Source: Prauserella shujinwangii (GTDB lineage: Bacteria > Actinomycetota > Actinomycetes > Mycobacteriales > Pseudonocardiaceae). From it: a DNA stretch of 64,000 nucleotides. This document shows, piece after piece, positions 1 to 64,000 of the stretch. Position 1 is the stretch's first letter, and every line of letters begins with the position of its first letter. The stretch covers positions 1 to 64,000 of the forward strand of contig NZ_PVNH01000015.1 of NCBI RefSeq assembly GCF_003001955.1, in the 5' to 3' direction. A program made the translations under genes and the position numbers. The notes under the pieces were generated by a model. That model worked only from the letters and a program-made list of their open reading frames with translations. It was not told where the DNA came from and did no database searches.

Positions 1-110
1 GACTCGTCGGCGGCATCCCCTGGTTCGTCCCACCACCCCACGTCGACCCCCGCCGAAGACCCCGCCGCAACACCCTCCACACCAGACACCCGGCCCCACT
101 CGCCGCCTGA
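1..110 (+). CDS. 3' end of a DUF222/HNH endonuclease-type protein (partial)
   Basis: Reading frame 3 is open from the window edge to a TGA at 108-110. The 35 visible residues include GGIPWFVPPPHVDP and RRNTLH, which resemble the extreme C-terminus of actinobacterial DUF222 proteins carrying an HNH endonuclease domain. The catalytic part lies upstream of the window. These genes are usually multicopy and are of uncertain function. Assigned from tail similarity only. Confidence 0.55.
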   Translation, partial: LVGGIPWFVPPPHVDPRRRPRRNTLHTRHPAPLAA

Positions 111-287
111 CCAGCAACCAGCCGCCGGGAGACGAGCGTGCCCCGGCTCGCCCGCCTACCCGGCGGGGATACCCAGCCAGCGGCCGTCGGTGCGGGGATG
201 CCGCTGGCCGGACCGGCCGAGCTCGTCGCCGTGGGTGGACGACGCCCACCGCGGCCGCTGGCCAGGACGGCACCCGGTGAGGTGGCC

Positions 288-440
288 GTGAACGTGCTCA
301 GCCTTGGCGTGTTGGTCGCACTGCTGGTGTTGCTGGACGTCGACCGCCCGCTGGTCCGGTTCGGACTGCCGGTGGCGTTCGCCGGCTACGCCGCTGTCCG
401 CATCGCGATCGTGGCCGGCAGGCAGCGACGGCGACGCTGA
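288..440 (+). CDS. Small two-helix membrane protein, unknown function
   Basis: Fifty codons from a GTG preceded by GGTGAG at a spacing of about six bases. The protein has two hydrophobic stretches (about residues 4-16 and 25-41) and a basic tail ending in RRRR, as expected for a small integral membrane protein with a cytoplasmic C-terminus. The same frame is open from another GTG at 138, but that extension is proline- and arginine-rich with no domain, so the internal start is preferred. No family recognised; it could be spurious. Confidence 0.35.
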   Translation: MNVLSLGVLVALLVLLDVDRPLVRFGLPVAFAGYAAVRIAIVAGRQRRRR

Positions 441-557
441 GGCCGACCCTGCCGCCCCGCCGCCCGAGGCGCCTCGAACCGCCCGTCTCGGCCGAGCCGG
501 GAGCGCCGTGGCGACGAGGTCGCCCAGCTCGGGGACCCACGCGGCACTAGCCTGGAA

Positions 558-1919
558 ATGATGGAGATCCAGCAGGCGATCGATCACGTGGGGTTCGGCC
601 GGTTCCAGCGCAGGCTGTTCCTCGTCTGCGGGGTCACCTGGGCCGCGGACGCGGCGGAGATCTTCCTGATCTCCTTCGCGCTTCCCGGGTTCCGCGACGA
701 GTTCGGCCTGTCGGCGACCGAGGCGGGTCTGGTCGTGACGGCGACCTTCGCGGGCATGCTGGCCGGGGCGTGGGTGTGGGGAGCCGTGGCGGACCGGGTG
801 GGCAGGCGCCTCGGTTTCCAGCTCACGATCGCGATCTTCGCGTTCGCCGGGCTGGCGTCCGCGTTCGCCCCCGACGCGGTGTGGCTGGCGGTCCTGCGTG
901 CGCTGACCGGGTTCGGGCTCGGTGGCGCGCTGCCGCTGGACTTCTCCCTGTTCGCCGAGTACCTGCCGACGCGCAACCGGGGACGATGGCTGGTCCTGTT
1001 GGAGAGTTTCTGGGCCGTCGGCACGGTGATCGCGGCCGTACTGGGACTGCTGCTGGTCCCGACACTGGGCTGGCGCTGGCTGCTGGCCACCTCGGCCGTC
1101 GCGGCGCTGCTGGTGCTGTGGGTGCGGCTGCGCGTCCCGGAGTCGGCCCGCTACCTGCTCACCCGAGGCCGCCAGGACGAGGCCAGACGGCTGCTGGACC
1201 GGATCGCCACGGAGAACGGGACGCGCCTGCCGCCCGGCGAGCTCACCGTGCCCGAGGGCAGCGGCCGGACCGGCCTCGGCCAGCTGCTCCGAGGCGGGCT
1301 ACGCCGCACCACCCTGACGTTGTGGGCGCTGTGGCTGCTCATCGCCTTCTCCTACTACGGGATCTTCGTCTGGCTGCCGGACATCTTCGCCGAGCGCTAC
1401 GGCTACGACCTGCTGAACAGCTACCGCTACGTCTTCTACCTCGCGCTCATCCAGCTCCCCGGGTACTTCAGCGCCGCCTGGCTGGTCGACCGGTGGGGAC
1501 GCAAGCCGGTCCTCGCCACCTACCTCGCGGCGAGCGCCGTCGCCACCCTCCTGTGGTCGCTGGTCGCGGGCGTGGGGCCGATTCTCGCCACCGCCGGGCT
1601 GATGAGCTTCTTCACGCTCGGCGCCTGGGCGGCGCTCTACGCCTACACGCCGGAGGTCTACCCGACGCAGCTGCGCGCCGGGGGCATGGGCATCGCGAGC
1701 GGCTTCGCCCGGATCGGCGGCACGGTCGCCCCACTGCTCGGCGGGGTGCTGCTGTCGATCTCGCTGGTCGCCGCCCTCAGTGTCTTCGCGGTGGCGTTCG
1801 CGGGGGCCGCGCTCGTGGCGCTCGTCTTCGCCGGCGAGACGCGCGGACGTCCCCTCAGCGACACCCTCACCCAGCTCTCCGCGCTCGCTCCCGGCCGCAC
1901 CCGGAATCCACGGAAGTAG
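558..1919 (+). CDS. MFS transporter, metabolite/sugar-porter type
   Basis: 453 residues, the normal size for a 12-helix major facilitator. The conserved loop between helices 2 and 3 is visible as GAVADRVGRR near residues 75-84, and the equivalent loop of the second half reads DRWGRKP near residue 315. Helix 4 carries R-x-LTGFGLGGALP, and PESARYLLTRGR is typical of the sugar/metabolite:proton symporter branch. It probably imports a small organic acid or sugar; the substrate cannot be deduced. ATG at 558 is followed at once by a second ATG and the Shine-Dalgarno match is weak. It stands alone on the plus strand. Confidence 0.85.
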   Translation: MMEIQQAIDHVGFGRFQRRLFLVCGVTWAADAAEIFLISFALPGFRDEFGLSATEAGLVVTATFAGMLAGAWVWGAVADRVGRRLGFQLTIAIFAFAGLASAFAPDAVWLAVLRALTGFGLGGALPLDFSLFAEYLPTRNRGRWLVLLESFWAVGTVIAAVLGLLLVPTLGWRWLLATSAVAALLVLWVRLRVPESARYLLTRGRQDEARRLLDRIATENGTRLPPGELTVPEGSGRTGLGQLLRGGLRRTTLTLWALWLLIAFSYYGIFVWLPDIFAERYGYDLLNSYRYVFYLALIQLPGYFSAAWLVDRWGRKPVLATYLAASAVATLLWSLVAGVGPILATAGLMSFFTLGAWAALYAYTPEVYPTQLRAGGMGIASGFARIGGTVAPLLGGVLLSISLVAALSVFAVAFAGAALVALVFAGETRGRPLSDTLTQLSALAPGRTRNPRK

Positions 1920-2039
1920 GGCTGGACGGCCCAGACCTCGCTGCTCCGACTGGCGGACCGGCACGGGATCGCCACGGACGTCCCGGCTCGGCGGCTTAGG
2001 ATTCGCCCGATGAACTCGAGCTCTCGCCAGGAGGAACGC

Positions 2040-2435
2040 ATGTCAGCCGCCGGTCAGCCACGACGGTTCGCCACGGTGGACGCGTACAACGTCGCGCACC
2101 CCGGCCGCCGCATGCCCTCGGAGGCGCCCGAACGGCACCGCCTGCGCGGCTTCCACGCGGCCATGGCCGGCGTCGAGGACGATCTCACGGGCAGCGGAGC
2201 GTCACTGACCATCGACTTCCTGCCGGGTGGAGCGCCGAGGCCGGGCGAGGAGGACCGGCTCGGCAACGTCGTCGCCTCGCACTGGGGGCAGGCACCGATC
2301 GTCGTCCTCGCCGAGGAGGTCTCCTTGCGGGAGGCGTGGCGGGCCATCACCGGCTCCTGGCCCGCCCGCCTCTCCCAGGCCCGCCAGATCCTCGCCGACC
2401 TGCGCGCGGACGCCCGGCCTGCACCGGCAGGCTGA
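2040..2435 (+). CDS. Conserved-looking hypothetical protein, 131 aa
   Basis: Start ATG at 2040 is chosen over the upstream ATG at 2010 because a strong AGGAGG lies seven bases before it. The product is soluble, with no membrane segment or signal peptide. It contains FLPGGAPRPGEEDRLGNVVASHWG in its middle and an alpha-helical, Arg/Ala-rich C-terminus. I recognise no family. It has no close partner on the same strand. Confidence 0.55.
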   Translation: MSAAGQPRRFATVDAYNVAHPGRRMPSEAPERHRLRGFHAAMAGVEDDLTGSGASLTIDFLPGGAPRPGEEDRLGNVVASHWGQAPIVVLAEEVSLREAWRAITGSWPARLSQARQILADLRADARPAPAG

Positions 2436-2687
2436 TCGCCGCCCGCGTGGTTGACCCGCCCGCCCAGCGGGCGAACGATCGTGGCACTTCCCGCTCACCG
2501 TCCCTCCGGCGCGCCGGACGTGGGGGACCCGTTCCACGACGCCGAGGACGTCGGCACCCGGATGGCGAGCCTGGACCACGGCGCGCTGACGATCACCGGG
2601 CCACAGAGTGAGGCGGCCAAGCCGAGGCGGATCCCGACCTCCGGCTCGTGACGCGCCTCGCCGGGCGGTGTCTCCGGCGACCCGGCG

Positions 2688-2924
2688 TCATCGCTCGCCG
2701 TCGAGCACCTTGTCCGGAGCCGGGTGCTCGACGAGCGCGAGCACCCGGCTGGACATGAAGCGCGCGGTGCGCACAGGCGTGCCCGTGCGCGTCACCTCGG
2801 CGACCTCCACCACGCCGCGGCCGATGGTCACCTCGACCCGGCGCCCGATGCGGGTGGCGGCGATCTCGTAGGCACGGTTCCCGTCGCCCGCGTCGATCAC
2901 CACTTCGACTCGGTCTCCACGCAT
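2688..2924 (-). CDS. Small beta-rich hypothetical protein
   Basis: 78 codons from an internal ATG (MRGDRVEVVID). The longer frame to 2981 overlaps the upstream hydrolase and adds a low-complexity head. The alternation of Val/Ile with charged residues (VEVVIDAG, RRVEVTIGRGVVEVAEV) predicts a small beta barrel, and the C-terminus reads RFMSSRVLALVEHPAP. It lies 28 bp downstream of the alpha/beta hydrolase, so the two are probably co-transcribed. Function unknown. Confidence 0.55.
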   Translation of the reverse strand: MRGDRVEVVIDAGDGNRAYEIAATRIGRRVEVTIGRGVVEVAEVTRTGTPVRTARFMSSRVLALVEHPAPDKVLDGER

Positions 2925-2952
2925 CCCAGATCCACCGCCGACCGATTCTGTC

Positions 2953-3750
2953 CTATCCGGACGATTCTTCCGGGCTCTCACCGTCCGGCCGCGCCCAGTC
3001 CGCGAGCCTCGGTTCGAGTGCCGCGTAGACGTCCGGGTCGAGGCCCATCGCGGTATGACAGCTGCGCACCTCCACGCACTCGGCGTCCGGGTCGCGGCAC
3101 AGCCGCCACGGCACGACGGCGTCGTTGCGGGAGTAGACGGCGACCGCGGGAACGTCGGCGGGCAACGGCGCCGCCAACCGCCGCACGTTGTCCCGGTAAC
3201 AGGTCCCGGTGAAGCAGTCGTCGTCGAGCAGGCCGGGCACGCCGACCGCGGACAGACGCGTGAGCGCCCTGGCGATCCGCACCGTTCCCGGGTGGGCGCC
3301 GAGCGGATCGAGGACGGGGCTGGCGAGCATCACCAGGCCACGGACCAGGTCGGGTCTACGCACGGCCACGAGCCTGCCGAGCCAGCCACCCCGGCTCTGT
3401 CCGAGCACGACCACCCTCCCGCCGGTGGCCTCGGCATGGTCCTCGAGCCGCCGCTCGACCCGTTCCAGCAGGGTCGTCGTGCACCCGATGTTCAGCCCGA
3501 TGCGGGCTCCCTCCGGCCGATAGCCGCGAGACCGCAGCCACCGGTGCGCGACCATCAGGCTCCGGTCACCGAAGCCGAAGCCCGGAACGAGCAGCACACC
3601 GCGGCCCGCGCCCTGCCGGGAACGTCCGCCGCGCCACACGGGATGCCGCAGCAGGCGCGGCAGCATGGCGGCGGTAGCGAGCACGACCTGTTCCCGGCCC
3701 GCCGCGCGCAGCGCGCCGACGGCACCGCCGGGCCGTTTGAGCGACCACAT
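2953..3750 (-). CDS. Alpha/beta hydrolase
   Basis: 265 residues from ATG (MWSLKRPGG). The frame is open further upstream, but that part is low complexity and would overlap the divergent methyltransferase promoter. The alpha/beta-hydrolase fold shows as VLLVPGFGFGD (oxyanion loop), VVVLGQSRGGWLGR (nucleophile elbow, Ser of GQSRG), an acidic residue in VYSRNDAVVP and a His in VRSCHTAMG, so the Ser-Asp-His triad is complete. The substrate is unknown; a lipid or ester is most likely. It is followed by a small gene on the same strand. Confidence 0.75.
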   Translation of the reverse strand: MWSLKRPGGAVGALRAAGREQVVLATAAMLPRLLRHPVWRGGRSRQGAGRGVLLVPGFGFGDRSLMVAHRWLRSRGYRPEGARIGLNIGCTTTLLERVERRLEDHAEATGGRVVVLGQSRGGWLGRLVAVRRPDLVRGLVMLASPVLDPLGAHPGTVRIARALTRLSAVGVPGLLDDDCFTGTCYRDNVRRLAAPLPADVPAVAVYSRNDAVVPWRLCRDPDAECVEVRSCHTAMGLDPDVYAALEPRLADWARPDGESPEESSG

Positions 3751-3869
3751 ACCGAGGGATACCACGTCCGGACTGGACCGACACCCGCTCACCCGGCCGA
3801 GTCCGGGCAAGCCCTCGGGGAGGGAGATTCCCGTCCCGTCACGACCGGGCGGCGTGCCAGGATGCCCGC

Positions 3870-4520
3870 GTGAGCCGTTTCGCGTGGGACCACAACGCGT
3901 ACTACCACCGGACCCTGCTGCGCACGCTCCCCGCCGCGCCCGGACGCGTCCTGGACGTGGGTTGCGGCGCCGGAGCCCTCGCCACCGCGCTCGCGGCCAG
4001 GTCACGGCACGTCGACGCGCTCGACCGTGCCCCGGAGATGATCGCCGCCGCCGAGCGGGCCGTACCGGGCAACGTCCGCTGTGTACACGCCGACTTCCTG
4101 CGCGACACCCACCCCGGCGCCGCCCCGGCCGGCCACTACGACGCGGTCGTCTCGGTCAGCGCGCTGCACCACATGCCGCTCTCGGACGCGCTGCCCCGCA
4201 TGGCGAACGCGCTCCGGCCCGGCGGGGTGCTCGCCGCGATCGCGCTCCCCCGCACCGACCTGCCGCGTGAACTGCCGGTCGAACTGGCCGCGTTCGCCGC
4301 GCAGCGAGTGCTCGCCGCGACGTTCGCCGTGGCCAGGACGGTGGGCCGCGGCCGGTGGTACGCGCCGGAGCACTCGCACGACGCGATGCCCGTGGTGCTG
4401 GATCCGCCGCTCACCACGCGACAGGTCCGCGCGCGGGCCGCGGCGATCCTGCCCGGCGCCCGGGTGCGGAGGCTGCTGTTCTGGCGCTACCTGCTGGTCT
4501 GGCACAAGCCCGGAGGCTAG
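3870..4520 (+). CDS. Class I SAM-dependent methyltransferase
   Basis: 216 residues, GTG start. Motif I is VLDVGCGAGALA (about residues 27-38), followed by the acidic end of strand 2 (VDALDRAPEM) and motif post-I HADFLRD. The later motif ALHHMPLSDALPRMANALRPGGVL is typical of UbiE/Methyltransf_11 proteins acting on small molecules. The C-terminus ends RLLFWRYLLVWHKPGG. It diverges from the hydrolase at 2953-3750 and runs directly into the remnant of a multicopper oxidase. The methyl acceptor is unknown. Confidence 0.85.
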   Translation: MSRFAWDHNAYYHRTLLRTLPAAPGRVLDVGCGAGALATALAARSRHVDALDRAPEMIAAAERAVPGNVRCVHADFLRDTHPGAAPAGHYDAVVSVSALHHMPLSDALPRMANALRPGGVLAAIALPRTDLPRELPVELAAFAAQRVLAATFAVARTVGRGRWYAPEHSHDAMPVVLDPPLTTRQVRARAAAILPGARVRRLLFWRYLLVWHKPGG

Positions 4521-4523
4521 CGC

Positions 4524-5201
4524 CACTCCCCCGACGTCGATCCCATCGCCGTCAGGGGAGACCTCCGTCTACACGAGCAAGCCCAGGACATGCCGGCACG
4601 TTCGCCTACCACTCATACGGCCGTGCAGGACATGATGGGTCTGGTCGGCGCGATCACCGTGCTGCCGCGCAGCCAGCGCCAGTCGGTGAAGGCCGACGTG
4701 GACGTCATGCTGACCATGCAGCAGTGGTGGTGGGAGGCCGAGGGAGCGCTGGTCAACCCGTTCGGCAACGACGGCCACTTCGGCTGGTTCACCATCAACG
4801 GCCGCACCGGCGAGGCATCGGGTGGGCCGATCGACATCGCCGCCGGGGACCTCGTGCGGCTCAGGCTGTACAACGCGGGGCAAGGTGTGCACGCGATGCA
4901 TCTCCACGGTCACGACCAGTTCCGGGTGGCCAAGAACGGCCACGCCGTGCCGGTCGTCCGCCAGACGACCCAGTCCATCAGCCCCGGCGACTTCTTCCTG
5001 GTCGAGTTCGTCGCCAGGCCGGGCAACTGGCTGTTCCACTGTCACTTCCCCCACCACACGGCCAACCGGATGCTGTCCGGCTGGCGGGGTTCACCGGTCG
5101 GCATGAGCCGGATCTTCCACACCGCAGGCGCGCCCCCGGTGCCGCCCGAGTACTTCAGCGACAACTACTACCTGCCCCCGCCCGGGGTGCCTCCCCGGTG
5201 A
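4524..5201 (+). pseudogene. Decayed multicopper oxidase (laccase-like)
   Basis: Starting immediately after the methyltransferase stop, three reading frames each carry successive pieces of one multicopper oxidase: SGETSVYTSKP in one frame, GTFAYHS in a second, then HTAVQDMMGLVGAITVLP in a third from about 4608. Joining them needs at least two frameshifts. The N-terminal copper domain is missing altogether. The last domain is intact over 203 codons from ATG 4590, with HLHGH and the type-1/type-3 copper motif HCHFPHHTANRM, so a truncated protein could still be made. An active oxidase is not expected, because the N-terminal His-x-His motifs are absent. Confidence 0.75.
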
Positions 5202-5229
5202 GCGCCCGCGGGCCCGAGCACGTCCGGGG

Positions 5230-5823
5230 TCAGCGCAGGCGCAGCCGGCCGAGGAACCCGTCGAGCTGGGCCAGCTGCCGCACGGGGGTGCTCTCGGCCG
5301 GCGAGAGCACCCCCTGGATCTGCAGGCCCATCAGCATGGCCAGCAGCTCGTCCACCGCGGCGGGGACGTCGACGGACGCGGCGACGGTGCCGTCGGCAAC
5401 GGCCTCTTCGATGCGCTGGGTCATCTCGGCGCGCCACCGGTTGGTGGAGTTCGTGTAGAGCTCGGCCTTGTCGCTGGAGTTGAGCGCCTGCTGCCAGAAG
5501 GTGATGGCCAGGCGCGCCTCGGCCAGGCGCTCCTCGTCGAGCGGCATGATCTCCAGGCAGAGCGTGCGCAGGCCGGAAAGCCCTCTGCGGTCGGGCTCGA
5601 CCTTGTCGGCGCGGGTGTTGGTGGCGTCGAAGATGTGCTGGAACGCGGCTGTGAGCACGGCGTCCTTGTTCGGGAAGTAGTACAGCAGCGCGCCGTTGGC
5701 GAAGCCGGCGGCCTCGGCGATCCGCCGGGTGGTCACCGACTGGATGCCCTCCTCCGCGATCAGCCGCCAGACGACGCCGATGATCTCCCTGCGGCGTGCC
5801 TCGTGGTCCACGATCTTCGGCAC
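5230..5823 (-). CDS. TetR-family regulator, probably of the amine oxidase gene
   Basis: 197 residues. N-terminal DNA-binding domain: EIIGVVWRLIAEEGIQSVTTRR, then IAEAAGFANGALLYYFPNKD as the helix-turn-helix and following helix. The C-terminal ligand domain is all-alpha and ends in PVRQLAQLDGFLGRLRLR, resembling regulators with a TetR_C_6/BetI-type ligand domain. It is transcribed divergently from the copper amine oxidase across 141 bp that contain an AT-rich candidate operator. Autoregulation and amine-responsive control of the oxidase are inferred. Confidence 0.85.
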   Translation of the reverse strand: MPKIVDHEARRREIIGVVWRLIAEEGIQSVTTRRIAEAAGFANGALLYYFPNKDAVLTAAFQHIFDATNTRADKVEPDRRGLSGLRTLCLEIMPLDEERLAEARLAITFWQQALNSSDKAELYTNSTNRWRAEMTQRIEEAVADGTVAASVDVPAAVDELLAMLMGLQIQGVLSPAESTPVRQLAQLDGFLGRLRLR

Positions 5824-5901
5824 GAAACCCCCGTCCGGACGTCCTTCGCGGCACGGTGACCCCGCCGAGCCTACGCCCGGTCAGCTCGACGTTCGCCGTA
5901 G

Positions 5902-5938
5902 CCCCTTTTATTTTGTACGCTTGCTCAGAATAATGGGG
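5902..5938. promoter_or_regulatory. Candidate operator/promoter between TetR and amine oxidase
   Basis: An AT-rich pocket in otherwise GC-rich DNA. CCCCTTTTATT (5902-5912) and AATAATGGGG (5929-5938) form an imperfect inverted repeat. Its position, 26 bp before the oxidase start and upstream of the divergent TetR gene, fits a TetR operator overlapping the promoter. No experiment supports it. Confidence 0.35.
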
Positions 5939-5964
5939 CGCACCCGACTTCGGAAGGACCGCCA

Positions 5965-7863
5965 ATGACGTCGCACACCCATCCGCTGTCCTCGCTCAGC
6001 CCGGCCGAGATCGCCACCGTCCGCCAGGTCATGGCCGATGCCGGGCTCGTCTCGGACACCACCCGGTTCGCCTACGTCGGACTCGACGAACCCGGCAAGC
6101 CCGACGTGCTCGCCGGCACCGTGACCGACCGGCGCGCCAGGGTGCTCCTGCTCGACATCGCGACCGGCAAGGCGGACGACGTCCGGGTGTCCGTCGCCGA
6201 GGGCGCGGTGCGGGAGGTGACCCCGATCGACGGCGCCGCGGGCCAGATCGCGATCCTCAACGAGGAGTTCGGCGTGATCGACGGGATCCTGGCCGGCTGC
6301 GCCGAGTGGACGCAGGCGCTGCGGGCACGGGGCGTCGACCCGGACACCGTGGTGTACGCCCCGCTGTCGGCGGGCAACTACGGGTACCCGGACGAGGAGG
6401 GCAAGCGCATGATGCGCGTGCTCGCCTTCCGCCAGGACCACCCCGGCGACCACTGCTGGGCGCATCCCGTCGACGGACTGTGCGCGTACGTCGATCTCAT
6501 CGCGAGGTCCGTCCACAAGATCATCGACCACCGCGTGCACCCGGTACCGGCCGAGCCGGGCAACTACCACGATCCCGCGGTCGCGGGCCCGCCCCTCGAA
6601 GGCCTCCGGCCGATCTCGATCACCCAACCGGACGGACCGTCGTTCCGGTTCGACGGGGAGCGGCTGACCTGGGCGAACTGGTCACTGCGCGTCGGATTCG
6701 ACATGCGCGAGGGCCTGGTCCTGCGCCAACTGTCCTACCGGGACGGCGACACCGAGCGGCCGGTCGTCTACCGCGCCTCCATCGCCGAGATGGTGGTGCC
6801 CTACGGCGACCCGTCCCCGGTCCGGTTCTGGCAGAACTACTTCGACACCGGGGAGTACCTCTACGGCCGCTACGCCAACTCGCTGCGGCTGGGCTGCGAC
6901 TGCCTCGGGGAGATCACCTACCTCGACGCCACGATCGCCGACGAGTTCGGCAACCCGCACACGATCGGCAACGCCATCTGCGTCCACGAGGAGGACTTCG
7001 GCACGCTGTGGAAGCACAGCGACCTGTTCACCGGGGTGTCGGAGGTGCGCAGGCAGCGCAGGCTGGTGATCAGTTTCTTCACCACCGTCGGCAACTACGA
7101 CTACGGCTTCTACTGGTACCTCTACCTCGACGGCACGATCGAGTGCGAGGCCAAGCTCACCGGCATCCCGTTCACCTCCGCCTATCCGGAGGAGGGATCC
7201 GCGTTCGCCACCGAACTCGCACCGGGCCTGGGCGCCCCGTACCACCAGCACCTGTTCTGCGCCCGGCTGGACATGACCGTGGACGGGGTGGAGAACGCGG
7301 TGGACGAGGTCGACGTCGTCCGGCTGCCGATGAGCGAGGCCAATCCGTACGGCAACGCGTTCACCAGCCGCACCACCCGGCTCGGCAACGAGCGGGACGG
7401 CGCGCGCGAAGCCGACGCGGCGGTCAGCCGCACGTGGCACATCGTCAACCCGGGCACGCGCAACCGCATGGGCACCCCGGTCGGCTACGCGCTGCTGCCC
7501 CAGCAGGCACCGACGCTGCTCGCCGACCCCGGTTCGGTGATCGCCGCCAGGGCGGCCTTCGCGACGAAACACCTCTGGGTCACCCGGTACTCGGCCGACG
7601 AACGCTACCCCGCAGGCGACCACGTCAACCAGAGCCCCGGCCACGGCGGGCTGCCCGGCTACACCGCGGCGGAACGGGACATCGACGGCCAGGACATCGT
7701 CGTCTGGCACACGTTCGGCCCCACCCACCTCCCCCGGCTCGAGGACTGGCCGATCATGCCGGTCGACTACGCCAAGTTCACCCTCAAACCGTTCGGGTTC
7801 TTCGACCGCAATCCCACCCTGAACGTGCCCGCGACACCGGGCGGCCACTGCCACGCCGACTGA
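5965..7863 (+). CDS. Copper-containing primary-amine oxidase
   Basis: 632 residues, full length for the bacterial copper amine oxidases (Arthrobacter globiformis enzyme about 638). It oxidises primary amines to aldehyde, ammonia and hydrogen peroxide. Key residues are all present: the topaquinone precursor Tyr378 in TVGNYDYG, the catalytic base Asp294 in YFDTGEYLYG, and copper ligands His427, His429 (PYHQHLF) and His588 (GPTHLPRLEDW). All sit at a constant offset of four from my recollection of the Arthrobacter numbering. There is no signal peptide, so it is cytoplasmic. The divergent TetR gene probably controls it. The amine substrate (aromatic amine, histamine or tyramine) cannot be told from sequence. 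Confidence 0.95.
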   Translation: MTSHTHPLSSLSPAEIATVRQVMADAGLVSDTTRFAYVGLDEPGKPDVLAGTVTDRRARVLLLDIATGKADDVRVSVAEGAVREVTPIDGAAGQIAILNEEFGVIDGILAGCAEWTQALRARGVDPDTVVYAPLSAGNYGYPDEEGKRMMRVLAFRQDHPGDHCWAHPVDGLCAYVDLIARSVHKIIDHRVHPVPAEPGNYHDPAVAGPPLEGLRPISITQPDGPSFRFDGERLTWANWSLRVGFDMREGLVLRQLSYRDGDTERPVVYRASIAEMVVPYGDPSPVRFWQNYFDTGEYLYGRYANSLRLGCDCLGEITYLDATIADEFGNPHTIGNAICVHEEDFGTLWKHSDLFTGVSEVRRQRRLVISFFTTVGNYDYGFYWYLYLDGTIECEAKLTGIPFTSAYPEEGSAFATELAPGLGAPYHQHLFCARLDMTVDGVENAVDEVDVVRLPMSEANPYGNAFTSRTTRLGNERDGAREADAAVSRTWHIVNPGTRNRMGTPVGYALLPQQAPTLLADPGSVIAARAAFATKHLWVTRYSADERYPAGDHVNQSPGHGGLPGYTAAERDIDGQDIVVWHTFGPTHLPRLEDWPIMPVDYAKFTLKPFGFFDRNPTLNVPATPGGHCHAD

Positions 7864-7887
7864 GCGCCACCCCGCTACGCTCACCGC

Positions 7888-8181
7888 GTGGGCGGCGAGT
7901 CCCGGCGGAAGGCCCTGCGCGGGTACCTCGACCGGAAGATCCGGATCAGGCTCCGGATCTTCCTGCGCACGGTGGCCGGCAGGGTCGACGCGGTCGGCGC
8001 GGTGATCCTCGTGGCGTACCTGGTCTTCGCGGTCTTCCGCACCCGGATCGTCGGGCTGCGGGTGCACGGCCCCGCGGGCGGAGCGACCAGCGTGGCCGTG
8101 CTGGCCGGGGTGATGGCGGGCCAGGTGCTCGGCATCAGATACGGCCTGCGCCGGCTGTACCGCGAGGTCACGGGCACCTAG
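7888..8181 (+). CDS. Small membrane protein, unknown
   Basis: 97 codons from a GTG, 24 bp after the amine oxidase stop. A very basic N-terminus (RRKALRGYLDRKIRIRLRIFLR) precedes a hydrophobic helix (AVILVAYLVFAVFR) and a second, weaker one (VAVLAGVMAGQVLG). It may share the oxidase transcript. No family recognised. Confidence 0.5.
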   Translation: MGGESRRKALRGYLDRKIRIRLRIFLRTVAGRVDAVGAVILVAYLVFAVFRTRIVGLRVHGPAGGATSVAVLAGVMAGQVLGIRYGLRRLYREVTGT

Positions 8182-8380
8182 CCGGCCGGAGGCCCGGTAC
8201 CGCGCCGGGATAACGACGCCGGTGCGTCCCGGCTATCGCGATTCGCTGACGGCCGTGAAAAAGACACTCTGGGTATCGCCGTCATTAACCCGAACAGCCC
8301 TTGTGGCGAACCGAAACGCGAGTTTGGGTTGCCAGGCGCGAATCGGACGATCCGCGGACCGCGGAGAACCGGAGGAAGAA

Positions 8381-9655
8381 ATGAGAGCGATACTCGCCAC
8401 CGCGACGATCGCAGTGCTGGCGGCGGTCCTGAGCGCGCCGGCCGCGTCGGCCCACGAGCAGGCGTTCGACCAGGTCTCCCCTCCGACGGCGGAGGAGAGA
8501 CGCGCGGAGCTGACGGCGGCCCCGGACGGACAGGCCAAGTGCGTGAACGGCGTCGCGGCCGACACGTACGCCTGCGACGGCATCGACATGCTCGACCACC
8601 TCTGGCTGGAGGACCTCGGGCTCAGCTTCGCCAACGACATGTGGGGCTGGACCGATCCCGCCACCGGCAGGGACTACGCGATCATCGGCGGCACGGAGGG
8701 CACGGTGTTCGTCGACATCAGCGAGCCCACCGACGCCACCGTGGTCGGCATGCTGCCGGCGCACGTGCTCGACCCCAACCGGCCGTTCTGGCGGGACATC
8801 AAGGTCCATGACAACCACGCGTTCGTGGTGTCCGAGCAGATCCCGCACGGCATGCAGGTCTTCGACCTGACCCGGCTGCGGACCGAGACGGGCACGTTCA
8901 CCGAGGACGCGCACTACCCGCTGTTCGGCAACGCCCACAACATCAACATCAACACCGACAGCGGCTACGCGTACGTGATCGGCACCAACACGTGCGCGGG
9001 CGGCCTGCACATGGTGGACGTCTCCACGCCGACGAGCCCCGAGTTCGCGGGCTGCTTCGCCACGCACGGCTACATCCACGACACCCAGTGCGTGACCTAC
9101 TCCGGCCCGGACGCCGACTACGCGGGACGCGAGATCTGCCTCAACTCCAACGCGGCGAACGACGGCAACTTCGTGTCCATCGTGGACGTCACCGACAAGC
9201 TCGCGCCGCGGCCGATCGCCCGCGTGCCGTACACCGACAGCGGCTACAGCCACCAGGGCTGGCTCACGCCGGACCAGCGGTACTTCCTGCACGGTGACGA
9301 GCTGGACGAGCTCGACCACGGGATCAACACCAGGACCCGGATCTGGGACATGTCCGACCTGGACAACCCGCGGCACATCGGCTCGTTCGACAACGGCACC
9401 ACCTCGATCGACCACAACATCTACACCGAGCGCAGGCTCGCCTACGCGTCGAACTACACGTCGGGGCTGCGCGTCTACCACACCGGCAAGATCGCCGACG
9501 GCGAGCTCAAGGAGGTCGCGCACTTCGACGTGTACCCGGAGAACGACAACGCCTCGTTCGAGGGCGGCACGTGGAGCAACTACGGCTACTTCAAGCGGGA
9601 CGTCATCGGCGTCAGCACGATGGACAGGGGGCTGTTCATCCTCCGGCTGAGGTGA
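8381..9655 (+). CDS. Secreted LVIVD-repeat (beta-propeller) protein
   Basis: 424 residues. ATG at 8381 is chosen because GGAGGAAG precedes it and it opens a classic signal peptide (MRAILATATIAVLAAVLSAP, cleavage after ASA). The mature part contains repeated units of the LVIVD type: GTVFVDISEPTDATVVGMLP, LHMVDVSTPTSPEFAG, VSIVDVTDKLAPRPIARV and RIWDMSDLDNPRHIG. These form a propeller-like fold in extracellular proteins of unknown or adhesive function. His-rich stretches (HNININTD, YIHDTQC) could bind metal. It stands alone and ends in a strong hairpin. Confidence 0.8.
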   Translation: MRAILATATIAVLAAVLSAPAASAHEQAFDQVSPPTAEERRAELTAAPDGQAKCVNGVAADTYACDGIDMLDHLWLEDLGLSFANDMWGWTDPATGRDYAIIGGTEGTVFVDISEPTDATVVGMLPAHVLDPNRPFWRDIKVHDNHAFVVSEQIPHGMQVFDLTRLRTETGTFTEDAHYPLFGNAHNININTDSGYAYVIGTNTCAGGLHMVDVSTPTSPEFAGCFATHGYIHDTQCVTYSGPDADYAGREICLNSNAANDGNFVSIVDVTDKLAPRPIARVPYTDSGYSHQGWLTPDQRYFLHGDELDELDHGINTRTRIWDMSDLDNPRHIGSFDNGTTSIDHNIYTERRLAYASNYTSGLRVYHTGKIADGELKEVAHFDVYPENDNASFEGGTWSNYGYFKRDVIGVSTMDRGLFILRLR

Positions 9656-9667
9656 CCACACCCGCGC

Positions 9668-9704
9668 GCCGCCGGGGCGGGCCGTCGCGGCCCGCCCCGG
9701 CGGC
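9668..9704. terminator. Bidirectional terminator hairpin
   Basis: A perfect 16-bp stem (GCCGCCGGGGCGGGCC at 9668-9683 and its complement at 9689-9704) closes a five-base loop. It lies between the convergent ends of the LVIVD gene and the dehydratase gene. No U-tract follows, as is common in high-GC actinobacteria. Confidence 0.7.
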
Positions 9705-9712
9705 ACCCGGCG

Positions 9713-10654
9713 TCAGGGCTGTTCGCCCGGCGGCGCCGCGTTCGCCCCACTGACCACGACGGCGACACGCTCACCCTGGCGGGGCCGGTACGCACCCGAG
9801 CGCAACGCGGCCACGCCCACCGCGGCCGCGGGTTCGGCCACCACCCGCACGGCCTGCCAGAGCTCCCGCTGCGCGGCCCGGATGTCGTCGTCGTGCACGA
9901 GCACGACCTCGCTGACGTACTTGCGCGCGAGGGGAAAGACCTGCGCCCCCACCCGGCGGGGAGCCAGCGCGTCGGCGGCGATGCCGCCGGTGGGCGCGTC
10001 GGCGGGCCCACCCCGTTCCAGCGCGACCGTCAGGGTCGGCGCACCGGCGGGCTCCACACCGACCACCCGGACCGCGCCGGCGAAGGCGGCGGCCACACCG
10101 CCGATCAGCCCGCCGCCACCGACCGGAACCAGCACGGTGTCCACATCGGGCACCTGGTCGGCGAGTTCCAGCCCGAGCGTGCCCTGGCCGAGCAGCGTCT
10201 CCCGCTGGTCGAACGCGTGGACGCCGAGCGCACCGGTCTCGGAGATCCACCGCTCGGCCGCGCCGAGCGCGTCCGCGTACCGGTCGCCACCCACCACGAG
10301 CTCCGCGCCGAGGGAACGGATGCGGTCGATCTTGGCGGGCGCCGAGATCGTGGGGACGTACACCCGGGCGGGCACGCCCAGCCGGTGCGCCGCGTACGCG
10401 ACCGCCACGCCGTGGTTGCCGCCGGACGCGGCCACCACCCCGGCCCCGGGCACGGTCCGCAGCAGCAGGTTGGCGAACGCGCCGCGGACCTTGAAGGAGC
10501 CCGCCCGTTGCAGCTGCTCCAGTTTGAGGACCAGCCCCGCCCCGTCGGCGCCGGTGACTCCGAGGTCCGCGGGCTCCACCGCGACGACGGGAGTGCGGCG
10601 CACGTGGGGTGCGATCACCACCTGGGTTCGCGCGACGTCTTCCGGGGTGATCAC
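9713..10654 (-). CDS. Serine/threonine dehydratase, PLP-dependent
   Basis: 313 residues, fold type II PLP enzyme. The Schiff-base lysine is in RAGSFKVRGA (about residue 54), the Asn loop is AASGGNHG, and the phosphate-binding glycines are VPVGGGGLIGG. It lacks the C-terminal ACT regulatory domain of biosynthetic IlvA, so it belongs with short catabolic threonine/serine ammonia-lyases or racemases. It would release ammonia and an enamine/2-oxoacid. Its start overlaps the stop of the RidA gene by 4 bp, which fits function: RidA hydrolyses the reactive enamine that this class of enzyme makes. Confidence 0.85.
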   Translation of the reverse strand: MITPEDVARTQVVIAPHVRRTPVVAVEPADLGVTGADGAGLVLKLEQLQRAGSFKVRGAFANLLLRTVPGAGVVAASGGNHGVAVAYAAHRLGVPARVYVPTISAPAKIDRIRSLGAELVVGGDRYADALGAAERWISETGALGVHAFDQRETLLGQGTLGLELADQVPDVDTVLVPVGGGGLIGGVAAAFAGAVRVVGVEPAGAPTLTVALERGGPADAPTGGIAADALAPRRVGAQVFPLARKYVSEVVLVHDDDIRAAQRELWQAVRVVAEPAAAVGVAALRSGAYRPRQGERVAVVVSGANAAPPGEQP

Positions 10655-11139
10655 GCCGCGGCCCGTTCCGGGTCGAGAATCGCGACCGCGTCCACCTCGA
10701 CCGGGGTGCCCAGCGGGAGGGAGGCGACCCCGACGGCGGCGCGGGCGTGCGCGCCCGCGGGCCCCAGCACGTCGCGGAACAGCTGGGAAGCGCCGTCCGC
10801 CACCTGCGGATGCCGGGTGAAGTCCGGGGTGCTGGCGACGAACACCGTGACCCTGACCAGCCGCGTGACGGCGTCGAGCCCGCCCGCCGCGGCGGCGAGC
10901 TGCGCGAGGACGTTCAGCGCGCAGGCCCGGGCGGCGTCCTGCCCCGCCTCGACGTCGAGACCGGCACCGAGCACGCCGTCGGCGACGAGCGCGCCGTCGC
11001 GGGTGGCGATCTGCCCCGAGACGTACACCGTGTCACCCGCGCGGACGTAGGGTTCGAACGCCGCCACGGGAACGGGTGGCGGCGGCAGCTCCAGGCCCAG
11101 CGCGGAGAGCCGCTCGGCGGCGGTCGTGGGTGTGGTCAT
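10651..11139 (-). CDS. RidA-family enamine/imine deaminase
   Basis: 162 residues from ATG 11139, preceded by GGGAG. The core fold motif is YVRAGDTVYVSGQIATRDGALV, with GQDAARACALNVLAQLAAAAGGLDAVTRLVRVTVFV and the catalytic-pocket C-terminal stretch HARAAVGVASLPLGTPVEVDAVA. The family hydrolyses 2-aminoacrylate/2-aminocrotonate released by PLP dehydratases. The 4-bp overlap with the downstream dehydratase gene means the two are translationally coupled. This is a short-range example of metabolite damage control encoded beside its source. Confidence 0.85.
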   Translation of the reverse strand: MTTPTTAAERLSALGLELPPPPVPVAAFEPYVRAGDTVYVSGQIATRDGALVADGVLGAGLDVEAGQDAARACALNVLAQLAAAAGGLDAVTRLVRVTVFVASTPDFTRHPQVADGASQLFRDVLGPAGAHARAAVGVASLPLGTPVEVDAVAILDPERAAA

Positions 11140-11165
11140 GGCGGACTCCCGTCGTTCGCTCGGTG

Positions 11166-11468
11166 TCACCAGCCACCGCCGAGGAGCCGTTTCACCTCGG
11201 CGATCCGTTCCTCGTCGCGCTGGTAGAACACCCATTGCTTGATCTTCTTGCTCCGCACCAGCCCGGCCCTGCTGAGCACCTTCAGGTGCTCGCCACAGGT
11301 CGGCTGGCTGACGCCGAGCTTGTCGGCGATGAACACCGAGCACACGCCGTCGCGGACGAGGTCGCCGTCGCGTTGCGGCGGGAAGTGCGCCTCCGGGTCG
11401 CGCAGCCAGTCGAGCACCAGCAGGCGCTTGTCGTTGGCCAGGGCCCTGAGCACGTCGACGTCGAGCAC
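11166..11468 (-). CDS. ArsR-family winged-helix repressor
   Basis: 100 residues, GTG start. RALANDKRLLVLDWLRDPEAHFPP opens the domain and LGVSQPTCGEHLKVLSRAGLV is the helix-turn-helix; KIKQWVFYQRDEERI is the wing. No ArsR CxC metal site is present, only isolated cysteines at CSV and PTC, so the effector is probably not arsenic. It is the first gene of a three-gene unit (26 bp before the RidA gene) and a palindrome sits 12 bp before its start, implying autoregulation of the operon. Confidence 0.8.
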   Translation of the reverse strand: MLDVDVLRALANDKRLLVLDWLRDPEAHFPPQRDGDLVRDGVCSVFIADKLGVSQPTCGEHLKVLSRAGLVRSKKIKQWVFYQRDEERIAEVKRLLGGGW

Positions 11469-11479
11469 TTAGCCATTAT

Positions 11480-11493
11480 GCTAATTAGCTAAT
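11480..11493. promoter_or_regulatory. Palindromic operator of the ArsR-RidA-dehydratase operon
   Basis: Two overlapping perfect palindromes, GCTAATTAGC (11480-11489) and ATTAGCTAAT (11484-11493), stand in an AT-rich island directly before the ArsR start. The base composition is unlike the surroundings. The most likely role is the repressor binding site overlapping the promoter. Confidence 0.6.
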
Positions 11494-11522
11494 CAACTGT
11501 CCAGCGCTCGCCGGTCCGGCCC

Positions 11523-12350
11523 CTACCGCGGCACCTCGTGCAGCCGCGCCAGGACACTGTCGACCGCGGCGGCGACGCGGTCGGGGTGGTCCTCCGGGGT
11601 GAAGTGCCTGCCACCGTCGATCCGGTCCAGGTCGGCCCCGAGGTCCTCCGCCAGCCGGACCCCATAGGAGACCCGCTGGAACTGGTCTGCCGCGCCCCAC
11701 ACCACCCGCGCGGGAACGCCGATCCCGGGAAGCCGGTCCGCGACGGCCAGCGTGTCCCGTGCCCGCAGCGCGGCCGCCTGCCGGGCGAGGCCGCGGGTGG
11801 CGCCGTGCGTCACGTAGTGCCGCCAGTGGATCCCGATCGACTCGGCCGCGCGCGCCCGGTCGTCGTGGCCGCGCCGCAGCAGGTTCACGAACGCGGGATA
11901 GAGCGCGGTGTCGGGCAGCAGCGGGAGGACACCCGCCAGCCGCTGGAGCACCCGGACGCTCGGGATGGGCCAGGAGTCGTAACAGACGGCGTTGGTCAGC
12001 ACGAGCCCGGCGACCCGGTCCCGTTCGGTGGCGGCGAGGATCTGCGCGACGCCGCCGCCCAGGTCGTGCCCGACGAGCACGACCGGGCCGAGGTCGAGGT
12101 GGCGCAGCCATGCCGAGAGGTACCCGGCCTGCCGGGCCACCGCGATGTCGCGGCAGCGGCCGTGCGGGATGCTCGCCCCGTAACCGACCATCTCCCAGGC
12201 GAGGCAGCGGGCTCCGGGCACCCGGCCCAGCACGTGCCGCCACAGTTCCGGGGACGTGGGCACTCCGTGCACGAACACCACGGGCGCGCCCTCACCCCGC
12301 TCCAGCCAGCGCATGGGGATGCCGTCCACCGTCGCGGTGCGCTCGATCAT
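11523..12350 (-). CDS. Alpha/beta hydrolase of the epoxide hydrolase/haloalkane dehalogenase type
   Basis: 275 residues. ATG at 12350 has a perfect GGAGGTGA five bases upstream. Oxyanion motif FVHGVPTSPELW; nucleophile elbow VLVGHDLGGGVAQ, where the nucleophile is Asp, as in epoxide hydrolases and dehalogenases rather than Ser esterases; catalytic His in DGGRHFTPEDHP. The lid region contains the Trp/Tyr-rich cap SIGIHWRHYVTHG. It is a single gene; the substrate is not predictable. Confidence 0.8.
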   Translation of the reverse strand: MIERTATVDGIPMRWLERGEGAPVVFVHGVPTSPELWRHVLGRVPGARCLAWEMVGYGASIPHGRCRDIAVARQAGYLSAWLRHLDLGPVVLVGHDLGGGVAQILAATERDRVAGLVLTNAVCYDSWPIPSVRVLQRLAGVLPLLPDTALYPAFVNLLRRGHDDRARAAESIGIHWRHYVTHGATRGLARQAAALRARDTLAVADRLPGIGVPARVVWGAADQFQRVSYGVRLAEDLGADLDRIDGGRHFTPEDHPDRVAAAVDSVLARLHEVPR

Positions 12351-12444
12351 GGGAATCACCTCCGCAACCGGCTCTCCCGGCCACGTTAGGCGCGTGCCCA
12401 CGGCGCCGCAGCGCACCGGAACGGCCCGGCGGGCGCGCCTCTCC

Positions 12445-13335
12445 TCAGCGCCGGTCGGCCCGCCCCAGCACGGGCTTCACGTCGAGCACGGGGGTGCCGT
12501 CGATCGCCTCGAGCCCGCTCACCGTCACGGCGCCGTCCTCGACGGCGGTGACCGTGACCGGGTGGACGCCGATCGGGTTGGGCCGATCCGCCGAGCGGGT
12601 GCTGAACACACCCTGTCTCGGCCTTCGCTCGTCGTCGCGCGGATGCACCGACAGCGTGTCCCTCCGCGCGAGGTGCAACCACGTGAGCACGAGCACCTCG
12701 GCTCCCTCGCCCAGATCCGCCGCCGCCTCCCTGACCTCGGGCAGGAACACGATGCGTGCGACCGGTGCGCCCTCGTCACCCTGTCTGGGGGCGGCGGCCC
12801 GGTCGGTCAGCGGCGACTCCACCCGGCCCACCGGCCGCAGCGACGGCGGCTCCGCCGGGTCCCGGCCCGCCGCCGCGGCCTCCGGGGGCACCAGCCACCG
12901 GCCCTCGCGCATGAGCTCCCGGCCGGCGATCTCGTTCACCTCCCGCCAGGCCTGCACGCGCCGGGGCCGGATGCGGAAGAACTGGTACGGCGTGTCCAGC
13001 CCGCGAGGGTCGAAGCCGGTCTTGTCCACGAACGCCTCGGCGACCGGTGCGGCAGGCTCCGGAACCGCCTCCGCGACCCCGTGGAGGAGCACGACGTCGC
13101 GGGTCGGCCCGATCCCCACCCGCACCCGGCGGCTCTCCCGCAGGTTGCGGGCGGTCACACTGTCGACCGGTGTGGCGACGAGCAGCGACTCGCCGTCCCA
13201 CCGGAACGACAGCGGCACCAGGTGCGGGCGGCCACCGCCGGCCGTGGCGATCCACGCGTCGACGTCGTCCTCCAGCCTGCGCAGGGTGTCCCGCATCCGC
13301 TCCTCGGGGCCGCGGGGTGCCGCCGTGCCACTCAT
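12445..13335 (-). CDS. Fusion of a flavin-oxidase-like domain to a TrmO/TsaA tRNA methyltransferase domain
   Basis: 296 residues from the ATG that follows GAGGAGGAG. Residues about 1-130 match the pyridoxamine 5'-phosphate oxidase-like (split barrel) fold: DTLRRLEDDVDAWIATAG, RPHLVPLSFRWDGESLLVATP, NLRESRRVRVGIGPTRDVVLLHG. Residues about 165-296 are the TrmO (YaeB/TsaA) barrel, which N6-methylates t6A37 in tRNA: RPVGRVESPL, VLTWLHLARRDTLSVHPR and TRSADRPNPIGVHPVTV. One uninterrupted frame joins them. It diverges from the TetR gene at 13458. Whether the N-terminal half binds flavin is unknown. Confidence 0.75.
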   Translation of the reverse strand: MSGTAAPRGPEERMRDTLRRLEDDVDAWIATAGGGRPHLVPLSFRWDGESLLVATPVDSVTARNLRESRRVRVGIGPTRDVVLLHGVAEAVPEPAAPVAEAFVDKTGFDPRGLDTPYQFFRIRPRRVQAWREVNEIAGRELMREGRWLVPPEAAAAGRDPAEPPSLRPVGRVESPLTDRAAAPRQGDEGAPVARIVFLPEVREAAADLGEGAEVLVLTWLHLARRDTLSVHPRDDERRPRQGVFSTRSADRPNPIGVHPVTVTAVEDGAVTVSGLEAIDGTPVLDVKPVLGRADRR

Positions 13336-13457
13336 CCGTGTCTCCTCCTCGTCGCCGCACACGACCCGGCTCGGGCCATGGCGATCAGCCTGCCAGCATC
13401 GGGCAGGGCGGAACGGCGCCCATTGCCCAGACCGAACGATCGTGCTATAAGTTGGGC

Positions 13458-14045
13458 ATGAGTAAGGGCGACTCCACCAAGCGCGTGATCCTCGACGAGG
13501 CGACGGAGATCGCGAGCAAGGTGGGGTTGCAGGGACTCACCATCGGCACCCTCGCCACGCGTACCGAGCTGTCCAAGAGCGGGCTCTTCGCGCACTTCCG
13601 GTCCAAGGAGTCACTGCAGCTGGACGTGCTGCGGCACGCCAGGGAACGGTTCGTCGACCTGGTCGTGCGTCCCGCGCTCGCCGCGCCGCGCGGGGAGCGG
13701 CGCGTGCGGGCCCTGTTCGAGCACTGGCTCGCCTGGTGCCGGGGCGACGTGCTCGGCGGGGGATGCATCTTCACCGCCGCCGCGGCCGAGTTCGACGACC
13801 AGCCGGGCCCGGTGCGCGACCTGCTCGTCAACGACGAGCGCGACCTCGCCGACACGGTCGCCCAGGTGTTCCGCACGGGCATCACCGAGGGCCACTTCCG
13901 CGCCGAGGCCGATCCGTACCAGTTCGCCCAGGACCTGCACGGGATCCTGCTCGCCTACATCCACAGCGCCCGCCTGCTCGGTGACCCGATGGCCGAGCAG
14001 CGGGCGGCCCGTTCCTTCGAGGCACTGCTCGCGGCGGCCCGCTGA
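13458..14045 (+). CDS. TetR/AcrR-family regulator
   Basis: 195 residues, ATG at 13458. Helix-turn-helix TIGTLATRTELSKSGLFAHFRSKESLQ near residues 30-56. The C-terminal domain begins DVLRHARERFVDLVVRPAL and includes GGGCIFTAAAAEFDDQPGPVR, a signature seen in many actinobacterial TetR_C_6/16-like regulators. It is divergent from the fusion gene at 12445-13335, so that gene is a plausible target. A short palindrome ACGATCGT (13436-13443) lies 15 bp upstream but also occurs elsewhere by chance. Confidence 0.8.
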   Translation: MSKGDSTKRVILDEATEIASKVGLQGLTIGTLATRTELSKSGLFAHFRSKESLQLDVLRHARERFVDLVVRPALAAPRGERRVRALFEHWLAWCRGDVLGGGCIFTAAAAEFDDQPGPVRDLLVNDERDLADTVAQVFRTGITEGHFRAEADPYQFAQDLHGILLAYIHSARLLGDPMAEQRAARSFEALLAAAR

Positions 14046-14096
14046 CCGTCCGCGTCACTCCCACCGACCCCACCGTCCCCCGAGAGGCGGCACCGC

Positions 14097-14696
14097 ATGT
14101 ATCCCAGCCCGGAACTATCGGCCATAAATAGCACGATCGATCGGTTTTTTCCACGGGCACAGCCGCCCTCCGTGGTCGTGCGCGTACTGGAACCCGCCGA
14201 TGTGCCGCTCGTCGACGCGATGTCGGACGCGCTCACCCCGAACTCCCTCTACCTGCGGTTCTTCGCCGGCACTCCCCGGATTCCCACCGCGCTGCTGCGC
14301 CAGCTCGCGGCGCTCGACCACGACACCCGTGAGGCGGTGCTCGCGGTCGCCGACGGGAAGGCCGTCGGGATGGCGCAGTACGTCCGCGACCCCGACGGCA
14401 CCGCGAGCGCGGAGATCGCCGTGCTCGTCGCGGACGCCTGGCAGCGGCAGGGCATCGCCACGGCGCTGGTCAGCCACCTCACCGAACTCGCCGTCGCCCG
14501 CGGCATCACCCGGTTCGACGCGGCCGTGCTCCCGGAGAACGAAGCGGCCCACCTGGGGATCGCCCGCCGGTGGCCGGGAGCACTGGGCACCGCGACGGAG
14601 GACGGGATCGACTACCGTCTCCCGGTCGCCGCCCGGCGACCCCCGCGCGAGTCCCCCGCTCAGGCTCGCGAGTGCCGCGTTCGGATCGCGGAGTGA
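14097..14696 (+). CDS. GNAT-family N-acetyltransferase
   Basis: 199 residues. VVVRVLEPADVPLVDAMSDAL starts the domain, and the acetyl-CoA pyrophosphate loop is VADAWQRQGIATALVSHL (about residues 110-127). LYLRFFAGTPRIP resembles GNAT domains associated with acyl-CoA synthetase-type and protein lysine acetyltransferases. The last 17 or so residues (RESPAQARECRVRIAE) are encoded by a dispersed 34-bp repeat, so the original C-terminus was probably shorter. The substrate is unknown. Confidence 0.8.
   Translation: MYPSPELSAINSTIDRFFPRAQPPSVVVRVLEPADVPLVDAMSDALTPNSLYLRFFAGTPRIPTALLRQLAALDHDTREAVLAVADGKAVGMAQYVRDPDGTASAEIAVLVADAWQRQGIATALVSHLTELAVARGITRFDAAVLPENEAAHLGIARRWPGALGTATEDGIDYRLPVAARRPPRESPAQARECRVRIAE
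14646..14679 (-). repeat. 34-bp dispersed repeat, copy 1
   Basis: Read on the minus strand it begins CGCGGCACTCGCG and ends CTGAGCGGGGGACTCGCG. It matches 32 of 34 bases with the copy at 24998-25031, and contains ACTCGCG twice as an internal direct repeat. It overlaps the 3' end of the GNAT gene and supplies its last codons. Confidence 0.7.
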
Positions 14697-14841
14697 CCCC
14701 TTCCCGGACCCGCCGCCGGTGGTGGTGCCACCGCAGCTCGGTGACCTTGGCGGCGGCCCGGTCCCTCCCTTCCGTGCCGATGTGTGGTGCTGGGGGCGGC
14801 ACGACGACGGTGAGCCGGACGAGGTCGCCTGACGCCGAGCC

Positions 14842-14857
14842 GTATAGGTCGTTATAC
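14842..14857. repeat. GTATA palindromic repeat, copy 1
   Basis: GTATAGGTCGTTATAC, with five-base arms GTATA/TATAC. The same 16-mer is at 22407-22422 and a one-base variant at 32155-32170. This copy overlaps the TAA stop codon of the minus-strand AtuA-related gene and lies between convergent genes. A 3'-end processing/termination signal or a protein-binding site are both possible. Confidence 0.65.
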
Positions 14858-15187
14858 ATCCGGCTGGGGAGAGCCGTCCCCGGCGGCCAGCTCCAGGGTC
14901 AGCAGGAAGTAGCTCAACGTCTTGCCGTGCCCGTCCAGTACCGGCGAGGCCGTGACACCGCCGCCGAGCACACCGGGCACCCGGAACACGAAGCCCGGCA
15001 GCCGCGGCAACACGTGCCTGCGCACCTCGCCCGCCACCGCGGGACCGAAATGCGCCCGCACCACCTCCGCCGTCAGGCACCGTTCCAGCACCGCGAACGC
15101 CGCCCGGCCCCGGGGCAGCACGGCGAGGATCAGCGTGCCGCCCTTGTCCCCCGCCCGCACGTCCGCGAGATCGTCCAGCCGCACCAT
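14852..15187 (-). CDS. AtuA-related C-terminal-domain protein
   Basis: 111 residues, last gene of the AtuA operon. VRLDDLADVRAGDKGGTLILAVLP and VRRHVLPRLPGFVFRVPGVLGGGVTASPVLDGHGKTLSYFLLTLEL are typical of the small ferredoxin-fold domain that follows AtuA, either fused or as a separate gene. The AtuA stop and a GTG at 15196 overlap as GTGA, so translation may begin there instead of the ATG at 15187. It is thought to work with AtuA in branched/terpenoid acyl-CoA catabolism. Confidence 0.75.
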   Translation of the reverse strand: MVRLDDLADVRAGDKGGTLILAVLPRGRAAFAVLERCLTAEVVRAHFGPAVAGEVRRHVLPRLPGFVFRVPGVLGGGVTASPVLDGHGKTLSYFLLTLELAAGDGSPQPDV

Positions 15188-15192
15188 CGAGC

Positions 15193-16536
15193 TCACCGCC
15201 CCAGCACCCGCACCGCGCCGCGGACCTCCTCCCGCGGCAGCACGCACGACCGCACGCTGACGAACTCCCGTGCGTCGGTCCGGGCACCACCGCCTCCGGC
15301 GGGACCGTTGGTGTACAACGACTCCACCTCCCAGCCGACCGCGCGGGCGGCCTCGGCCGAGGCGGCCCGCGCGGTCACCCGCAGCCGCACCTCCGCCGGG
15401 TCCGGCACCGGACACAGCCCGCGGAACGCACCGGCCGCGCCGACGTACTCGACGTCGACCGCCTCCTCCGCCAGTCCGTGGACACCCACCAGGCGCTCCC
15501 GGACCACGTCCGCGGCCAGCCGTGCCCGGTCGAGGCAACGCGGCCCCGCGTAGCCGATCTCCCCCTCCCCCAGCCAGCCGCCCCGGAACCCGAGCGTCAC
15601 CTTCAGCTCGCCGGGGCGGGCCCGCCCGCGCGCTCCCCGCGCGCGGACCGTGTCGGGACCGAGCTGGTCGAACTCCACACCGGTGAAGTCGGCGACCACG
15701 TCCGGGGTGACATAGCCGGCTGGGTCGTCCAGTTCGTACAGCAACTGCTCGGCGCAGGTCCTGGTGTCGAGCACACCGCCAGTCCCGGCGAGCTTGCGCA
15801 GCACCGCCTCCGCCCCGACGTCGACGTCCGCGAACGGGAAGCCGAGCCACGCCAGCCCGGGCACCGGCTTCGTGCCGGGGTCGGCGAAGTACCCCCCGGT
15901 CAGCTGGCCCGCGCACTCCAGCAGGTGCCCGACCAGCGTCGCCCGCCCGAGCACGTCGACGTCGCGAGCACTCCACCCGAACCGGTGCCACAGCGGGCCG
16001 ACGTACAGCGACGGGTCGGCCACCCGCCCGGTGACGACCACGTCCGCGCCGAGGTCCAGCGCCTCCACGACGGGTTCGGCGCCGAGGTAGGCGTTGGCCG
16101 AGATCAGCTCCTCCGGGCACGCGGAAACCCGCAGCCCGGTCTCCCACACCACCGGGTCGCGCTCGCGGACCGCGGCGAGCGCGTCGTCCCCGGTGACCAC
16201 GGCCACCCGTGTGGCCGCCGCACCGACCTCGTCCGCGACGCGGACCGCGAGCGCACCCGCCGCCTCCGGGTTGGCGGCGCCCGCGTTGGTGACCACCACC
16301 GTGCCGGAGCGGGCACAGTGCGGCAGCACCGCGCGCAGCCGGGTACCCCACAGCGGGTCGTGCCCCTGTCGCGGGTCCCGCAGCCGCCGGGTCTGCCCGG
16401 CCGCCACCGTCCGCTCCCCGAGACACTCGAACACGAGGTAGTCGAGCTCCCCCCGGCGGGCCAGGTCCACGGCCGGATCCAGCCGGTCCCCCGCGAACCC
16501 CGCTCCGGCACCGAGCCGCACCGTGCGGGCGCTCAT
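15193..16536 (-). CDS. AtuA-type acyclic terpene/branched acyl utilisation protein (DUF1446)
   Basis: 447 residues from ATG 16536. Recognised by the N-terminal RLGAGAGFAGDRLDPAVDLA, then LDYLVFECLGERTVA, TNAGAANPEAAG, VVTGRVADPSLYVGPLWH and LLECAGQLTGGYFADPGTK. AtuA is required for citronellol/geraniol breakdown in Pseudomonas, although its exact reaction is not established; related loci act on other branched or hydroxylated acids. The start overlaps the CitMHS stop as ATGA, and the small AtuA-related gene follows with an overlap, so the three form one operon. Confidence 0.85.
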   Translation of the reverse strand: MSARTVRLGAGAGFAGDRLDPAVDLARRGELDYLVFECLGERTVAAGQTRRLRDPRQGHDPLWGTRLRAVLPHCARSGTVVVTNAGAANPEAAGALAVRVADEVGAAATRVAVVTGDDALAAVRERDPVVWETGLRVSACPEELISANAYLGAEPVVEALDLGADVVVTGRVADPSLYVGPLWHRFGWSARDVDVLGRATLVGHLLECAGQLTGGYFADPGTKPVPGLAWLGFPFADVDVGAEAVLRKLAGTGGVLDTRTCAEQLLYELDDPAGYVTPDVVADFTGVEFDQLGPDTVRARGARGRARPGELKVTLGFRGGWLGEGEIGYAGPRCLDRARLAADVVRERLVGVHGLAEEAVDVEYVGAAGAFRGLCPVPDPAEVRLRVTARAASAEAARAVGWEVESLYTNGPAGGGGARTDAREFVSVRSCVLPREEVRGAVRVLGR

Positions 16537-17927
16537 GCCGCCCACAGCGGAACCGCACCGGTGGCCAGCGCGACCGCCAGCATCACCACACCGGTGAGCC
16601 ACGCCCAGCCGAGCAGGTGCCGGATGTGCCTGCCGATCTCGACCCCGCTGAGCCCGACCAGCAGGAAGAACGACCCGGTCAGCGGGCTGATCGGGAACCC
16701 GACCGTCTCCTCGCCGAGGAGGGACGCCTGGGCGATCGCGACCCCGCTGACGCCGAACTGCTCGCCCACGCCGATGAGTACCGGGAGCACTCCGAAGTAG
16801 TACGCGTCCGGACCGAACAGCAGGCTCAGCGGCACCGCGACCAGTCCAGCCAGCACCGGCAACGCGGGCGCGGCGCCCCCGGGGACCAGCGCCGCCGCGC
16901 TCCGCGCCATCGCCTCGATCATGCCGGTGCCCTCGAGAATCCCCAGGAAGACACCCGCCGCCAGCAACGTGGTCGCCATCAGCATGGCGCCCCGCGCGTG
17001 CGCCTCGATCCGCGCCGTCTGCCGCTTCAGCCCCGGGTAGTTCACGACCAGCGCCACCACCACGGCGGCGAGGAACAACAGCTCCGGGGGCGCCACGGCG
17101 GCCACCAGGCCGGCGACCACGGCGCCGGTGAGCACGACGTTGAACCAGAGCAGGCGCGGCCTGCGCAGCTCCTCCTCGGCAGCGTCCGCGGGCCCGTCCG
17201 CACCGGCCGCGGGCGGGCCCGCCGCACCGCCGGGCACCCCGGCACCACCGGTCGGCACGGTGCCGTCACCACCGGCGCCCACGGCCACCCCGTCGCGCGC
17301 GGCGACGGGGTGGCCGATCCGGCGGCTCTCCCTGCGGCCCAGGAACCACGCGATCGCCAGCGCGGCCACGATCCCGGCCACCTGCGCCGGGATCAACGGC
17401 ACCCACAGATCGTTCACCGGAACGCCGGTGGTCGTGGCGGCCCTGGCGGTGGGCCCTCCCCACGGCAGCAGGTTCATCACGCCCGCACCCAGCCCGACAC
17501 AGGTGGCCAGCACGAGCCTGCGCATGCCGAGCCGGTCGAAGACGGGCAGCATCGCCGGGATCGTGATCAGGAACGTCGTCGCCCCCGCCCCGTCGAGGTG
17601 GGCGGCGGCCGCCAGCGCCGTGGTGGCCACGCACACCGTGGCGGGTGCGCTGCCCGCGAAACCGACGATCCGCTCGATGACCGGATCGAACATGCCCGCG
17701 TCCCGCATCACTCCGAAGTAGACGATGGCGAAGACGAACATCGCGGTGACCCCGGCGACGTCGCCGATCCCCGACTCGACGAACTCGCCGATCTCCGCGG
17801 GGGCGAACCCGGCGACGAGGCCGGTGACCACCGGGACGCCCGCGAGCGCGACCACGGCGGCCACCCGGTTCGTCAGCAGCAGTACCAGGATCGCACCGAC
17901 GGTCAGAAACCCCATGAGCGACAACAT
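16533..17927 (-). CDS. CitMHS-family organic acid transporter
   Basis: 464 residues with about 12 hydrophobic helices. Family landmarks: MLSLMGFLTVGAILVLLLTN at the N-terminus, IVYFGVMRDAGMFDPVIERIV, DGAGATTFLITIPAMLPV, MNLLPWGGPTARAA and FGPDAYYFGVLPVL. CitMHS proteins import metal-citrate or related carboxylates by proton symport. A hydrophilic, Gly/Pro-rich central loop (about residues 215-255) separates two halves. As first gene of the AtuA operon it probably brings in the acid that the operon degrades. It is divergent from a LysR gene. Confidence 0.85.
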   Translation of the reverse strand: MLSLMGFLTVGAILVLLLTNRVAAVVALAGVPVVTGLVAGFAPAEIGEFVESGIGDVAGVTAMFVFAIVYFGVMRDAGMFDPVIERIVGFAGSAPATVCVATTALAAAAHLDGAGATTFLITIPAMLPVFDRLGMRRLVLATCVGLGAGVMNLLPWGGPTARAATTTGVPVNDLWVPLIPAQVAGIVAALAIAWFLGRRESRRIGHPVAARDGVAVGAGGDGTVPTGGAGVPGGAAGPPAAGADGPADAAEEELRRPRLLWFNVVLTGAVVAGLVAAVAPPELLFLAAVVVALVVNYPGLKRQTARIEAHARGAMLMATTLLAAGVFLGILEGTGMIEAMARSAAALVPGGAAPALPVLAGLVAVPLSLLFGPDAYYFGVLPVLIGVGEQFGVSGVAIAQASLLGEETVGFPISPLTGSFFLLVGLSGVEIGRHIRHLLGWAWLTGVVMLAVALATGAVPLWAA

Positions 17928-18009
17928 TGTCCGGGACCTCTCACGAGACGACAGGAAACGGCTCGCGCCGTGCGTGGAAGTGTGCTGGCCCCCGGCCATG
18001 GCGTCCAAC

Positions 18010-18030
18010 ATTGATCGGACATAGATTGAT
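18010..18030. promoter_or_regulatory. Candidate LysR binding region
   Basis: Direct repeats ATTGAT at 18010-18015 and 18025-18030 lie in the 108-bp space between the divergent CitMHS and LysR genes. The second copy ends five bases before the LysR ATG. There is no Shine-Dalgarno before that ATG, so the LysR message may be leaderless and the repeats may overlap its promoter. Confidence 0.35.
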
Positions 18031-18035
18031 GCGTC

Positions 18036-18980
18036 ATGAGCATAGATCTGTCGATCCGCCAGCTCCGGGTCGTGGTCGCGGTCGCCGACGCGGGCGGGTA
18101 CACGGCGGCCGCACGCGACCTCCACCTCGCGCAGTCGTCGCTGAGCCGGGCCGTGCTCGACGTCGAACGCCGCGTTGGCGTCCAGCTGTTCGAGCGCACC
18201 ACCCGGCAGGTGCGGCCGACACCGGACGGCGCGGAGTTCCTCGCCATCGCGCGGCGGCTGCTCGGCGAGTTCGACGCCGCCCTCAACCACTTCCACGGCT
18301 ACCTGGCGGGCACGAGGGGTTCGGTGTCCGTCGCGGCGTTGCCCTCGCTCGCGGCGAGCATGCTCCCGCCCGCACTCGCCGCGTTCCGCCGCGACCGGCC
18401 GGATGTCTCGATCACCGTCCACGACGGACTGTCCGCCGAGGTGCTAGACCACGTGCGTTCCGGTGTGGTCGACATGGCCGTGACCGTCGCGCACACGGTG
18501 CCGCGCGCCCTGCGCGCCGAACCGGTCGCGGTCGACGCCTTCGTCTGCGTGTTCCCACCGGAGCACCGGTTCGCGCGCCGGGAGCGGGTTCGATGGCGCG
18601 ATCTCCGCGGCGAACCGTTCGTGGCGTTCGACCACAACACCAGCATCCGGTCCTCAGTGGAACGTGCGCTGACCGAGCAGGGGGTCGAGCTCGGGCCCGT
18701 GACGGAGGCCCGCAACGTCGGCGCCGTCGCCGGGCTGACCGCGGCCGGGCTCGGTGTGTCCATGGTGCCCGCTCTCGTGCTGCCGATGATGGGCTTCGCC
18801 GGCCTGCGCTCACGTCCGGCGGCGGAACCGGCCGTGGAACGGGACATCCGGCTCGTCCACGACCCGAGGCGCCCGCTCTCCCGCACCGCCCGCGCGCTCA
18901 TGACGCTGCTCGGCCAGGCCGCCGCGCAGGGGCTCGGCCTGCCCGACGGCGCCCGGTGGGTGCCCACCCGGCCGGGATAG
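18036..18980 (+). CDS. LysR-family regulator of the AtuA/CitMHS operon
   Basis: 314 residues. N-terminal winged HTH: RQLRVVVAVADAGGYTAAARDLHLAQSSLSRAVLDVERRVGVQLFERT. Effector domain from about residue 90 (RGSVSVAALPSLAASMLPPAL). It is divergent from the CitMHS-AtuA operon, the normal arrangement for a LysR activator of a catabolic operon; the inducer would be the imported acid or its CoA ester. ATG at 18036 has no SD. Confidence 0.85.
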   Translation: MSIDLSIRQLRVVVAVADAGGYTAAARDLHLAQSSLSRAVLDVERRVGVQLFERTTRQVRPTPDGAEFLAIARRLLGEFDAALNHFHGYLAGTRGSVSVAALPSLAASMLPPALAAFRRDRPDVSITVHDGLSAEVLDHVRSGVVDMAVTVAHTVPRALRAEPVAVDAFVCVFPPEHRFARRERVRWRDLRGEPFVAFDHNTSIRSSVERALTEQGVELGPVTEARNVGAVAGLTAAGLGVSMVPALVLPMMGFAGLRSRPAAEPAVERDIRLVHDPRRPLSRTARALMTLLGQAAAQGLGLPDGARWVPTRPG

Positions 18981-19009
18981 GCAGCGGGCACTCCGGGTAC
19001 CCGGCGACC

Positions 19010-19198
19010 ATGACGACCTCCGAACCGTTCGAACCGAACCTGCACCCCGACCGCGACCCGATCCCGGCGGCCGACCCCGGCCGCGGCGCGCCCGACACCG
19101 CACCCGGTTTCGGCGCCGAGGGCGACGAACCGGAGGACGATCCCCGGCGCACGCCGCCCGGCGAGGACGGCGACCGGGACGACCCGCCCGCCGGCTGA
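19010..19198 (+). CDS. Small acidic disordered protein
   Basis: 62 codons; ATG 29 bp after the LysR stop. The product is rich in Asp, Glu, Pro and Gly with no hydrophobic core (EPFEPNLHPDRDPIPAADPG, DEPEDDPRR), so it is probably intrinsically disordered. Similar short acidic proteins are common in actinobacteria, without known function. Coding status is moderately supported by composition only. Confidence 0.4.
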   Translation: MTTSEPFEPNLHPDRDPIPAADPGRGAPDTAPGFGAEGDEPEDDPRRTPPGEDGDRDDPPAG

Positions 19199-19234
19199 GG
19201 GCGGCGCACGCGACCCGCCCGGCATCATGGGCCG

Positions 19235-19816
19235 ATGACCATCGCCCCGCGCGTCCCCCGGCTCACCTCCGCCCGGTTCGTGCTCCGTGAATGGACCTAC
19301 GCCGACGTGCCCACCGTCCGCGAGGCAGGGCGCGACCCCTACATCCCGCTCATCACGACCGTGCCGGGCAACGGCGACGACGAGGAATGCCGGGCGTTCG
19401 TCGAGCGCCAGTGGCGGCGGGCCGCGGAAGGCTCCGGGTACTCCTTCGCCGCCGCGGAATGGGGCCCCGGCCGCGCCATCGGCCACGTCAGCGTGTCGCT
19501 GCGGGACGCGGACCAGGGCCGCGCCTCGCTCGGCTACTGGCTGCTCGCGGGCGGTCGCGGCCGGGGCGCCGCCGCCGAGCTCCTGCGCACCGTGGCGGAC
19601 TGGACACTGACCGAACTCGGCCTGCCGCGTCTCGAGCTCCACATCGAACCGTGGAACCGAGCGTCGATCCGCACCGGCGAGCGCGCCGGGTTCGTCCGGG
19701 AGGGGCTGCTGCGCCGTTGGCGCGAGATCGGCGGCGAGCGGCGCGACCTGTATCTGTACTCCCGGCTCGACACCGACCCGTTTCCCCCGGCTCACCCGGA
19801 AGGGCAACCGCGGTAA
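19235..19816 (+). CDS. GNAT acetyltransferase, RimJ/RimL type
   Basis: 193 residues. RLTSARFVLREWTYADVPTV is the usual N-terminus of the RimJ/RimL-like branch; SLGYWLLAGGRGRGAAAELLRTVADW is the acetyl-CoA binding motif and LELHIEPWNRASIRTGERAGFVREG is the conserved C-terminal strand-helix. Such proteins acetylate N-termini of proteins or small amines. No operon partner is evident. Confidence 0.85.
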   Translation: MTIAPRVPRLTSARFVLREWTYADVPTVREAGRDPYIPLITTVPGNGDDEECRAFVERQWRRAAEGSGYSFAAAEWGPGRAIGHVSVSLRDADQGRASLGYWLLAGGRGRGAAAELLRTVADWTLTELGLPRLELHIEPWNRASIRTGERAGFVREGLLRRWREIGGERRDLYLYSRLDTDPFPPAHPEGQPR

Positions 19817-19886
19817 CGGCGCGGCGGTGCGGGCGATGGTGAGGGCATCGCCCCCGCGATTCCCGCCGCTCCCGAAAGGCCCGCCC

Positions 19887-20570
19887 GTGTCCGTCCCCAC
19901 CGCGGTACCCCCGCCCGCTCGCACCGTCGCCCCGCCCAGGTTCGGCGGGCTCGCCCGCGCCGCGGTACTGCTCGGCGTCGTCGGCCTCGCCGGCTCGGCA
20001 GTCCACTCGGTCAACCGGATCACCGTCCTCGCGGCGGTGGCGGGAATCCTCGCCGGGGCCGTCGCCCTGTTCGGTGGGCGCAGGGCGCTCGCCGCGATCG
20101 GCACGGCGTCCGGCGTGACCGGGGTCGTGCTCACCGTCGCGGTGCAGCTGTCCGGCTTCGACGCCGTCGACCGCGCACTCGACCGCATCAACTCCCGCGA
20201 GGTTCCGGCGGAGAGCGCGGTGGGCACCGTGCCCACCACGTATGTCCTCGGTGACACCCACCGCGGTGCGTCCCTCGACCTGACCGTCGCCAACCCGCGC
20301 ACCCTGCCCACCGGGGCGCTCGCCTACGACGTGACCATCGCGAACAGGTCCGGCGAGGCGTTCCCCCTCGCGCTGCTCGACATCCGCGCCACCGTGGGCA
20401 GCACACCCGCCGCCCGGGACGCGGGCCTGCCCACGCCGTCTCCGCCGGAGCTGCCGCCGGGGCAGTCCGTCACGTTCGCGGTCGCCTTCACCGGCCCCGC
20501 GGAGGGCGAGGTGCTCCTGCAGCTCGGTTCGCCCCGGTCGGGCACCGTCTACTTCTCCCACATGCGCTGA
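19887..20570 (+). CDS. Membrane protein with extracytoplasmic beta domain
   Basis: 227 residues from GTG 19887, preceded by GAAAGG; the frame is open from 19827 but that head looks non-coding. Three hydrophobic helices lie in the first half (LARAAVLLGVVGLAGSAVHS, ITVLAAVAGILAGAVALFGG, IGTASGVTGVVLTVAVQ), as in DUF4190-like proteins. The second half resembles a DUF4352-type immunoglobulin-like domain (LDLTVANPRTL, YDVTIANRSGEAFPL, LLDIRATVG, LPPGQSVTFAVAF). Role unknown; possibly at the cell surface. Confidence 0.6.
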   Translation: MSVPTAVPPPARTVAPPRFGGLARAAVLLGVVGLAGSAVHSVNRITVLAAVAGILAGAVALFGGRRALAAIGTASGVTGVVLTVAVQLSGFDAVDRALDRINSREVPAESAVGTVPTTYVLGDTHRGASLDLTVANPRTLPTGALAYDVTIANRSGEAFPLALLDIRATVGSTPAARDAGLPTPSPPELPPGQSVTFAVAFTGPAEGEVLLQLGSPRSGTVYFSHMR

Positions 20571-20656
20571 CCGGACGGCCTACGCACACCGGCGTACGCG
20601 CGAATGCCGTCGGCGAACCGACGCGGACCGGCAGGCCGGGCGCCCACGATGGGGGC

Positions 20657-21562
20657 ATGACGACGAATCCCGTCGAGACCCACGGGCTCGGCAAGCGCTA
20701 CGGAGGCACGGTCGCGGTCCGGGACCTCGATCTCACCGTGCGGCCCGGAGAGGTGTATGGCTTCCTCGGGCCCAACGGCGCGGGCAAGACGACCACCCTG
20801 CGCATGCTGCTCGGCCTCATCCGGCCCACCTCCGGCGGCGTCCGGCTGTTCGGGGCGCCACCGGGACCCGGCAGCCTGCGGCACGTCGGCGCGCTTGTCG
20901 AGGGCCCGGCCTTCTACCCGTATCTCTCGGGCCGCCGCAACCTCGCCGTGCTCGCCGACCACGCGGGGGTGCCCCGTTCCCGGGCCGGTACCGCGCTGGC
21001 TCGCGTGGGCCTGACCGGCCGCGCGGGCGACCGGTACTCCGGTTACTCGCTCGGTATGAAGCAACGCCTCGGGCTCGCCGCCGCCCTGCTCAAGGAGCCC
21101 CGGCTGCTCGTCCTCGACGAACCGACCAACGGCCTGGACCCGGCGGGCATGGCCGAGATGCGCCGGACGATCCGGGCCCTCGCCGATGGGGGCTGCACCG
21201 TCCTGCTGTCGAGCCACCTGCTCGCCGAGGTCGAGCAGATCTGTGACCGGGTGGGCGTGCTGCACGGTGGCAGGCTGGTCGCCGAATCCACTGTGGAGGA
21301 GCTACGGACCGGCGGTGCCCTCCGGGTGGTGGCCGGCCCGGAAGACCGGGCCAGGGACCGGGTCGTCGCGCTGCTCGGCGCGGAGCGGGTCCGCGCCGAC
21401 GACGGTGGCGCGCTGCTCGTCGACGTCGAGCGCGACCAGGCTCCCCGGGTCAACGCCGAGCTGGTACGGGCCGGTGTCGACGTGCACGAGCTGTGCTGGA
21501 GCGAGCCGGACCTGGAGCGGAGGTTCCTCGAACTGACCGGAGGTGACCCGGATGTGGCGTGA
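20657..21562 (+). CDS. ABC-2 exporter ATP-binding protein
   Basis: 301 residues. Walker A GPNGAGKTTT (about residues 39-48), signature SGYSLGMKQRLGLA with the variant YSLGMKQ, Walker B RLLVLDEPTNGLDP, and H-loop LSSHLLAEVEQ. This is the DrrA/CcmA-like exporter class with a C-terminal extension. Its end overlaps the start of the permease gene by 11 bp, so the pair makes one transporter. The substrate may be a peptide, antibiotic or lipid; it cannot be stated. Confidence 0.9.
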   Translation: MTTNPVETHGLGKRYGGTVAVRDLDLTVRPGEVYGFLGPNGAGKTTTLRMLLGLIRPTSGGVRLFGAPPGPGSLRHVGALVEGPAFYPYLSGRRNLAVLADHAGVPRSRAGTALARVGLTGRAGDRYSGYSLGMKQRLGLAAALLKEPRLLVLDEPTNGLDPAGMAEMRRTIRALADGGCTVLLSSHLLAEVEQICDRVGVLHGGRLVAESTVEELRTGGALRVVAGPEDRARDRVVALLGAERVRADDGGALLVDVERDQAPRVNAELVRAGVDVHELCWSEPDLERRFLELTGGDPDVA

Positions 21563-22376
21563 CGTGCGCGCGGAGCTCGCGAAGCAGGCCTACCGGCCGG
21601 CGAGCTGGCTCCTGCTGGCCATCGGCGTGGTGCTCAGCGCCACCTTCGCGCACGCGGTGCCGTACGCGGGCTACCGCGGCGCCGCGTCCGGGGCGCCCGG
21701 CGCGGGCCGGGGGCTCGCGGAGATGCTGCCCGCCCAGTTCGCGGGCAACGCGATCGCGGGCACGCCCGTCTTCGTCGGCGCGCTCGCGCTGATCTTCGGG
21801 GTTCTCGTGGCGGGCGGCGAGTACGGCTACGCGACGTGGAAGACCGTCCTCGTCCAGCAGCCGTCGCGGGCCACCGTCTACACCGCGAAGCTCGTCACGG
21901 TGGCGGTCGGCGCGCTGCTGCTGGTGCTGGCGCTGCTCGCGGTCAGCGCGGCCGCGAGCGCGGTGATCGCCGCGCTGGAGGACCAGCCTGGCGGCTGGCC
22001 GTCGGGCACCGCGGTCCTGCGCGGGGCGGGCGCGGGCTGGCTGGTCACCACGATGTGGGGCACGCTCGGGGTCCTCCTGGCGGTGGCCCTGCGCTCGGTG
22101 GCGTTGCCGGTCGGCCTGGGCCTGGTGTGGCTGCTCGCGGTGCAGAACCTGCTGGCCGCCATCGCGGCTCCGCTGCTGGACTGGGTCGCCGCACTCCAGA
22201 AGGGCCTGCCCGGCGCCAACGCGGGTTCGCTCGTGGCCGCGCTCGGCGCGCCCACCGGCACCCCCGGTGTGGCGCCGCTCGTCGGCGCCGGGCAGGCCGC
22301 GCTCGTCGTCGCCGGTTACCTGGCGGGCTTCGCCCTCCTCGCCGGGTGGTTACTGCGGGCACGGGACCTGGACTGA
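21552..22376 (+). CDS. ABC-2 exporter permease
   Basis: 274 residues, six predicted membrane helices. ATG at 21552 is preferred over GTG 21543 because GGAGGTGA ends about five bases before it. The sequence opens MWRDVRAELAKQAYRPASWLLL, the usual ABC-2 N-terminal amphipathic segment, and the extracellular loop GGEYGYATWKTVLVQQPSR is the typical conserved ABC-2 stretch. It functions as partner of the preceding ATPase. Confidence 0.85.
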   Translation: MWRDVRAELAKQAYRPASWLLLAIGVVLSATFAHAVPYAGYRGAASGAPGAGRGLAEMLPAQFAGNAIAGTPVFVGALALIFGVLVAGGEYGYATWKTVLVQQPSRATVYTAKLVTVAVGALLLVLALLAVSAAASAVIAALEDQPGGWPSGTAVLRGAGAGWLVTTMWGTLGVLLAVALRSVALPVGLGLVWLLAVQNLLAAIAAPLLDWVAALQKGLPGANAGSLVAALGAPTGTPGVAPLVGAGQAALVVAGYLAGFALLAGWLLRARDLD

Positions 22377-22406
22377 CCCGGCCGTAGGGCTGTCTCATGC
22401 CGAGAC

Positions 22407-22422
22407 GTATAGGTCGTTATAC
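22407..22422. repeat. GTATA palindromic repeat, copy 2
   Basis: GTATAGGTCGTTATAC, identical to copy 1 at 14842-14857. It lies 30 bp after the ABC permease stop and between convergent genes. Confidence 0.65.
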
Positions 22423-22463
22423 ACCTGTCTGGGCGTGGCGACGTCGCGATCGCCGCCGGAAGG

Positions 22464-22880
22464 TCACCGAGCGGCCAGGTCCGCGGCCACCGCCGCCACG
22501 GCGGTGGCCGGATCGGGATCGGAGACCAGCGCCACCCCGTCGCAGACCACGGTGCAGGCGGCGGTCGCGGCGTTGAGCTGGCGTACGGACTCCCGCAGCG
22601 AAAGCCCGCGCCGCCGCGCGTCCCGCCAGACGGCGGGCAGCACCCAGGCGGTGTTGCGGGGATCGACGACCGTCAGCTCCACCTCCTCCGGGCCGAACCG
22701 CTCGCGCAGCGCGCGGTAGACGGCGCCCATCCGCTCCATCTCCGGCCGCGCGTGGGCGTACGGGTCGTCGCCGGTGTCGTGCAGCGCGCCCACGGCGTCC
22801 GCGCTGAGCCTGCCGCAACAGCCGGAACCTCCCATCTGCTGGTCCCACTCCCGGACCAGGAGCACCCGGTGCCGCGCCAT
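22464..22880 (-). CDS. Cys-Cys motif protein of unknown function
   Basis: 138 residues; ATG with a perfect GGGAGGTGA upstream. The N-terminus is striking: HRVLLVREWDQQMGGSGCCGRLSAD, a strand followed by a GGSGCCGR loop with adjacent cysteines. The rest alternates helices and strands (RMGAVYRALRERFGPEEVELTVVDPRNTAWVLP, then a C-terminal ACTVVCDGVALVSD), consistent with a thioredoxin-like alpha/beta fold. The vicinal Cys pair suggests redox or metal chemistry. I do not recognise a named family. Confidence 0.7.
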   Translation of the reverse strand: MARHRVLLVREWDQQMGGSGCCGRLSADAVGALHDTGDDPYAHARPEMERMGAVYRALRERFGPEEVELTVVDPRNTAWVLPAVWRDARRRGLSLRESVRQLNAATAACTVVCDGVALVSDPDPATAVAAVAADLAAR

Positions 22881-22904
22881 GGCACTCACCTCCCCCGCCA
22901 GGAT

Positions 22905-23122
22905 CCCACGGATCCGCGAGTCCGCCGTTCCAGAACGCGGATCCACGTCCGCCGCGTGCCGGACACCCGCCGCGAGCAGCGCGTTCGCCGCTACGGTCAC
23001 CGCCGTCGCCGTACCGCCGGGAAGACGCCGCCGGTTCCCGATGATCGCGCCAGCACCGCGTCCAGCAGTGCCGCCTCGACCTGACCTCGCCACCCGCCCG
23101 GCCAGGACACCCACGGCGTCAC
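22905..23122 (-). pseudogene. Remnant of an HhH-GPD-like protein gene
   Basis: Two frames carry neighbouring pieces of one protein: VTPWVSWPGGWRGQVEAALL from GTG 23122, then after a frameshift NRRRLPGGTATAVTVAANAL and LAAGVRHAADVDP. The order and wording resemble an actinobacterial helix-hairpin-helix base-excision-repair-like family from memory. Roughly 45 residues expected between the pieces, and the whole C-terminal half, are missing. It is therefore a deletion remnant, not a gene. The family assignment is tentative; the frame switch is visible in the sequence. Confidence 0.45.
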
Positions 23123-23397
23123 ACCGCACCCTTCGCCTCGGCCACGCTGCCCGGCACACGCCCGCCGTCCCATGCGGGGCGGGGGCACCGCGTTACACGA
23201 TCGCGCAGCGGATCGTTACCGGCGCCCCGGCACGTTGTGCGTATCGGAACCTGGTGCGGGGTGGCGGCTCCTGCCAGAGTGAGGCGCGAGGGAGATCCAC
23301 TGCGCCCTGCCCGGCGAACCTGTGCACGTGCTGTTCTTGGGGGTGAGCATGTTCGCCGGTCGGCTGGGCCAGGCGCTGACGATCCCGGCCTGCCCGT

Positions 23398-24870
23398 TCA
23401 CTGCCCGGGTGGGCCGGGATCGGGTGCCCCGTCCCGCACCCGCAGCGCGAAGTACAGGTCGTACCGCACGGACGGCCCGTGCAGCAGCGAGCGGCGCAGC
23501 AGCGTCTCCGCGCGCACGAGCCGTTTGCGCACCGCGGGCACCGACACCCCGAGCTCGGCGGCAGCCGCGTCCAGCCGGGTGTTGTGCGCGAGCCAGGTGC
23601 GCACGGTCCCCAGCGTGCGCGGCCCGTCCTCGACCAGCGGCGCGAGCTGCCGCGCCGACCACTCGGCCGCGGCCGGGGTGCCGAGCAACGCGTCCAGCTC
23701 CGCGCGGCCGGCGCGTTCCTCCCCCGTCGCGTCCGCCGACAGGCGCAGCGCAAGATGCAGCGCCGCCTGCGTCGCCAGGTCGTGCACGTCCCGTCCCAGG
23801 ATGCGCGCGACCCGTCCCAGGCGCGACGACAAGGTGTTGCGGTGGATCTTCAGCTGTGCCGCGGCCCGCCGGTGGAAGCTCAGCCACGAGTCCAGCGTGA
23901 CCTCCAGCTCCGCGGCGGTGGGCTCCTTCGGCCGCGCGGGCACATGCTGCCGCAACGGCGCCAGCTGCGCGGCGGCCCACGCGTGCGCGGCCGGGCCGAG
24001 GACCGTCGCGAGGTCGTCGGCCGGGCTGAACTCGGCGTACCGCGCCGGGCCGCCGCGCGCGTGCGCCAGCGCGTGGAAGGCCTGCTCGTAGCCGTACCGC
24101 ACGTTCCGCAGCACCACGGGTCCGCTCGCGCCGATCCGCGACCCGCCGCCGTCGGCGAGCTCGCGCAACGCCTCCCCCGCCCTGTCCGCGGCGGGCTCCG
24201 GCACGAGCGCGATGACGTGCCCCGGGTAGACGGGACAGCGCACGATCCACGCCGTCCCCGCCGTCAGCTCCGCGATGCCGGTGGCGAGCCGTTCCCGCGC
24301 GGCCGCGGCACTCTCGGCGACGAACACCCGCAACGTCGCGGGCAGGCGCGGACCGAGCGCGGCGGCGACCCGGTTCGCGGCGTCCCGCTCCCCCAGCATG
24401 AGCAGGTGCAGCACCGCCTCCCGCACGGCCACGTCCGCCCGGTCGACGCGCGCCCGGTCGCGCCGCGCGGCGTCCACCGCCCACCGCAGGGCGAGCAGCC
24501 GGGCTGCGTCGGCGACGACGCCGGACGCGGCCGCGAGGTCGTCCGCACCGGCCATCACGAGCAGCACCGGGCCTCCGGGGCCGTCGCTGATCGACATCGC
24601 GGACACCGTCGACCCACCGTGCCGGACGGTCGCCGAGCGGACCCGGCCCGTACGGATCCGCTCGATGTCCGCGGCGGCGGCCGGGAGCACGTCGGCCGGC
24701 AGGCGGGGATGCGCGTAGACGGGGGACCCGCCGCCGTCGAGGACCGCGGCCCGGCCGTTCACCTCGCGGGCGACCCGGCGGACGAGCCTGCGCAACCCGT
24801 CCTCGCGCGCGGCGTCGGCGTGCATGCGGCGGAGCACGTCGGTCTTCAGCCGCGAATCGGTCACCTCCAT
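23398..24870 (-). CDS. PucR/CdaR-type helix-turn-helix regulator
   Basis: 490 residues from ATG 24870 (MEVTDSRLK). A central GGDEF-like/CdaR region is followed by a C-terminal PucR HTH: AAAQLKIHRNTLSSRLGRVARILGRD. A second, related HTH lies at the extreme end (LDAAAAELGVSVPAVRKRLVRAETLLRR), so the protein carries two DNA-binding-like segments. The N-terminal sensor domain (LRRLVRRVAREVNGRAAVLDGGG) resembles GAF/PucR ligand domains. Such regulators often control purine or amino-acid catabolism; no target is visible in the adjacent genes, though the P450 operon lies just upstream. Confidence 0.75.
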   Translation of the reverse strand: MEVTDSRLKTDVLRRMHADAAREDGLRRLVRRVAREVNGRAAVLDGGGSPVYAHPRLPADVLPAAAADIERIRTGRVRSATVRHGGSTVSAMSISDGPGGPVLLVMAGADDLAAASGVVADAARLLALRWAVDAARRDRARVDRADVAVREAVLHLLMLGERDAANRVAAALGPRLPATLRVFVAESAAAARERLATGIAELTAGTAWIVRCPVYPGHVIALVPEPAADRAGEALRELADGGGSRIGASGPVVLRNVRYGYEQAFHALAHARGGPARYAEFSPADDLATVLGPAAHAWAAAQLAPLRQHVPARPKEPTAAELEVTLDSWLSFHRRAAAQLKIHRNTLSSRLGRVARILGRDVHDLATQAALHLALRLSADATGEERAGRAELDALLGTPAAAEWSARQLAPLVEDGPRTLGTVRTWLAHNTRLDAAAAELGVSVPAVRKRLVRAETLLRRSLLHGPSVRYDLYFALRVRDGAPDPGPPGQ

Positions 24871-24997
24871 GGGACGCCGACAGTAGCGGACACGCGCTCC
24901 GGCTCCACGCCCGGATGCCGTGCCGAGCGGGGAAACGACGCGCCCGGCACGCGCGCCGCGCCGCTCGCACCCGGAACGGGGACTTCGCCGCCGTGAG

Positions 24998-25031
24998 CGC
25001 GGCACTCGCGCACCTGAGCGGGGGACTCGCG
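24998..25031 (+). repeat. 34-bp dispersed repeat, copy 2
   Basis: Starts CGCGGCACTCGCG and ends CTGAGCGGGGGACTCGCG; 32 of 34 bases match the minus-strand copy at 14646-14679. It sits ten bases beyond the P450 stop codon, between that gene and the PucR-type gene. A fragment with CGCGGCACTCGC occurs at 47937-47948. Confidence 0.7.
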
Positions 25032-25040
25032 AGGGTGTCC

Positions 25041-26306
25041 TCAGTGGACTCTCTGGCGGTCCCAGGACAGCGGCAGGTGGGTGATGCCGTTGATGAAGTT
25101 GGACGTGAGCCGGGTGGGAGGTGCGGCGAGCCGGACCTCGGGCAGCCGGTCGAGCAACTCGGTGAAGAAGATCCGCAGCTGCATCCGGGCGAACTGGGCG
25201 CCGAGGCACAGGTGCGGGCCCTGACCGAAGGCGAGGTGGTCGTTGGGCGTGCGGGTGAGGTCGAACCGGTGCGGTTCGGGGAAGGCGCGCTCGTCGTAGT
25301 GCGCCGACACGTGGTAGACCACCACCTTGTCGCCGCGCCGGATGCGCTGTCCGCGCAGTTCGACGTCCCGCGTCGCGGTGCGGCGGAAGCTCAGCACGGG
25401 CGGGTGCCAGCGCAGCATCTCCTCGACGGCGGCGGGCAGCAGCGACCGGTCGGCGCGCAGCCTGCGGTACTCCCCCGGATGCTCGGCGAGCGCGAGCACG
25501 CCCCCGGGCAGCGCGCTGCGCACCGTGTCGTTGCCCGCGATCACCATGAGGAAGAAGAACATCTCGAGCTCGGCCTCGTCCAGCGAACGACCGTCCACTT
25601 CGGCCTGGACGAGCGCGGTCATCAGGTCGTCCCCTGGCTCCGCCCGCTTGCGAGCGGCGAGCCGCTGCGCGTAGTCGAACATGTCGCGCAGCATCGCGGG
25701 CGAACGCGGGTTGACGGGCTTGCCGTCGGGGCCGCGCACCACCTCGGCGTGCTCGGGGTCCTGGTAGCCGATGACGCGGTTGGTCCAGTGCAGCAGCAGC
25801 TGCCGGTCCTCGGCGGGCACGCCGATCAGGTCGGCGAGGTTGGCCAGCGGGAAGTCGTCGGTGACCTCCACCGGCAGGTCACACTCGCCGCGTGGCGCGA
25901 CGGCGTCCAGCAGCGCCCGCGCCCGGCGCGCGATCCGTTCCGCCGAGCGTTCCAGCCTGCGCCGGGTGAACACCGCGGACACCAGCCTGCGCAGCCGCTG
26001 GTGCTCCGGCGGGTCCATGTTGAGGATCATGCGCCGGATGAAGTCCAGGTCGCCGGGCTCGGGATCGCGGATCTGGGTGGCGCCGAGCCACGACGAGTAC
26101 ACCTCGGGAGCGCGCAGGACGTGCCGGACGTCCTCGTACCGCGTGACGGCCCAGTAGCCGGGACCCGCGGGCCAGTCGAGGACCTCGTGTTCCTCCTGCC
26201 ACGCGACCGGGGCGGTGTCGCGCAGCCGCCGGAACGCCTCGTGCGGGATGCCCTGGGCGAACACCCTCGGGTCGAAGACGTCCGGCACGTCGGGCGGCGC
26301 GGTCAT
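25041..26306 (-). CDS. Cytochrome P450
   Basis: 421 residues, normal for a soluble bacterial P450. Haem-binding loop HLAFGQGPHLCLGAQFAR (Cys ligand), ExxR as EEMLR, I-helix AGNDT in place of the common AGxET, and NMDPPEHQRLRRLVSAVFTRRRL in the C-helix region. The start overlaps the hydrolase stop by one base (TGATG), so the two genes are coupled. It resembles CYP families that hydroxylate steroid, terpene or fatty-acid substrates. No ferredoxin gene is adjacent, so electron partners must be encoded elsewhere. Confidence 0.92.
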   Translation of the reverse strand: MTAPPDVPDVFDPRVFAQGIPHEAFRRLRDTAPVAWQEEHEVLDWPAGPGYWAVTRYEDVRHVLRAPEVYSSWLGATQIRDPEPGDLDFIRRMILNMDPPEHQRLRRLVSAVFTRRRLERSAERIARRARALLDAVAPRGECDLPVEVTDDFPLANLADLIGVPAEDRQLLLHWTNRVIGYQDPEHAEVVRGPDGKPVNPRSPAMLRDMFDYAQRLAARKRAEPGDDLMTALVQAEVDGRSLDEAELEMFFFLMVIAGNDTVRSALPGGVLALAEHPGEYRRLRADRSLLPAAVEEMLRWHPPVLSFRRTATRDVELRGQRIRRGDKVVVYHVSAHYDERAFPEPHRFDLTRTPNDHLAFGQGPHLCLGAQFARMQLRIFFTELLDRLPEVRLAAPPTRLTSNFINGITHLPLSWDRQRVH

Positions 26307-27064
26307 CAGTGCGCCCCGAGGAAGCCCTCGACGGCCGTCGCGAGTGCCACCGGTGTCTCGTCCATCGCGTAGTGTCCCGCGTTGCCGAACACCTCGACCT
26401 CGCAGTTCGGATACCACGCGGCGAACGTGGCGCGCAGGGTCTCCGCCCCCAGGGCCGGGTCGTGCTCGCCCGCGATCACCTTCACCGGCACGGGACTCCC
26501 CTCGATCTCGGCGTGGAAGTCGGTGCGCGCCCAGGCGGGCAGGTACTCGGCGAACGCCCTCCGGTCGGAGTTCTCCAGCGAGTGCCGCACCATCGCGTCG
26601 AGCCAGACGCCGGAGAGGCGGTTGCCGGTCGTGAGGTCGATGATCGCCCTGCGGTTGCCGGGGTCCTCGGCGGCGCCGGCGAACAGGGCCCAGCCGTCGT
26701 CGTCGAACGGCACGCCGCTCGCCGGGACCGGGGAGACACCGACCAGGGCCCGCACCCGGTCCGGGGCGTCGGCGAGCACCCGCTGCATCACGCTGCCGCC
26801 CATCGAGTGCCCCACCAGGGAGAAGCGGTCGAAGCCCAGCCGGTCGGCGAGCGCCAGCACGTCGGCCGCGGCCTCCGCGATCGTGTGCTCGCCCGGCTCG
26901 TCCCGCCGGGCGCCATAGCCGCGGTAGTCCGGGAAGACGTAGCTGAACCGGTCGCCGTCGAGGTGGGGCCACAGCGGCCGCCACGCCGCCCCGGAGCCGA
27001 ACCACCCGTGCAGGGCAAGCACGGGATGCTCGCCGTCGCCGACCCGCAGGACTTCCTCGGCCAC
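26306..27064 (-). CDS. Alpha/beta hydrolase co-transcribed with the P450
   Basis: 252 residues from GTG 27064, chosen because AGGAGG ends five bases before it. LALHGWFGSGAAW is the oxyanion region, LVGHSMGGSVMQ the nucleophile elbow (Ser), KVIAGEHDPALG holds the acid and GNAGHYAMDETP the His. The family covers esterases, C-C bond hydrolases and lactonases. Paired with the P450 it likely opens or deacylates the P450 substrate or product. Control by the divergent IclR is inferred from the operator repeats in the 56-bp space between them. Confidence 0.85.
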   Translation of the reverse strand: MAEEVLRVGDGEHPVLALHGWFGSGAAWRPLWPHLDGDRFSYVFPDYRGYGARRDEPGEHTIAEAAADVLALADRLGFDRFSLVGHSMGGSVMQRVLADAPDRVRALVGVSPVPASGVPFDDDGWALFAGAAEDPGNRRAIIDLTTGNRLSGVWLDAMVRHSLENSDRRAFAEYLPAWARTDFHAEIEGSPVPVKVIAGEHDPALGAETLRATFAAWYPNCEVEVFGNAGHYAMDETPVALATAVEGFLGAH

Positions 27065-27074
27065 CGGACCTCCT

Positions 27075-27108
27075 AGTGCTATATTCGCTCTTCCAGTGCT
27101 TTTTTCGC
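27075..27108. promoter_or_regulatory. Two-site operator for the IclR regulator
   Basis: Direct repeats AGTGCTATATTCGC (27075-27088) and AGTGCTTTTTTCGC (27095-27108) share AGTGCT-N5-CGC and start exactly 20 bp apart, about two helical turns. They fill the gap between the divergent P450 operon and IclR gene, in an AT-rich pocket. This spacing suits a dimer of dimers. Confidence 0.6.
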
Positions 27109-27120
27109 ACACGTGAGGTG

Positions 27121-27816
27121 ATGGTGAAACAGCCCACACCGGGTGTCAACACCACGGGCACGGCGTACTCGCAGACGCTCGGCAGGGGGCTGCGGGTGCT
27201 GGAGCTGCTGCGCGCCCACCCGGACGGACTCGGGGTGCACGCGGTGGCGGAACGGCTGGACCTGCACCGCACGGTCGTCTACCGGCTGCTCGGGACGCTG
27301 CGCGCGCACGGGCTGGTCATGCAGGGCGAGGGCGGGCGGTACCGGCTGGGCGCGGGCCTGCTGGCCCTGGCCGGCGGCGTGCGTGCCGACCTCCGCGCGG
27401 CGGCCGAGCCGCGGCTCGGCGCGCTCGCCGAGAAGGTGGGGGCCACCGCCTTCCTCACCCTGGCCGAGGGGGACGAGGCGGTCAACGCCTGCGCGGTGGA
27501 ACCCCGGCACGCCCGGTTGCACGTGGGCTACCGGGTGGGCGTGCGGCACGCGCTCACGGTGAGCGCGGCCGGGCTCGCCATCCTCGCGGCCCGTCCCCCG
27601 GTAGCCGGTGAACGGGCGGCGGTCACCCGGGCCAGGGCCCGCGGCTACGCGGTCACGTCGGGCGAGCTCGAACCGGGCGCCTGGGGGCTCGCCGCCCCGC
27701 TGCCCGCGGCGGGAGTGGCGGCCAGTGTCGGCGTGGTCGCGCTCACCGAGCTGGCCGAGGCCGGCGTGGCGCGCGCCGTGCTGGACACGGCGCGCGCCAT
27801 CGCCACCGACCTGTGA
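27121..27816 (+). CDS. IclR-family regulator
   Basis: 231 residues, ATG at 27121 after GTGAGGTG. N-terminal winged HTH: SQTLGRGLRVLELLRAHPDGLGVHAVAERLDLHRTVVYRLLGTLRAHGLV. The C-terminal effector domain is shorter than in typical IclR proteins (about 250-260 residues in full-length members) and contains VGATAFLTLAEGDEAV and HALTVSAAGLAILA. It is divergent from the hydrolase-P450 pair and probably represses it until the substrate appears. Confidence 0.85.
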   Translation: MVKQPTPGVNTTGTAYSQTLGRGLRVLELLRAHPDGLGVHAVAERLDLHRTVVYRLLGTLRAHGLVMQGEGGRYRLGAGLLALAGGVRADLRAAAEPRLGALAEKVGATAFLTLAEGDEAVNACAVEPRHARLHVGYRVGVRHALTVSAAGLAILAARPPVAGERAAVTRARARGYAVTSGELEPGAWGLAAPLPAAGVAASVGVVALTELAEAGVARAVLDTARAIATDL

Positions 27817-27834
27817 GACCGGCCGGGCCGGGAG

Positions 27835-28773
27835 TTACTGCTGGCCCGACTTGACCGAGTCGATGAAGTCGGGGTTGTCCTGCAGCCACTGCTCGACCGA
27901 CTCGGCGTTCTTCTCGCCGTCGTTCTCGAAGAACATGATCTTCTCGAGCGAGCTCAGCTGCTCGTCGGTCATCGTGAAGTTCTTGATCCACTGGGCGGCC
28001 TCGGGGAAGTCCTCCGAGAAGCCCTGCCGCGCGAAGGCGTGGATCTCCTCCGGGTCACCGAGCGCGTTCTTCGGGTCCTCCAGGTCCCGGATGGGGAACG
28101 CGTCGTAGGCCCAGTGCGGCCGCCACAGCGTGACCACGACGTTCTCGCCGCGGTCGATCGCACCCTGCAGCTCGGCCAGCATGGCCGGGGTGGACGACTC
28201 GACGAGCTTCATGTTGTCCAGCCCGTACTGCGGGATCACCTGTTCCTTGGTGATCCGGGTGAGGCCGGCGCCCGGCTCGATGCCGACGATCTGGCCGCCG
28301 AACTCGTCGGCGTGCTCGCCGAGCTCCTCCAGCGACTGGATCGGGGCGTCCTCGTTGACCGCGATGGTCAGCGGCGCGTTGTCGTACCAGACGCCGAGGT
28401 CCTCGATGCTGTCCTTGTGCTCGGCCCAGTAGTCCTCGTGCGTGGCGGGCAGCCACGCGTCGAACGACACGTCGAACTGGCCCTGCGCCACCCCGGCGTA
28501 GACGGGGCCGGGGTCGGCCGTCTCGTAGCTGACGTTGGCACCCGCGTCCTCGAGGATGTGACCCCACAGGTACGAGGCCGCGATGCCCTCTTCCCAGCCG
28601 CTGAACACGCCGATCGTGACGTCCTTGCCCTGCAGCGGGCTCTCGCCGCCACCCTGGCCCTGGCCGCCGTCGTCACCCGCGTCGCCACCGCCGCCGCAGG
28701 CCGCGAGCACCAGTGCGCTGGCGGCGGCTCCGGCGATCAGGCGCGCGGACCTTCCGAACTTGCTGATTCGCAT
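27835..28773 (-). CDS. Glycine betaine/choline-type ABC substrate-binding lipoprotein
   Basis: 312 residues. A lipobox (SALVLAACGGGG, lipidation on the Cys) follows a basic signal sequence. The OpuAC fold contains SGWEEGIAASYLWGHIL, FDAWLPATHEDYW and VVVTLWRPHWAYDAF, whose tryptophans build the aromatic cage for quaternary ammonium in this family. Last gene of the three-gene transporter, 69 bp after the permease gene. Uptake of betaine, choline or proline betaine is the likely role. Confidence 0.88.
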   Translation of the reverse strand: MRISKFGRSARLIAGAAASALVLAACGGGGDAGDDGGQGQGGGESPLQGKDVTIGVFSGWEEGIAASYLWGHILEDAGANVSYETADPGPVYAGVAQGQFDVSFDAWLPATHEDYWAEHKDSIEDLGVWYDNAPLTIAVNEDAPIQSLEELGEHADEFGGQIVGIEPGAGLTRITKEQVIPQYGLDNMKLVESSTPAMLAELQGAIDRGENVVVTLWRPHWAYDAFPIRDLEDPKNALGDPEEIHAFARQGFSEDFPEAAQWIKNFTMTDEQLSSLEKIMFFENDGEKNAESVEQWLQDNPDFIDSVKSGQQ

Positions 28774-28842
28774 GTCATCTCTCCTTGGGCGTCCGAGACG
28801 GGACTGCGCGACACCCGCGTCGGTGACTTTCGATAGTGGCGT

Positions 28843-29697
28843 TCACGCGACCTTCTCCAGGCGCGCGACCGCCGACCGCGACCCGAGTGCCGCGGTCACC
28901 CTGTCCAGGTAGATCGCGAGGATCACCACGGACAGTCCGGCCTCGACACCGAGGCCGACGTCTAGCTGCGAGATGGACGAGATCACCTGCTGTCCCAGGC
29001 CCGGCGCGCCGACGAACCCGGCGAGCACGACCATCGACAGCGACAGCATGATGACCTGGTTGACGCCCGCCATGATGGTCTGCAGCGCGAGCGGGAGCTG
29101 GATGTCGCGCAGGATGCTGCGCGGCGTGCTGCCGAAGGCGTGCCCGGCCTCGACCACCTCCGCGTCCACCTGCCGGATGCCGAGCTCGGTCAGCCGGATG
29201 CCCGGGGGCATCGCGAACACGACGGTGGCGACCATGCCCGCCTGTGGCCCCACGCCGATGAGCACCACCCCGGGGATCAGGTAGACCAGCGGCGGCATCG
29301 TCTGCATGAAGTCGAGCACCGGCCGCACGATGTTGCTGACCAGCCGGGACCTGGCCGCGAGAATGCCGATGGGGATGGCCAGTATCACCGCGACGAGCAC
29401 CGTGATGATCACCAGCGCGAGCGTCTGCATCGCGTTCTCCCACTGGTCGATCAGCACGATCAGGGCCAGTGAGGCCGCACCGCCGACGCCGAGCCGCCAG
29501 CCGCGCGCGAGCCACGCGAGCGCGCCGAGCAACGCGACCATGGCCCACGACGGCGGGAGCACCAGCAGATCCGCCAGCTCGTCGAACGACCACCGCAGGA
29601 AGTCCCGCAGCACGTCGAACACCGGCTGGAACGTGTCGAGCAACCAGGCGACGAACTCGTCGACCCAGTCCCCGAGCGGAATGCGCCATTCAGCCAC
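28843..29697 (-). CDS. Betaine/choline ABC permease
   Basis: 284 residues. An N-terminal hydrophobic region (FVAWLLDTFQPVFDVLRDFL, SWAMVALLGALAWLARGW) precedes the binding-protein-dependent transport domain. EAGHAFGSTPRSILRDIQLPLALQTIMAGVNQ is the EAA loop that contacts the ATPase. This is the ProW/OpuAB pattern. The start overlaps the end of the ATPase gene by 8 bp. Confidence 0.88.
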   Translation of the reverse strand: MAEWRIPLGDWVDEFVAWLLDTFQPVFDVLRDFLRWSFDELADLLVLPPSWAMVALLGALAWLARGWRLGVGGAASLALIVLIDQWENAMQTLALVIITVLVAVILAIPIGILAARSRLVSNIVRPVLDFMQTMPPLVYLIPGVVLIGVGPQAGMVATVVFAMPPGIRLTELGIRQVDAEVVEAGHAFGSTPRSILRDIQLPLALQTIMAGVNQVIMLSLSMVVLAGFVGAPGLGQQVISSISQLDVGLGVEAGLSVVILAIYLDRVTAALGSRSAVARLEKVA

Positions 29698-30757
29698 GGC
29701 TGACCTCCCCCTCTCCGGCCCGGACTCCGTTCGCGGCCCCGTCGGCCGTCATCGCGGCGAGCAGCGACTCGCGGTGGATCACCCCGACCATCCGGCCGTC
29801 ATCCACCACGGCGACCGGCAGCGCGCTGCCCAGCGCGGGCCCGAAGACGTCCGCGAGGAGGGTGCCGGGCGCCACGGTCGGCTGACCCGCCTCCGGGCTC
29901 CCGCCCGCGGCGGGCTCCATGACCGTCGCCGCGGTGAGCACGCGGGCCCGGTCCACGTCCTGGACGAACTGGGCGACGTAGTCGTTGGCCGGTGCGCGCA
30001 GGATGCCTTCGGCGGTGTCGATCTGCACGATCCGCCCCGCGCGCATCATCGCGATCCGGTCGCCGAGCCGCATCGCCTCGTTCAGGTCGTGCGTGATGAA
30101 TACGATGGTCTTGCCGAGCCGTTGCTGCAGCTCCAGCAGCTGATCCTGCATCTCCCGACGGATCAGGGGGTCGAGTGCGGAGAACGCCTCGTCCATCAGC
30201 ATGATGTCGGTCTCCGCGGCGAGCGCGCGGGCCAGCCCGACCCGCTGCCGCATCCCGCCGGAGAGCTGGCTGGGCAGCCGGTCCTCCCAGCCGTCGAGCC
30301 CGACCATCTCCAGGGCGGCGCGGGCCCGTTCGGCGCGCTCGCCCTTCTCCACACCGCGCACCTTCAGCGGGTACGCCGCGTTCTCGAGCACTGTCCGATG
30401 AGGCAGGAGCGCGAAATGCTGGAACACCATGCTCATCTGGTCCCGGCGCAGCGCGCGCAGTGCGGCCGCGTCCAGCGCGGCCACATCGTCGCCACCGACG
30501 TAGACGTGCCCCGCGGTGGCGGGCAGCAGCCCGTTGAGCATGCGGATGAGGGTGGACTTGCCCGAGCCGGACAGTCCCATCACCACGAAGATCTCGCCCG
30601 GTCTCACCTCGAAGGTCGCGTCGATGACGGCCGGCGTCACTCCGAGACGCACCACGTCCTCCCGCGCGGCGCCGTCCCGCAGCCGGTTCAGCGCCTCGTT
30701 CGCTCGCCGGCCAAAGACCTTGTAGAGCCCTTCCGTCCGTATCGCGGCCACGATCAC
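29690..30757 (-). CDS. Betaine/choline ABC ATP-binding protein
   Basis: 355 residues, GTG start. Walker A GLSGSGKST, signature LSGGMRQRVGLARAL, Walker B DIMLMDEAFSALDP, H-loop FITHDLNEA. The N-terminal segment KVFGRRANEALNRLRDGAAR is typical of ProV/OpuAA and places the core Walker A near residue 66. A C-terminal CBS-like part (LPVAVVDDGRMVGVIHRESLLAAM) may sense ionic strength or nucleotide. First gene of the importer operon. Confidence 0.9.
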   Translation of the reverse strand: MIVAAIRTEGLYKVFGRRANEALNRLRDGAAREDVVRLGVTPAVIDATFEVRPGEIFVVMGLSGSGKSTLIRMLNGLLPATAGHVYVGGDDVAALDAAALRALRRDQMSMVFQHFALLPHRTVLENAAYPLKVRGVEKGERAERARAALEMVGLDGWEDRLPSQLSGGMRQRVGLARALAAETDIMLMDEAFSALDPLIRREMQDQLLELQQRLGKTIVFITHDLNEAMRLGDRIAMMRAGRIVQIDTAEGILRAPANDYVAQFVQDVDRARVLTAATVMEPAAGGSPEAGQPTVAPGTLLADVFGPALGSALPVAVVDDGRMVGVIHRESLLAAMTADGAANGVRAGEGEVSRG

Positions 30758-31250
30758 CTTTCACTCGGGGCAAAGGGAACGGGACGGCCCCGGCACGCGC
30801 CCTCACGCAGCGTGCCCATCGCACCACGGTCAGCACGACGGCCAGGGACCAGTCGAACACGCCCTTTCGTCGTTCCCCAGGAACCTACTCGCTCCGTGGT
30901 CCGTTTTTCGACCGAGGCCGGGCAATCGAGCCACGCGGATCGATCAATCGAGACCTGCTCGTGACACTCTGCGATCAACCCTGGCCGGATTACTCCGTTT
31001 GCCACGCTCCACTGATCCGGACGGACTGAGACCGGCCTCACGGACGCACACCGGGCGTGTCGGAACCCGGTGCGTGACCCCGCGACCGTTCGGCACCGTG
31101 CGGTCACCGTCGGCGACCGTGCGGGTGTGCGGGCGTGCGGGCGATTCCGTGGTGTCCGAAGTGGAGTCGGTGCGGCCGGAACAGCCGGGGACGACTCGCT
31201 CAGCGGAAAGACGGTGTCGGTCGCCGCCGCCTGAGTAGCATCCGTCCTCC
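30758..31250. other. 493-bp intergenic region without a convincing gene
   Basis: It separates the importer operon (minus) from the hydrolase at 31251 (plus), so it must hold both promoters. The open frames here have low-complexity products. I see no strong inverted repeat, and no clear ribosome site other than those of the flanking genes. Confidence 0.5.
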
Positions 31251-32129
31251 ATGGAGGCCGAGCTGCGGGACGACGAGCTGCGCGCATGGCGGGCGAGCGG
31301 CACCACCCTGGAGACACCCTGGGGAACGGTGTTCACGCGGCACCGGCGCGGGGCGGGCACGGACCCCGCGTTGCTGCTCCTGCACGGCTACCCCACCAGC
31401 TCCTACGACTGGCACGCCGTGCTCCCGCTGCTCGGCGACCGGACGGTCGTCACCCTCGACTTCCTCGGCTTCGGTCTCTCGGCGAAGCCGAGGCGGCACC
31501 GCTACACGCTGTTCGAGCAGGCGAACATCGTCGAGTACGTGGCGGGCGAGTACCTCGACGGCTCTGTCACCGTGGTGGCCCACGACATGGGCACGTCGGT
31601 CGCGACCGAGCTGATGGCCCGCGACTGCGAGCACGCACTGGACTTCCGGCTCGACCGGGTGATCCTGTCCAACGGCAGCGTGCTGCTGGACCGGGCGAGC
31701 CTGCGCCCGGTCCAGCGGCTCCTGCGCTCGCCCGCGGGCCCGCTCGTCGCCGCGCTGGGCAACCGCCGGGTGTTCCGCCGCCAGCTGGCCGCCGTGTACT
31801 CCCCCGCGCATCCGCTCGACCCGGCGGACGCGGACCGGCACTGGCAGCTGCTGGCCGCGGGCGACGGCCACCGCGTCCTCCACCGGCTGGCCGGCTACCT
31901 CGGGGAACGGGTCCGCTACGCACCCCGCTGGCACGGGGCGGTGCGGGAGTGGCCCGGCCCGCTCGGCCTGCTGTGGGGACTGCGCGATCCGGTCGCCACG
32001 ACGTCGGTGCTCGACGGCCTGCGCGAGCTGCGTCCCGAGGCCGGCGTGGTCGTCCTGCCGGAGGCCGGGCACTATCCCCAGCTCGAGGACCCGGTCGGCT
32101 ACGTGCGCGGGCTCGCGGACCTGTGGTGA
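31251..32129 (+). CDS. Alpha/beta hydrolase, epoxide hydrolase-like
   Basis: 292 residues. Oxyanion motif LLLLHGYPTSSYDWH, nucleophile elbow VVAHDMGTSVATEL with Asp as nucleophile, and His in LPEAGHYPQLEDP. TLDFLGFGLSAKPRRHRYTL is the strand-4 region typical of epoxide hydrolases and dehalogenases. A cap domain covers about residues 140-230. Single gene, substrate unknown. The 32155 palindrome lies just after its stop. Confidence 0.82.
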   Translation: MEAELRDDELRAWRASGTTLETPWGTVFTRHRRGAGTDPALLLLHGYPTSSYDWHAVLPLLGDRTVVTLDFLGFGLSAKPRRHRYTLFEQANIVEYVAGEYLDGSVTVVAHDMGTSVATELMARDCEHALDFRLDRVILSNGSVLLDRASLRPVQRLLRSPAGPLVAALGNRRVFRRQLAAVYSPAHPLDPADADRHWQLLAAGDGHRVLHRLAGYLGERVRYAPRWHGAVREWPGPLGLLWGLRDPVATTSVLDGLRELRPEAGVVVLPEAGHYPQLEDPVGYVRGLADLW

Positions 32130-32154
32130 GCGGGTGCGGCACCCACGCCGCGCC

Positions 32155-32170
32155 GTATAGGACGTTATAC
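32155..32170. repeat. GTATA palindromic repeat, copy 3
   Basis: GTATAGGACGTTATAC, one base different from the copies at 14842 and 22407. It is 25 bp after the hydrolase stop and 73 bp before the hemerythrin start, so it could act on either gene. Confidence 0.65.
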
Positions 32171-32242
32171 GGATGGCGGCGGTCACCGGGGGTTGATTCG
32201 GGCGCCCCCGGGTATCACTCCGGTAACGGAAGGAGGTTCGGT

Positions 32243-32806
32243 GTGCCGGAGACCAAGGACCGGGAGGACGTGATCTCGCTGCTGCGCAGGCAGCACGAGG
32301 AGATCAGGGATCTGTTCGGGCGGCTGCCCGGAGAGGAGGGCGACGCCCGCCGCGACACGTTCCACCGCCTGGTGCACCTGCTGTCGGTGCACGAGACCGC
32401 CGAGGAGGAGATCGTGCACCCGCAGGTACGCGAGCTGCGGTCCGGAGCGGGACGGCCGATCGTCGAGGCGCGGCTCAAGGAGGAACACAGCGCGAAGGAG
32501 CTGCTGTCCACCCTCCAGGAGATCGGCCCGGACGCCGAGGGCTTCGACACCCTGCTGGCCCAGCTCCGCGACGACGTCCTCGCGCACGCGGCCCACGAGG
32601 AGCGGGAGGAGTTCCCGCTGCTGCAGCAGGAGGTGGACGCCGAGCGGCTGTTCGACATGGCCGCCGCCGCCCGCGCGGCCGAGGCGGTCGCCCCCACCCG
32701 GCCGCATCCGGGTGTCGAGAGCCAGGCCGCCAACCTCGTGCTCGGCCCGGCGGCCGCGATCATGGACCGCGCCCGGGACGCGATCCGGACCGTGCTCGGC
32801 CGCTGA
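32243..32806 (+). CDS. Hemerythrin-domain protein
   Basis: 187 residues, GTG start after AAGGAGG. HEEIRDLFGRLPG, FHRLVHLLSVHETAEEEIVHP, KEEHSAKELL and HAAHEEREEFPLL supply the His and Glu ligands of a diiron hemerythrin-like site in a four-helix bundle (residues about 10-140). The C-terminus is helical and Ala-rich. Such proteins bind O2 or NO, or scavenge iron, in the cytoplasm. It stands alone. Confidence 0.8.
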   Translation: MPETKDREDVISLLRRQHEEIRDLFGRLPGEEGDARRDTFHRLVHLLSVHETAEEEIVHPQVRELRSGAGRPIVEARLKEEHSAKELLSTLQEIGPDAEGFDTLLAQLRDDVLAHAAHEEREEFPLLQQEVDAERLFDMAAAARAAEAVAPTRPHPGVESQAANLVLGPAAAIMDRARDAIRTVLGR

Positions 32807-33055
32807 GCAGGCGGGACATCCGCCGCTTGGTGCGGGCAACCGGAACCCTGCGTCGGCTGCCCGCACCGTCAGCGGCCAGGCCCGCACCTCCGGCCCCTGA
32901 CCGGAGTGCGCACCCGAGGCCGGCCCGGGATTCCCCGCCGCCGAACCGGCACCGCCAGGGCGGACACGACCGCTTCCGCCCCCACTGTTCTCCCGCGGCT
33001 CCCCCGCCGGCGAACGAGAACAGCATGACCGGCCCCCGGCCTCCGCGGACAGGGC

Positions 33056-33469
33056 CTAAAGCCCCGAATCCGCCGGAACGGCCGCGCGGGGGTCGCCGGC
33101 CGGAGCCCGCGGGTGGAGGGCCCGCAGCGGACGGCTCCGGCGGCTCACCGGCAGCACCCACAGCGGCTGCCGGGAGCGCACGCCGCCGACGGCGCTCCCG
33201 AGCTCCCACGAGCAGCCGGGACAGACGGGCAGCCGCCGGTGGATCGCGACGAGCGCCGCCTCCTGGTCGGACCCGCACTCGGCGCACCGGAACTCGACCA
33301 GCCGCGCGAGGCTGTGCAGCCCGACTCCATCGCGGACCGGATACGTGGACAGGATGCCGACGGACTGTCCCGCCACATCGATGATCGCACTGGCTGGGGC
33401 ACCCGTGACGTGCACGGGGCCGGAGCCGAGGCGCACGGTGGCTGTCGGGTCGGGAACGGGGCAGGCCAT
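33056..33469 (-). CDS. Hypothetical protein with two CxxC pairs
   Basis: About 137 residues from ATG 33469; an ATG at 33502 in the same frame is an alternative. FRCAECGSDQEA and LPVCPGCSWELG give two CxxC pairs about 26 residues apart, a zinc-ribbon-like arrangement. The first half is beta-rich (ATVRLGSGPVHVTG). The tail is basic and Pro-rich. It lies just downstream of the NUDIX gene. Not recognised. Confidence 0.45.
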   Translation of the reverse strand: MACPVPDPTATVRLGSGPVHVTGAPASAIIDVAGQSVGILSTYPVRDGVGLHSLARLVEFRCAECGSDQEAALVAIHRRLPVCPGCSWELGSAVGGVRSRQPLWVLPVSRRSRPLRALHPRAPAGDPRAAVPADSGL

Positions 33470-33521
33470 GATCCCGACATACCCGCACAACGGCCGTTTC
33501 ATGCGGCGACGGTGCGCGCGG

Positions 33522-33995
33522 TCACCACCCGGCGCCCACCCGCCCCGCGAGCCGGTCCAGGAAGGACCGCTGGGCGGTCACGATGCGCTCCCTCGCTTCC
33601 GCCAGCGGGAACCACGCGACCCGGTCGAGCTCGGGGAACTCCGCCATCCGGCCGGACCCGCGGGGCCACTCCATCCGGAAGGTGCCCGGCACGACCTCCG
33701 CCGGGTCGAGATCTCCCGCCAGCGCCCACACCGCCACGGTCTTGCCCCCGGACTGCCGGACCTCCCCCAGGTCGAGCGGGTCGCCGCCGGGCACCGGCAG
33801 CCCCAGCTCCTCGGTGAACTCGCGGCGCGCGGCCGCGAGCGGCTCCTCGTCCGCGCCGTACTCGCCCTTCGGCACGGTCCACGCCCCCGCGTCCCGCCGG
33901 GCCCAGAACGGGCCGCCCATGTGCCCGAGCAGCACCTCCAGTGCCGGTCCGGCCCCCCGGTACAGCAGGATCCCGGCGCTACGCCTCACCACCAC
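33522..33995 (-). CDS. NUDIX hydrolase
   Basis: 157 residues; starts are three consecutive GTG codons (33995, 33992, 33989), all inside the end of the cytochrome b gene. The NUDIX box reads GEYGADEEPLAAARREFTEELGL, with the REFTEEL core that binds Mg. WARRDAGAWTVPKG precedes it, typical of dNTP/NTP-type and ADP-ribose-like pyrophosphatases with a RMEWP insertion. Overlap with qcrB suggests translational coupling, though a metabolic link is not apparent. Confidence 0.85.
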   Translation of the reverse strand: MVVRRSAGILLYRGAGPALEVLLGHMGGPFWARRDAGAWTVPKGEYGADEEPLAAARREFTEELGLPVPGGDPLDLGEVRQSGGKTVAVWALAGDLDPAEVVPGTFRMEWPRGSGRMAEFPELDRVAWFPLAEARERIVTAQRSFLDRLAGRVGAGW

Positions 33996-35499
33996 CCCGC
34001 TGATTCTGCCCGGCGGGCGCCTCCCGCTCGTCCGCGGGCAGCCGGTCCAGCTCGGCGGGCAGCGACGGCAGCCGCGCCCCGGTGTACCGGGGGCGGGTGC
34101 GCTCGTCACCGTCGGTGTGCAGCCGCTGCCGGACCTCCACGTAGTAGCCGCCGGGCCGCGGCTCGAGGACGCCGGTGTGCGCTCCGCGCAGCAGCACGTC
34201 CCGGTCGGCGCGCTGCAGGCGCTGGCAGCTCAGGTAGGTCACCACGAACGCCAGCGGGGGCACGGCGAGAACGGCGATCCGGAACGTCCACACCAGGGTC
34301 TCGACCGGCACGTCGAAGATGAACGCCATCACGTCGTCGGTGCCGGCCACCGTGAGCAGGGTGTAGAAGCTCAGCAGCATCATGCCGAACCCGGTCCGCC
34401 CCGGGTTGTCGCGCGGCCGCTGCAGCAGGTTGTGCGCCGCGTTGTCCCTCGTGACCCGCCGTTCCAGGAACGGGTAGGCGAACAGCAGCGCGAACACGCC
34501 GAACGGCATCGCCACCGCGGGCCAGAACACCGCGGGGACGCGGTAGTCGCCGAGCACGAGTTCCGCCGACGGGAACAGGCGCATGGCGCCCTCGACCCAC
34601 AGCAGGTACCAGTCCGGCTGGGCGTTGAGCGAGCTGTGCGAGGCCTCGTACGGGCCGTAGTTGAAGATCGGGTTGATCTGCAGCAACCCGCCCATGCCGA
34701 TCAGCACGGCGGTGACGGCGGCGGCCAGCCCGGTGCTCTTCATCGCGAACGCGGGCACCGTGCGCGTGCCGACCTCGTTGGTCTCGGTCTTGCGCTTGCC
34801 GGGAAACTGCGTGTGCTCCTGGTACCAGACCGCGGCCAGGTGCACGGCCACGAGGGCGAGCAGCAGGGCGGGGATCACGAACACGTGCAGGGTGAAGAAG
34901 CGCGGGATGATCAGGTCGCCGATGTACTCCCCGTCGAAGACCATCCACTGCAGCCATGTGCCGACCACCGGGATGGACAGCGCCATCCCGGACATGATTC
35001 GCACCCCGAGGCCGGACAGCAGGTCGTCGGGCAGCGAGTAGCCGACGTAGCCCTCCGCGAGCCCGAGGAGCAGCAGGAACAGGCCGATCAGCCAGTTGCC
35101 CTCGCGTGGCTTGCGGAAGGCCCCGGTGAAGAAGATCCGCAGCAGGTGCACGAGGATCGCGGCGATGAAGACCAGCGCCGCCCAGTGGTGGATCTGCCGC
35201 ACCAGCAGGCCGCCCCGGACCTCGAAGGAGAGCTGGACCGCGGTCTCGTAGGCGCGCGACATCTCGACCTCGTGCATCGGCAGGTAGCCGCCACGGTAGG
35301 TGACCTCCGCCATGGACGGGTCGAAGAACAGGGCCAGGTAGGCGCCGGAGATCACCAGCACGACCAGGCTGTACAGGGCGATCTCGCCGAACAGGAACGA
35401 GAAGTGCTCGGGGAACACCTTGTTGGCTCTCGGCCGCACCCCTTTCGCGGCCTTGAACCGCTCGTCCAGGGCGTCCGCGAACCTCGTCACGCCGACCAT
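33979..35499 (-). CDS. Cytochrome b subunit of a bc-type complex (QcrB-like), orphan copy
   Basis: 506 residues from ATG 35499 with GGAGGAG before it. Eight or so membrane helices; haem-b His pairs lie in VRQIHHWAALVFIAAILVHLL and FFTLHVFVIPALLLALVAVHL. The quinol-oxidation motif is PDWY (QPDWYLLWVEG), the actinobacterial form of PEWY. The C-terminus is extended and cytoplasmic, as in actinobacterial QcrB. No Rieske (QcrA) or cytochrome cc (QcrC) gene is adjacent; instead it ends an oxidase/formate dehydrogenase cluster. It may move electrons from quinol to another partner, or work with QcrA/QcrC encoded elsewhere. Confidence 0.88.
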   Translation of the reverse strand: MVGVTRFADALDERFKAAKGVRPRANKVFPEHFSFLFGEIALYSLVVLVISGAYLALFFDPSMAEVTYRGGYLPMHEVEMSRAYETAVQLSFEVRGGLLVRQIHHWAALVFIAAILVHLLRIFFTGAFRKPREGNWLIGLFLLLLGLAEGYVGYSLPDDLLSGLGVRIMSGMALSIPVVGTWLQWMVFDGEYIGDLIIPRFFTLHVFVIPALLLALVAVHLAAVWYQEHTQFPGKRKTETNEVGTRTVPAFAMKSTGLAAAVTAVLIGMGGLLQINPIFNYGPYEASHSSLNAQPDWYLLWVEGAMRLFPSAELVLGDYRVPAVFWPAVAMPFGVFALLFAYPFLERRVTRDNAAHNLLQRPRDNPGRTGFGMMLLSFYTLLTVAGTDDVMAFIFDVPVETLVWTFRIAVLAVPPLAFVVTYLSCQRLQRADRDVLLRGAHTGVLEPRPGGYYVEVRQRLHTDGDERTRPRYTGARLPSLPAELDRLPADEREAPAGQNQRGGGEA

Positions 35500-35954
35500 G
35501 CGTGCTCCTCCCGCGTGATCCAGCGCCAGGTGATGCCGATGGCCGCGAGCGGGATCGGCAGCATCCCGACGATCATGGCGAGACCGGCGGCCGAGTGGCC
35601 GATGATGATCACGTAGATGGCCGCGAGGTCGAGGGCGGGCCCGGCGACGAACAGGTAGACGCTGCGCAGCGCGTCCGGCAGCCTGCGGCCGGGGCCGAGG
35701 ACCGGCAGCCAGAACACCATCGCGGCCAGCAGCAGCCCGGCGTGCAGCGCGAGATCGGCGCCGGCCGCAAGGTGGTGCCCGGCCGAGACCACCACGACCA
35801 GCCCGTGCAGCAGGACGAACCCGGTCAGGACGAGCAGCGGTGGCGCGGGGACGCGGTGCCACGGCAGGTGCCGGGCCGTGAGCAGGAGCAGCGCCGGGGC
35901 CACCACCGAGGTCAGCAGCCCCATCCCCGCCATCCGGAGCATCTCCGCGGTCAC
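35487..35954 (-). CDS. CtaG-like membrane protein, half-length
   Basis: 155 residues, GTG start overlapping the previous stop (GTGA). Four to five hydrophobic helices. Histidines lie at HGLVVVVSAGHHLAAGADLALHAG, and FWLPVLGPGRRLPDALRSVYLFVAGPALDL looks like the C-terminal half of the CtaG (caa3 assembly) family. Full CtaG proteins are about twice as long. A role in delivering copper or haem to the oxidase encoded upstream is likely but unproven. Confidence 0.6.
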   Translation of the reverse strand: MTAEMLRMAGMGLLTSVVAPALLLLTARHLPWHRVPAPPLLVLTGFVLLHGLVVVVSAGHHLAAGADLALHAGLLLAAMVFWLPVLGPGRRLPDALRSVYLFVAGPALDLAAIYVIIIGHSAAGLAMIVGMLPIPLAAIGITWRWITREEHAWSA

Positions 35955-36442
35955 CGCCCGGCCCCCTTCCGCCGCCCGGTCAGCGTGCGCAGGGCCCGCG
36001 TCAGCAGCCCGGCGGTCGCGGCGGCCTTCGCCGCCTTCGGCAGGACGCCGCGCTGGTCGCGCACCCCGGGCTCGGTGGGCACCGCGGTGGGCCCGGGCAG
36101 CGCTCCGGCGGGCACCCGCTCCCGGCGCACGTGCAGCAGCGCCGCCACCGCGAAGTAGAAGGCGATCCCGGTCAGCCACTGCCCGAAGAGCACGCTCGAT
36201 CCGGCGAGGATCACCGCGACCGCGAGGAAGCCGGCGGACAGGCTGTTGGCGGCCATCCGGACCGGCCCCTCGGCCCGCCGGCTCCTGCGGTACAGCCACA
36301 CGACACCCGCCGCGGCCGCGGTCGCCGAGACCGCGAGCGCGTACATGCCGATGAACAGGGCGTTCTCCCGGTACGGGATCATCACCAGCATCAGCACGGC
36401 GTTCCAGCCCGCCCAGCCGAGCACCACGAGCGCGGGCTTCAC
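35951..36442 (-). CDS. Four-helix membrane protein of the oxidase cluster, unknown
   Basis: 163 residues, GTG start overlapping the ctaD stop as GTGA. Helices: ALVVLGWAGWNAVLMLVMIP, LFIGMYALAVSATAAAAGVV, SLSAGFLAVAVILAGSSVLFG and WLTGIAFYFAVAALLHV; a basic cytoplasmic tail follows. Its position directly after subunit I is where subunit III or IV genes often sit, but it matches neither CtaE nor CtaF by eye. It may be a novel small subunit or an assembly factor. Confidence 0.6.
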   Translation of the reverse strand: MKPALVVLGWAGWNAVLMLVMIPYRENALFIGMYALAVSATAAAAGVVWLYRRSRRAEGPVRMAANSLSAGFLAVAVILAGSSVLFGQWLTGIAFYFAVAALLHVRRERVPAGALPGPTAVPTEPGVRDQRGVLPKAAKAAATAGLLTRALRTLTGRRKGAGR

Positions 36443-38070
36443 GGCTCCCGCTCCCTCCGCAGGTCGAGCAGCGGGGCGTAGCTGCGGATGGGCGGGATCG
36501 GGTGCTTGTCGTCGAAGTTCAGCGGAGGCGGCGGCGACGAGGTGGCCCACTCCAGCGTGTGCGCCCGCCACGGATTGTCCGGTGCGGCGCGCTCCTTGCG
36601 CTTCGTCAGCGACCGGACGACGTTGACCGCGAACGCCAGCATGCCCAGCCCGAGGATGCCCGCTCCGATCGAGGCGATGAGGTTGAACGTGCTGAATCCG
36701 TCGGTGGGCAGGTAGCTCGCGACGCGCCGCGGCATGCCGGCGATCCCGAGCCAGAACATCGGCAGGAACGTCACGTTGGTGCCGACCATCATCAGCCAGA
36801 AGTGGGCGTGGCCCAGCCCCCTGCCCAGCATCACCCCGGTCGCCTTCGGGAACCAGAAGTACAGCCCCGCGAACAGCCCGAACAGGCTGCCCGCGACGAG
36901 CGTGTAGTGGAAGTGCCCGACGACGAAGTAGCTGTCGTGCATCTGGTAGTCCAGCACCGGGCTGGCGACCATGATCCCGGTGATGCCGCCGACCAGGAAC
37001 TGCAGGATGAACGCCAGCGCGAACAGCATCGGCAGCTGGAATCTCAGCCGGGCGCCGATGATCGTGCCGAGGAACGCGAAGTACTCGATTCCCGCGGGCA
37101 CGATCAGCAGGATCGACGTGAGCGAGTAGTAGTCGTCCGAGACCAGCCCGGTGGTGAACATGTGGTGCCCCCACACGCTCATCGACAGCCCGGCGAAGGC
37201 CAGCAGCGACAGCACCGTGATCGTGTAGCCGAAGAACCGGCGCTGCGCGAACGTGGCGAGCACCTCGGCCACCGCGCCCACGAACGGGAAGAACATCACG
37301 TACACGACCGGATGCGCGAAGAACCAGAACAGGTGCTGGTAGCCGATGTTGTAGAGGTTGCTGTCGAACAGGCCGGGCGTCATCCGGCCGACCGCGATCA
37401 GGCCCAGCGCGAACAGCAGGGAGGGAAACGCGGCGATCACCATGAGGTTGGTCGCCACGACCGACCAGCTGAACACCGGCATCCGCAGCATCGTCATGCC
37501 CCTGGCGCGCTTGAGCAGCGCCGTCCACAGCACCGTCCCGCCGACCAGGATCATGCCGACGGTCGTGACGAACGTGCCCAGCACCCACAGATCGGTGCCC
37601 ATGCCCGGGGAGTACTCCGATGTGGACAGCGGGGTGTAGGCGGTCCAGCCCTCCTTCGCGGCACCGCCCGACGTGAGGAAACCGGAGAAGATCGCGACGG
37701 AACCGAACAGGTAGAGCCAGAACCCGAGCATCGTCGTCCGGGGCGCGGCGACGTTGGGCGCGCCCACCTGCAACGGCACGAGGTAGAGCCCGTACGCCAG
37801 CGCCAGCGGCGTGACGACCAGGTAGATCATCGCCGAGCCGTGGATGGTGAACAGCTGGTTGTAGCCGTCGTTGGTCACGAACTCCTGATCGGGCTGTGCC
37901 AGCTGCAGGCGCATGGTCAGCGCCAGCGCGCCGGCCACGAACAGCAGGAGCAGCGCGACCGCGGTGATCAGCAACGCGATCCGCTTGTGGTCGGTGGTGC
38001 CGAGCCACGACCGCAGTGATCGGTCCCGGGGCAGCTCCCGCTCCTCGGCGACGGCGAGCTCCGCCGTCAT
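36439..38070 (-). CDS. ctaD: Cytochrome c oxidase subunit I, channel-less variant
   Basis: 543 residues, 12-helix haem-copper oxidase subunit. Metal ligands are intact: His77 (TIHGSAM) and His388 for haem a, His386 for haem a3 (VVGHFHY), and CuB His253 with the cross-linking Tyr257 in AHPVVY plus His302/His303 in WGHHMF. Yet the canonical D-channel Asp is Asn106 (GAPNVAAPR), the paired Asn are Thr, the D-channel Glu is Val255, and the K-channel Lys is Glu329 (PAGIE instead of PTGIK). So reduction of O2 looks possible but ordinary proton pumping does not. ATGA overlap with ctaC. Confidence 0.9.
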   Translation of the reverse strand: MTAELAVAEERELPRDRSLRSWLGTTDHKRIALLITAVALLLLFVAGALALTMRLQLAQPDQEFVTNDGYNQLFTIHGSAMIYLVVTPLALAYGLYLVPLQVGAPNVAAPRTTMLGFWLYLFGSVAIFSGFLTSGGAAKEGWTAYTPLSTSEYSPGMGTDLWVLGTFVTTVGMILVGGTVLWTALLKRARGMTMLRMPVFSWSVVATNLMVIAAFPSLLFALGLIAVGRMTPGLFDSNLYNIGYQHLFWFFAHPVVYVMFFPFVGAVAEVLATFAQRRFFGYTITVLSLLAFAGLSMSVWGHHMFTTGLVSDDYYSLTSILLIVPAGIEYFAFLGTIIGARLRFQLPMLFALAFILQFLVGGITGIMVASPVLDYQMHDSYFVVGHFHYTLVAGSLFGLFAGLYFWFPKATGVMLGRGLGHAHFWLMMVGTNVTFLPMFWLGIAGMPRRVASYLPTDGFSTFNLIASIGAGILGLGMLAFAVNVVRSLTKRKERAAPDNPWRAHTLEWATSSPPPPLNFDDKHPIPPIRSYAPLLDLRREREP

Positions 38071-38720
38071 GCCACGGTCCCCTGTTGCTGGAACTGCTGG
38101 AACTCCTGCGGCGAGACGGCCCGGACCCAGAAGTGCATGGACGGGTGGTAGGGGCCGCAGAACTCGGCACACCGGCCGAGCCACCGGCCCTCCTCGTCGA
38201 ACTCGACGGTGAGGGTGTTGGTGTGGTGCGGGTAGACGTCCATCTTGATGGCCTTGTCCGGGATCCACAGGGCGTGGACCACGTCGCTGGACCGCAGGCG
38301 CAGCTCCACCGGCTGCCCGGTGGGCACCACCAGGGTCGGCAGCCCGGAGTTCTTGTCCCGGCACGTTCCGGTGACGGACCGCCCGGTGTCCGGGTACTGG
38401 AACTCCCAGCACCACTGGAACGCGGTGACGTCGACCTTCGTCGCGCCCCGCTGCTCGGCGACGCTGTAGCCGGTGGTGCCGTGCTGCACCTCCTGGTGCG
38501 CGGACGCGGTGACGTACACGATCACCCCGGCCACCCCGGCGAGCAGTACCGCGTACCCGATCTCCAGCGGCTTGTTGCTGTCCCGTCGGCGCGTGTCCCC
38601 CGAGCGTTTCCGGCTGAGAAAGATCGCGAGCACGACGCCGAGCAGGACGAGGGCGAACACCACGGATGCCACCGCGATCTCGAAGGCGAAGACCCGCTCG
38701 AACACCCGCTGGAACTCCAC
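38067..38720 (-). CDS. ctaC: Cytochrome c oxidase subunit II with CuA site
   Basis: 217 residues from GTG 38720, preferred because GGAGG lies five bases upstream (another GTG at 38732 is possible). Two N-terminal helices (EIAVASVVFALVLLGVVLAI, IGYAVLLAGVAGVIVYV), then the periplasmic cupredoxin domain: TAFQWCWEFQYPD, SSDVVHALWIPD (CuA His) and the full CuA motif CAEFCGPYHPSM. The intact CuA marks the complex as a cytochrome-type oxidase rather than a quinol oxidase. Overlaps ctaD as ATGA. Confidence 0.9.
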   Translation of the reverse strand: MEFQRVFERVFAFEIAVASVVFALVLLGVVLAIFLSRKRSGDTRRRDSNKPLEIGYAVLLAGVAGVIVYVTASAHQEVQHGTTGYSVAEQRGATKVDVTAFQWCWEFQYPDTGRSVTGTCRDKNSGLPTLVVPTGQPVELRLRSSDVVHALWIPDKAIKMDVYPHHTNTLTVEFDEEGRWLGRCAEFCGPYHPSMHFWVRAVSPQEFQQFQQQGTVA

Positions 38721-38804
38721 GTCACCCTCCACTGTGCCCTTCGACCGCGGTCAGGCCTCGCCGTACCCGCTTTCGCCGTCCGGCAAACGCCGTCGGGCCG
38801 TGGC

Positions 38805-39188
38805 TCAGCGGGTCTCCACCGACTCCCGCAGGGTCTCCGCGGTGCGTTCCGCCTCGGTGACCGCCTCCTGGGGAACCGGATCGATCTCGCGCAGGCCGCG
38901 CACGCCGAGTGCGGCCAGCGCGGCGGCCGTGCCGCTCAGCACCGTCCCGGCCAGCAGCGCGGCCAGCCAGGGCGGCAGGCGCCTGGCCAGCGGCAGCACC
39001 AGCGCGGCGATCAGCGCCGCGCCGCCGTAGAGACCGAGCACGGCCGCACCCGCGAGCAGCCCGCCACCGAAACCGGCCTGCCTGGCCTTCGCCCTGGTCT
39101 CGCCGATCGCGAGCCGCAGCTCGTCCCGGACCAGCCTGCCCACCTGTTCGGGCAGCTCGTTCACCGCGCTCCGTTGCCTGCCGGCCAT
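38805..39188 (-). CDS. Actinobacterial holin-X/phage-holin-III-like membrane protein
   Basis: 127 residues. Two hydrophobic helices (GGGLLAGAAVLGLYGGAALIAALVLPLA and LAALLAGTVLSGTAAALAALGV) with an N-terminal amphipathic stretch QVGRLVRDELRLAIGETRAKA that is diagnostic of this Phage_holin_3_6 family. Despite the name these are chromosomal proteins of unknown role. The gene overlaps the nrfD-like 3' end by 28 bp, so it is translated from the same transcript, between the formate dehydrogenase and the oxidase genes. Confidence 0.75.
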   Translation of the reverse strand: MAGRQRSAVNELPEQVGRLVRDELRLAIGETRAKARQAGFGGGLLAGAAVLGLYGGAALIAALVLPLARRLPPWLAALLAGTVLSGTAAALAALGVRGLREIDPVPQEAVTEAERTAETLRESVETR

Positions 39189-40195
39189 CCGTCGCCTCCG
39201 CGTTCGCGTTCCCGTAGCCGTTCACGCTGGGGAACGATCGTGTACTTGGGGTCCTCCGCCGACACCTTGCCCGCGTCGAAGATGCCCCATTTGGACAGTG
39301 CCGACGCGGCGAGCAGCCCGGCTCCGGACAGCGCGCGGGCGACCCGGCTGCGCCTGCCCAGCGTCGCGCCGGCCACCCCGGCGACGGCCAGCGCCTCCCC
39401 GGCCCTGACCATGCCGCCCGGCTTGCCGGCGCGGTAGGGCTCGGCGACCATCCCGAGCCGCCGCTCCATCCGCCGGAACGCGGCCAGTTCGAGCACGGTG
39501 CCGAAGAGCGCGAGGTTGCGGGCCGGGCCTGCCTCCCGGTCCGGCGCGGCCAGCAGACCCAGCCCGCCCGCACCGACGGCGGCCGATCCGGTGAACACGT
39601 ACGGCAGTTCCCGGTGCCCGTCGTGCCAGGCCGGCACCGCGGTGTCGCTGACAAGGGCGGCGGTGTACGCCGCCACGGCGGGCCCGGTCAGGGCGGCGCC
39701 CGCCGTGGCGAGCGCGCCGATCCTCGGCAGCCTGCCCGTCACGGCCGACAGCGCCGCCGCGCCCGCGCACGGGCCGTAGGCGGTGAGCAGCCAGGAGCCC
39801 ATGTTCATCGGCGAGGTCGGCTTGAACACCCTGAGCATGTTGAGGAAGCGCGCGGGGCGGCCCAGGTCGTGGATCAGCGCGCCCAGCGACACCGTCACCG
39901 CGCCGAACGCCCCGGTCTTGGCGGCGACCGCAAGGCGGTTCCGCCCGGTCGCGTGCGCACCAGCGCCGAGCACCGAGGAGGCGCCCGCGACGCCGCCGAG
40001 GAAGAGGTAGCCGGGGACGTCCGGCGACTTCCACACCGGGCCGTTGAGAACCGGCTTGCCGTAGTAGGAGGTGAACTCGGTGTCCGGGACGACCGGTTGC
40101 TCACCCTTGCGCTTGCGTCCGGTGTGAACTCCGGTCATCGCCTCCCGAGCGGGGCGCGAGTCGAGGCTGCCGTGTTCGGCGTCCTGGCCTTTCAT
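39161..40195 (-). CDS. nrfD: NrfD-type membrane subunit of formate dehydrogenase
   Basis: 344 residues, eight or so hydrophobic helices. FTSYYGKPVLNGPVWKSPDVPGYLFLGGVAGASS is the conserved NrfD/PsrC entrance, and LIHDLGRPARFLNMLRVFKPTSPMNMGSW is the family's quinone-site region with the invariant His-Asp and Arg. It replaces the b-type FdnI/FdoI gamma subunit, so electrons from the Fe-S subunit would reach menaquinone without haem b. ATG at 40195 is two bases after the fdhB stop codon. Confidence 0.88.
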   Translation of the reverse strand: MKGQDAEHGSLDSRPAREAMTGVHTGRKRKGEQPVVPDTEFTSYYGKPVLNGPVWKSPDVPGYLFLGGVAGASSVLGAGAHATGRNRLAVAAKTGAFGAVTVSLGALIHDLGRPARFLNMLRVFKPTSPMNMGSWLLTAYGPCAGAAALSAVTGRLPRIGALATAGAALTGPAVAAYTAALVSDTAVPAWHDGHRELPYVFTGSAAVGAGGLGLLAAPDREAGPARNLALFGTVLELAAFRRMERRLGMVAEPYRAGKPGGMVRAGEALAVAGVAGATLGRRSRVARALSGAGLLAASALSKWGIFDAGKVSAEDPKYTIVPQRERLRERERGGDGWPAGNGAR

Positions 40196-40197
40196 GC

Positions 40198-41136
40198 TCA
40201 CCGTCCCTTCCGGGCACCGAGGAAGGCGGCGACCGCGCCCGCGGCCAGGGTCGCCGCGGCGGAGGCCACGTGCCGCCACATCGCGGGCAGGTCCCTGGTG
40301 GTCACCACCGGGTCCGGCGGGAAGCCGTAGACCTCGGGTTCGTCCAGCAGCAGGAAGAACGCGCCGTCCCCGCCGACGCCGTCGTCCGGGTCGGCCCCGT
40401 ACAGGCGAGCCTCGGGGACCCCGGCCTCGTGCAGCTGCTCGACCCGCCGCCCGGCCCGCTCCCGCAGCTCGTCGAGTGGTCCGAACTGGATGGAGTCGGT
40501 GGGGCAAGCCTTGGCACACGCGGGTTCCAGCCCGTCGCCGAGCCGGTCGTAGCACAGCGTGCACTTCCATGCCCTGCCGTCGTCCTTGCGCTGGTCGATC
40601 ACGCCGTAGGGGCAGGCGGGGATGCAGTAGCCGCAGCCGTTGCAGATGTCCTCCTGCACGACGACCGTGCCGAACTCGGTGCGGAACAGCGACCCGGTGG
40701 GGCACACGTCGAGGCACGCGGCGTGCGTGCAGTGCTTGCACACGTCCGACGCCATCAGCCAGCGGAAGTCGTCCCCGGCGCCGGGCGTGGTCGGCGTCAT
40801 GCCCGCCTCCGGCGGCTGGGTCGCCGTGCCGTGCTCGGCCATGGTGAGCACGTCCTGGTCGTGGTGCAGGCCGGGGTCCTGGCGGCCGATGGGCTTGCGC
40901 TGCTCGATGAACGCCACGTGCCGCCACGTGTCGGCGCCGAGGCCGACCGTGTTGTCATAGGACATCCCGGTGAGGTCGAGCCCGTCCTCCGGGACGGCGT
41001 TCCACTCCTTGCAGGCGACCTCGCAGGCCTTGCAGCCGATGCACACGGTGGTGTCGGTGAAGAAACCCATCCGCGGCGGGTGGTCGGCGTAGCCGCTGTC
41101 CCCCGCGGGATCGACGGGCGTGCGCGCGGTCGTCAT
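40198..41136 (-). CDS. Formate dehydrogenase Fe-S (beta) subunit
   Basis: 312 residues. Four [4Fe-4S] clusters are coordinated by Cys groups CIGCKACEVACKEWN, CKHCTHAACLDVCPTG, CNGCGYCIPACPYG and CTLCYDRL...CAKACP, the FdnH/FdoH pattern. An insertion of about 35 residues (IEQRKPIGRQDPGLHHDQDV onward) lies after the first cluster. A C-terminal helix (VASAAATLAAGAVAAFLGAR) anchors it to the membrane. It follows the large subunit gene by one base, carrying electrons to the NrfD subunit. Confidence 0.92.
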   Translation of the reverse strand: MTTARTPVDPAGDSGYADHPPRMGFFTDTTVCIGCKACEVACKEWNAVPEDGLDLTGMSYDNTVGLGADTWRHVAFIEQRKPIGRQDPGLHHDQDVLTMAEHGTATQPPEAGMTPTTPGAGDDFRWLMASDVCKHCTHAACLDVCPTGSLFRTEFGTVVVQEDICNGCGYCIPACPYGVIDQRKDDGRAWKCTLCYDRLGDGLEPACAKACPTDSIQFGPLDELRERAGRRVEQLHEAGVPEARLYGADPDDGVGGDGAFFLLLDEPEVYGFPPDPVVTTRDLPAMWRHVASAAATLAAGAVAAFLGARKGR

Positions 41137-41137
41137 G

Positions 41138-44100
41138 TCACACCTCGGTTCCGGTCTCGTCGGTGATGCCCGCCTCGCGCTGGTAGCGCTCCACCAGCTC
41201 GACCCGCTCCGGTCCCCTCGGGCGGCGTCCCGGCCTGATATCGCACGTCAGAGCCTTGACCTCCTGGATGTGGGTGTTCGGGTCGAGGGCCATCGACGCC
41301 AGCTCGTTCACCGCGTCGCCGGTGCTCAGTCCGTTGGGGCCCCAGTGGTAGGGCACCCCGACCTGGTGCAGCGTGCGGCCCTGCACCCGCAGCGGCGACA
41401 CGCGGTCGGTGACGAGCACCCTGGCCTCGATCGCGGTCCGGGCGGTCACGATCGTCGCCCAGCCGAGGTGCTCGAGCCCGCGCTCGGTCGCCAGCTCGGG
41501 CGAGATCTCGCAGAACAGCTCCGGCTGCAGCTCCGCCAGGTACGGCTGCCACCGGGACATGCCGCCCGCCGTGTGGTGCTCGGTGAGCCGGTACGTGGTG
41601 AGCACGTACGGGAACACGTCGGCGCCCGGCTGCCCGTCGCTGGGCTGGAACCGGTTGTTCTCGTGCCGCAGCAGCTGCCGCACCGGGTTGCGCTGCTGGC
41701 CGTACAGCAGGTTGGCGAACGGGGACTCGTGCGGCTCGTAGTGCGTGGGCAGCGGCCCGTCGGTGAGCCCGGCCGGCACGTACAGCCACGCCTTGCCGTC
41801 GGCCTGCATGATGAACGCGTCCGTGCCGCGCAGCGCGTCCGGCCCCTTGGCGCCCTCCTCCGGCTCGAAGTCCGGCGCCTTGGTCGCCTTGAAGTCCGGG
41901 ATGTCGTGCCCGGTCCACTTCTCCTGCTCGGCGTCCCACCAGACGTACGCCTTGCGCTCGCTCCACGGCTTGCCGTCCGGATCGGCCGAGGCGCGGTTGT
42001 AGAGGATCCGCCGGTTCAGCGGCCAGGCCCACGCCCACTCGCTCGCGACCCAGTTCTGCTCGGTGCCGGGCTTGCGCCGCGCGGCCTGGTTGACGCCCTC
42101 GGCGTACACGCCGCAGTAGATCCAGCACCCGCAGGCGGTGGAGCCGTCGTCCTTGAGCTGCTCGTAGGTGCTCAGTGGCTCCGCGTCGGCGTTCCACCCG
42201 TTGATCTCGGCCAGCACCGCCTCGGCCTCCGGCTCGGCATGGCGGCCCTTCGTCGGGTAGTCCCACGTGAGGTCGAGCACCGGCCGGTCGCGTTCGGCAT
42301 CGGCCTCCTTCCGGGTGCCGTCCCGCGCCGCGGCGGCCAGCTTCTCCCTGATCCTGCGGCCCAGGTGGTAGATGAACCACAGGTCGCTGCGGGCGTCACC
42401 CTCGGGTTCGACCGCCTGGTGGTGCCACTGCAGCAGCCGCTGGGTGTTGGTGAAGCTGCCGTCCTTCTCGGTGTGCGCGGCGGCGGGCAGGAAGAACACC
42501 TCGGTGGCGATGTCCTCGGTGCGCAGCTCGCCGGTCTCGATCTCCGGGCCGTCCTGCCACCAGGTGGCGCTCTCGATGAGGGAGAAGTCCCGCACGACGA
42601 GCCAGTCCAGCGCGGCCATGCCGAGCCGCTGCATCTTGGCGTTGGCCGAGCCCACCGCCGGGTTCTCGCCCATCAGGAAGTAGCCGTTGCACGTGCCGTC
42701 GAGTTGCTCCAGCACGGTCTCGTACGTGCTGTGGCTGCCGGTGAGCCGCGGCAGGTAGTCGAAGCGGAACTCGTTGTCCGGGGTGGCCGCCGGTCCCCAC
42801 CACGCCTTGAGCAGGCTGACCAGGTAGGACTTCATGTTGCCCCAGTAGCCCTTCTGCGCCGACTCCGCCTCGACGAACGTCGCCAGGTCCTCGTTGGTGT
42901 GCGCATGCGGCATCGGGATGTAGCCGGGCAGCAGGTTGAACAGGGTCGGGATGTCGGTCGAGCCCTGGATCGACGCGTGCCCGCGCAGCGCCAGGATCCC
43001 GCCGCCGGGCCTGCCGATGTTGCCCAGCAGTGCCTGCAGGATGCCGGCCGTGCGGATGTACTGGACGCCGACGGTGTGCTGGGTCCAGCCGACCGCGTAG
43101 GCGAAGGCGCTGGTGCGCTCCCGGCCCGAGTTCTCGGTCAGCAGCTCGCACACCTGGAGGAACTTCTCCCTGGGCACCCCGCAGATCTCCTCGACCCGCT
43201 CCGGCGTGTAGCGGGCGAAGTGCCGCTTGAGGATCTGGAACACGCAGCGCGGGTGCTCCAGGGTCTCGTCCGTCCTCGGCTCGGTGCCGATCTCCGCGCC
43301 GCCCGAGCCGTGGGCCTCACCGCGGCCGGACTGGCGCACGCCGTGCCGGGTCCGCTCCGCCCACAGCTGGTCGCGCTTGCCGGACGCGGCCTGCACCTCG
43401 GCGCCCTCGTACTGCCAGGTCGAGACGTCGTAGCTGCGCCGCTCGCGGTCCAGGCCGGAGAACACGCCGTCGAGCTCGTCGGCGCCCGCGAACCGCTCGT
43501 TCACGATCGTCGCCGCGTTCGTGTAGGCGAGCATGTACTCGCGGAAGTACTTCTCGTGCTCCAGGACGTAGTTGATGATCCCGCCGAGGAACGCGATGTC
43601 GCTGCCCGCCCGCAGCGGCACGTGGATGTCGGCCAGTGCGCTGGTGCGGGTGAACCGCGGGTCGACGTGGATGACCTTCGCGCCCCTGGCCTTGGCCTCC
43701 ATCACCCACTGGAACCCGACCGGATGGCACTCGGCCATGTTCGAGCCCTGGATGACGATGCAGTCGGAGTTGGCCAGGTCCTGCTGGAAGGTCGTCGCGC
43801 CGCCGCGGCCGAAGGAGGTCCCCAAACTGGGAACCGTGGAGGAGTGTCAAACGCGGGCCTGGTTCTCGATCTGGACGGCGCCGAGCGCGGTGAACAGCTT
43901 CTTGATGAGGTAGTTCTCCTCGTTGTCCAGCGTCGCCCCGCCCAGGCTGGCGAAGCCGAGCGTGCGCCGGGTGCGGGCGCCGTCGACCTCCCACTGCCAG
44001 CCGCGCTCCCGGCTGGCGATGGTCCGCTCGGCGATCATGTCCATCGCCGTGTCCAGGTCGAGCGGCTCCCACTCGGTGCCGTACGGCCGCCGGTACAGCA

Positions 44101-44413
44101 CCTGGTGCTCGCGGGCGGAACCGGTGGTCAGCTGCAGGCTGGCCGCTCCCTTCGGGCACAGCCTGCCCCGGCTCACCGGTGAGTCCGGGTCACCCTCGAT
44201 CTGGGTGACCTGCTCGCCGGAGACGTAGACGTTCTGCCCGCAGCCGACGGCGCAGTACGGGCAGATCGACTTCACCACCCGGTCCGCCTGGTCCGTGCGT
44301 GGCCGCAACGAGTCGCTGCGGCGGCTCTTGGCGGCCGCGCCCCGTCCGCTGGGATCCTTCTCGGTCCACTGGCGGTAGACGGGCCAACCCTCGATCCACT
44401 GCCGAACACCCAT
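41138..44413 (-). CDS. Selenocysteine formate dehydrogenase large (alpha) subunit
   Basis: 1091 residues with in-frame TGA at 43849-43847 read as selenocysteine 189. The context ENQARV-U-HSSTVPSLGTSFGRGG matches formate dehydrogenases (E. coli FdnG has Sec196). The N-terminal [4Fe-4S] motif is CPYCAVGC...GRLCPKGA. Molybdopterin/bis-MGD binding continues through IQGSNMAECHPVGFQW, IHVDPRFTRTS and the C-terminal GVPYHWGPNGLSTGDAVNEL. The enzyme oxidises formate to CO2. No Tat signal is seen at the N-terminus, so it faces the cytoplasm. Without Sec decoding only a 188-residue fragment would be made. No selA/B/C/D genes are in the window. Confidence 0.92.
43817..43849 (-). promoter_or_regulatory. 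SECIS-like hairpin downstream of the Sec UGA
   Basis: On the mRNA, positions +12 to +30 after the UGA (43835-43817) form a 7-bp stem (GGTTCCC/GGGGACC, one G-U pair) with loop AGTTT. A hairpin starting about 12 bases and with its loop about 19-23 bases after the UGA is where bacterial SECIS elements lie, and the loop has the G-U that SelB recognises. The sequence is inside the coding region. Confidence 0.7.
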
Positions 44414-44478
44414 CCGCTGTCCTCCGCGCGGTCGCTGTCTCGCCGTCGCCAGTTACCCGCCTCCCCGGGGAGGCAAAC

Positions 44479-44775
44479 TCACGATTTCCCGGCCGCCCGC
44501 ATCTGCTCGTCCGCCTGGACACGCCCGGCGATCCAGCGCCGCACGCTCTCCTTCGACGTGGGGTTCTCGTGGCCCGGGTTGGCCAGGTCCTGGCTGGCGG
44601 TGCGCAGTCCCGGCCGCCGCCCGCGCTCCTCGGGACTCGGCACGTCGCCCGCGTCCGCGGGCAGGCCCGTGGCGATCAGGTAGGCCAGTCCCGGTGGGAT
44701 CCCGAGCCGCCTGCCCGCCTCGGGGTAGTCGTGTCCCTCGCGCAGCAGTGCCCGCACCTGTTCCCGCGTCGGCAT
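44479..44775 (-). CDS. Small protein upstream of formate dehydrogenase, unknown
   Basis: 98 residues; ATG 44775 with GGGAGGTCAC before it. MPTREQVRALLREGHDYPEAGRRLGIPPGLAYLIATGLP looks like a helix-turn-helix-like opening, and the rest is Arg/Pro-rich (RRPGLRTASQDLANPGHENPTS). It ends 65 bp before the formate dehydrogenase start, so it is probably the first gene of that unit. I recognise no family. Confidence 0.65.
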   Translation of the reverse strand: MPTREQVRALLREGHDYPEAGRRLGIPPGLAYLIATGLPADAGDVPSPEERGRRPGLRTASQDLANPGHENPTSKESVRRWIAGRVQADEQMRAAGKS

Positions 44776-44842
44776 GCGTGACCTCCCGTGATCCGGCTGT
44801 CGCACATCGTGTACGGACCAGGCTTCCCCGTCCGGGGGTCCT

Positions 44843-46417
44843 TCACACGGAGGACTGAAAGTGAAGGAGATTCCGCTTGTGTCGTGTGTCATGGCCGGTA
44901 CGGGGTAACTGGCCGGGTGCCACCAACACCCCGAGTAGAGGAGTACCGACGTGGTACCGATAGCGAGTGGCACGACGATCCGGTTCACCGAAGCGCCGGC
45001 GGTCGTCTGCGGCGAGTGCGGCTACCGCACCGCCCGCGTCGCCGAGCTGACCGACGAGTCCGGGCACACCACCGGCAGCGCCGTGGTCTGCCTGCCGTGC
45101 CGCGAGCGGGAGCGGATCCTGCTCGGCGCGCGCTCGTCCCGAAGTACGAGGCCCGCTCCCGTCCCCCGCCCCCGCAGGCCCCACCCGCTCCGGTAACCGA
45201 ACTGGCCGAACGTCCCGCGAGTCACGGCCCAACGACCCTGGGCCGCCCGGGCGATGCCCGCGATCGTCGGTGGCGGAGTCCACCGAGGAGGAACGATGCA
45301 GCGCGCACTCGTGGTGTTCGAGTCGATGTTCGGCAACACCCAGACGATCGCGAAGGCCGTGGCCGCCGGGCTGACCGGCCGGTTCGACGTCGAGCTCGTC
45401 GAGGCCGGTGACGCACCGGCGGCCGTGCCGGACGACGTCCGGCTGGTGGTCGTCGGCGGGCCCACCCACGCTTTCGGCATGAGCAGGCCGTCCACCAGGG
45501 AGGATGCCGCCCGGCAGGCGACCGAGGGACTGGTGTCGGCCGGCCGGGGCATCCGGGAGTGGCTCGCCGGGGTGCGCCTGCCCCGGGGGATCGGCGCGGC
45601 GGCGTTCACCACCAAGGTGCACAGGCCCGCCCTGCCGGGGTCGGCGGCGAGCAAGGCGGCCAGGTTGCTCCGGCGGCACGGCGCCCGGCTCGTCGCACCG
45701 GCCGAGTCGTTCTCCGTCACGGGAACGCGGGGTCCGCTGCTCGACGGGGAGGCCGAGCGGGCGCGCCGCTGGGCCGAGCGGCTGGCCGCCGGGCTCGGCT
45801 GAACCGGCGCGCCACATCCCGGCGGGGCGGATGGCCCGCACGAGCGTGTCGATCGCGGTGCCGGTGCCGCCGTGCCTGCCCGCGGGACGGCGAACCCGTT
45901 CCGCCCGCAGCACGCGCAGCGGCGCGACCTCCGCGGCGATCGCCTCCGGCGTGTACAGCACCGCCGGATCCCGCGGGCCGCCGGTCCCCTCCGACAGGTT
46001 GGCCAGGTCGTGCCCGACGACGAGCAGCGTGCCGCCGGGCGCGACGGCCGCCGCCGCGCGCGCCAGGACCCCCGCCCGCCGCTCTCCGGGCAGCTGGAGG
46101 TAGGCGACGAGCACCAGGTCGAACGCCGCGTGCTCGGGCTCGTGATCGAGCAGGTCGGCGAGCACCCAGTCCACCTCGGCCGCGCGCTCGCCGGCCAGCC
46201 TGCGGGCCTTGTCCAGGCCGGCCCGGGAGAAGTCCACCGCGGTCACCCGCCAACCCCGCTCCGCGAGCCAGACGGCGTGGCGGCCCTCCCCCGCTGCCAG
46301 GTCGAGCGCCCGTCCGGGCGGCAGGCCGGCCAGCTCGGCCACGACGAACCGGCTGGGCCGCGTGGTCCACGCGAACTCGGCGCCGCCGTACCGCCGGTCC
46401 CAGTCGTGCCTGTCCAT
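44843..46417 (-). CDS. SAM-dependent methyltransferase; reading frame lacks a nearby stop
   Basis: ATG 46417 opens MDRHDWDRRYGGAEFAWTTRPS, then motif I ALDLAAGEGRHAVWLAERGWRVTAVDFSRAGL and APGGTLLVVGHDLANLSEG, typical of a roughly 200-residue class I methyltransferase (TehB/Methyltransf_25-like). The recognisable domain ends near TLVRAIRPAG, about 45830. From there the frame runs on without a stop to 44843, antisense across the whole flavodoxin gene and the small CxxC gene; that extension (about 330 residues) looks non-coding. The stop was probably lost, or an indel has joined it to the shadow frame. Confidence 0.6.
   Translation of the reverse strand: MDRHDWDRRYGGAEFAWTTRPSRFVVAELAGLPPGRALDLAAGEGRHAVWLAERGWRVTAVDFSRAGLDKARRLAGERAAEVDWVLADLLDHEPEHAAFDLVLVAYLQLPGERRAGVLARAAAAVAPGGTLLVVGHDLANLSEGTGGPRDPAVLYTPEAIAAEVAPLRVLRAERVRRPAGRHGGTGTAIDTLVRAIRPAGMWRAGSAEPGGQPLGPAARPLGLPVEQRTPRSRDGERLGRCDEPGAVPPEQPGRLARRRPRQGGPVHLGGERRRADPPGQAHPGEPLPDAPAGRHQSLGRLPGGILPGGRPAHAESVGGPADDHQPDVVRHGRRCVTGLDELDVEPAGQPGGHGLRDRLGVAEHRLEHHECALHRSSSVDSATDDRGHRPGGPGSLGRDSRDVRPVRLPERVGPAGAGDGSGPRTSGRARAEQDPLPLAARQADHGAAGGVPGLVGQLGDAGGAVAALAADDRRRFGEPDRRATRYRYHVGTPLLGVLVAPGQLPRTGHDTRHKRNLLHFQSSV
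44951..45196 (+). CDS. Small CxxC protein, zinc-ribbon-like
   Basis: 81 codons from GTG 44951 after GAGGAGTACC. VVCGECGYRTARVAELTDESGH and VVCLPCRERERILLG give CxxC twice, about 27 residues apart, a compact metal-binding arrangement. The C-terminal third is basic and Pro-rich. It diverges from the small gene upstream of formate dehydrogenase and precedes the flavodoxin gene. Confidence 0.5.
   Translation: MVPIASGTTIRFTEAPAVVCGECGYRTARVAELTDESGHTTGSAVVCLPCRERERILLGARSSRSTRPAPVPRPRRPHPLR
45296..45802 (+). CDS. Flavodoxin-family protein
   Basis: 168 residues; ATG after GAGGAGGAACG. The FMN phosphate loop FESMFGNTQTIAKAV at residues 8-22 and VVVGGPTHAFGMSRPST are flavodoxin signatures. It is an electron carrier or a flavodoxin-fold protein binding FMN. 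No reductase gene is adjacent. The opposite strand shows one long open frame through the whole gene, from the neighbouring methyltransferase. Confidence 0.85.
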   Translation: MQRALVVFESMFGNTQTIAKAVAAGLTGRFDVELVEAGDAPAAVPDDVRLVVVGGPTHAFGMSRPSTREDAARQATEGLVSAGRGIREWLAGVRLPRGIGAAAFTTKVHRPALPGSAASKAARLLRRHGARLVAPAESFSVTGTRGPLLDGEAERARRWAERLAAGLG

Positions 46418-46444
46418 GGGGGCAACCTTGCCCCACGCAAGGGT

Positions 46445-46474
46445 GTCCCCGGCGGGCGGCTGCCCGCCGGGGAC
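46445..46474. terminator. Hairpin terminator
   Basis: A 13-bp perfect stem, GTCCCCGGCGGGC (46445-46457) and its complement (46462-46474), closes a four-base loop. It lies between the carboxypeptidase stop and the methyltransferase start, and would terminate the carboxypeptidase transcript. Confidence 0.65.
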
Positions 46475-46498
46475 CACGGGCGCGGCCGCGCCCTGTCG

Positions 46499-47770
46499 CT
46501 ACGCGCCGCCCGCGGCGCGCAGCAGCACGTCCACGGCGGCGTCGTTGCGTGCGGTCTCCCTCGGGATCACCGAGGCCGGCGGGTAGAAGCCGGAGAGGCC
46601 GCTGCTGGTGCGGGGATACATCTCGAAGGTGTAGCTGAGAATCCCGTGCACGCCCCACATCCAGTCGTTCACCGAGCCGTCGGTGATGTAGAGGTCGCTG
46701 GACTGCTGCGGCGTGTAGCCGTTGGTGGCCGCCATCCGCCTGCCGATGTCGGCGAACCTGCGGGCCTGCTCCGCGTTCATTCCCGGTGCGGTGTCGGCGT
46801 AGGTGTAGCCGTAGGGCCACAGCACCAGCTCCGAGTACGTGTGGAAGTCGATGTGCGCGGTGATCTGCTGGCTGCCACCGACGACGCGCGAGTTGACGAA
46901 GTTCGCGACCGCCCTGGTCTCGGGCGCGGAGAACGGTGCGGTCCCCCGGTAGGTGTCGCTGCGCGGGTTGCCGCTGGAGCCGCCGCAGCAACCCCACCGG
47001 TAGTCCCAGTTGCGGTTGGGGTCGGTGCCGCTGCCCTGGCGGTTCTTCCGCCAGCCCTTGTACCGGCCGCCCGCGATGTCGTACTCGGAGCCGTCCGGAT
47101 TGACCTGCGGCAGCACATAGATCTCCCGCGAGTCCACCAGCTGCCGCACGGTCGCGTCGGTCGCGTAGCGGGCGGTGAACCGCTGCACGAGGTGCAGGCA
47201 CATCTCGGTGGTCAGGTGCTCCCGCGCGTGCTGGTTGCAGGTGAAGAGCACCTCGGGCTCGGCCTCGTCCCGGTCCACGTTGTCGCTGATCTTGATCAGA
47301 TACAGCTCCCGGCCCTCGTAGGACCGGCCCACACTGGACAGTCGTGCCAGGCCAGGGTACGCCCGCTGGGCGGCACGCAGCGCCTCGGTCATCTCGGCGT
47401 AGGTGTGGTACGCCTCGTCACCGGGCGGGAACTCCGCGGCCGCGGCCGCGGCGCGCGGGGGGCCGCTGCGCTCGGCCAGCATCGCGTCGAAGTCCCCGAC
47501 CTGGCCGAGCCGGAAGCCCTGCGCCCGCAGCGAACGCGCCTGCGCGGGCGTGGCGACGACGGTCATCGTGCCGTCGCGGGTGCCGAGTACGTCCACCCCG
47601 GAGCCGGCGACGGCCGTGCGCGCGGCCGCGTTCCCGGCGGGGACCGTGTAGACCCCCCGGTCGGGCGGGGCGCCCGCCGAGGGTTGGGCGCCTGCCGGGG
47701 CCGCCAGCAGCGCGAGCAGGATCACGCCGGCGCCCGCCAGGGCACCGAACACGCGGGGTCGTCGGAACAT
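46499..47770 (-). CDS. Secreted M14 zinc carboxypeptidase
   Basis: 423 residues. Signal peptide MFRRPRVFGALAGAGVILLALLAAPAGA, propeptide to about residue 120, then the peptidase domain. Zinc ligands are His181 and Glu184 (CNQHAREHL) and His310 (IDFHTYSE). NRNWDYRWGCCGGSSGNP supplies the Arg/Asn substrate pocket, and FEMYP holds the catalytic Glu. The disulphide-rich loop and propeptide match the actinobacterial extracellular type T (zinc) carboxypeptidases that remove C-terminal residues from peptides. It ends in a hairpin. Confidence 0.9.
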   Translation of the reverse strand: MFRRPRVFGALAGAGVILLALLAAPAGAQPSAGAPPDRGVYTVPAGNAAARTAVAGSGVDVLGTRDGTMTVVATPAQARSLRAQGFRLGQVGDFDAMLAERSGPPRAAAAAAEFPPGDEAYHTYAEMTEALRAAQRAYPGLARLSSVGRSYEGRELYLIKISDNVDRDEAEPEVLFTCNQHAREHLTTEMCLHLVQRFTARYATDATVRQLVDSREIYVLPQVNPDGSEYDIAGGRYKGWRKNRQGSGTDPNRNWDYRWGCCGGSSGNPRSDTYRGTAPFSAPETRAVANFVNSRVVGGSQQITAHIDFHTYSELVLWPYGYTYADTAPGMNAEQARRFADIGRRMAATNGYTPQQSSDLYITDGSVNDWMWGVHGILSYTFEMYPRTSSGLSGFYPPASVIPRETARNDAAVDVLLRAAGGA

Positions 47771-47971
47771 CGCACGCCTCCCAGGGGTCACCGAGTGCGG
47801 TGGTCCCTGAGCGTGGCGGTGGCTGGTCCGGACCACAACCGCCATAAGTCGGGTCGCGCGACCCAGGCCCCCGGCGGGCCAGCCGGGACGGCGGGGTTCC
47901 GCTCGGCCCGGGATCCACGGCGGTCCGCTGCCCGAGCGCGGCACTCGCACGCGAGGTGTCCCGGTCCCGGG

Positions 47972-48256
47972 TCACGGCGGTTCGGTGGCGGCGATCCGGT
48001 GCTTGGCGACGTCCGCGGCGCGGATCTCCGGCAGCGTTCCCGGTTCCGGGCCGGAGCCGCGGAACCGGAGGAGATCCTCGTCCGAGGACCACCGCTCGTA
48101 CACGTTGATCCGGCCGGGATCGAGCAGGTCGGCCGACAGGGCGAAGTCGAGGCAGCCGGGCGTGGACCGCGCCCGCGCGACGGCGGCGCGGCAGGCGTCG
48201 AGGTAGCGCTCCCGCTCGGCGGGATCGACGTGCAGGGTTCCGGACACGATGAGCAT
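47972..48256 (-). CDS. Antibiotic biosynthesis monooxygenase (ABM)-domain protein
   Basis: 94 residues from ATG 48256 with GGGAGG upstream. MLIVSGTLHVDPAERERYLDACRAAVARARSTPGCLDFALSADLLDPGRINVYERWSSDEDL is the ferredoxin-like ABM fold, found in small cofactor-free monooxygenases and in many housekeeping proteins. It precedes the carboxypeptidase gene and may be transcribed alone. Confidence 0.8.
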   Translation of the reverse strand: MLIVSGTLHVDPAERERYLDACRAAVARARSTPGCLDFALSADLLDPGRINVYERWSSDEDLLRFRGSGPEPGTLPEIRAADVAKHRIAATEPP

Positions 48257-48338
48257 GGCGGCCTCCCGGGCGGTACGGCGGTGTCCCCGGGACAGACCGC
48301 CGCACCGCCCGGAACTCACCGGCTCTGGCCCGCCGGCC

Positions 48339-50441
48339 TCAGGACTCGTCCCGGGACTCCGACATGGTGGGCACCGGTGCGCCGCTGCCGGTCTCCCGGT
48401 GCAGTCGCAGGAACTCCAGGTGCCGCTCGTACTGGTCGAGGATGTCGCCGATCAGCTGGTCGCGGTTGTAGCCCATGACGTCGTAGCCCTGGCCGCCCTC
48501 GGAGAGGAACACCTCGAACCGGAAGTAGGTGTCCTGGCTGCTCAGCGAGTGGGTCGCGAACCCGGGCGTCTCGGCCTCCCTCGGCCACAGGTGGTACCGG
48601 AACGCCTCCTGCTCGCCGAGGTCCACGGTCAGGTCCAGGTGCGGCAGCTCCAGCTCCGGCACGAGCTCCTCGGCGAGGGTCGCCTCGGCGCCCTGCGCCC
48701 GCAGCTCCTCGACGACCTCGGTGAAGGCCGGGCGGCACACGTCCTCGACGAACCGGTTCGCCGCGCGCCTGCCGGGGAAGCTCATCACCCTGGCCAGCCG
48801 TTGCCGCCAGGACGCCCTGGTCACCTCGCGACCGTCCAGTGTGGTGCGTTCGGACAGGGTGGACGGCAGCGTGGTGCGGAAGCTGTCCTCGCGGAAGCTC
48901 TCCACCCGCAGCGCCCGCCACAGGCCGAGCATGACCAGGAAGATCACGAACGAGAACGGCAGGCCCATCACGATGGTCGCGTTCTGCAGGGTGGGCACGC
49001 CACCGACGATCAGCATCGCCAGCGTGAGCAGGCCGATCGCGGCGGACCAGAAGACACGCACCCAGCGCGCCGCGTCATGCCGGGGCGTCTTCAGGTACGA
49101 GGTGAAGTTGCCCATCACCAGCGCGCCCGAGTCGGCCGACGTGACGTAGAAGAGCAGGCCGACGAACGTGGCGAGGCCCGCGATGAACGTCGCACCGGGA
49201 TACTGCGCGAGCAGTGCGTAGAAGCCCTGCTCCGGCTGGTTCATCGCGGTCTCGCCGAACTGGGTGTTGCCGCCGCGCACCTCGCGCAGGGCGGCGTTGC
49301 CGAAGATCGACAGCCAGGTGAGCGTGAACAGGAACGGGATGACCAGCGTCGCGGCGACGAACTGCCGGATGGTGCGGCCCCGGGAGATCCGCGCGAGGAA
49401 CAGCCCGACGAACGGCGCCCACGCGATCCACCACGCCCAGAAGAACAACGTCCACGAGTTCAGCCACTCGGTCGGCTGGTCGAACGCGAACGTGTTCAGG
49501 GTCAGGTCGGAGAAGCTGCTGACGTAGTCGCCGATGTTGAGCACGATCGCGTTCAGCAGGAACAGCGGGTCGTCGCTGAACAGGATGTAGAGCATCAGGC
49601 CGATGGCGAGCACCACGTTCAGCTCCGACAGCCGCCGGATGCCCTTGTCGACGCCCGCGATCGCGGACACCGTGGCCATGAACACCGCCAGCGCGATCAG
49701 CCCGATCTGCGCGGCCGTGCCCTGCGGGATGCCGAACAGGACCTCGAGCCCGAAGTTGAGCTGGACGACACCGATGCCCAGCGAGGTCGCGATACCGAAC
49801 ACGGTGCCCAGCACGGCCGCGATGTCGACGCCGTGCCCGATCGGGCCGTGGATCCGCTTGCCGATGATCGGGTAGAGCGCCGAGCGGATCGTCAGCGGGA
49901 GGCTGTACCGGTACGCGAAGTAGCCGAGCACCATGCCCATCAGGGCGTACATCGACCAGCCGGTGATGCCGTAGTGGAACAGTGTCCACACCAGAGCCTC
50001 GCGGGCCGCTTCCACGGTCTCCCCCGGCCCGACCGGAGGCGCCAGGTACTGGGTCACCGGCTCGGCCACGGAGAAGAACATCAGGTCGATGCCGATGCCC
50101 GCGGCGAAGAGCATGGCTCCCCACGCGAACAGGCTGAAGTCCGGAGTGGAGTGTTGCGGACCGAGCTTCACCTTGCCGTAGCGGGAGAGCGCGACGAACA
50201 CCACGAACACCAGGAACAGCGTCGCGGCGAGGAAGTAGTACCAGCCGAAGCCCGCCGAGATCCAGCCGACGAGCTCGCCGATGGCGGCCGCGGCGGCGTC
50301 CGGTGTGATGATCGCCCAGATGGAGATGGCGAGGATGCAGACGGACGAACCGGCGAAGACAACCGGGTTGATCCGGTTCGGCTTCTCGGTCCCGGCAGTG
50401 CCGACTGCCCTGTCGTCGTCGTGAACGTGGTTCGTCGCCAC
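48339..50441 (-). CDS. betT: BCCT-family choline/betaine transporter
   Basis: 700 residues, GTG start after GAAAGGGG. Twelve membrane helices: INPVVFAGSSVCILAISIWAII opens the first, MLFAAGIGIDLMFFSVAEP holds the conserved GxGxx region, and WTLFFWAWWIAWAPFVGLFLARISRGRTIR is the BCCT fingerprint with substrate tryptophans. A cytosolic C-terminal domain of about 170 residues follows the last helix, as in BetT-type choline importers. It probably supplies osmoprotectant, complementing the ABC importer at 27.8-30.8 kb. Confidence 0.9.
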   Translation of the reverse strand: MATNHVHDDDRAVGTAGTEKPNRINPVVFAGSSVCILAISIWAIITPDAAAAAIGELVGWISAGFGWYYFLAATLFLVFVVFVALSRYGKVKLGPQHSTPDFSLFAWGAMLFAAGIGIDLMFFSVAEPVTQYLAPPVGPGETVEAAREALVWTLFHYGITGWSMYALMGMVLGYFAYRYSLPLTIRSALYPIIGKRIHGPIGHGVDIAAVLGTVFGIATSLGIGVVQLNFGLEVLFGIPQGTAAQIGLIALAVFMATVSAIAGVDKGIRRLSELNVVLAIGLMLYILFSDDPLFLLNAIVLNIGDYVSSFSDLTLNTFAFDQPTEWLNSWTLFFWAWWIAWAPFVGLFLARISRGRTIRQFVAATLVIPFLFTLTWLSIFGNAALREVRGGNTQFGETAMNQPEQGFYALLAQYPGATFIAGLATFVGLLFYVTSADSGALVMGNFTSYLKTPRHDAARWVRVFWSAAIGLLTLAMLIVGGVPTLQNATIVMGLPFSFVIFLVMLGLWRALRVESFREDSFRTTLPSTLSERTTLDGREVTRASWRQRLARVMSFPGRRAANRFVEDVCRPAFTEVVEELRAQGAEATLAEELVPELELPHLDLTVDLGEQEAFRYHLWPREAETPGFATHSLSSQDTYFRFEVFLSEGGQGYDVMGYNRDQLIGDILDQYERHLEFLRLHRETGSGAPVPTMSESRDES

Positions 50442-50555
50442 GATCCGACCCCTTTCGATCTCGGTGTCCCGATCCGTGTGGCCCGGTGGCCCCCTGCCCG
50501 GAGCCCGGAGGACACTACCAGGTGGACTGTGCGACGGCCGGGTTCGGCGACGGCA

Positions 50556-50591
50556 CGGGGTGAGCCGGGCCACCGTGCGGCCCGCGCGGGC

Positions 50592-50599
<8 letters not shown>
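50556..50599. terminator. Hairpin overlapping the ABC ATPase stop
   Basis: CGGGGTGAGCC (50556-50566) pairs with GGCTCACCCCG (50589-50599), with GGGCC/GGCCC as an inner stem. It covers the stop codon (50592-50594) of the ABC ATPase and would form in its RNA. A terminator or mRNA-stabilising hairpin is likely. Confidence 0.55.
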
Positions 50600-51242
<643 letters not shown>

Positions 51243-51245
51243 GTC

Positions 51246-51932
51246 TCACACCTCCGTCCGGCTGCCGTCACGAAGCTCGATGACCTGGTCCGCGACGCCG
51301 CGCACCTGCGGGTCGTGGGTGGCGACGACCACGGCGTGTCCCCGGCCCGCGAGATGCCGCAGCGCGTCGAGCACGAGCCCGGTCGCGGAGCGGTCCAGCT
51401 GGGCGGTGGGCTCGTCGGCCACCAGCAGCGCCGAGTCGCCTGCCGCGGCGAAGGCGAGCGCGAGCCGCTGCTGCTCTCCCCCGGACAGCTGGCGGGGCCG
51501 GTGCGCGGCGCGGTGCCCGAGCCCGAGGGCGTCCAGCACCGCCCTGGCCCCGGCCGCGTCCGTGCCGGCTCCGCGCAGCCGGGCACCCAGCGCCAGGTGC
51601 TCGGCCGCGGTCAGGTAGTCGAGGAGGTTGTCCGCCGGATCCTGGAAGACGTAGCCGACGTGGGCGCGGCGCAGCGCGCGGCGGCGCCGGGCGGGCAGGC
51701 GTGCCGCCTCAGTGCCGGCCACCTCCACGGTGCCCTCGTCCGGGCGCTCCAGGCACGCCAGGATCCGCAGCAGGGTCGACTTCCCCGATCCCGACGGCCC
51801 GGTGAGCGCGGTCACCGCTGCGCGCTCCGCGGTGAGCCCGACACCGGAGAGCACCCGCACGACGCGGCCGTCGACGGGGTAGCCGTGCCCGACGCCCGCG
51901 CAGCGCAGGGCGGGCGCGTCAGTGCGGGTCAC
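51246..51932 (-). CDS. ABC ATP-binding protein 1 of a FtsX-type exporter
   Basis: 228 residues, GTG start overlapping the permease stop by 14 bp. Walker A GPSGSGKST, signature LSGGEQQRLALAFAA, Walker B LLVADEPTAQLDRS, H-loop VATHDPQVRG. MacB/LolD-like. Its sequence is clearly related to the next ATPase but not a near-copy. Confidence 0.85.
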   Translation of the reverse strand: MTRTDAPALRCAGVGHGYPVDGRVVRVLSGVGLTAERAAVTALTGPSGSGKSTLLRILACLERPDEGTVEVAGTEAARLPARRRRALRRAHVGYVFQDPADNLLDYLTAAEHLALGARLRGAGTDAAGARAVLDALGLGHRAAHRPRQLSGGEQQRLALAFAAAGDSALLVADEPTAQLDRSATGLVLDALRHLAGRGHAVVVATHDPQVRGVADQVIELRDGSRTEV

Positions 51933-54588
51933 GCAGCACCTCCGAGGGCCGGGCGCGGGAGGCCGCGCGCTGGGCGGTGCCGGCGGCGACGGCCCCGGTG
52001 GCGAGCGCGGCACCCAGCAGCGCCGCGAGCACCACCCAGGGCACGTCCACCACCGTGCCGGGCGCAGTGGCCGCGTCGACGTCGTAGTCCGGCCGCGTCA
52101 GCAGCACCACCACGGAGGCGATCGCGGCGCCCGCGGCGAACCCGGCGAGCAGCAGGCCGCCGACCTCCAGCACCAGCGCACGCCAGTGGGCCAAGGCGGT
52201 CACCGCCATCCGCCGCAGCATCACGTACGCGGAGCGGCGGGCCCGCGCGCGGGCGTCGAGGTGCAGCAGCAGCCCGACCACGATGATCACCCCGGACAGC
52301 AGCGAGACCGCGGCCAGGAACGCGAACGTGTAGGTGATCCCGGTGTACACGCCGACCTGGTGCACCTGGTCGGCCCGGCTCACGGTGGACACCCCGAGCC
52401 CGGCCGCGGCGACGGCGGCCACGCTGCGGTCGGGATCACCCCGCACCCAGAGGTAGGGCCGGGCCGCGCCGGTCAGGCCGTCGAGCACCTCCCGGTGCAC
52501 GAGCAGCATCGGATAGCCCGGTCCCTTGCCCGGCAGCTGGGGCGCCTCCGTGAGGTCGAGCGCCCGCCGCTGCCCGCGGACCTCGAGCACCGGGTCCGCG
52601 GGCACGGGCATCCCGGCGAGCACCGCACCGGGGCTCGGCGCGTCCGGATCACCGATCCGCGACAGCAGCTCGGCCAGGTCCGGCCCCGGCAGCGCGGGGT
52701 CCCAGAACGCCGCCCTGCCGAAGGTGGCGGGGTCCACCCCGAGCACGTGCACGGTGGTGCCGCCGAGATCGCCGTCGGTCCACAGTTTCGTGACGGTCGC
52801 GCGGTCGCCGAGCGCGGGCGGCACCGCCGTGGACCCGGTGAGCCCGAACACGGCGTCGGTGCCGACGATCAGCTGTCCCTCGGCGTGCAGGGTGCGCTCC
52901 ACCGAGCCGATCACTGTGGCGCCGAAGGCCGACAGCGCCACGGGCACGGAGGTCGCGGCGACCAGGATCGCCGCGACGGCGGGCGTGGCCCGGACCCGCC
53001 GCCAGGCGAGGAACCTCGCGACGTGCCGGGGGAACGCGCCTGCCGGGTCTCCGGCGGCGCGCCGCCGCGCCAGTGCCAGTGCCCACCGGGTGAGCCGCGC
53101 GGTCAGCAGCGCGAGCCCGGCGGTGAGCAGCACCGGAGCCACGATGAGACGGGGCGGCAGATGCGCCACCATCCCGGCGGTGCCCACGGAGCTCGTCGTG
53201 GTCTCGCCGTCGAGCAGCGACCACGCCAGTCCGGCGCCGGCCAGGGGCAGCAGCTCCCACGGCAGCCGCCGCAGCACGCGGTGCCGGTGCGCGGGCGGGG
53301 CGTCGAACACGCGCGCGGCGCGGACACCGGCGGTGACCGCCAGCGCGGCGAGAGCGGTGAGCGTGGCCGCGGCCGCGGCGAGCACGGAGTCCCCCACCGC
53401 GGCGGGCGTGACGAGCGGGCTCGGGCCGGACCCGGCCACGAGCGTGCGGGCGGCGACCCAGCCGAGCGCCCCGCCGAGCACGACGGGGACGGCGGTCTCC
53501 AGCATCGCCTTCCCGGCGACGGCGACCGGGCCGACGCCCCGCGCGGACAGCACCGCCAGTTCCGTCCGCCGCCGGTCGGCCCAGAACGCACCGGCGGCAC
53601 CGGCGATGACCAGGCCCGCGAGTGCGCCGGCGGCCGCCAGCGGCAGCACGGTGCCGGTGAGCGAGGCGACCACGAGCTCGGCGCGCGCCACGTCGCCGCC
53701 GAGCGTCGAGGTGATGTCGGGCCCGCCGGGGAACACCGCGGGCCCGGCCCGGCTGACCGCGTCCCGGAACGCGGTCAGCCCGTCGACGACCGGCCGGGCG
53801 CCGCTCGTGGTGAGCCCGGTGCTGTCGACGGCCATCTCCAGGCGCTGGCCCGCGTCGAACTCGCTGTCACCCGCGACCGTCAGCAGCGGCCCGGTGTCGA
53901 CGAGCGCGACCGGGAACACCGGCTGGTTGGACAGCGGCTTGCCGCGGTAGAGCTCCTCCAGGCCGCACCAGTACGGCTGGTCCGGCAGCGACCGCAGGTC
54001 GCGGTAGACGGCGGCGACGCGCATCGGCACGGGCGCTCCCCCGGCCGTGCCGACCGCGACCCGGTCCCCTGGCTCCAGCCCCTGCAGCCGGGCGAACCCG
54101 TCGGGCAGCCAGATGCCGGGCCCTTCACCGCCGGCGAGCAGCCGCACGTGGCCGCGGAAGCCGTCGCGCGCCATCAGCACCACCGTGGTCCGGTCCGGCG
54201 CGACCGCGGGCCGCCGTGCCGGCACGACGTTCGCCGTGAGATGGGTGGTGACGACGGGCCGCGACAGCCGCGGCACGGTCGCGGCCGCCGCGCGGACCGC
54301 CTCGGCGCGCCGGTCCAGTGCCCGCTCCCCGGTGAGCCGGTCCCGGTCGAAGGGCGGGGCGGCGAAGGACAGCGGCGCCTCCACTCTGGCGCCGACCCGC
54401 CACTGGCACGAGCGGTCGATCTGGTTGTGCAGCGTGGCGTTGCCCGACGAGGACAGGAACAGCGGAGCGGCCGCGGCGGGGAGGGCGACCAGCAGACCGG
54501 CGACGACCGTCGCCAGCACCACGGCGGGCCTGCGCCACAGCGCCGCCGGTGCGCGCGACCACGGCGCGGGCAACCCCCAGTTGGCCAT
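51919..54588 (-). CDS. FtsX-family ABC permease
   Basis: About 889 residues (GTG 54603 is an alternative start). A first helix (AVVLATVVAGLLVALPAAAAPLFL) precedes a large extracytoplasmic domain of about 280 residues, then transmembrane blocks (LAAAGALAGLVIAGAAGAFWA, LAAAAATLTALAALAVTAGV, LLSGVIIVVGLLLHLDARARARR, VLAALLGAALATGAVAAGTA). Two FtsX repeats are recognisable by position. With the two ATPases it forms a MacB-like exporter for a lipid, peptide or cell-envelope component. Confidence 0.82.
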   Translation of the reverse strand: MANWGLPAPWSRAPAALWRRPAVVLATVVAGLLVALPAAAAPLFLSSSGNATLHNQIDRSCQWRVGARVEAPLSFAAPPFDRDRLTGERALDRRAEAVRAAAATVPRLSRPVVTTHLTANVVPARRPAVAPDRTTVVLMARDGFRGHVRLLAGGEGPGIWLPDGFARLQGLEPGDRVAVGTAGGAPVPMRVAAVYRDLRSLPDQPYWCGLEELYRGKPLSNQPVFPVALVDTGPLLTVAGDSEFDAGQRLEMAVDSTGLTTSGARPVVDGLTAFRDAVSRAGPAVFPGGPDITSTLGGDVARAELVVASLTGTVLPLAAAGALAGLVIAGAAGAFWADRRRTELAVLSARGVGPVAVAGKAMLETAVPVVLGGALGWVAARTLVAGSGPSPLVTPAAVGDSVLAAAAATLTALAALAVTAGVRAARVFDAPPAHRHRVLRRLPWELLPLAGAGLAWSLLDGETTTSSVGTAGMVAHLPPRLIVAPVLLTAGLALLTARLTRWALALARRRAAGDPAGAFPRHVARFLAWRRVRATPAVAAILVAATSVPVALSAFGATVIGSVERTLHAEGQLIVGTDAVFGLTGSTAVPPALGDRATVTKLWTDGDLGGTTVHVLGVDPATFGRAAFWDPALPGPDLAELLSRIGDPDAPSPGAVLAGMPVPADPVLEVRGQRRALDLTEAPQLPGKGPGYPMLLVHREVLDGLTGAARPYLWVRGDPDRSVAAVAAAGLGVSTVSRADQVHQVGVYTGITYTFAFLAAVSLLSGVIIVVGLLLHLDARARARRSAYVMLRRMAVTALAHWRALVLEVGGLLLAGFAAGAAIASVVVLLTRPDYDVDAATAPGTVVDVPWVVLAALLGAALATGAVAAGTAQRAASRARPSEVLRDPH

Positions 54589-54636
54589 GCGAGCGAGTTT
54601 CACACACGGCCGCGGGGGTGGCCGGAACCGGGCGGT

Positions 54637-55461
54637 TCACACCAGCGGTCTGCCGGTCCGGAGCCGCCTGCGGAAATCCCAGAGGCAGGCGTTGTAGGGA
54701 AACTCGCGCACGATCCTCGGCGAGCGGCGGACAACGGCGCCCACCACGCGCAGGAGGGCGTCGAACCGGCGCTGGCTGCGCGCCGACCAGGGCAGGCGCA
54801 TCTCTTCCCGGAACCGGGGCGGGAGGAACCCCGTCGTGACGAAGAGGTGGAACCGCGCGAACGGCTCCCGCACCACCCGGGGCAGGAACCGCAGACCGGC
54901 GATGTCGTGGAGGTACTCGCGCACCGTGTCGTCGATCGAGACCCGGTCGAGCATGGTCGTCCAGTACTTCTCGAACGCCGCGCGGTCGGCGGGCCAGTCG
55001 TCCGCACGCACCTGCAGCGTCGTGCCCAGCGGAGCCGCCGCACGGTACACCTCGTCGGCGGTGCCGGGGTCGAGCGGGCCGAGGAACGCCTGGTAGGTGT
55101 CCTCGAATCCGCGGTAGAGGCAGGCCGCGACCCACAGCTGCAGCTCCGGGTCGAGCGCGTTGTATTCGACCGGGCTGGACTCGGTGGAGCGGACGTGCGC
55201 GTGCACCGCGCTGACCGCGCGGCGGTAGGCCCCGCGTTCCTCCTCCGTGCCGTGCATGACGACGGCGAGGTAGGTGAGCGTGGTGCGCGTGCGCTTGATC
55301 GGGTGGTCGAACAGCCGCCCGCTCTCGACCGGGCTCTCGACCACGCCGTGCCCCACGGCGGGCAGCGCCAGCTGCATGATCACGTTCGCGGTCGCCGCCA
55401 GGAGACTCGCCCCGAGCAGGGCATCCTCGAACGGCTCCGCCACGGTTGCCTGGCCTGCCAC
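54637..55461 (-). CDS. MpaB-family oxygenase (DUF2236)
   Basis: 274 residues, GTG start. LFDHPIKRTRTTLTYLAVVMHGTEEERGAYRRAVSAVHAHVRS, YNALDPELQLWVAACLYRGFEDTYQAF and PRRFREEMRLPWSARSQRRFDALL are characteristic of the rubber-oxygenase/MpaB family, haem-dependent oxygenases with a conserved His in AVHAHVRS. No ABC exporter link is evident. A divergent TetR lies across 88 bp. Confidence 0.85.
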   Translation of the reverse strand: MAGQATVAEPFEDALLGASLLAATANVIMQLALPAVGHGVVESPVESGRLFDHPIKRTRTTLTYLAVVMHGTEEERGAYRRAVSAVHAHVRSTESSPVEYNALDPELQLWVAACLYRGFEDTYQAFLGPLDPGTADEVYRAAAPLGTTLQVRADDWPADRAAFEKYWTTMLDRVSIDDTVREYLHDIAGLRFLPRVVREPFARFHLFVTTGFLPPRFREEMRLPWSARSQRRFDALLRVVGAVVRRSPRIVREFPYNACLWDFRRRLRTGRPLV

Positions 55462-55496
55462 AGCGGCCTCCTCCCGTCGGACCTGATCTGCACACA

Positions 55497-55517
55497 GGTG
55501 TTAGCAGATATGACACC
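55497..55517. promoter_or_regulatory. Candidate TetR operator
   Basis: GGTGT (55497-55501) and ACACC (55513-55517) form an inverted repeat with an 11-base spacer in the short gap between MpaB and TetR. Centre spacing fits a TetR dimer; the arms are short. Confidence 0.3.
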
Positions 55518-55548
55518 GCGTCCGGCCGCGGGATGTCAAGATGGGCGC

Positions 55549-56178
55549 ATGGAGCCGAGCACGCTGCGCACGTACGGCGGCATGTCCGGGGACGACCGGC
55601 GCGCGGAGCGCAGGACCGCCCTCATCGAAGCCGGGCTGGAGCTGCTCGGCGCGCGGGACGGGGAGCGTGCCCTCACCGTGCGCGGCGTGTGCCGCCAGGC
55701 GGGGCTGGCCGCCCGGTACTTCTACGAGAGCTTCGCCGACCGGGACGCGCTGGCCGTCGCCGTGCACGACCACGTCGTCGAGGGCATCGCCGCCGCGACG
55801 CTGGAGGCCGTCCAGGCCGCCCCGCCGGACGCCGAGGCCAAGACGCGCGCCGGGCTGGGCAGGCTGGTGCGTGCCGTCGCCGAGGACCCCCGGCGCGGCA
55901 GGCTGCTCTTCTCCCCCGCGCCCGGCGCCACCGTGCTCGCGCAGCGCCGCGTGGAGTCCACCCGGTGGTTCGTCGCGCTGCTCGGCCTGCAGGCGCGGGA
56001 GTTCTACGGGATGGGCGAGAGCACCCGCCTCGCCGTGGCGTCCGAGTTCCTGGTCGGCGGTTTCGCCCAGGCACTCACGTCCTGGCTCGACGGCACCCTG
56101 CGCGTCACCGAGGAGGAGCTCGTCGAGCACGGCTGCGCGCTGTTCCTGGCGGTGGCGCACCGCACCGTCGGCGGCTGA
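55549..56178 (+). CDS. TetR-family regulator
   Basis: 209 residues, ATG 55549. ERRTALIEAGLELLGARDGERALTVRGVCRQAGLAARYFYESFADRDALAVAV is a standard TetR DNA-binding domain. The C-terminal domain contains RLLFSPAPGATVLAQRRVES and LAVASEFLVGGFAQALTSWLDGTLRVTEEELVEHG. It is divergent from the MpaB oxygenase, its likely target. Confidence 0.85.
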   Translation: MEPSTLRTYGGMSGDDRRAERRTALIEAGLELLGARDGERALTVRGVCRQAGLAARYFYESFADRDALAVAVHDHVVEGIAAATLEAVQAAPPDAEAKTRAGLGRLVRAVAEDPRRGRLLFSPAPGATVLAQRRVESTRWFVALLGLQAREFYGMGESTRLAVASEFLVGGFAQALTSWLDGTLRVTEEELVEHGCALFLAVAHRTVGG

Positions 56179-56229
56179 GCACACCGTCCGCCGCCCGGCC
56201 CGTGCTCGCCGAACCGGGCGGCTGAGCGG

Positions 56230-56610
56230 TCAGCGTTCCAGCAGCCGCTCGAAGAACGACCGGTACCGGCGCAGCACGAGCCGCAGCTCCTCGGTGGCCG
56301 CGTCGCCCTCGCTCCACTGGCGCTCCAGGTCCCGCCGGTGCCCGGCGAAGGTCGCCGCGAGCGACCGGATGGTGGTGGCGACCAGTTCGTCCGCCTCCCG
56401 CACCGCCTGTCGCGGATCGTCGACGAAACCCGTCTGGACCGACTGCCAGCGGTCCCGCAGCTCCGTGACCTCGCCGGGGGCGAGCAGCGGGTCCGGGCCG
56501 TTCTCCGCGCCGTCCCGGTGCCCGGCGCCGCCGGGCTCCCCCGCCGGAGCGGCCAGCAGATCCTCCGTGCCGAACCCCGGTCGCCGGGCGGCGTCGTCGG
56601 GCCCGGCCAT
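56230..56610 (-). CDS. Soluble paralogue of the adjacent membrane protein
   Basis: 126 residues from ATG 56610, one base after the stop of the preceding gene. The C-terminal half, GFVDDPRQAVREADELVATTIRSLAATFAGHRRDLERQWSEGD then EELRLVLRRYRSFFERLL, corresponds closely to the same stretch of the membrane-anchored neighbour. The N-terminal half is Gly/Pro/Asp-rich. Function unknown. A tandem duplication in which one copy lost the membrane anchor is the simplest history. Confidence 0.65.
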   Translation of the reverse strand: MAGPDDAARRPGFGTEDLLAAPAGEPGGAGHRDGAENGPDPLLAPGEVTELRDRWQSVQTGFVDDPRQAVREADELVATTIRSLAATFAGHRRDLERQWSEGDAATEELRLVLRRYRSFFERLLER

Positions 56611-56611
56611 C

Positions 56612-57223
56612 TCAGCGGCCCTCCCGCGCCGGGCCGCGGTCGCCGGTGTGCCTGCCGTCGCCGCCAGCACCGCCGGTGCCGCCGGTGCCAGCGCCGTCGG
56701 TGAGCAGGTCGTCGAACACGGTGCGGTAGCGCACCATCGCCTCCCGCAGGCGTTCGGTCGACGCCTCGGTGCGCTCGTGGGCGCTCAGGGTGCCGCGCGC
56801 GGCGCGGTAGTGCTCGATCGTCCGCGCGTGGCGCACCGAGAGGTCGGCCACCTGCTGGTCGTGGTCGCCGGTCGGGTAACCGCGCTCGGCCATCAGCTCG
56901 TCCAGCAACCGGTCCGCCTCGGCGACCGCCTGGGCGGGCCGGTCCACGAACCGTTCCTGCACCAGGTTCCACTCGTGCGTGAACCGCTCGCGCGCCGACG
57001 GCGACAGCGGGCGGATGTCCAATTCGGAATGCCGCCGTTCGCGTTCCTCGAGATCCTGCTCGGCGGCACGGGCGCTACCGTGCTCCTCGACCGCGCGGTC
57101 GTACTCCGCGCCGAACCGTTCCCGCAGCCTTCTGCGCCGCCGCTCACGGACCGCCAGCCAGGCGGCCAGCCCGGCGACGACGACAGCGGCGACGACGATC
57201 ACGACGACCAGCCAGGTGGGCAT
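56612..57223 (-). CDS. Membrane-anchored helical protein
   Basis: 203 residues. A single N-terminal helix (TWLVVVIVVAAVVVAGLAAWLAV), then basic residues and a long helical cytoplasmic part: RRLRERFGAEYDRAVEEHGS, LDIRPLSPSARERFTHEWNLVQERFVDRPAQAVAEADRLLDELM. The last part, LREAMVRYRTVFDDLL, aligns with the neighbour's RLVLRRYRSFFERLL. The pair may form a hetero-oligomeric scaffold, or serve in stress response. Not a named family. Confidence 0.7.
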   Translation of the reverse strand: MPTWLVVVIVVAAVVVAGLAAWLAVRERRRRRLRERFGAEYDRAVEEHGSARAAEQDLEERERRHSELDIRPLSPSARERFTHEWNLVQERFVDRPAQAVAEADRLLDELMAERGYPTGDHDQQVADLSVRHARTIEHYRAARGTLSAHERTEASTERLREAMVRYRTVFDDLLTDGAGTGGTGGAGGDGRHTGDRGPAREGR

Positions 57224-57379
57224 CGCGCTCTCCTCCACAGACTCGAACGATCCCCCCGACCGTCGCGGGATGCCCAGGCCCGCCCACCCGGAAACGGCGG
57301 AACGCCGGAGCCCGCCCGCATTGCGCCGAACGCCGCCGCGCGTTACCCCGTTCGCCGGAGCCCGGCTACGGTGGTGGAC

Positions 57380-57757
57380 ATGCGCCGGATTGACTACGTG
57401 ATCTGGTACGTCGAGTCGCTCGCGGCCTCGGTGCCGTTCTACCGCGACGTCCTCGGCCTCCAGGTCCGGATCGAGGGGGACGGCTACGTCGAGTTCGCGC
57501 TCGAGAACTCCAAGTTCGCGCTGTTCGAGCGGGCGAAGCTGCCGGAGCTGATCGGTGACCGGGCAGGCCGCGCACCGTGCGGCGAGATCGGTTTCCTCGT
57601 CGACGACGTCGACGCCGAGGCGGACCGGCTGCGGGCCGCGGGCGTGACCGTCCTGTCCGGACCGGTGGACCGTCCGTGGCGGGAGCGCACCCTGCACATC
57701 GCCGACCCGGACGGCAACGTCGTCGAGTTCGCCCAGAAGCTGCCGAGGACGTCGTGA
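57380..57757 (+). CDS. VOC-family (glyoxalase/bleomycin resistance) protein
   Basis: 125 residues. RRIDYVIWYVESLAASVPFYRDVLGL is the N-terminal beta-alpha-beta unit and GEIGFLVDDVDAEADRLRAAGVTVLSGP with LHIADPDGNVVEFAQ the second. Metal ligands in VOC proteins would be the His and Glu of each half; here the first half lacks an obvious His, so metal binding is doubtful. Overlaps the next gene (GTGA). Confidence 0.85.
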   Translation: MRRIDYVIWYVESLAASVPFYRDVLGLQVRIEGDGYVEFALENSKFALFERAKLPELIGDRAGRAPCGEIGFLVDDVDAEADRLRAAGVTVLSGPVDRPWRERTLHIADPDGNVVEFAQKLPRTS

Positions 57758-58212
57758 CCGCGGACCCCGCACCCAGGCCGCCGCTGGCCGAGGCGCTCGG
57801 CCTGGAACCGCATCCCGAGGGCGGCTGGTACCGGCGGACGTGGCAGACGGGCGTCCGGTTCCGGCCGGACGGCTACCCGGGGCAGCGCGACTCCGCGACC
57901 GGCATCCACTACCTCCTCGCGCCCGGTGAGGAGTCCCGGTGGCACCGCGTGCGCGGCGACGAGCTGTGGTTGTGGCACCGGGGCGGCCCGCTCACCCTCC
58001 TGCTCGGCGGCACCGGAGAGCGTCCCGCGGCCCAACCCGAGGCCGTGACCCTGGGCCCGGGTGTGGAGCACGGCGAGCGGCCGCAGGTGCTCGTGCCCGC
58101 GGGCACCTGGCAGGCCGCCCGCCCGGCGGGCGCCGGGGAGGTGCTCGTCTCCTGCGTGGTCTCCCCCGGCTTCGACTTCGCCGACTTCCAGCTCCACGAC
58201 GACGACACGTGA
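57754..58212 (+). CDS. Cupin DUF985-family protein
   Basis: 152 residues, GTG start overlapping the VOC stop as GTGA. LEPHPEGGWYRRTWQTG, ATGIHYLLAPGEESRWHRVRGDELWLWHRGGPLTLLLGG and VLVPAGTWQAARPAG are the DUF985 cupin landmarks. The His/Glu residues lining the barrel (WHRVRGDE, HRGG) may bind metal or a sugar-like ligand; no reaction is known. Operon with the VOC gene. Confidence 0.85.
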   Translation: MTADPAPRPPLAEALGLEPHPEGGWYRRTWQTGVRFRPDGYPGQRDSATGIHYLLAPGEESRWHRVRGDELWLWHRGGPLTLLLGGTGERPAAQPEAVTLGPGVEHGERPQVLVPAGTWQAARPAGAGEVLVSCVVSPGFDFADFQLHDDDT

Positions 58213-58241
58213 CGCCCCGACGCCCCCGACCTCCCCGACCT

Positions 58242-58320
58242 CCCCAATGTGGCATTCGGTGCGCTGGACGCACCGAATGCCACATTGGGGAAGCTCACCG
58301 CACCCGATGCCACATTGGGG
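58242..58320. repeat. Long inverted repeat with a third half-site (bidirectional terminator?)
   Basis: A perfect 22-bp arm begins CCCCAATGTGGCATTC at 58242 and ends at 58263; after a five-base loop its complement runs 58269-58290. A further, imperfect half-site (20 of 22 bases, ending CACATTGGGG) is at 58299-58320. It lies between the convergent cupin and RtcB genes. Termination from both directions is likely; the third half suggests a repetitive element still rearranging. Confidence 0.75.
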
Positions 58321-58383
58321 GTACGCGGCGGGGCAGGTGGCACGCGGCGGGGCGGGTGGCGCGAGGCGCGCTCGTGCGGCGGC

Positions 58384-59574
58384 TCAACCCTTGACGCAGA
58401 CCACCTGCTTGAGGTGGGCCACGACCTCCACCAGGTCGGTCTGCTCGGCGATGACCGACTCGATGTCCTTGTAGGCGCCGGGGATCTCGTCCACCACGCC
58501 GCCGTCCTTGCGGCACTCCACACCCGCGGTCTGCGCCGCGAGGTCGGCGGCCGTGAACGTCCTGCGCGCCTTCGTCCGCGACATCCGCCGCCCCGCCCCG
58601 TGCGCCGCGGAGCGGAACGACGCCTCGTTGCCGAGCCCCCGCACGAGGTAGGACCCGGTGCCCATGCTGCCCGGGATGATGCCGAGGTCCCCCGCGGCGG
58701 CGCGGATGGCGCCCTTGCGCGTCACCAGCAGCTCCACCCCGTCGTAGGTCTCCTCGGCGACGTAGTTGTGGTGACAGGAGATGGGCTCGTCGAACCGCAC
58801 GCCGGGCACCGTGTCGGCGAGCGCGTCCTGCACCAGGGCGACCATCGTCGCGCGGTTGCGGGCGGCGTACTCCTGCGCCCAGAACAGGTCCCGCCGGTAC
58901 GCCGCCATCTCGGGCGTCCCGGCGACGAACACCGCGAGGTCGCGATCCGGCAGGTCGGCGTTGTGCGGCAGCCGCGTGGCGATGTCGATGTGCCGCTTGG
59001 CGAGCTCGTTGCCGATGCCCCGCGACCCCGAGTGCAACATCAGCCACACCCGGCCGTCGTCGGCGCCACCCTGCTCCAGGCACACCTCGATGAAGTGGTT
59101 CCCGCCGCCGAGGCTGCCGAGCTGCCTGCGCGCCCGGTCGCGCAGGTGCCGCACACCCTCGTGCAGGTCGTCGAACGCCGACCAGAACGCGTCCCAGCCG
59201 ACGGCACCCGGCACCCGGCGCGGGTCGACGGGCGTGCGGTGCAGGCCGAACCCGACCGGGACGGCGCGCTCGATCCGCCGCCGCAGCCGCCCCAGGTCGT
59301 CCGGCAGGTCCCCCGCGGTCAGAGAGGTGCGGACCGCAGACATCCCGCAGCCGATGTCCACCCCGACGGCCGCGGGTGACACCGCGTCCCGCATCGCGAT
59401 GACGCTGCCGACGGTGGCGCCCTTGCCGAAATGCACGTCCGGCATGACCGCGAGCCCGTGCACCCACGGCAGGTTGGCGACGTTGTGCAGCTGCCGCATC
59501 GCCTGCTCCTCCACCGACCGCGGATCGGTCCACATCCGGATCGGCACCCGTGCGCCGTCGACCGCGGTGCGCAT
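58384..59574 (-). CDS. rtcB: RtcB-type RNA ligase
   Basis: 396 residues from ATG 59574. Landmarks: NLPWVHGLAVMPDVHFGKGATVGSVIAM, VGVDIGCGMSAVRTS, LGGGNHFIEV, MLHSGSRGIGNELAKRH, ISCHHNY and the GMP-accepting His in AAHGAGRRMSRTKA. RtcB joins 3'-phosphate or 2',3'-cyclic phosphate RNA ends to 5'-OH ends using GTP and Mn. The shorter size is that of the RtcB branch without the archaeal N-terminal extension. No RtcA or archease gene is adjacent. Confidence 0.92.
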   Translation of the reverse strand: MRTAVDGARVPIRMWTDPRSVEEQAMRQLHNVANLPWVHGLAVMPDVHFGKGATVGSVIAMRDAVSPAAVGVDIGCGMSAVRTSLTAGDLPDDLGRLRRRIERAVPVGFGLHRTPVDPRRVPGAVGWDAFWSAFDDLHEGVRHLRDRARRQLGSLGGGNHFIEVCLEQGGADDGRVWLMLHSGSRGIGNELAKRHIDIATRLPHNADLPDRDLAVFVAGTPEMAAYRRDLFWAQEYAARNRATMVALVQDALADTVPGVRFDEPISCHHNYVAEETYDGVELLVTRKGAIRAAAGDLGIIPGSMGTGSYLVRGLGNEASFRSAAHGAGRRMSRTKARRTFTAADLAAQTAGVECRKDGGVVDEIPGAYKDIESVIAEQTDLVEVVAHLKQVVCVKG

Positions 59575-59722
59575 CGGCCCTCCCTCGTCACTCGCTCTAC
59601 AGTGGACGAACGTCATTCTGCTGCCGGGGGAACCGGGCCGCGACCGGTTTATCCCGGCCCCTCCCGGCCCAGCGTACGTTCGGCTGTTCCCCTCCAGCAT
59701 CGGCGAGCTCTACTGTCGGTAC

Positions 59723-60682
59723 ATGCAGCTGGAGCTCCGCCATCTGAAGGCCGTCTGCGCGATCGCGGAGGCGGGCAGTGTGTCGAAGGCCGCGTCGGTG
59801 CTGGGCCTGGCACAGCCCGCGCTCAGTGCACAGCTGACCCGGATCGAGTCCGCGCTCGGCGGCTGCCTGTTCGAGCGCGACCGGCGCGGGGCGCGCCCCA
59901 CCGCGCTCGGCGAGCTGGTCCTGGCCAGGGCGCGGGTGCTGCTGCCGGTGATGTCGGAGCTGCAGCAGGAGGCCCGCCGGTTCGCCGGGGAGGCCGAGAC
60001 CGTCGGCCGGTTCCGGATCGGGTCGACCGGCTGCCCGTTCCTCACCGGGTTCGTGCGCAGGCTGGAGGAGCGGTTCCCCACCGCGCTCGTCACCACGCAC
60101 TCGTCGTGGTCCGCGGACGAGCTCGCCGGGCTGGTGGCGCAGGGCCGCGCGGACTTCGTGCTCGCGGGCGTCTGCGGCGATGCCGCCCCGCCCCGCGTCG
60201 AGGGACTGGTGTGGTGCACGGTGTCGGCGGACCCGGTGTTCGTCCTGCTGCCCGAGGATCATCCGTGCGCGCGGCTGGACGAGGTGGACCTGCGCGCGCT
60301 CGCCGACGTGAAGTGGGCCGTGACCCCGGGCGACGGGTGCTTCGAGACCTGCTTCGCCACGGCCTGCGCCCGCGCGGGGTTCACTCCGGCCGCCATCTAC
60401 GAGGTCGACGCCGTCAGCTGCATCGAGCTCGCGCACAGCGGCTCCGCCGTCGCCCTGTGCCAGCCGATGTTCCGGCAGACCGCCGGACTGGTCGCCGCCC
60501 CCATCGCGGGCGCGCCGCTCATGTGGCGGCACGTCCTGGGCTGGCACGCGCGGTCGCCGGTGGCGGCGCTGGCCGATCGCGTCGTGCGGCACGCGAAGGC
60601 CGCCCACGCCGACGTGCTCGGCCGCAACCCACGGTACCCGGCCTGGCTCGCGCGGCACCCGAGGTTCGCTCCGGTCGCCTGA
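59723..60682 (+). CDS. LysR-family regulator
   Basis: 319 residues, ATG 59723. MQLELRHLKAVCAIAEAGSVSKAASVLGLAQPALSAQLTRIESALGGCLFERDRRG is the winged HTH. The effector domain begins RFRIGSTGCPFLTGFVRRLEERFP. Two extra cysteines (GDGCFETCFATACAR, EVDAVSCIEL) stand out and could be redox-sensitive. It is divergent from rtcB and precedes the protease gene on the same strand with a 189-bp gap; no target can be named. Confidence 0.8.
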   Translation: MQLELRHLKAVCAIAEAGSVSKAASVLGLAQPALSAQLTRIESALGGCLFERDRRGARPTALGELVLARARVLLPVMSELQQEARRFAGEAETVGRFRIGSTGCPFLTGFVRRLEERFPTALVTTHSSWSADELAGLVAQGRADFVLAGVCGDAAPPRVEGLVWCTVSADPVFVLLPEDHPCARLDEVDLRALADVKWAVTPGDGCFETCFATACARAGFTPAAIYEVDAVSCIELAHSGSAVALCQPMFRQTAGLVAAPIAGAPLMWRHVLGWHARSPVAALADRVVRHAKAAHADVLGRNPRYPAWLARHPRFAPVA

Positions 60683-60871
60683 CGCCGACCGCCCCGGCGG
60701 CGCCATCACCGGACGGTATGACCCAGTTGGTATTACCGCCGCGCCCTTCGCGGCCCTTACGTTGCGGTGGCCCCGCGGACACGCACCGTACCCGGCAGCG
60801 TCCGTGGGGTGCCGGCGGCGTCTCCCCCGCGCCTCCGGCAACCCTGCATCCCCACGAAGGAGACAACCCCC

Positions 60872-62377
60872 ATGCCTCCAAGACCACTCCACGCAGTGCG
60901 CACGGCGGTGCTGGCCGCCGCGCTCGCCGTCGCGGGCACCCTTCCCGTGACGCTGGCGAACGCCAGCGCCGCCGACTCTCGGACCGAGGACGGCGGCGCC
61001 CCGGTCGACGTCTCCGCCGAGCTGCTCACCGCGCTCGACCGCGACCTCGGGCTCGACGCGCGCGAGGCGCGCGCCCACTTCGCCGCGCAGGACCGCGCGG
61101 GACGGACGGAGGAACTGCTGCGCGAGACACTCGGCTCCAGCTTCGCGGGCGGCTGGCTGCCCCGCGGCGGCCACAAGCTGGTCGTGGGGGTCACCGACCC
61201 CGCCGACGCGGCGCCGGTCCGCGCCGCGGGGGCCGAGCCGCGCGTGGTCGAGCACAGCGAGGCCGAACTGAGCCGGGCCGTGGCGACGCTCGACTCCCAC
61301 CGGGCGAAGGCGCCGAGGGCCGTCGTCGGCTGGTACCACGACCTGCCCGCCAACGCGGTGGTGCTGCAGACCAAGCCGGGCGGCGAGGCGGCCGCCGAGC
61401 GGTTCCTCGCCGACGCCGGGGTGGACACCACGATGGTGCGCGTCCGCCGCACCCACGAGTCACCGCGGCCGCTGTACGACGTGCGCGGCGGCGACGCCTA
61501 CTACATCGGCAGCGGCAGCCGCTGCTCGATCGGGTTCTCCGTCAACGGCGGGTTCGTCACCGCGGGGCACTGCGGCAACACCGGCCAGTCGACCTCGGGC
61601 CACAACCGGGTCGCGCAGGGCACCTTCCGCGGCTCGTCGTTCCCCGGCAACGACTACGCGTGGGTGGCGACCAACTCCAACTGGACGCCGCGGCCGGTCG
61701 TGAACAACTACGCGGGCGGCACCGTGACCGTGGCGGGCTCCCAGGAGGCACCGGTCGGGTCGGCGGTGTGCCGGTCCGGCTCCACCACGGGCTGGCACTG
61801 CGGCACCATTCAGGCCCGCAACGCCTCCGTGACCTACCCGCAGGGCACGGTCAGCGGCCTGATCCGGACCAGCGTGTGCGCCGAGCCGGGTGACTCCGGC
61901 GGCTCGCTGCTGGCCGGCAACCAGGCACAGGGCGTGACCTCCGGCGGCTCCGGCAACTGCCGGTCCGGTGGCACGACCTACTTCCAGCCGGTGAACGAGA
62001 TCCTGCAGGCGTACGGGCTGTCGCTGCTGACCAGCGGCGGTGGCGGCGGCAACCCGCCCGGTGACGCGTGCGAGGGCGCGGAGTCGACCTACCGCGGCTC
62101 GCTGTCCTCGGGCAACGTGGCATACCAGCCGGACGGCAGCTACTACCAGGCGACCGCGTCCGGTACCCACAGCGGCTGCCTCGCCGGGCCCTCCGGTACG
62201 GACTTCGACCTGTACCTGCAGAAGTGGAACGGCTCGGCCTGGGCGACCGTCGCGTCCGGCACGACGCCTAGCAACAACGAGCAGGTGAGCTACTCGGGCA
62301 CGGCCGGCTACTACCGGTTCGTGGTGCACGCCTACAGCGGCTCCGGCAGCTACACCCTCGGGGTCACCACCCCCTGA
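60872..62377 (+). CDS. Secreted S1 serine protease (streptogrisin-like) with C-terminal PPC domain
   Basis: 501 residues, ATG after GAAGGAG. Signal peptide MPPRPLHAVRTAVLAAALAV..ASA, a streptogrisin-type propeptide to about residue 195, then the catalytic domain with His233 (FVTAGHCG), Asp261 (GNDYAWV) and Ser342 (GDSGGSLL), and CRSGSTTGWHCG as a typical disulphide loop. After a Gly linker (SGGGGGNPPGD) comes a C-terminal pre-peptidase-type beta domain (STYRGSLSSGNVAYQPDGSYY...YYRFVVHAYSGSGSYTLGV). Propeptide-dependent folding is expected. The upstream gap contains an AT-poor promoter. Confidence 0.92.
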   Translation: MPPRPLHAVRTAVLAAALAVAGTLPVTLANASAADSRTEDGGAPVDVSAELLTALDRDLGLDAREARAHFAAQDRAGRTEELLRETLGSSFAGGWLPRGGHKLVVGVTDPADAAPVRAAGAEPRVVEHSEAELSRAVATLDSHRAKAPRAVVGWYHDLPANAVVLQTKPGGEAAAERFLADAGVDTTMVRVRRTHESPRPLYDVRGGDAYYIGSGSRCSIGFSVNGGFVTAGHCGNTGQSTSGHNRVAQGTFRGSSFPGNDYAWVATNSNWTPRPVVNNYAGGTVTVAGSQEAPVGSAVCRSGSTTGWHCGTIQARNASVTYPQGTVSGLIRTSVCAEPGDSGGSLLAGNQAQGVTSGGSGNCRSGGTTYFQPVNEILQAYGLSLLTSGGGGGNPPGDACEGAESTYRGSLSSGNVAYQPDGSYYQATASGTHSGCLAGPSGTDFDLYLQKWNGSAWATVASGTTPSNNEQVSYSGTAGYYRFVVHAYSGSGSYTLGVTTP

Positions 62378-62450
62378 CAGCCGCTCGTCCTCCCGGGTGG
62401 CGCGCCGTGGCCACCGGCGCGCCACCCGGGCACCACCCAGCCTCCGCGCA

Positions 62451-62505
62451 GGCAGTGAAGGCCACCTTCAGTGCGTTGAACGCAGTGAAGGTGGCCTTCA
62501 CTGCC
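62451..62505. repeat. Near-perfect inverted repeat overlapping the GH31 stop
   Basis: Arms 62451-62475 and 62481-62505 are 25 bp and match at 24 positions, with a TTGAA loop. The repeated core CAGTGAAGG occurs in each arm. It covers the TGA (62498-62500) of the GH31 gene and lies in the convergent gap after the protease gene. It probably terminates both transcripts, and resembles the 58242 element in size. Confidence 0.75.
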
Positions 62506-64000
62506 TGTCCGGGAAAGGCTCGGCCACCGGGACGTCGGCCCCCGCGCGCAGGAACACCGGGATGCGCTCCAGCGGGGCGTCCGCCTCCACCACGGTGCCG
62601 CCCTCGTGGACCTCGCCCGTCCCGGCGTCGGTCCACGTGGTGCCGCGCGGCAGGTACACCGAGCGGCTGCGGGCGCCCGGCTCCAGCACCGGCGCCACCA
62701 GCACGTCCGGGCCGAGCAGGAACTCGGAGTCCACGTCCCAGGTGGCGGCGTCACCGGGGAAGTCGACGAACAGCGGCCGCATGGGCGGCACCCCGGTCTC
62801 GTGCGCGACCCGCATCTGCGCGAGCAGGTACGGCCGCAGCCGCTCGCGCAGGGCGAGGGTGCGCCGGATCAGCTCCAGCGCCCGCTCGCCGTAGGACCAC
62901 ACCTCGTTCGGCCCGCCGGTCATCTCCGGGCCGAACGGCGTCCTCGGCTCGCGGACCCCGTGCAGCCGGAACAGCGGGCAGAAGGCGCCGTAGGAGAACC
63001 AGCGGACCATCAGCTCGCGGTACTCCTCCGACTCCGGGTCGCCGCCGTGGAAGCCACCGATGTCGGTCGTCCACCAGGGGATGCCGGACAGCGCGATGTT
63101 CAGCCCCGCCCGCACCTGCGCCCGCAGCGACTCCCACGTGGCCGGGATGTCGCCGGACCACACGGCGGCGCCGTACCGCTGGCTGCCCGCCCACGCCGAC
63201 CGGGACAGCAGCACCACGTCCCCGTCGCCCTCGGCGAGCGCGCCCTCGTGGAAGGTCCGCGCGTTGGCCATCGGGTACAGGTTCGCCACCTCCGTGCCGG
63301 GTCCCGCGGCGAAGCTGAGGTTGTGCGGGTGGCCCGGCTGCAGCTCCGGCTCGCATCCGTCGAGCCAGAACGCGCGCACCCCGAGGTCGTAGTAGCCCCG
63401 CCGCACCCGGTCCCAGACGAACTCGCGGGCCCTGGGCTCGGTCGGGTCGTAGAAGGCGACCGGCATCTCGACGCCCATGCCCTTGTCGTGCCATGGCGCG
63501 TGCAGCGGGACGCCCTGCTCGGTGGCCACGAGCAGACCCGCGTCGCGCATCGCGGCGTAGTTCTCGCTCAGCGGGCTGACCGTGGGCCACACCGACACGA
63601 GCAGCCGTACCCCGAGCTCCGCCAGCTCCGCCAGCATGCCCTGCGGGTCGGGCCACTCGGCGGGGTCGAACCGCCAGTCGCCCAGGTGCGTCCAGTGGAA
63701 GAAGTCCACGACGATCACCGACAGCGGCAGCCCCCGGCGGCGGTGTTCCCGCACGACGGACAGCAACTCGTCCTGGCTGCGGTAGCGCAGCTTCGACTGC
63801 CAGAAGCCGCTCGCCCACTCGGGCAGCATCGGCGCGTGCCCGGTGGCGTCGGCGTAGCGGGACAGGATGTCGGCCGGGGTGTCCCCGGCCGTCACCCAGT
63901 AGTCGAGCTGCCTGGCGCTGTCGGCGACCCAGCGGGTGCCGTTCTCGGCGAGCTCCACCCGCCCCGTGGCCGGCAGGTTCCACAGGAACCCGTAGCCGCG
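62498..64000 (-). CDS. GH31 glycoside hydrolase, 3' part (partial at window edge)
   Basis: The frame runs from the window edge (GFLWNLPATGRVELAENGT...) to a TGA inside a repeat. WLDGCEPEL holds the catalytic nucleophile Asp and SGDIPATWESL the acid/base Asp; DFFHWTHLGDWRFDPAEWPDP is the GH31 strand-4 region, and LPEWASGFWQSKLRYRSQDELLS is typical of alpha-xylosidase/YicI-like members. WDVDSEFLLGPDVLVAPVLEPGARSRSVYLP starts the C-terminal beta domain. It probably releases xylose or glucose from oligosaccharides. The N-terminal domain is outside the window. Confidence 0.9.
   Translation of the reverse strand, partial: RGYGFLWNLPATGRVELAENGTRWVADSARQLDYWVTAGDTPADILSRYADATGHAPMLPEWASGFWQSKLRYRSQDELLSVVREHRRRGLPLSVIVVDFFHWTHLGDWRFDPAEWPDPQGMLAELAELGVRLLVSVWPTVSPLSENYAAMRDAGLLVATEQGVPLHAPWHDKGMGVEMPVAFYDPTEPRAREFVWDRVRRGYYDLGVRAFWLDGCEPELQPGHPHNLSFAAGPGTEVANLYPMANARTFHEGALAEGDGDVVLLSRSAWAGSQRYGAAVWSGDIPATWESLRAQVRAGLNIALSGIPWWTTDIGGFHGGDPESEEYRELMVRWFSYGAFCPLFRLHGVREPRTPFGPEMTGGPNEVWSYGERALELIRRTLALRERLRPYLLAQMRVAHETGVPPMRPLFVDFPGDAATWDVDSEFLLGPDVLVAPVLEPGARSRSVYLPRGTTWTDAGTGEVHEGGTVVEADAPLERIPVFLRAGADVPVAEPFPDRQ

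Follow-up and report, generated by a model that had tools for sequence, protein, structure and literature searches.

A formate dehydrogenase gene of Prauserella shujinwangii with an in-frame UGA codon predicted to encode selenocysteine

In the stretch of 64,000 nucleotides of the Prauserella shujinwangii genome analysed here (contig NZ_PVNH01000015.1, positions 1 to 64,000; hereafter the window), a reading frame for a formate dehydrogenase alpha subunit is interrupted by a stop codon, which raises the question of whether this codon marks a damaged gene, a genuine end of translation or the insertion site of a selenocysteine (Sec). The original prediction, which gave no strand, described one gene split by an internal TGA at positions 43847-43849, and this description holds: the gene is read from the minus strand, where the same frame is found on both sides of the stop. 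From 44413 to 43847 it forms a 188-aa frame with TGA at its end (43849-43847), and it then continues to 41138 with the UGA at codon 189 as the sole internal stop, the terminal stop being also TGA. As had been anticipated for automatic annotation, ORF calling (table 11) yields two truncated pieces, one ORF of 188 aa and another one further downstream, a report that can now be corrected: read through its single UGA, the gene (41138..44413, minus strand) encodes the alpha subunit as a predicted selenoprotein of 1,091 residues with Sec189.

The identity of this protein and of its interrupted position is well defined. The profile of the actinobacterial formate dehydrogenases in NCBIfam (NF041513) matched the product at 2027.9 bits against a cut-off of 1400, covering profile positions 2-1066 of 1067, and that of the formate dehydrogenase N alpha subunit (TIGR01553) did so at 933.9 bits, above its cut-off. 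It is the single gene of the NF041513 family in the genome, and it carries TGA; no relative of the alpha subunit was found among the viral contigs searched. The predicted QARV-stop-HSS context of the internal stop is present as ENQARV-UGA-HSSTV, with residues VQIENQARV-U-HSSTVPSLGTSFGR around position 189, and the UGA (43847..43849, minus strand) aligns with the X that stands for Sec in two solved structures, those of FdnG (1kqf) and of the formate dehydrogenase 1h0h, so that it occupies the Sec position of these enzymes as had been proposed.

Downstream of the UGA the sequence reads CACUCCUCCAC-GGUUCCCAGUUUGGGGACC, where GGUUCCCAGUUUGGGGACC (43817..43835, minus strand) folds into a hairpin of 7-8 bp with a GUU apical loop that spans bases +12 to +30, precisely where a 7-bp hairpin had been foreseen. 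When the published rules for bacterial SECIS elements (PMC13188914) were applied, the hairpin agreed with them in its GUU loop, its 8 bp, its spacing of 19 nt and an energy of -15.4 kcal/mol for a 50-nt stretch. The fold energy of the stretch that follows the UGA was no better than that of shuffled sequences in this GC-rich DNA (z = 0.23), and it was therefore left out as evidence. Among the Rfam models, SECIS_3 (RF01989) aligned over its full length with 32.8 bits (E = 5.6e-6 on 201 bases), under its gathering score of 63; although under the family cut-off, the hairpin works like SECIS_3. SECIS_1 (RF00031) had no match in the genome, nor in any control genome. A genome search with a covariance model for the hairpin region, built from relatives, recovered the window site at 1.3e-14 and revealed no significant second SECIS of the same type in the genome.

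A comparison set formed by the window gene and 80 relatives from actinobacterial genomes (L020-L099) showed how codon and hairpin travel together. At the Sec position, 71 of the 81 genes have UGA (the window and 70 relatives), one has UAG (Geodermatophilus, L080) and nine have a Cys codon, and the hairpin, counted as kept when at least six of its eight native pairs are present, persists in 71/72 of the stop-codon genes and in 0/9 of the Cys genes, counts that overstate independence because the relatives share ancestry. Within a 38-sequence alignment, 99.6% of the cells at the hairpin pairs do pair, versus 97.1% in shuffled and at most 67.7% in slid controls; one pair occurs as C-G, U-A, U-G and G-C, changes on both sides being seen in only 1/7 pairs. 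RNAalifold also proposed a lower stem, which we do not claim: its C-G pairs are isolated, hardly vary and in no case change on both sides. The gene of Amycolatopsis alkalitolerans (L043:6559-6624) is the sole stop-codon gene with a broken pair in the 7-bp stem (U-C, columns 24-36).

The codons close to the stop carry a further mark of the stop-codon genes. Third positions hold A/T in 100%, 72%, 100% and 60% of these genes at codons -1, +5, +7 and +9, respectively, over a background of 4.7%, and in 1% at the same positions of the Cys genes. Since the hairpin is kept in stop-codon genes only, its pairs surpass the controls and third positions are enriched in A/T, we consider it to be above chance. 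The Ser codon at +2 is always UCN in stop-codon genes and AGC in the Cys forms. Just before the stop (43850-43852 in the window), the third base is A/U in 72/72 stop-codon genes and in 0/9 Cys genes, the codon being GTT, ATT or ATA. Such codons are seldom used in these genomes, and in the window gene ATT and ATA do not occur at all, while GTT accounts for only three of 63 Val codons. This constraint is not universal, because three proteobacterial UGA relatives have GTC before the stop. A tentative and rather doubtful reading is that the recoding signal of actinobacterial Sec formate dehydrogenases extends upstream of the UGA, in which case it could make termination at UGA/UAG less frequent or aid the positioning of SelB.

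The machinery for Sec had been expected outside the window, and a search for selA, selB, selC and selD, proposed as the test on which the original prediction might fail, recovered all of them, so that the prediction stands. The four genes lie in one cluster on a different contig, C8 (at about 98.5-102.6 kb), with SelB at 98.5-100.3 kb (GTPase and winged-helix domains, 2.5e-80), SelA at 100.2-101.5 kb (8e-129), a tRNA-Sec with anticodon UCA at 101523-101613 (84.5 bits, cut-off 47) and SelD at 101.7-102.6 kb (9e-120), whose N-terminal GGCACK motif, inspected by eye, contains Cys and not Sec. FdhD, which serves in the maturation of formate dehydrogenase, is encoded on contig C6.

Stop codon and machinery were also followed across 32 sampled genomes, 23 of the stop-codon and nine of the Cys type. 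All 23 stop-codon genomes contain a tRNA-Sec above cut-off, and 21 of them a SelA above cut-off, with a SelA fragment in one more. The draft genome of Saccharomonospora halophila (G006, L025) has a UGA gene and a tRNA-Sec with no convincing SelA match, which is probably a gap in the assembly. SelA and tRNA-Sec are both absent from six of the nine Cys-type genomes and both kept in the other three, one of which (G024) also has a UGA copy. The remaining two (G022, L086 and G026, L091) encode only Cys-type formate dehydrogenases, yet keep SelA and a UCA tRNA-Sec, presumably for other selenoproteins. In Geodermatophilus sp. TF02-6 (L080/G019; L158, L159; L144:1501-1596), each of the two formate dehydrogenase copies has UAG as its Sec codon, and the tRNA-Sec of this genome has the anticodon CUA, which led ARAGORN to label it as tRNA-Pyl.

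These observations allow the competing explanations to be weighed. That the gene is a pseudogene, or its TGA a sequencing error, would require the change of a Cys codon (TGC/TGT), which is indeed a single base away from TGA in the Cys forms; such an accident is exceedingly improbable when the same TGA is shared by 71/81 genes and conserved across many independent assemblies, is accompanied by a hairpin that Cys forms lack, and stands in a frame of 1,091 codons with no further stop and in a genome with complete Sec machinery. It could also be argued that the UGA is real but has nothing to do with Sec, either because a near-cognate tRNA (Trp, Cys) reads it or because it acts as a regulated stop that releases a short product, given that Cys forms of the enzyme exist among the relatives and that RF2 is capable of termination. 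That machinery and stop codon occur together across genomes makes this very unlikely, and the Geodermatophilus UAG codon with its matching CUA tRNA-Sec points to Sec as well. Altogether, we are nearly certain that the formate dehydrogenase encoded in the window contains Sec, depends on molybdopterin and belongs to the actinobacterial family NF041513, with the gene order alpha-beta-NrfD and its UGA recoded through the hairpin.

Two neighbouring genes complete this arrangement. Downstream of alpha lies the gene for a beta subunit (40198..41136, minus strand), 4Fe-4S ferredoxin-like and with a probable C-terminal membrane anchor, which matched TIGR01582 at 8.4e-54, below cut-off; it is followed by an NrfD-family membrane subunit (39161..40069, minus strand, start approximate; PF03916, 42.5 bits), a probable quinone-side partner. 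Further along, in the same direction, subunits I and II of cytochrome oxidase are encoded. Inspection by eye of the alpha N-terminus found no hydrophobic twin-arginine (Tat) signal, which makes a cytoplasmic active site probable. The enzyme itself is likely to be attached to the membrane and to act as a formate:quinone oxidoreductase. On this reading, ribosomes arriving at the UGA of codon 189 in Prauserella shujinwangii would find, 12 bases downstream, a hairpin that brings in SelB with Sec-tRNA(Sec), and Sec would be inserted in place of termination, some of which probably takes place alongside. This Sec would be placed at the enzyme's metal site, and the electrons of formate would pass to the Fe-S clusters of beta, then to the NrfD-type subunit and finally to a membrane quinone.

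The complex shares related alpha and beta subunits and the same Sec position with E. coli FdnGHI (1kqf), but its alpha has no visible Tat signal and the membrane subunit is NrfD-like instead of FdnI, the cytochrome b subunit of formate dehydrogenase N; with beta also under the FDH-beta cut-off, the complex falls outside the FdnGHI type. Another parallel is found in the related Actinomycetospora chiangmaiensis, which likewise combines Sec alpha subunits and predicted SECIS elements with SelA/B/D machinery, and where formate accumulates without selenite and is nearly absent with it, the proteome containing Sec formate dehydrogenase subunits, SelA, SelB and SelD (PMC7176365); that organism has three Sec formate dehydrogenases, whereas one gene of the family was found in the Prauserella genome. 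A UAG-Sec formate dehydrogenase in Geodermatophilaceae has already been published, as indicated in PMC5330540, which cites earlier work, and protein family and hairpin are the same as here, although UAG and anticodon CUA are replaced in the window genome by UGA and UCA. The arrangement is that of a known and ordinary actinobacterial selenoprotein gene, not a novel one, and adds one more well-supported case to those described. The natural UGA, UAG and Cys variants of this family allow the requirements of a bacterial SECIS to be tested cleanly by comparison.
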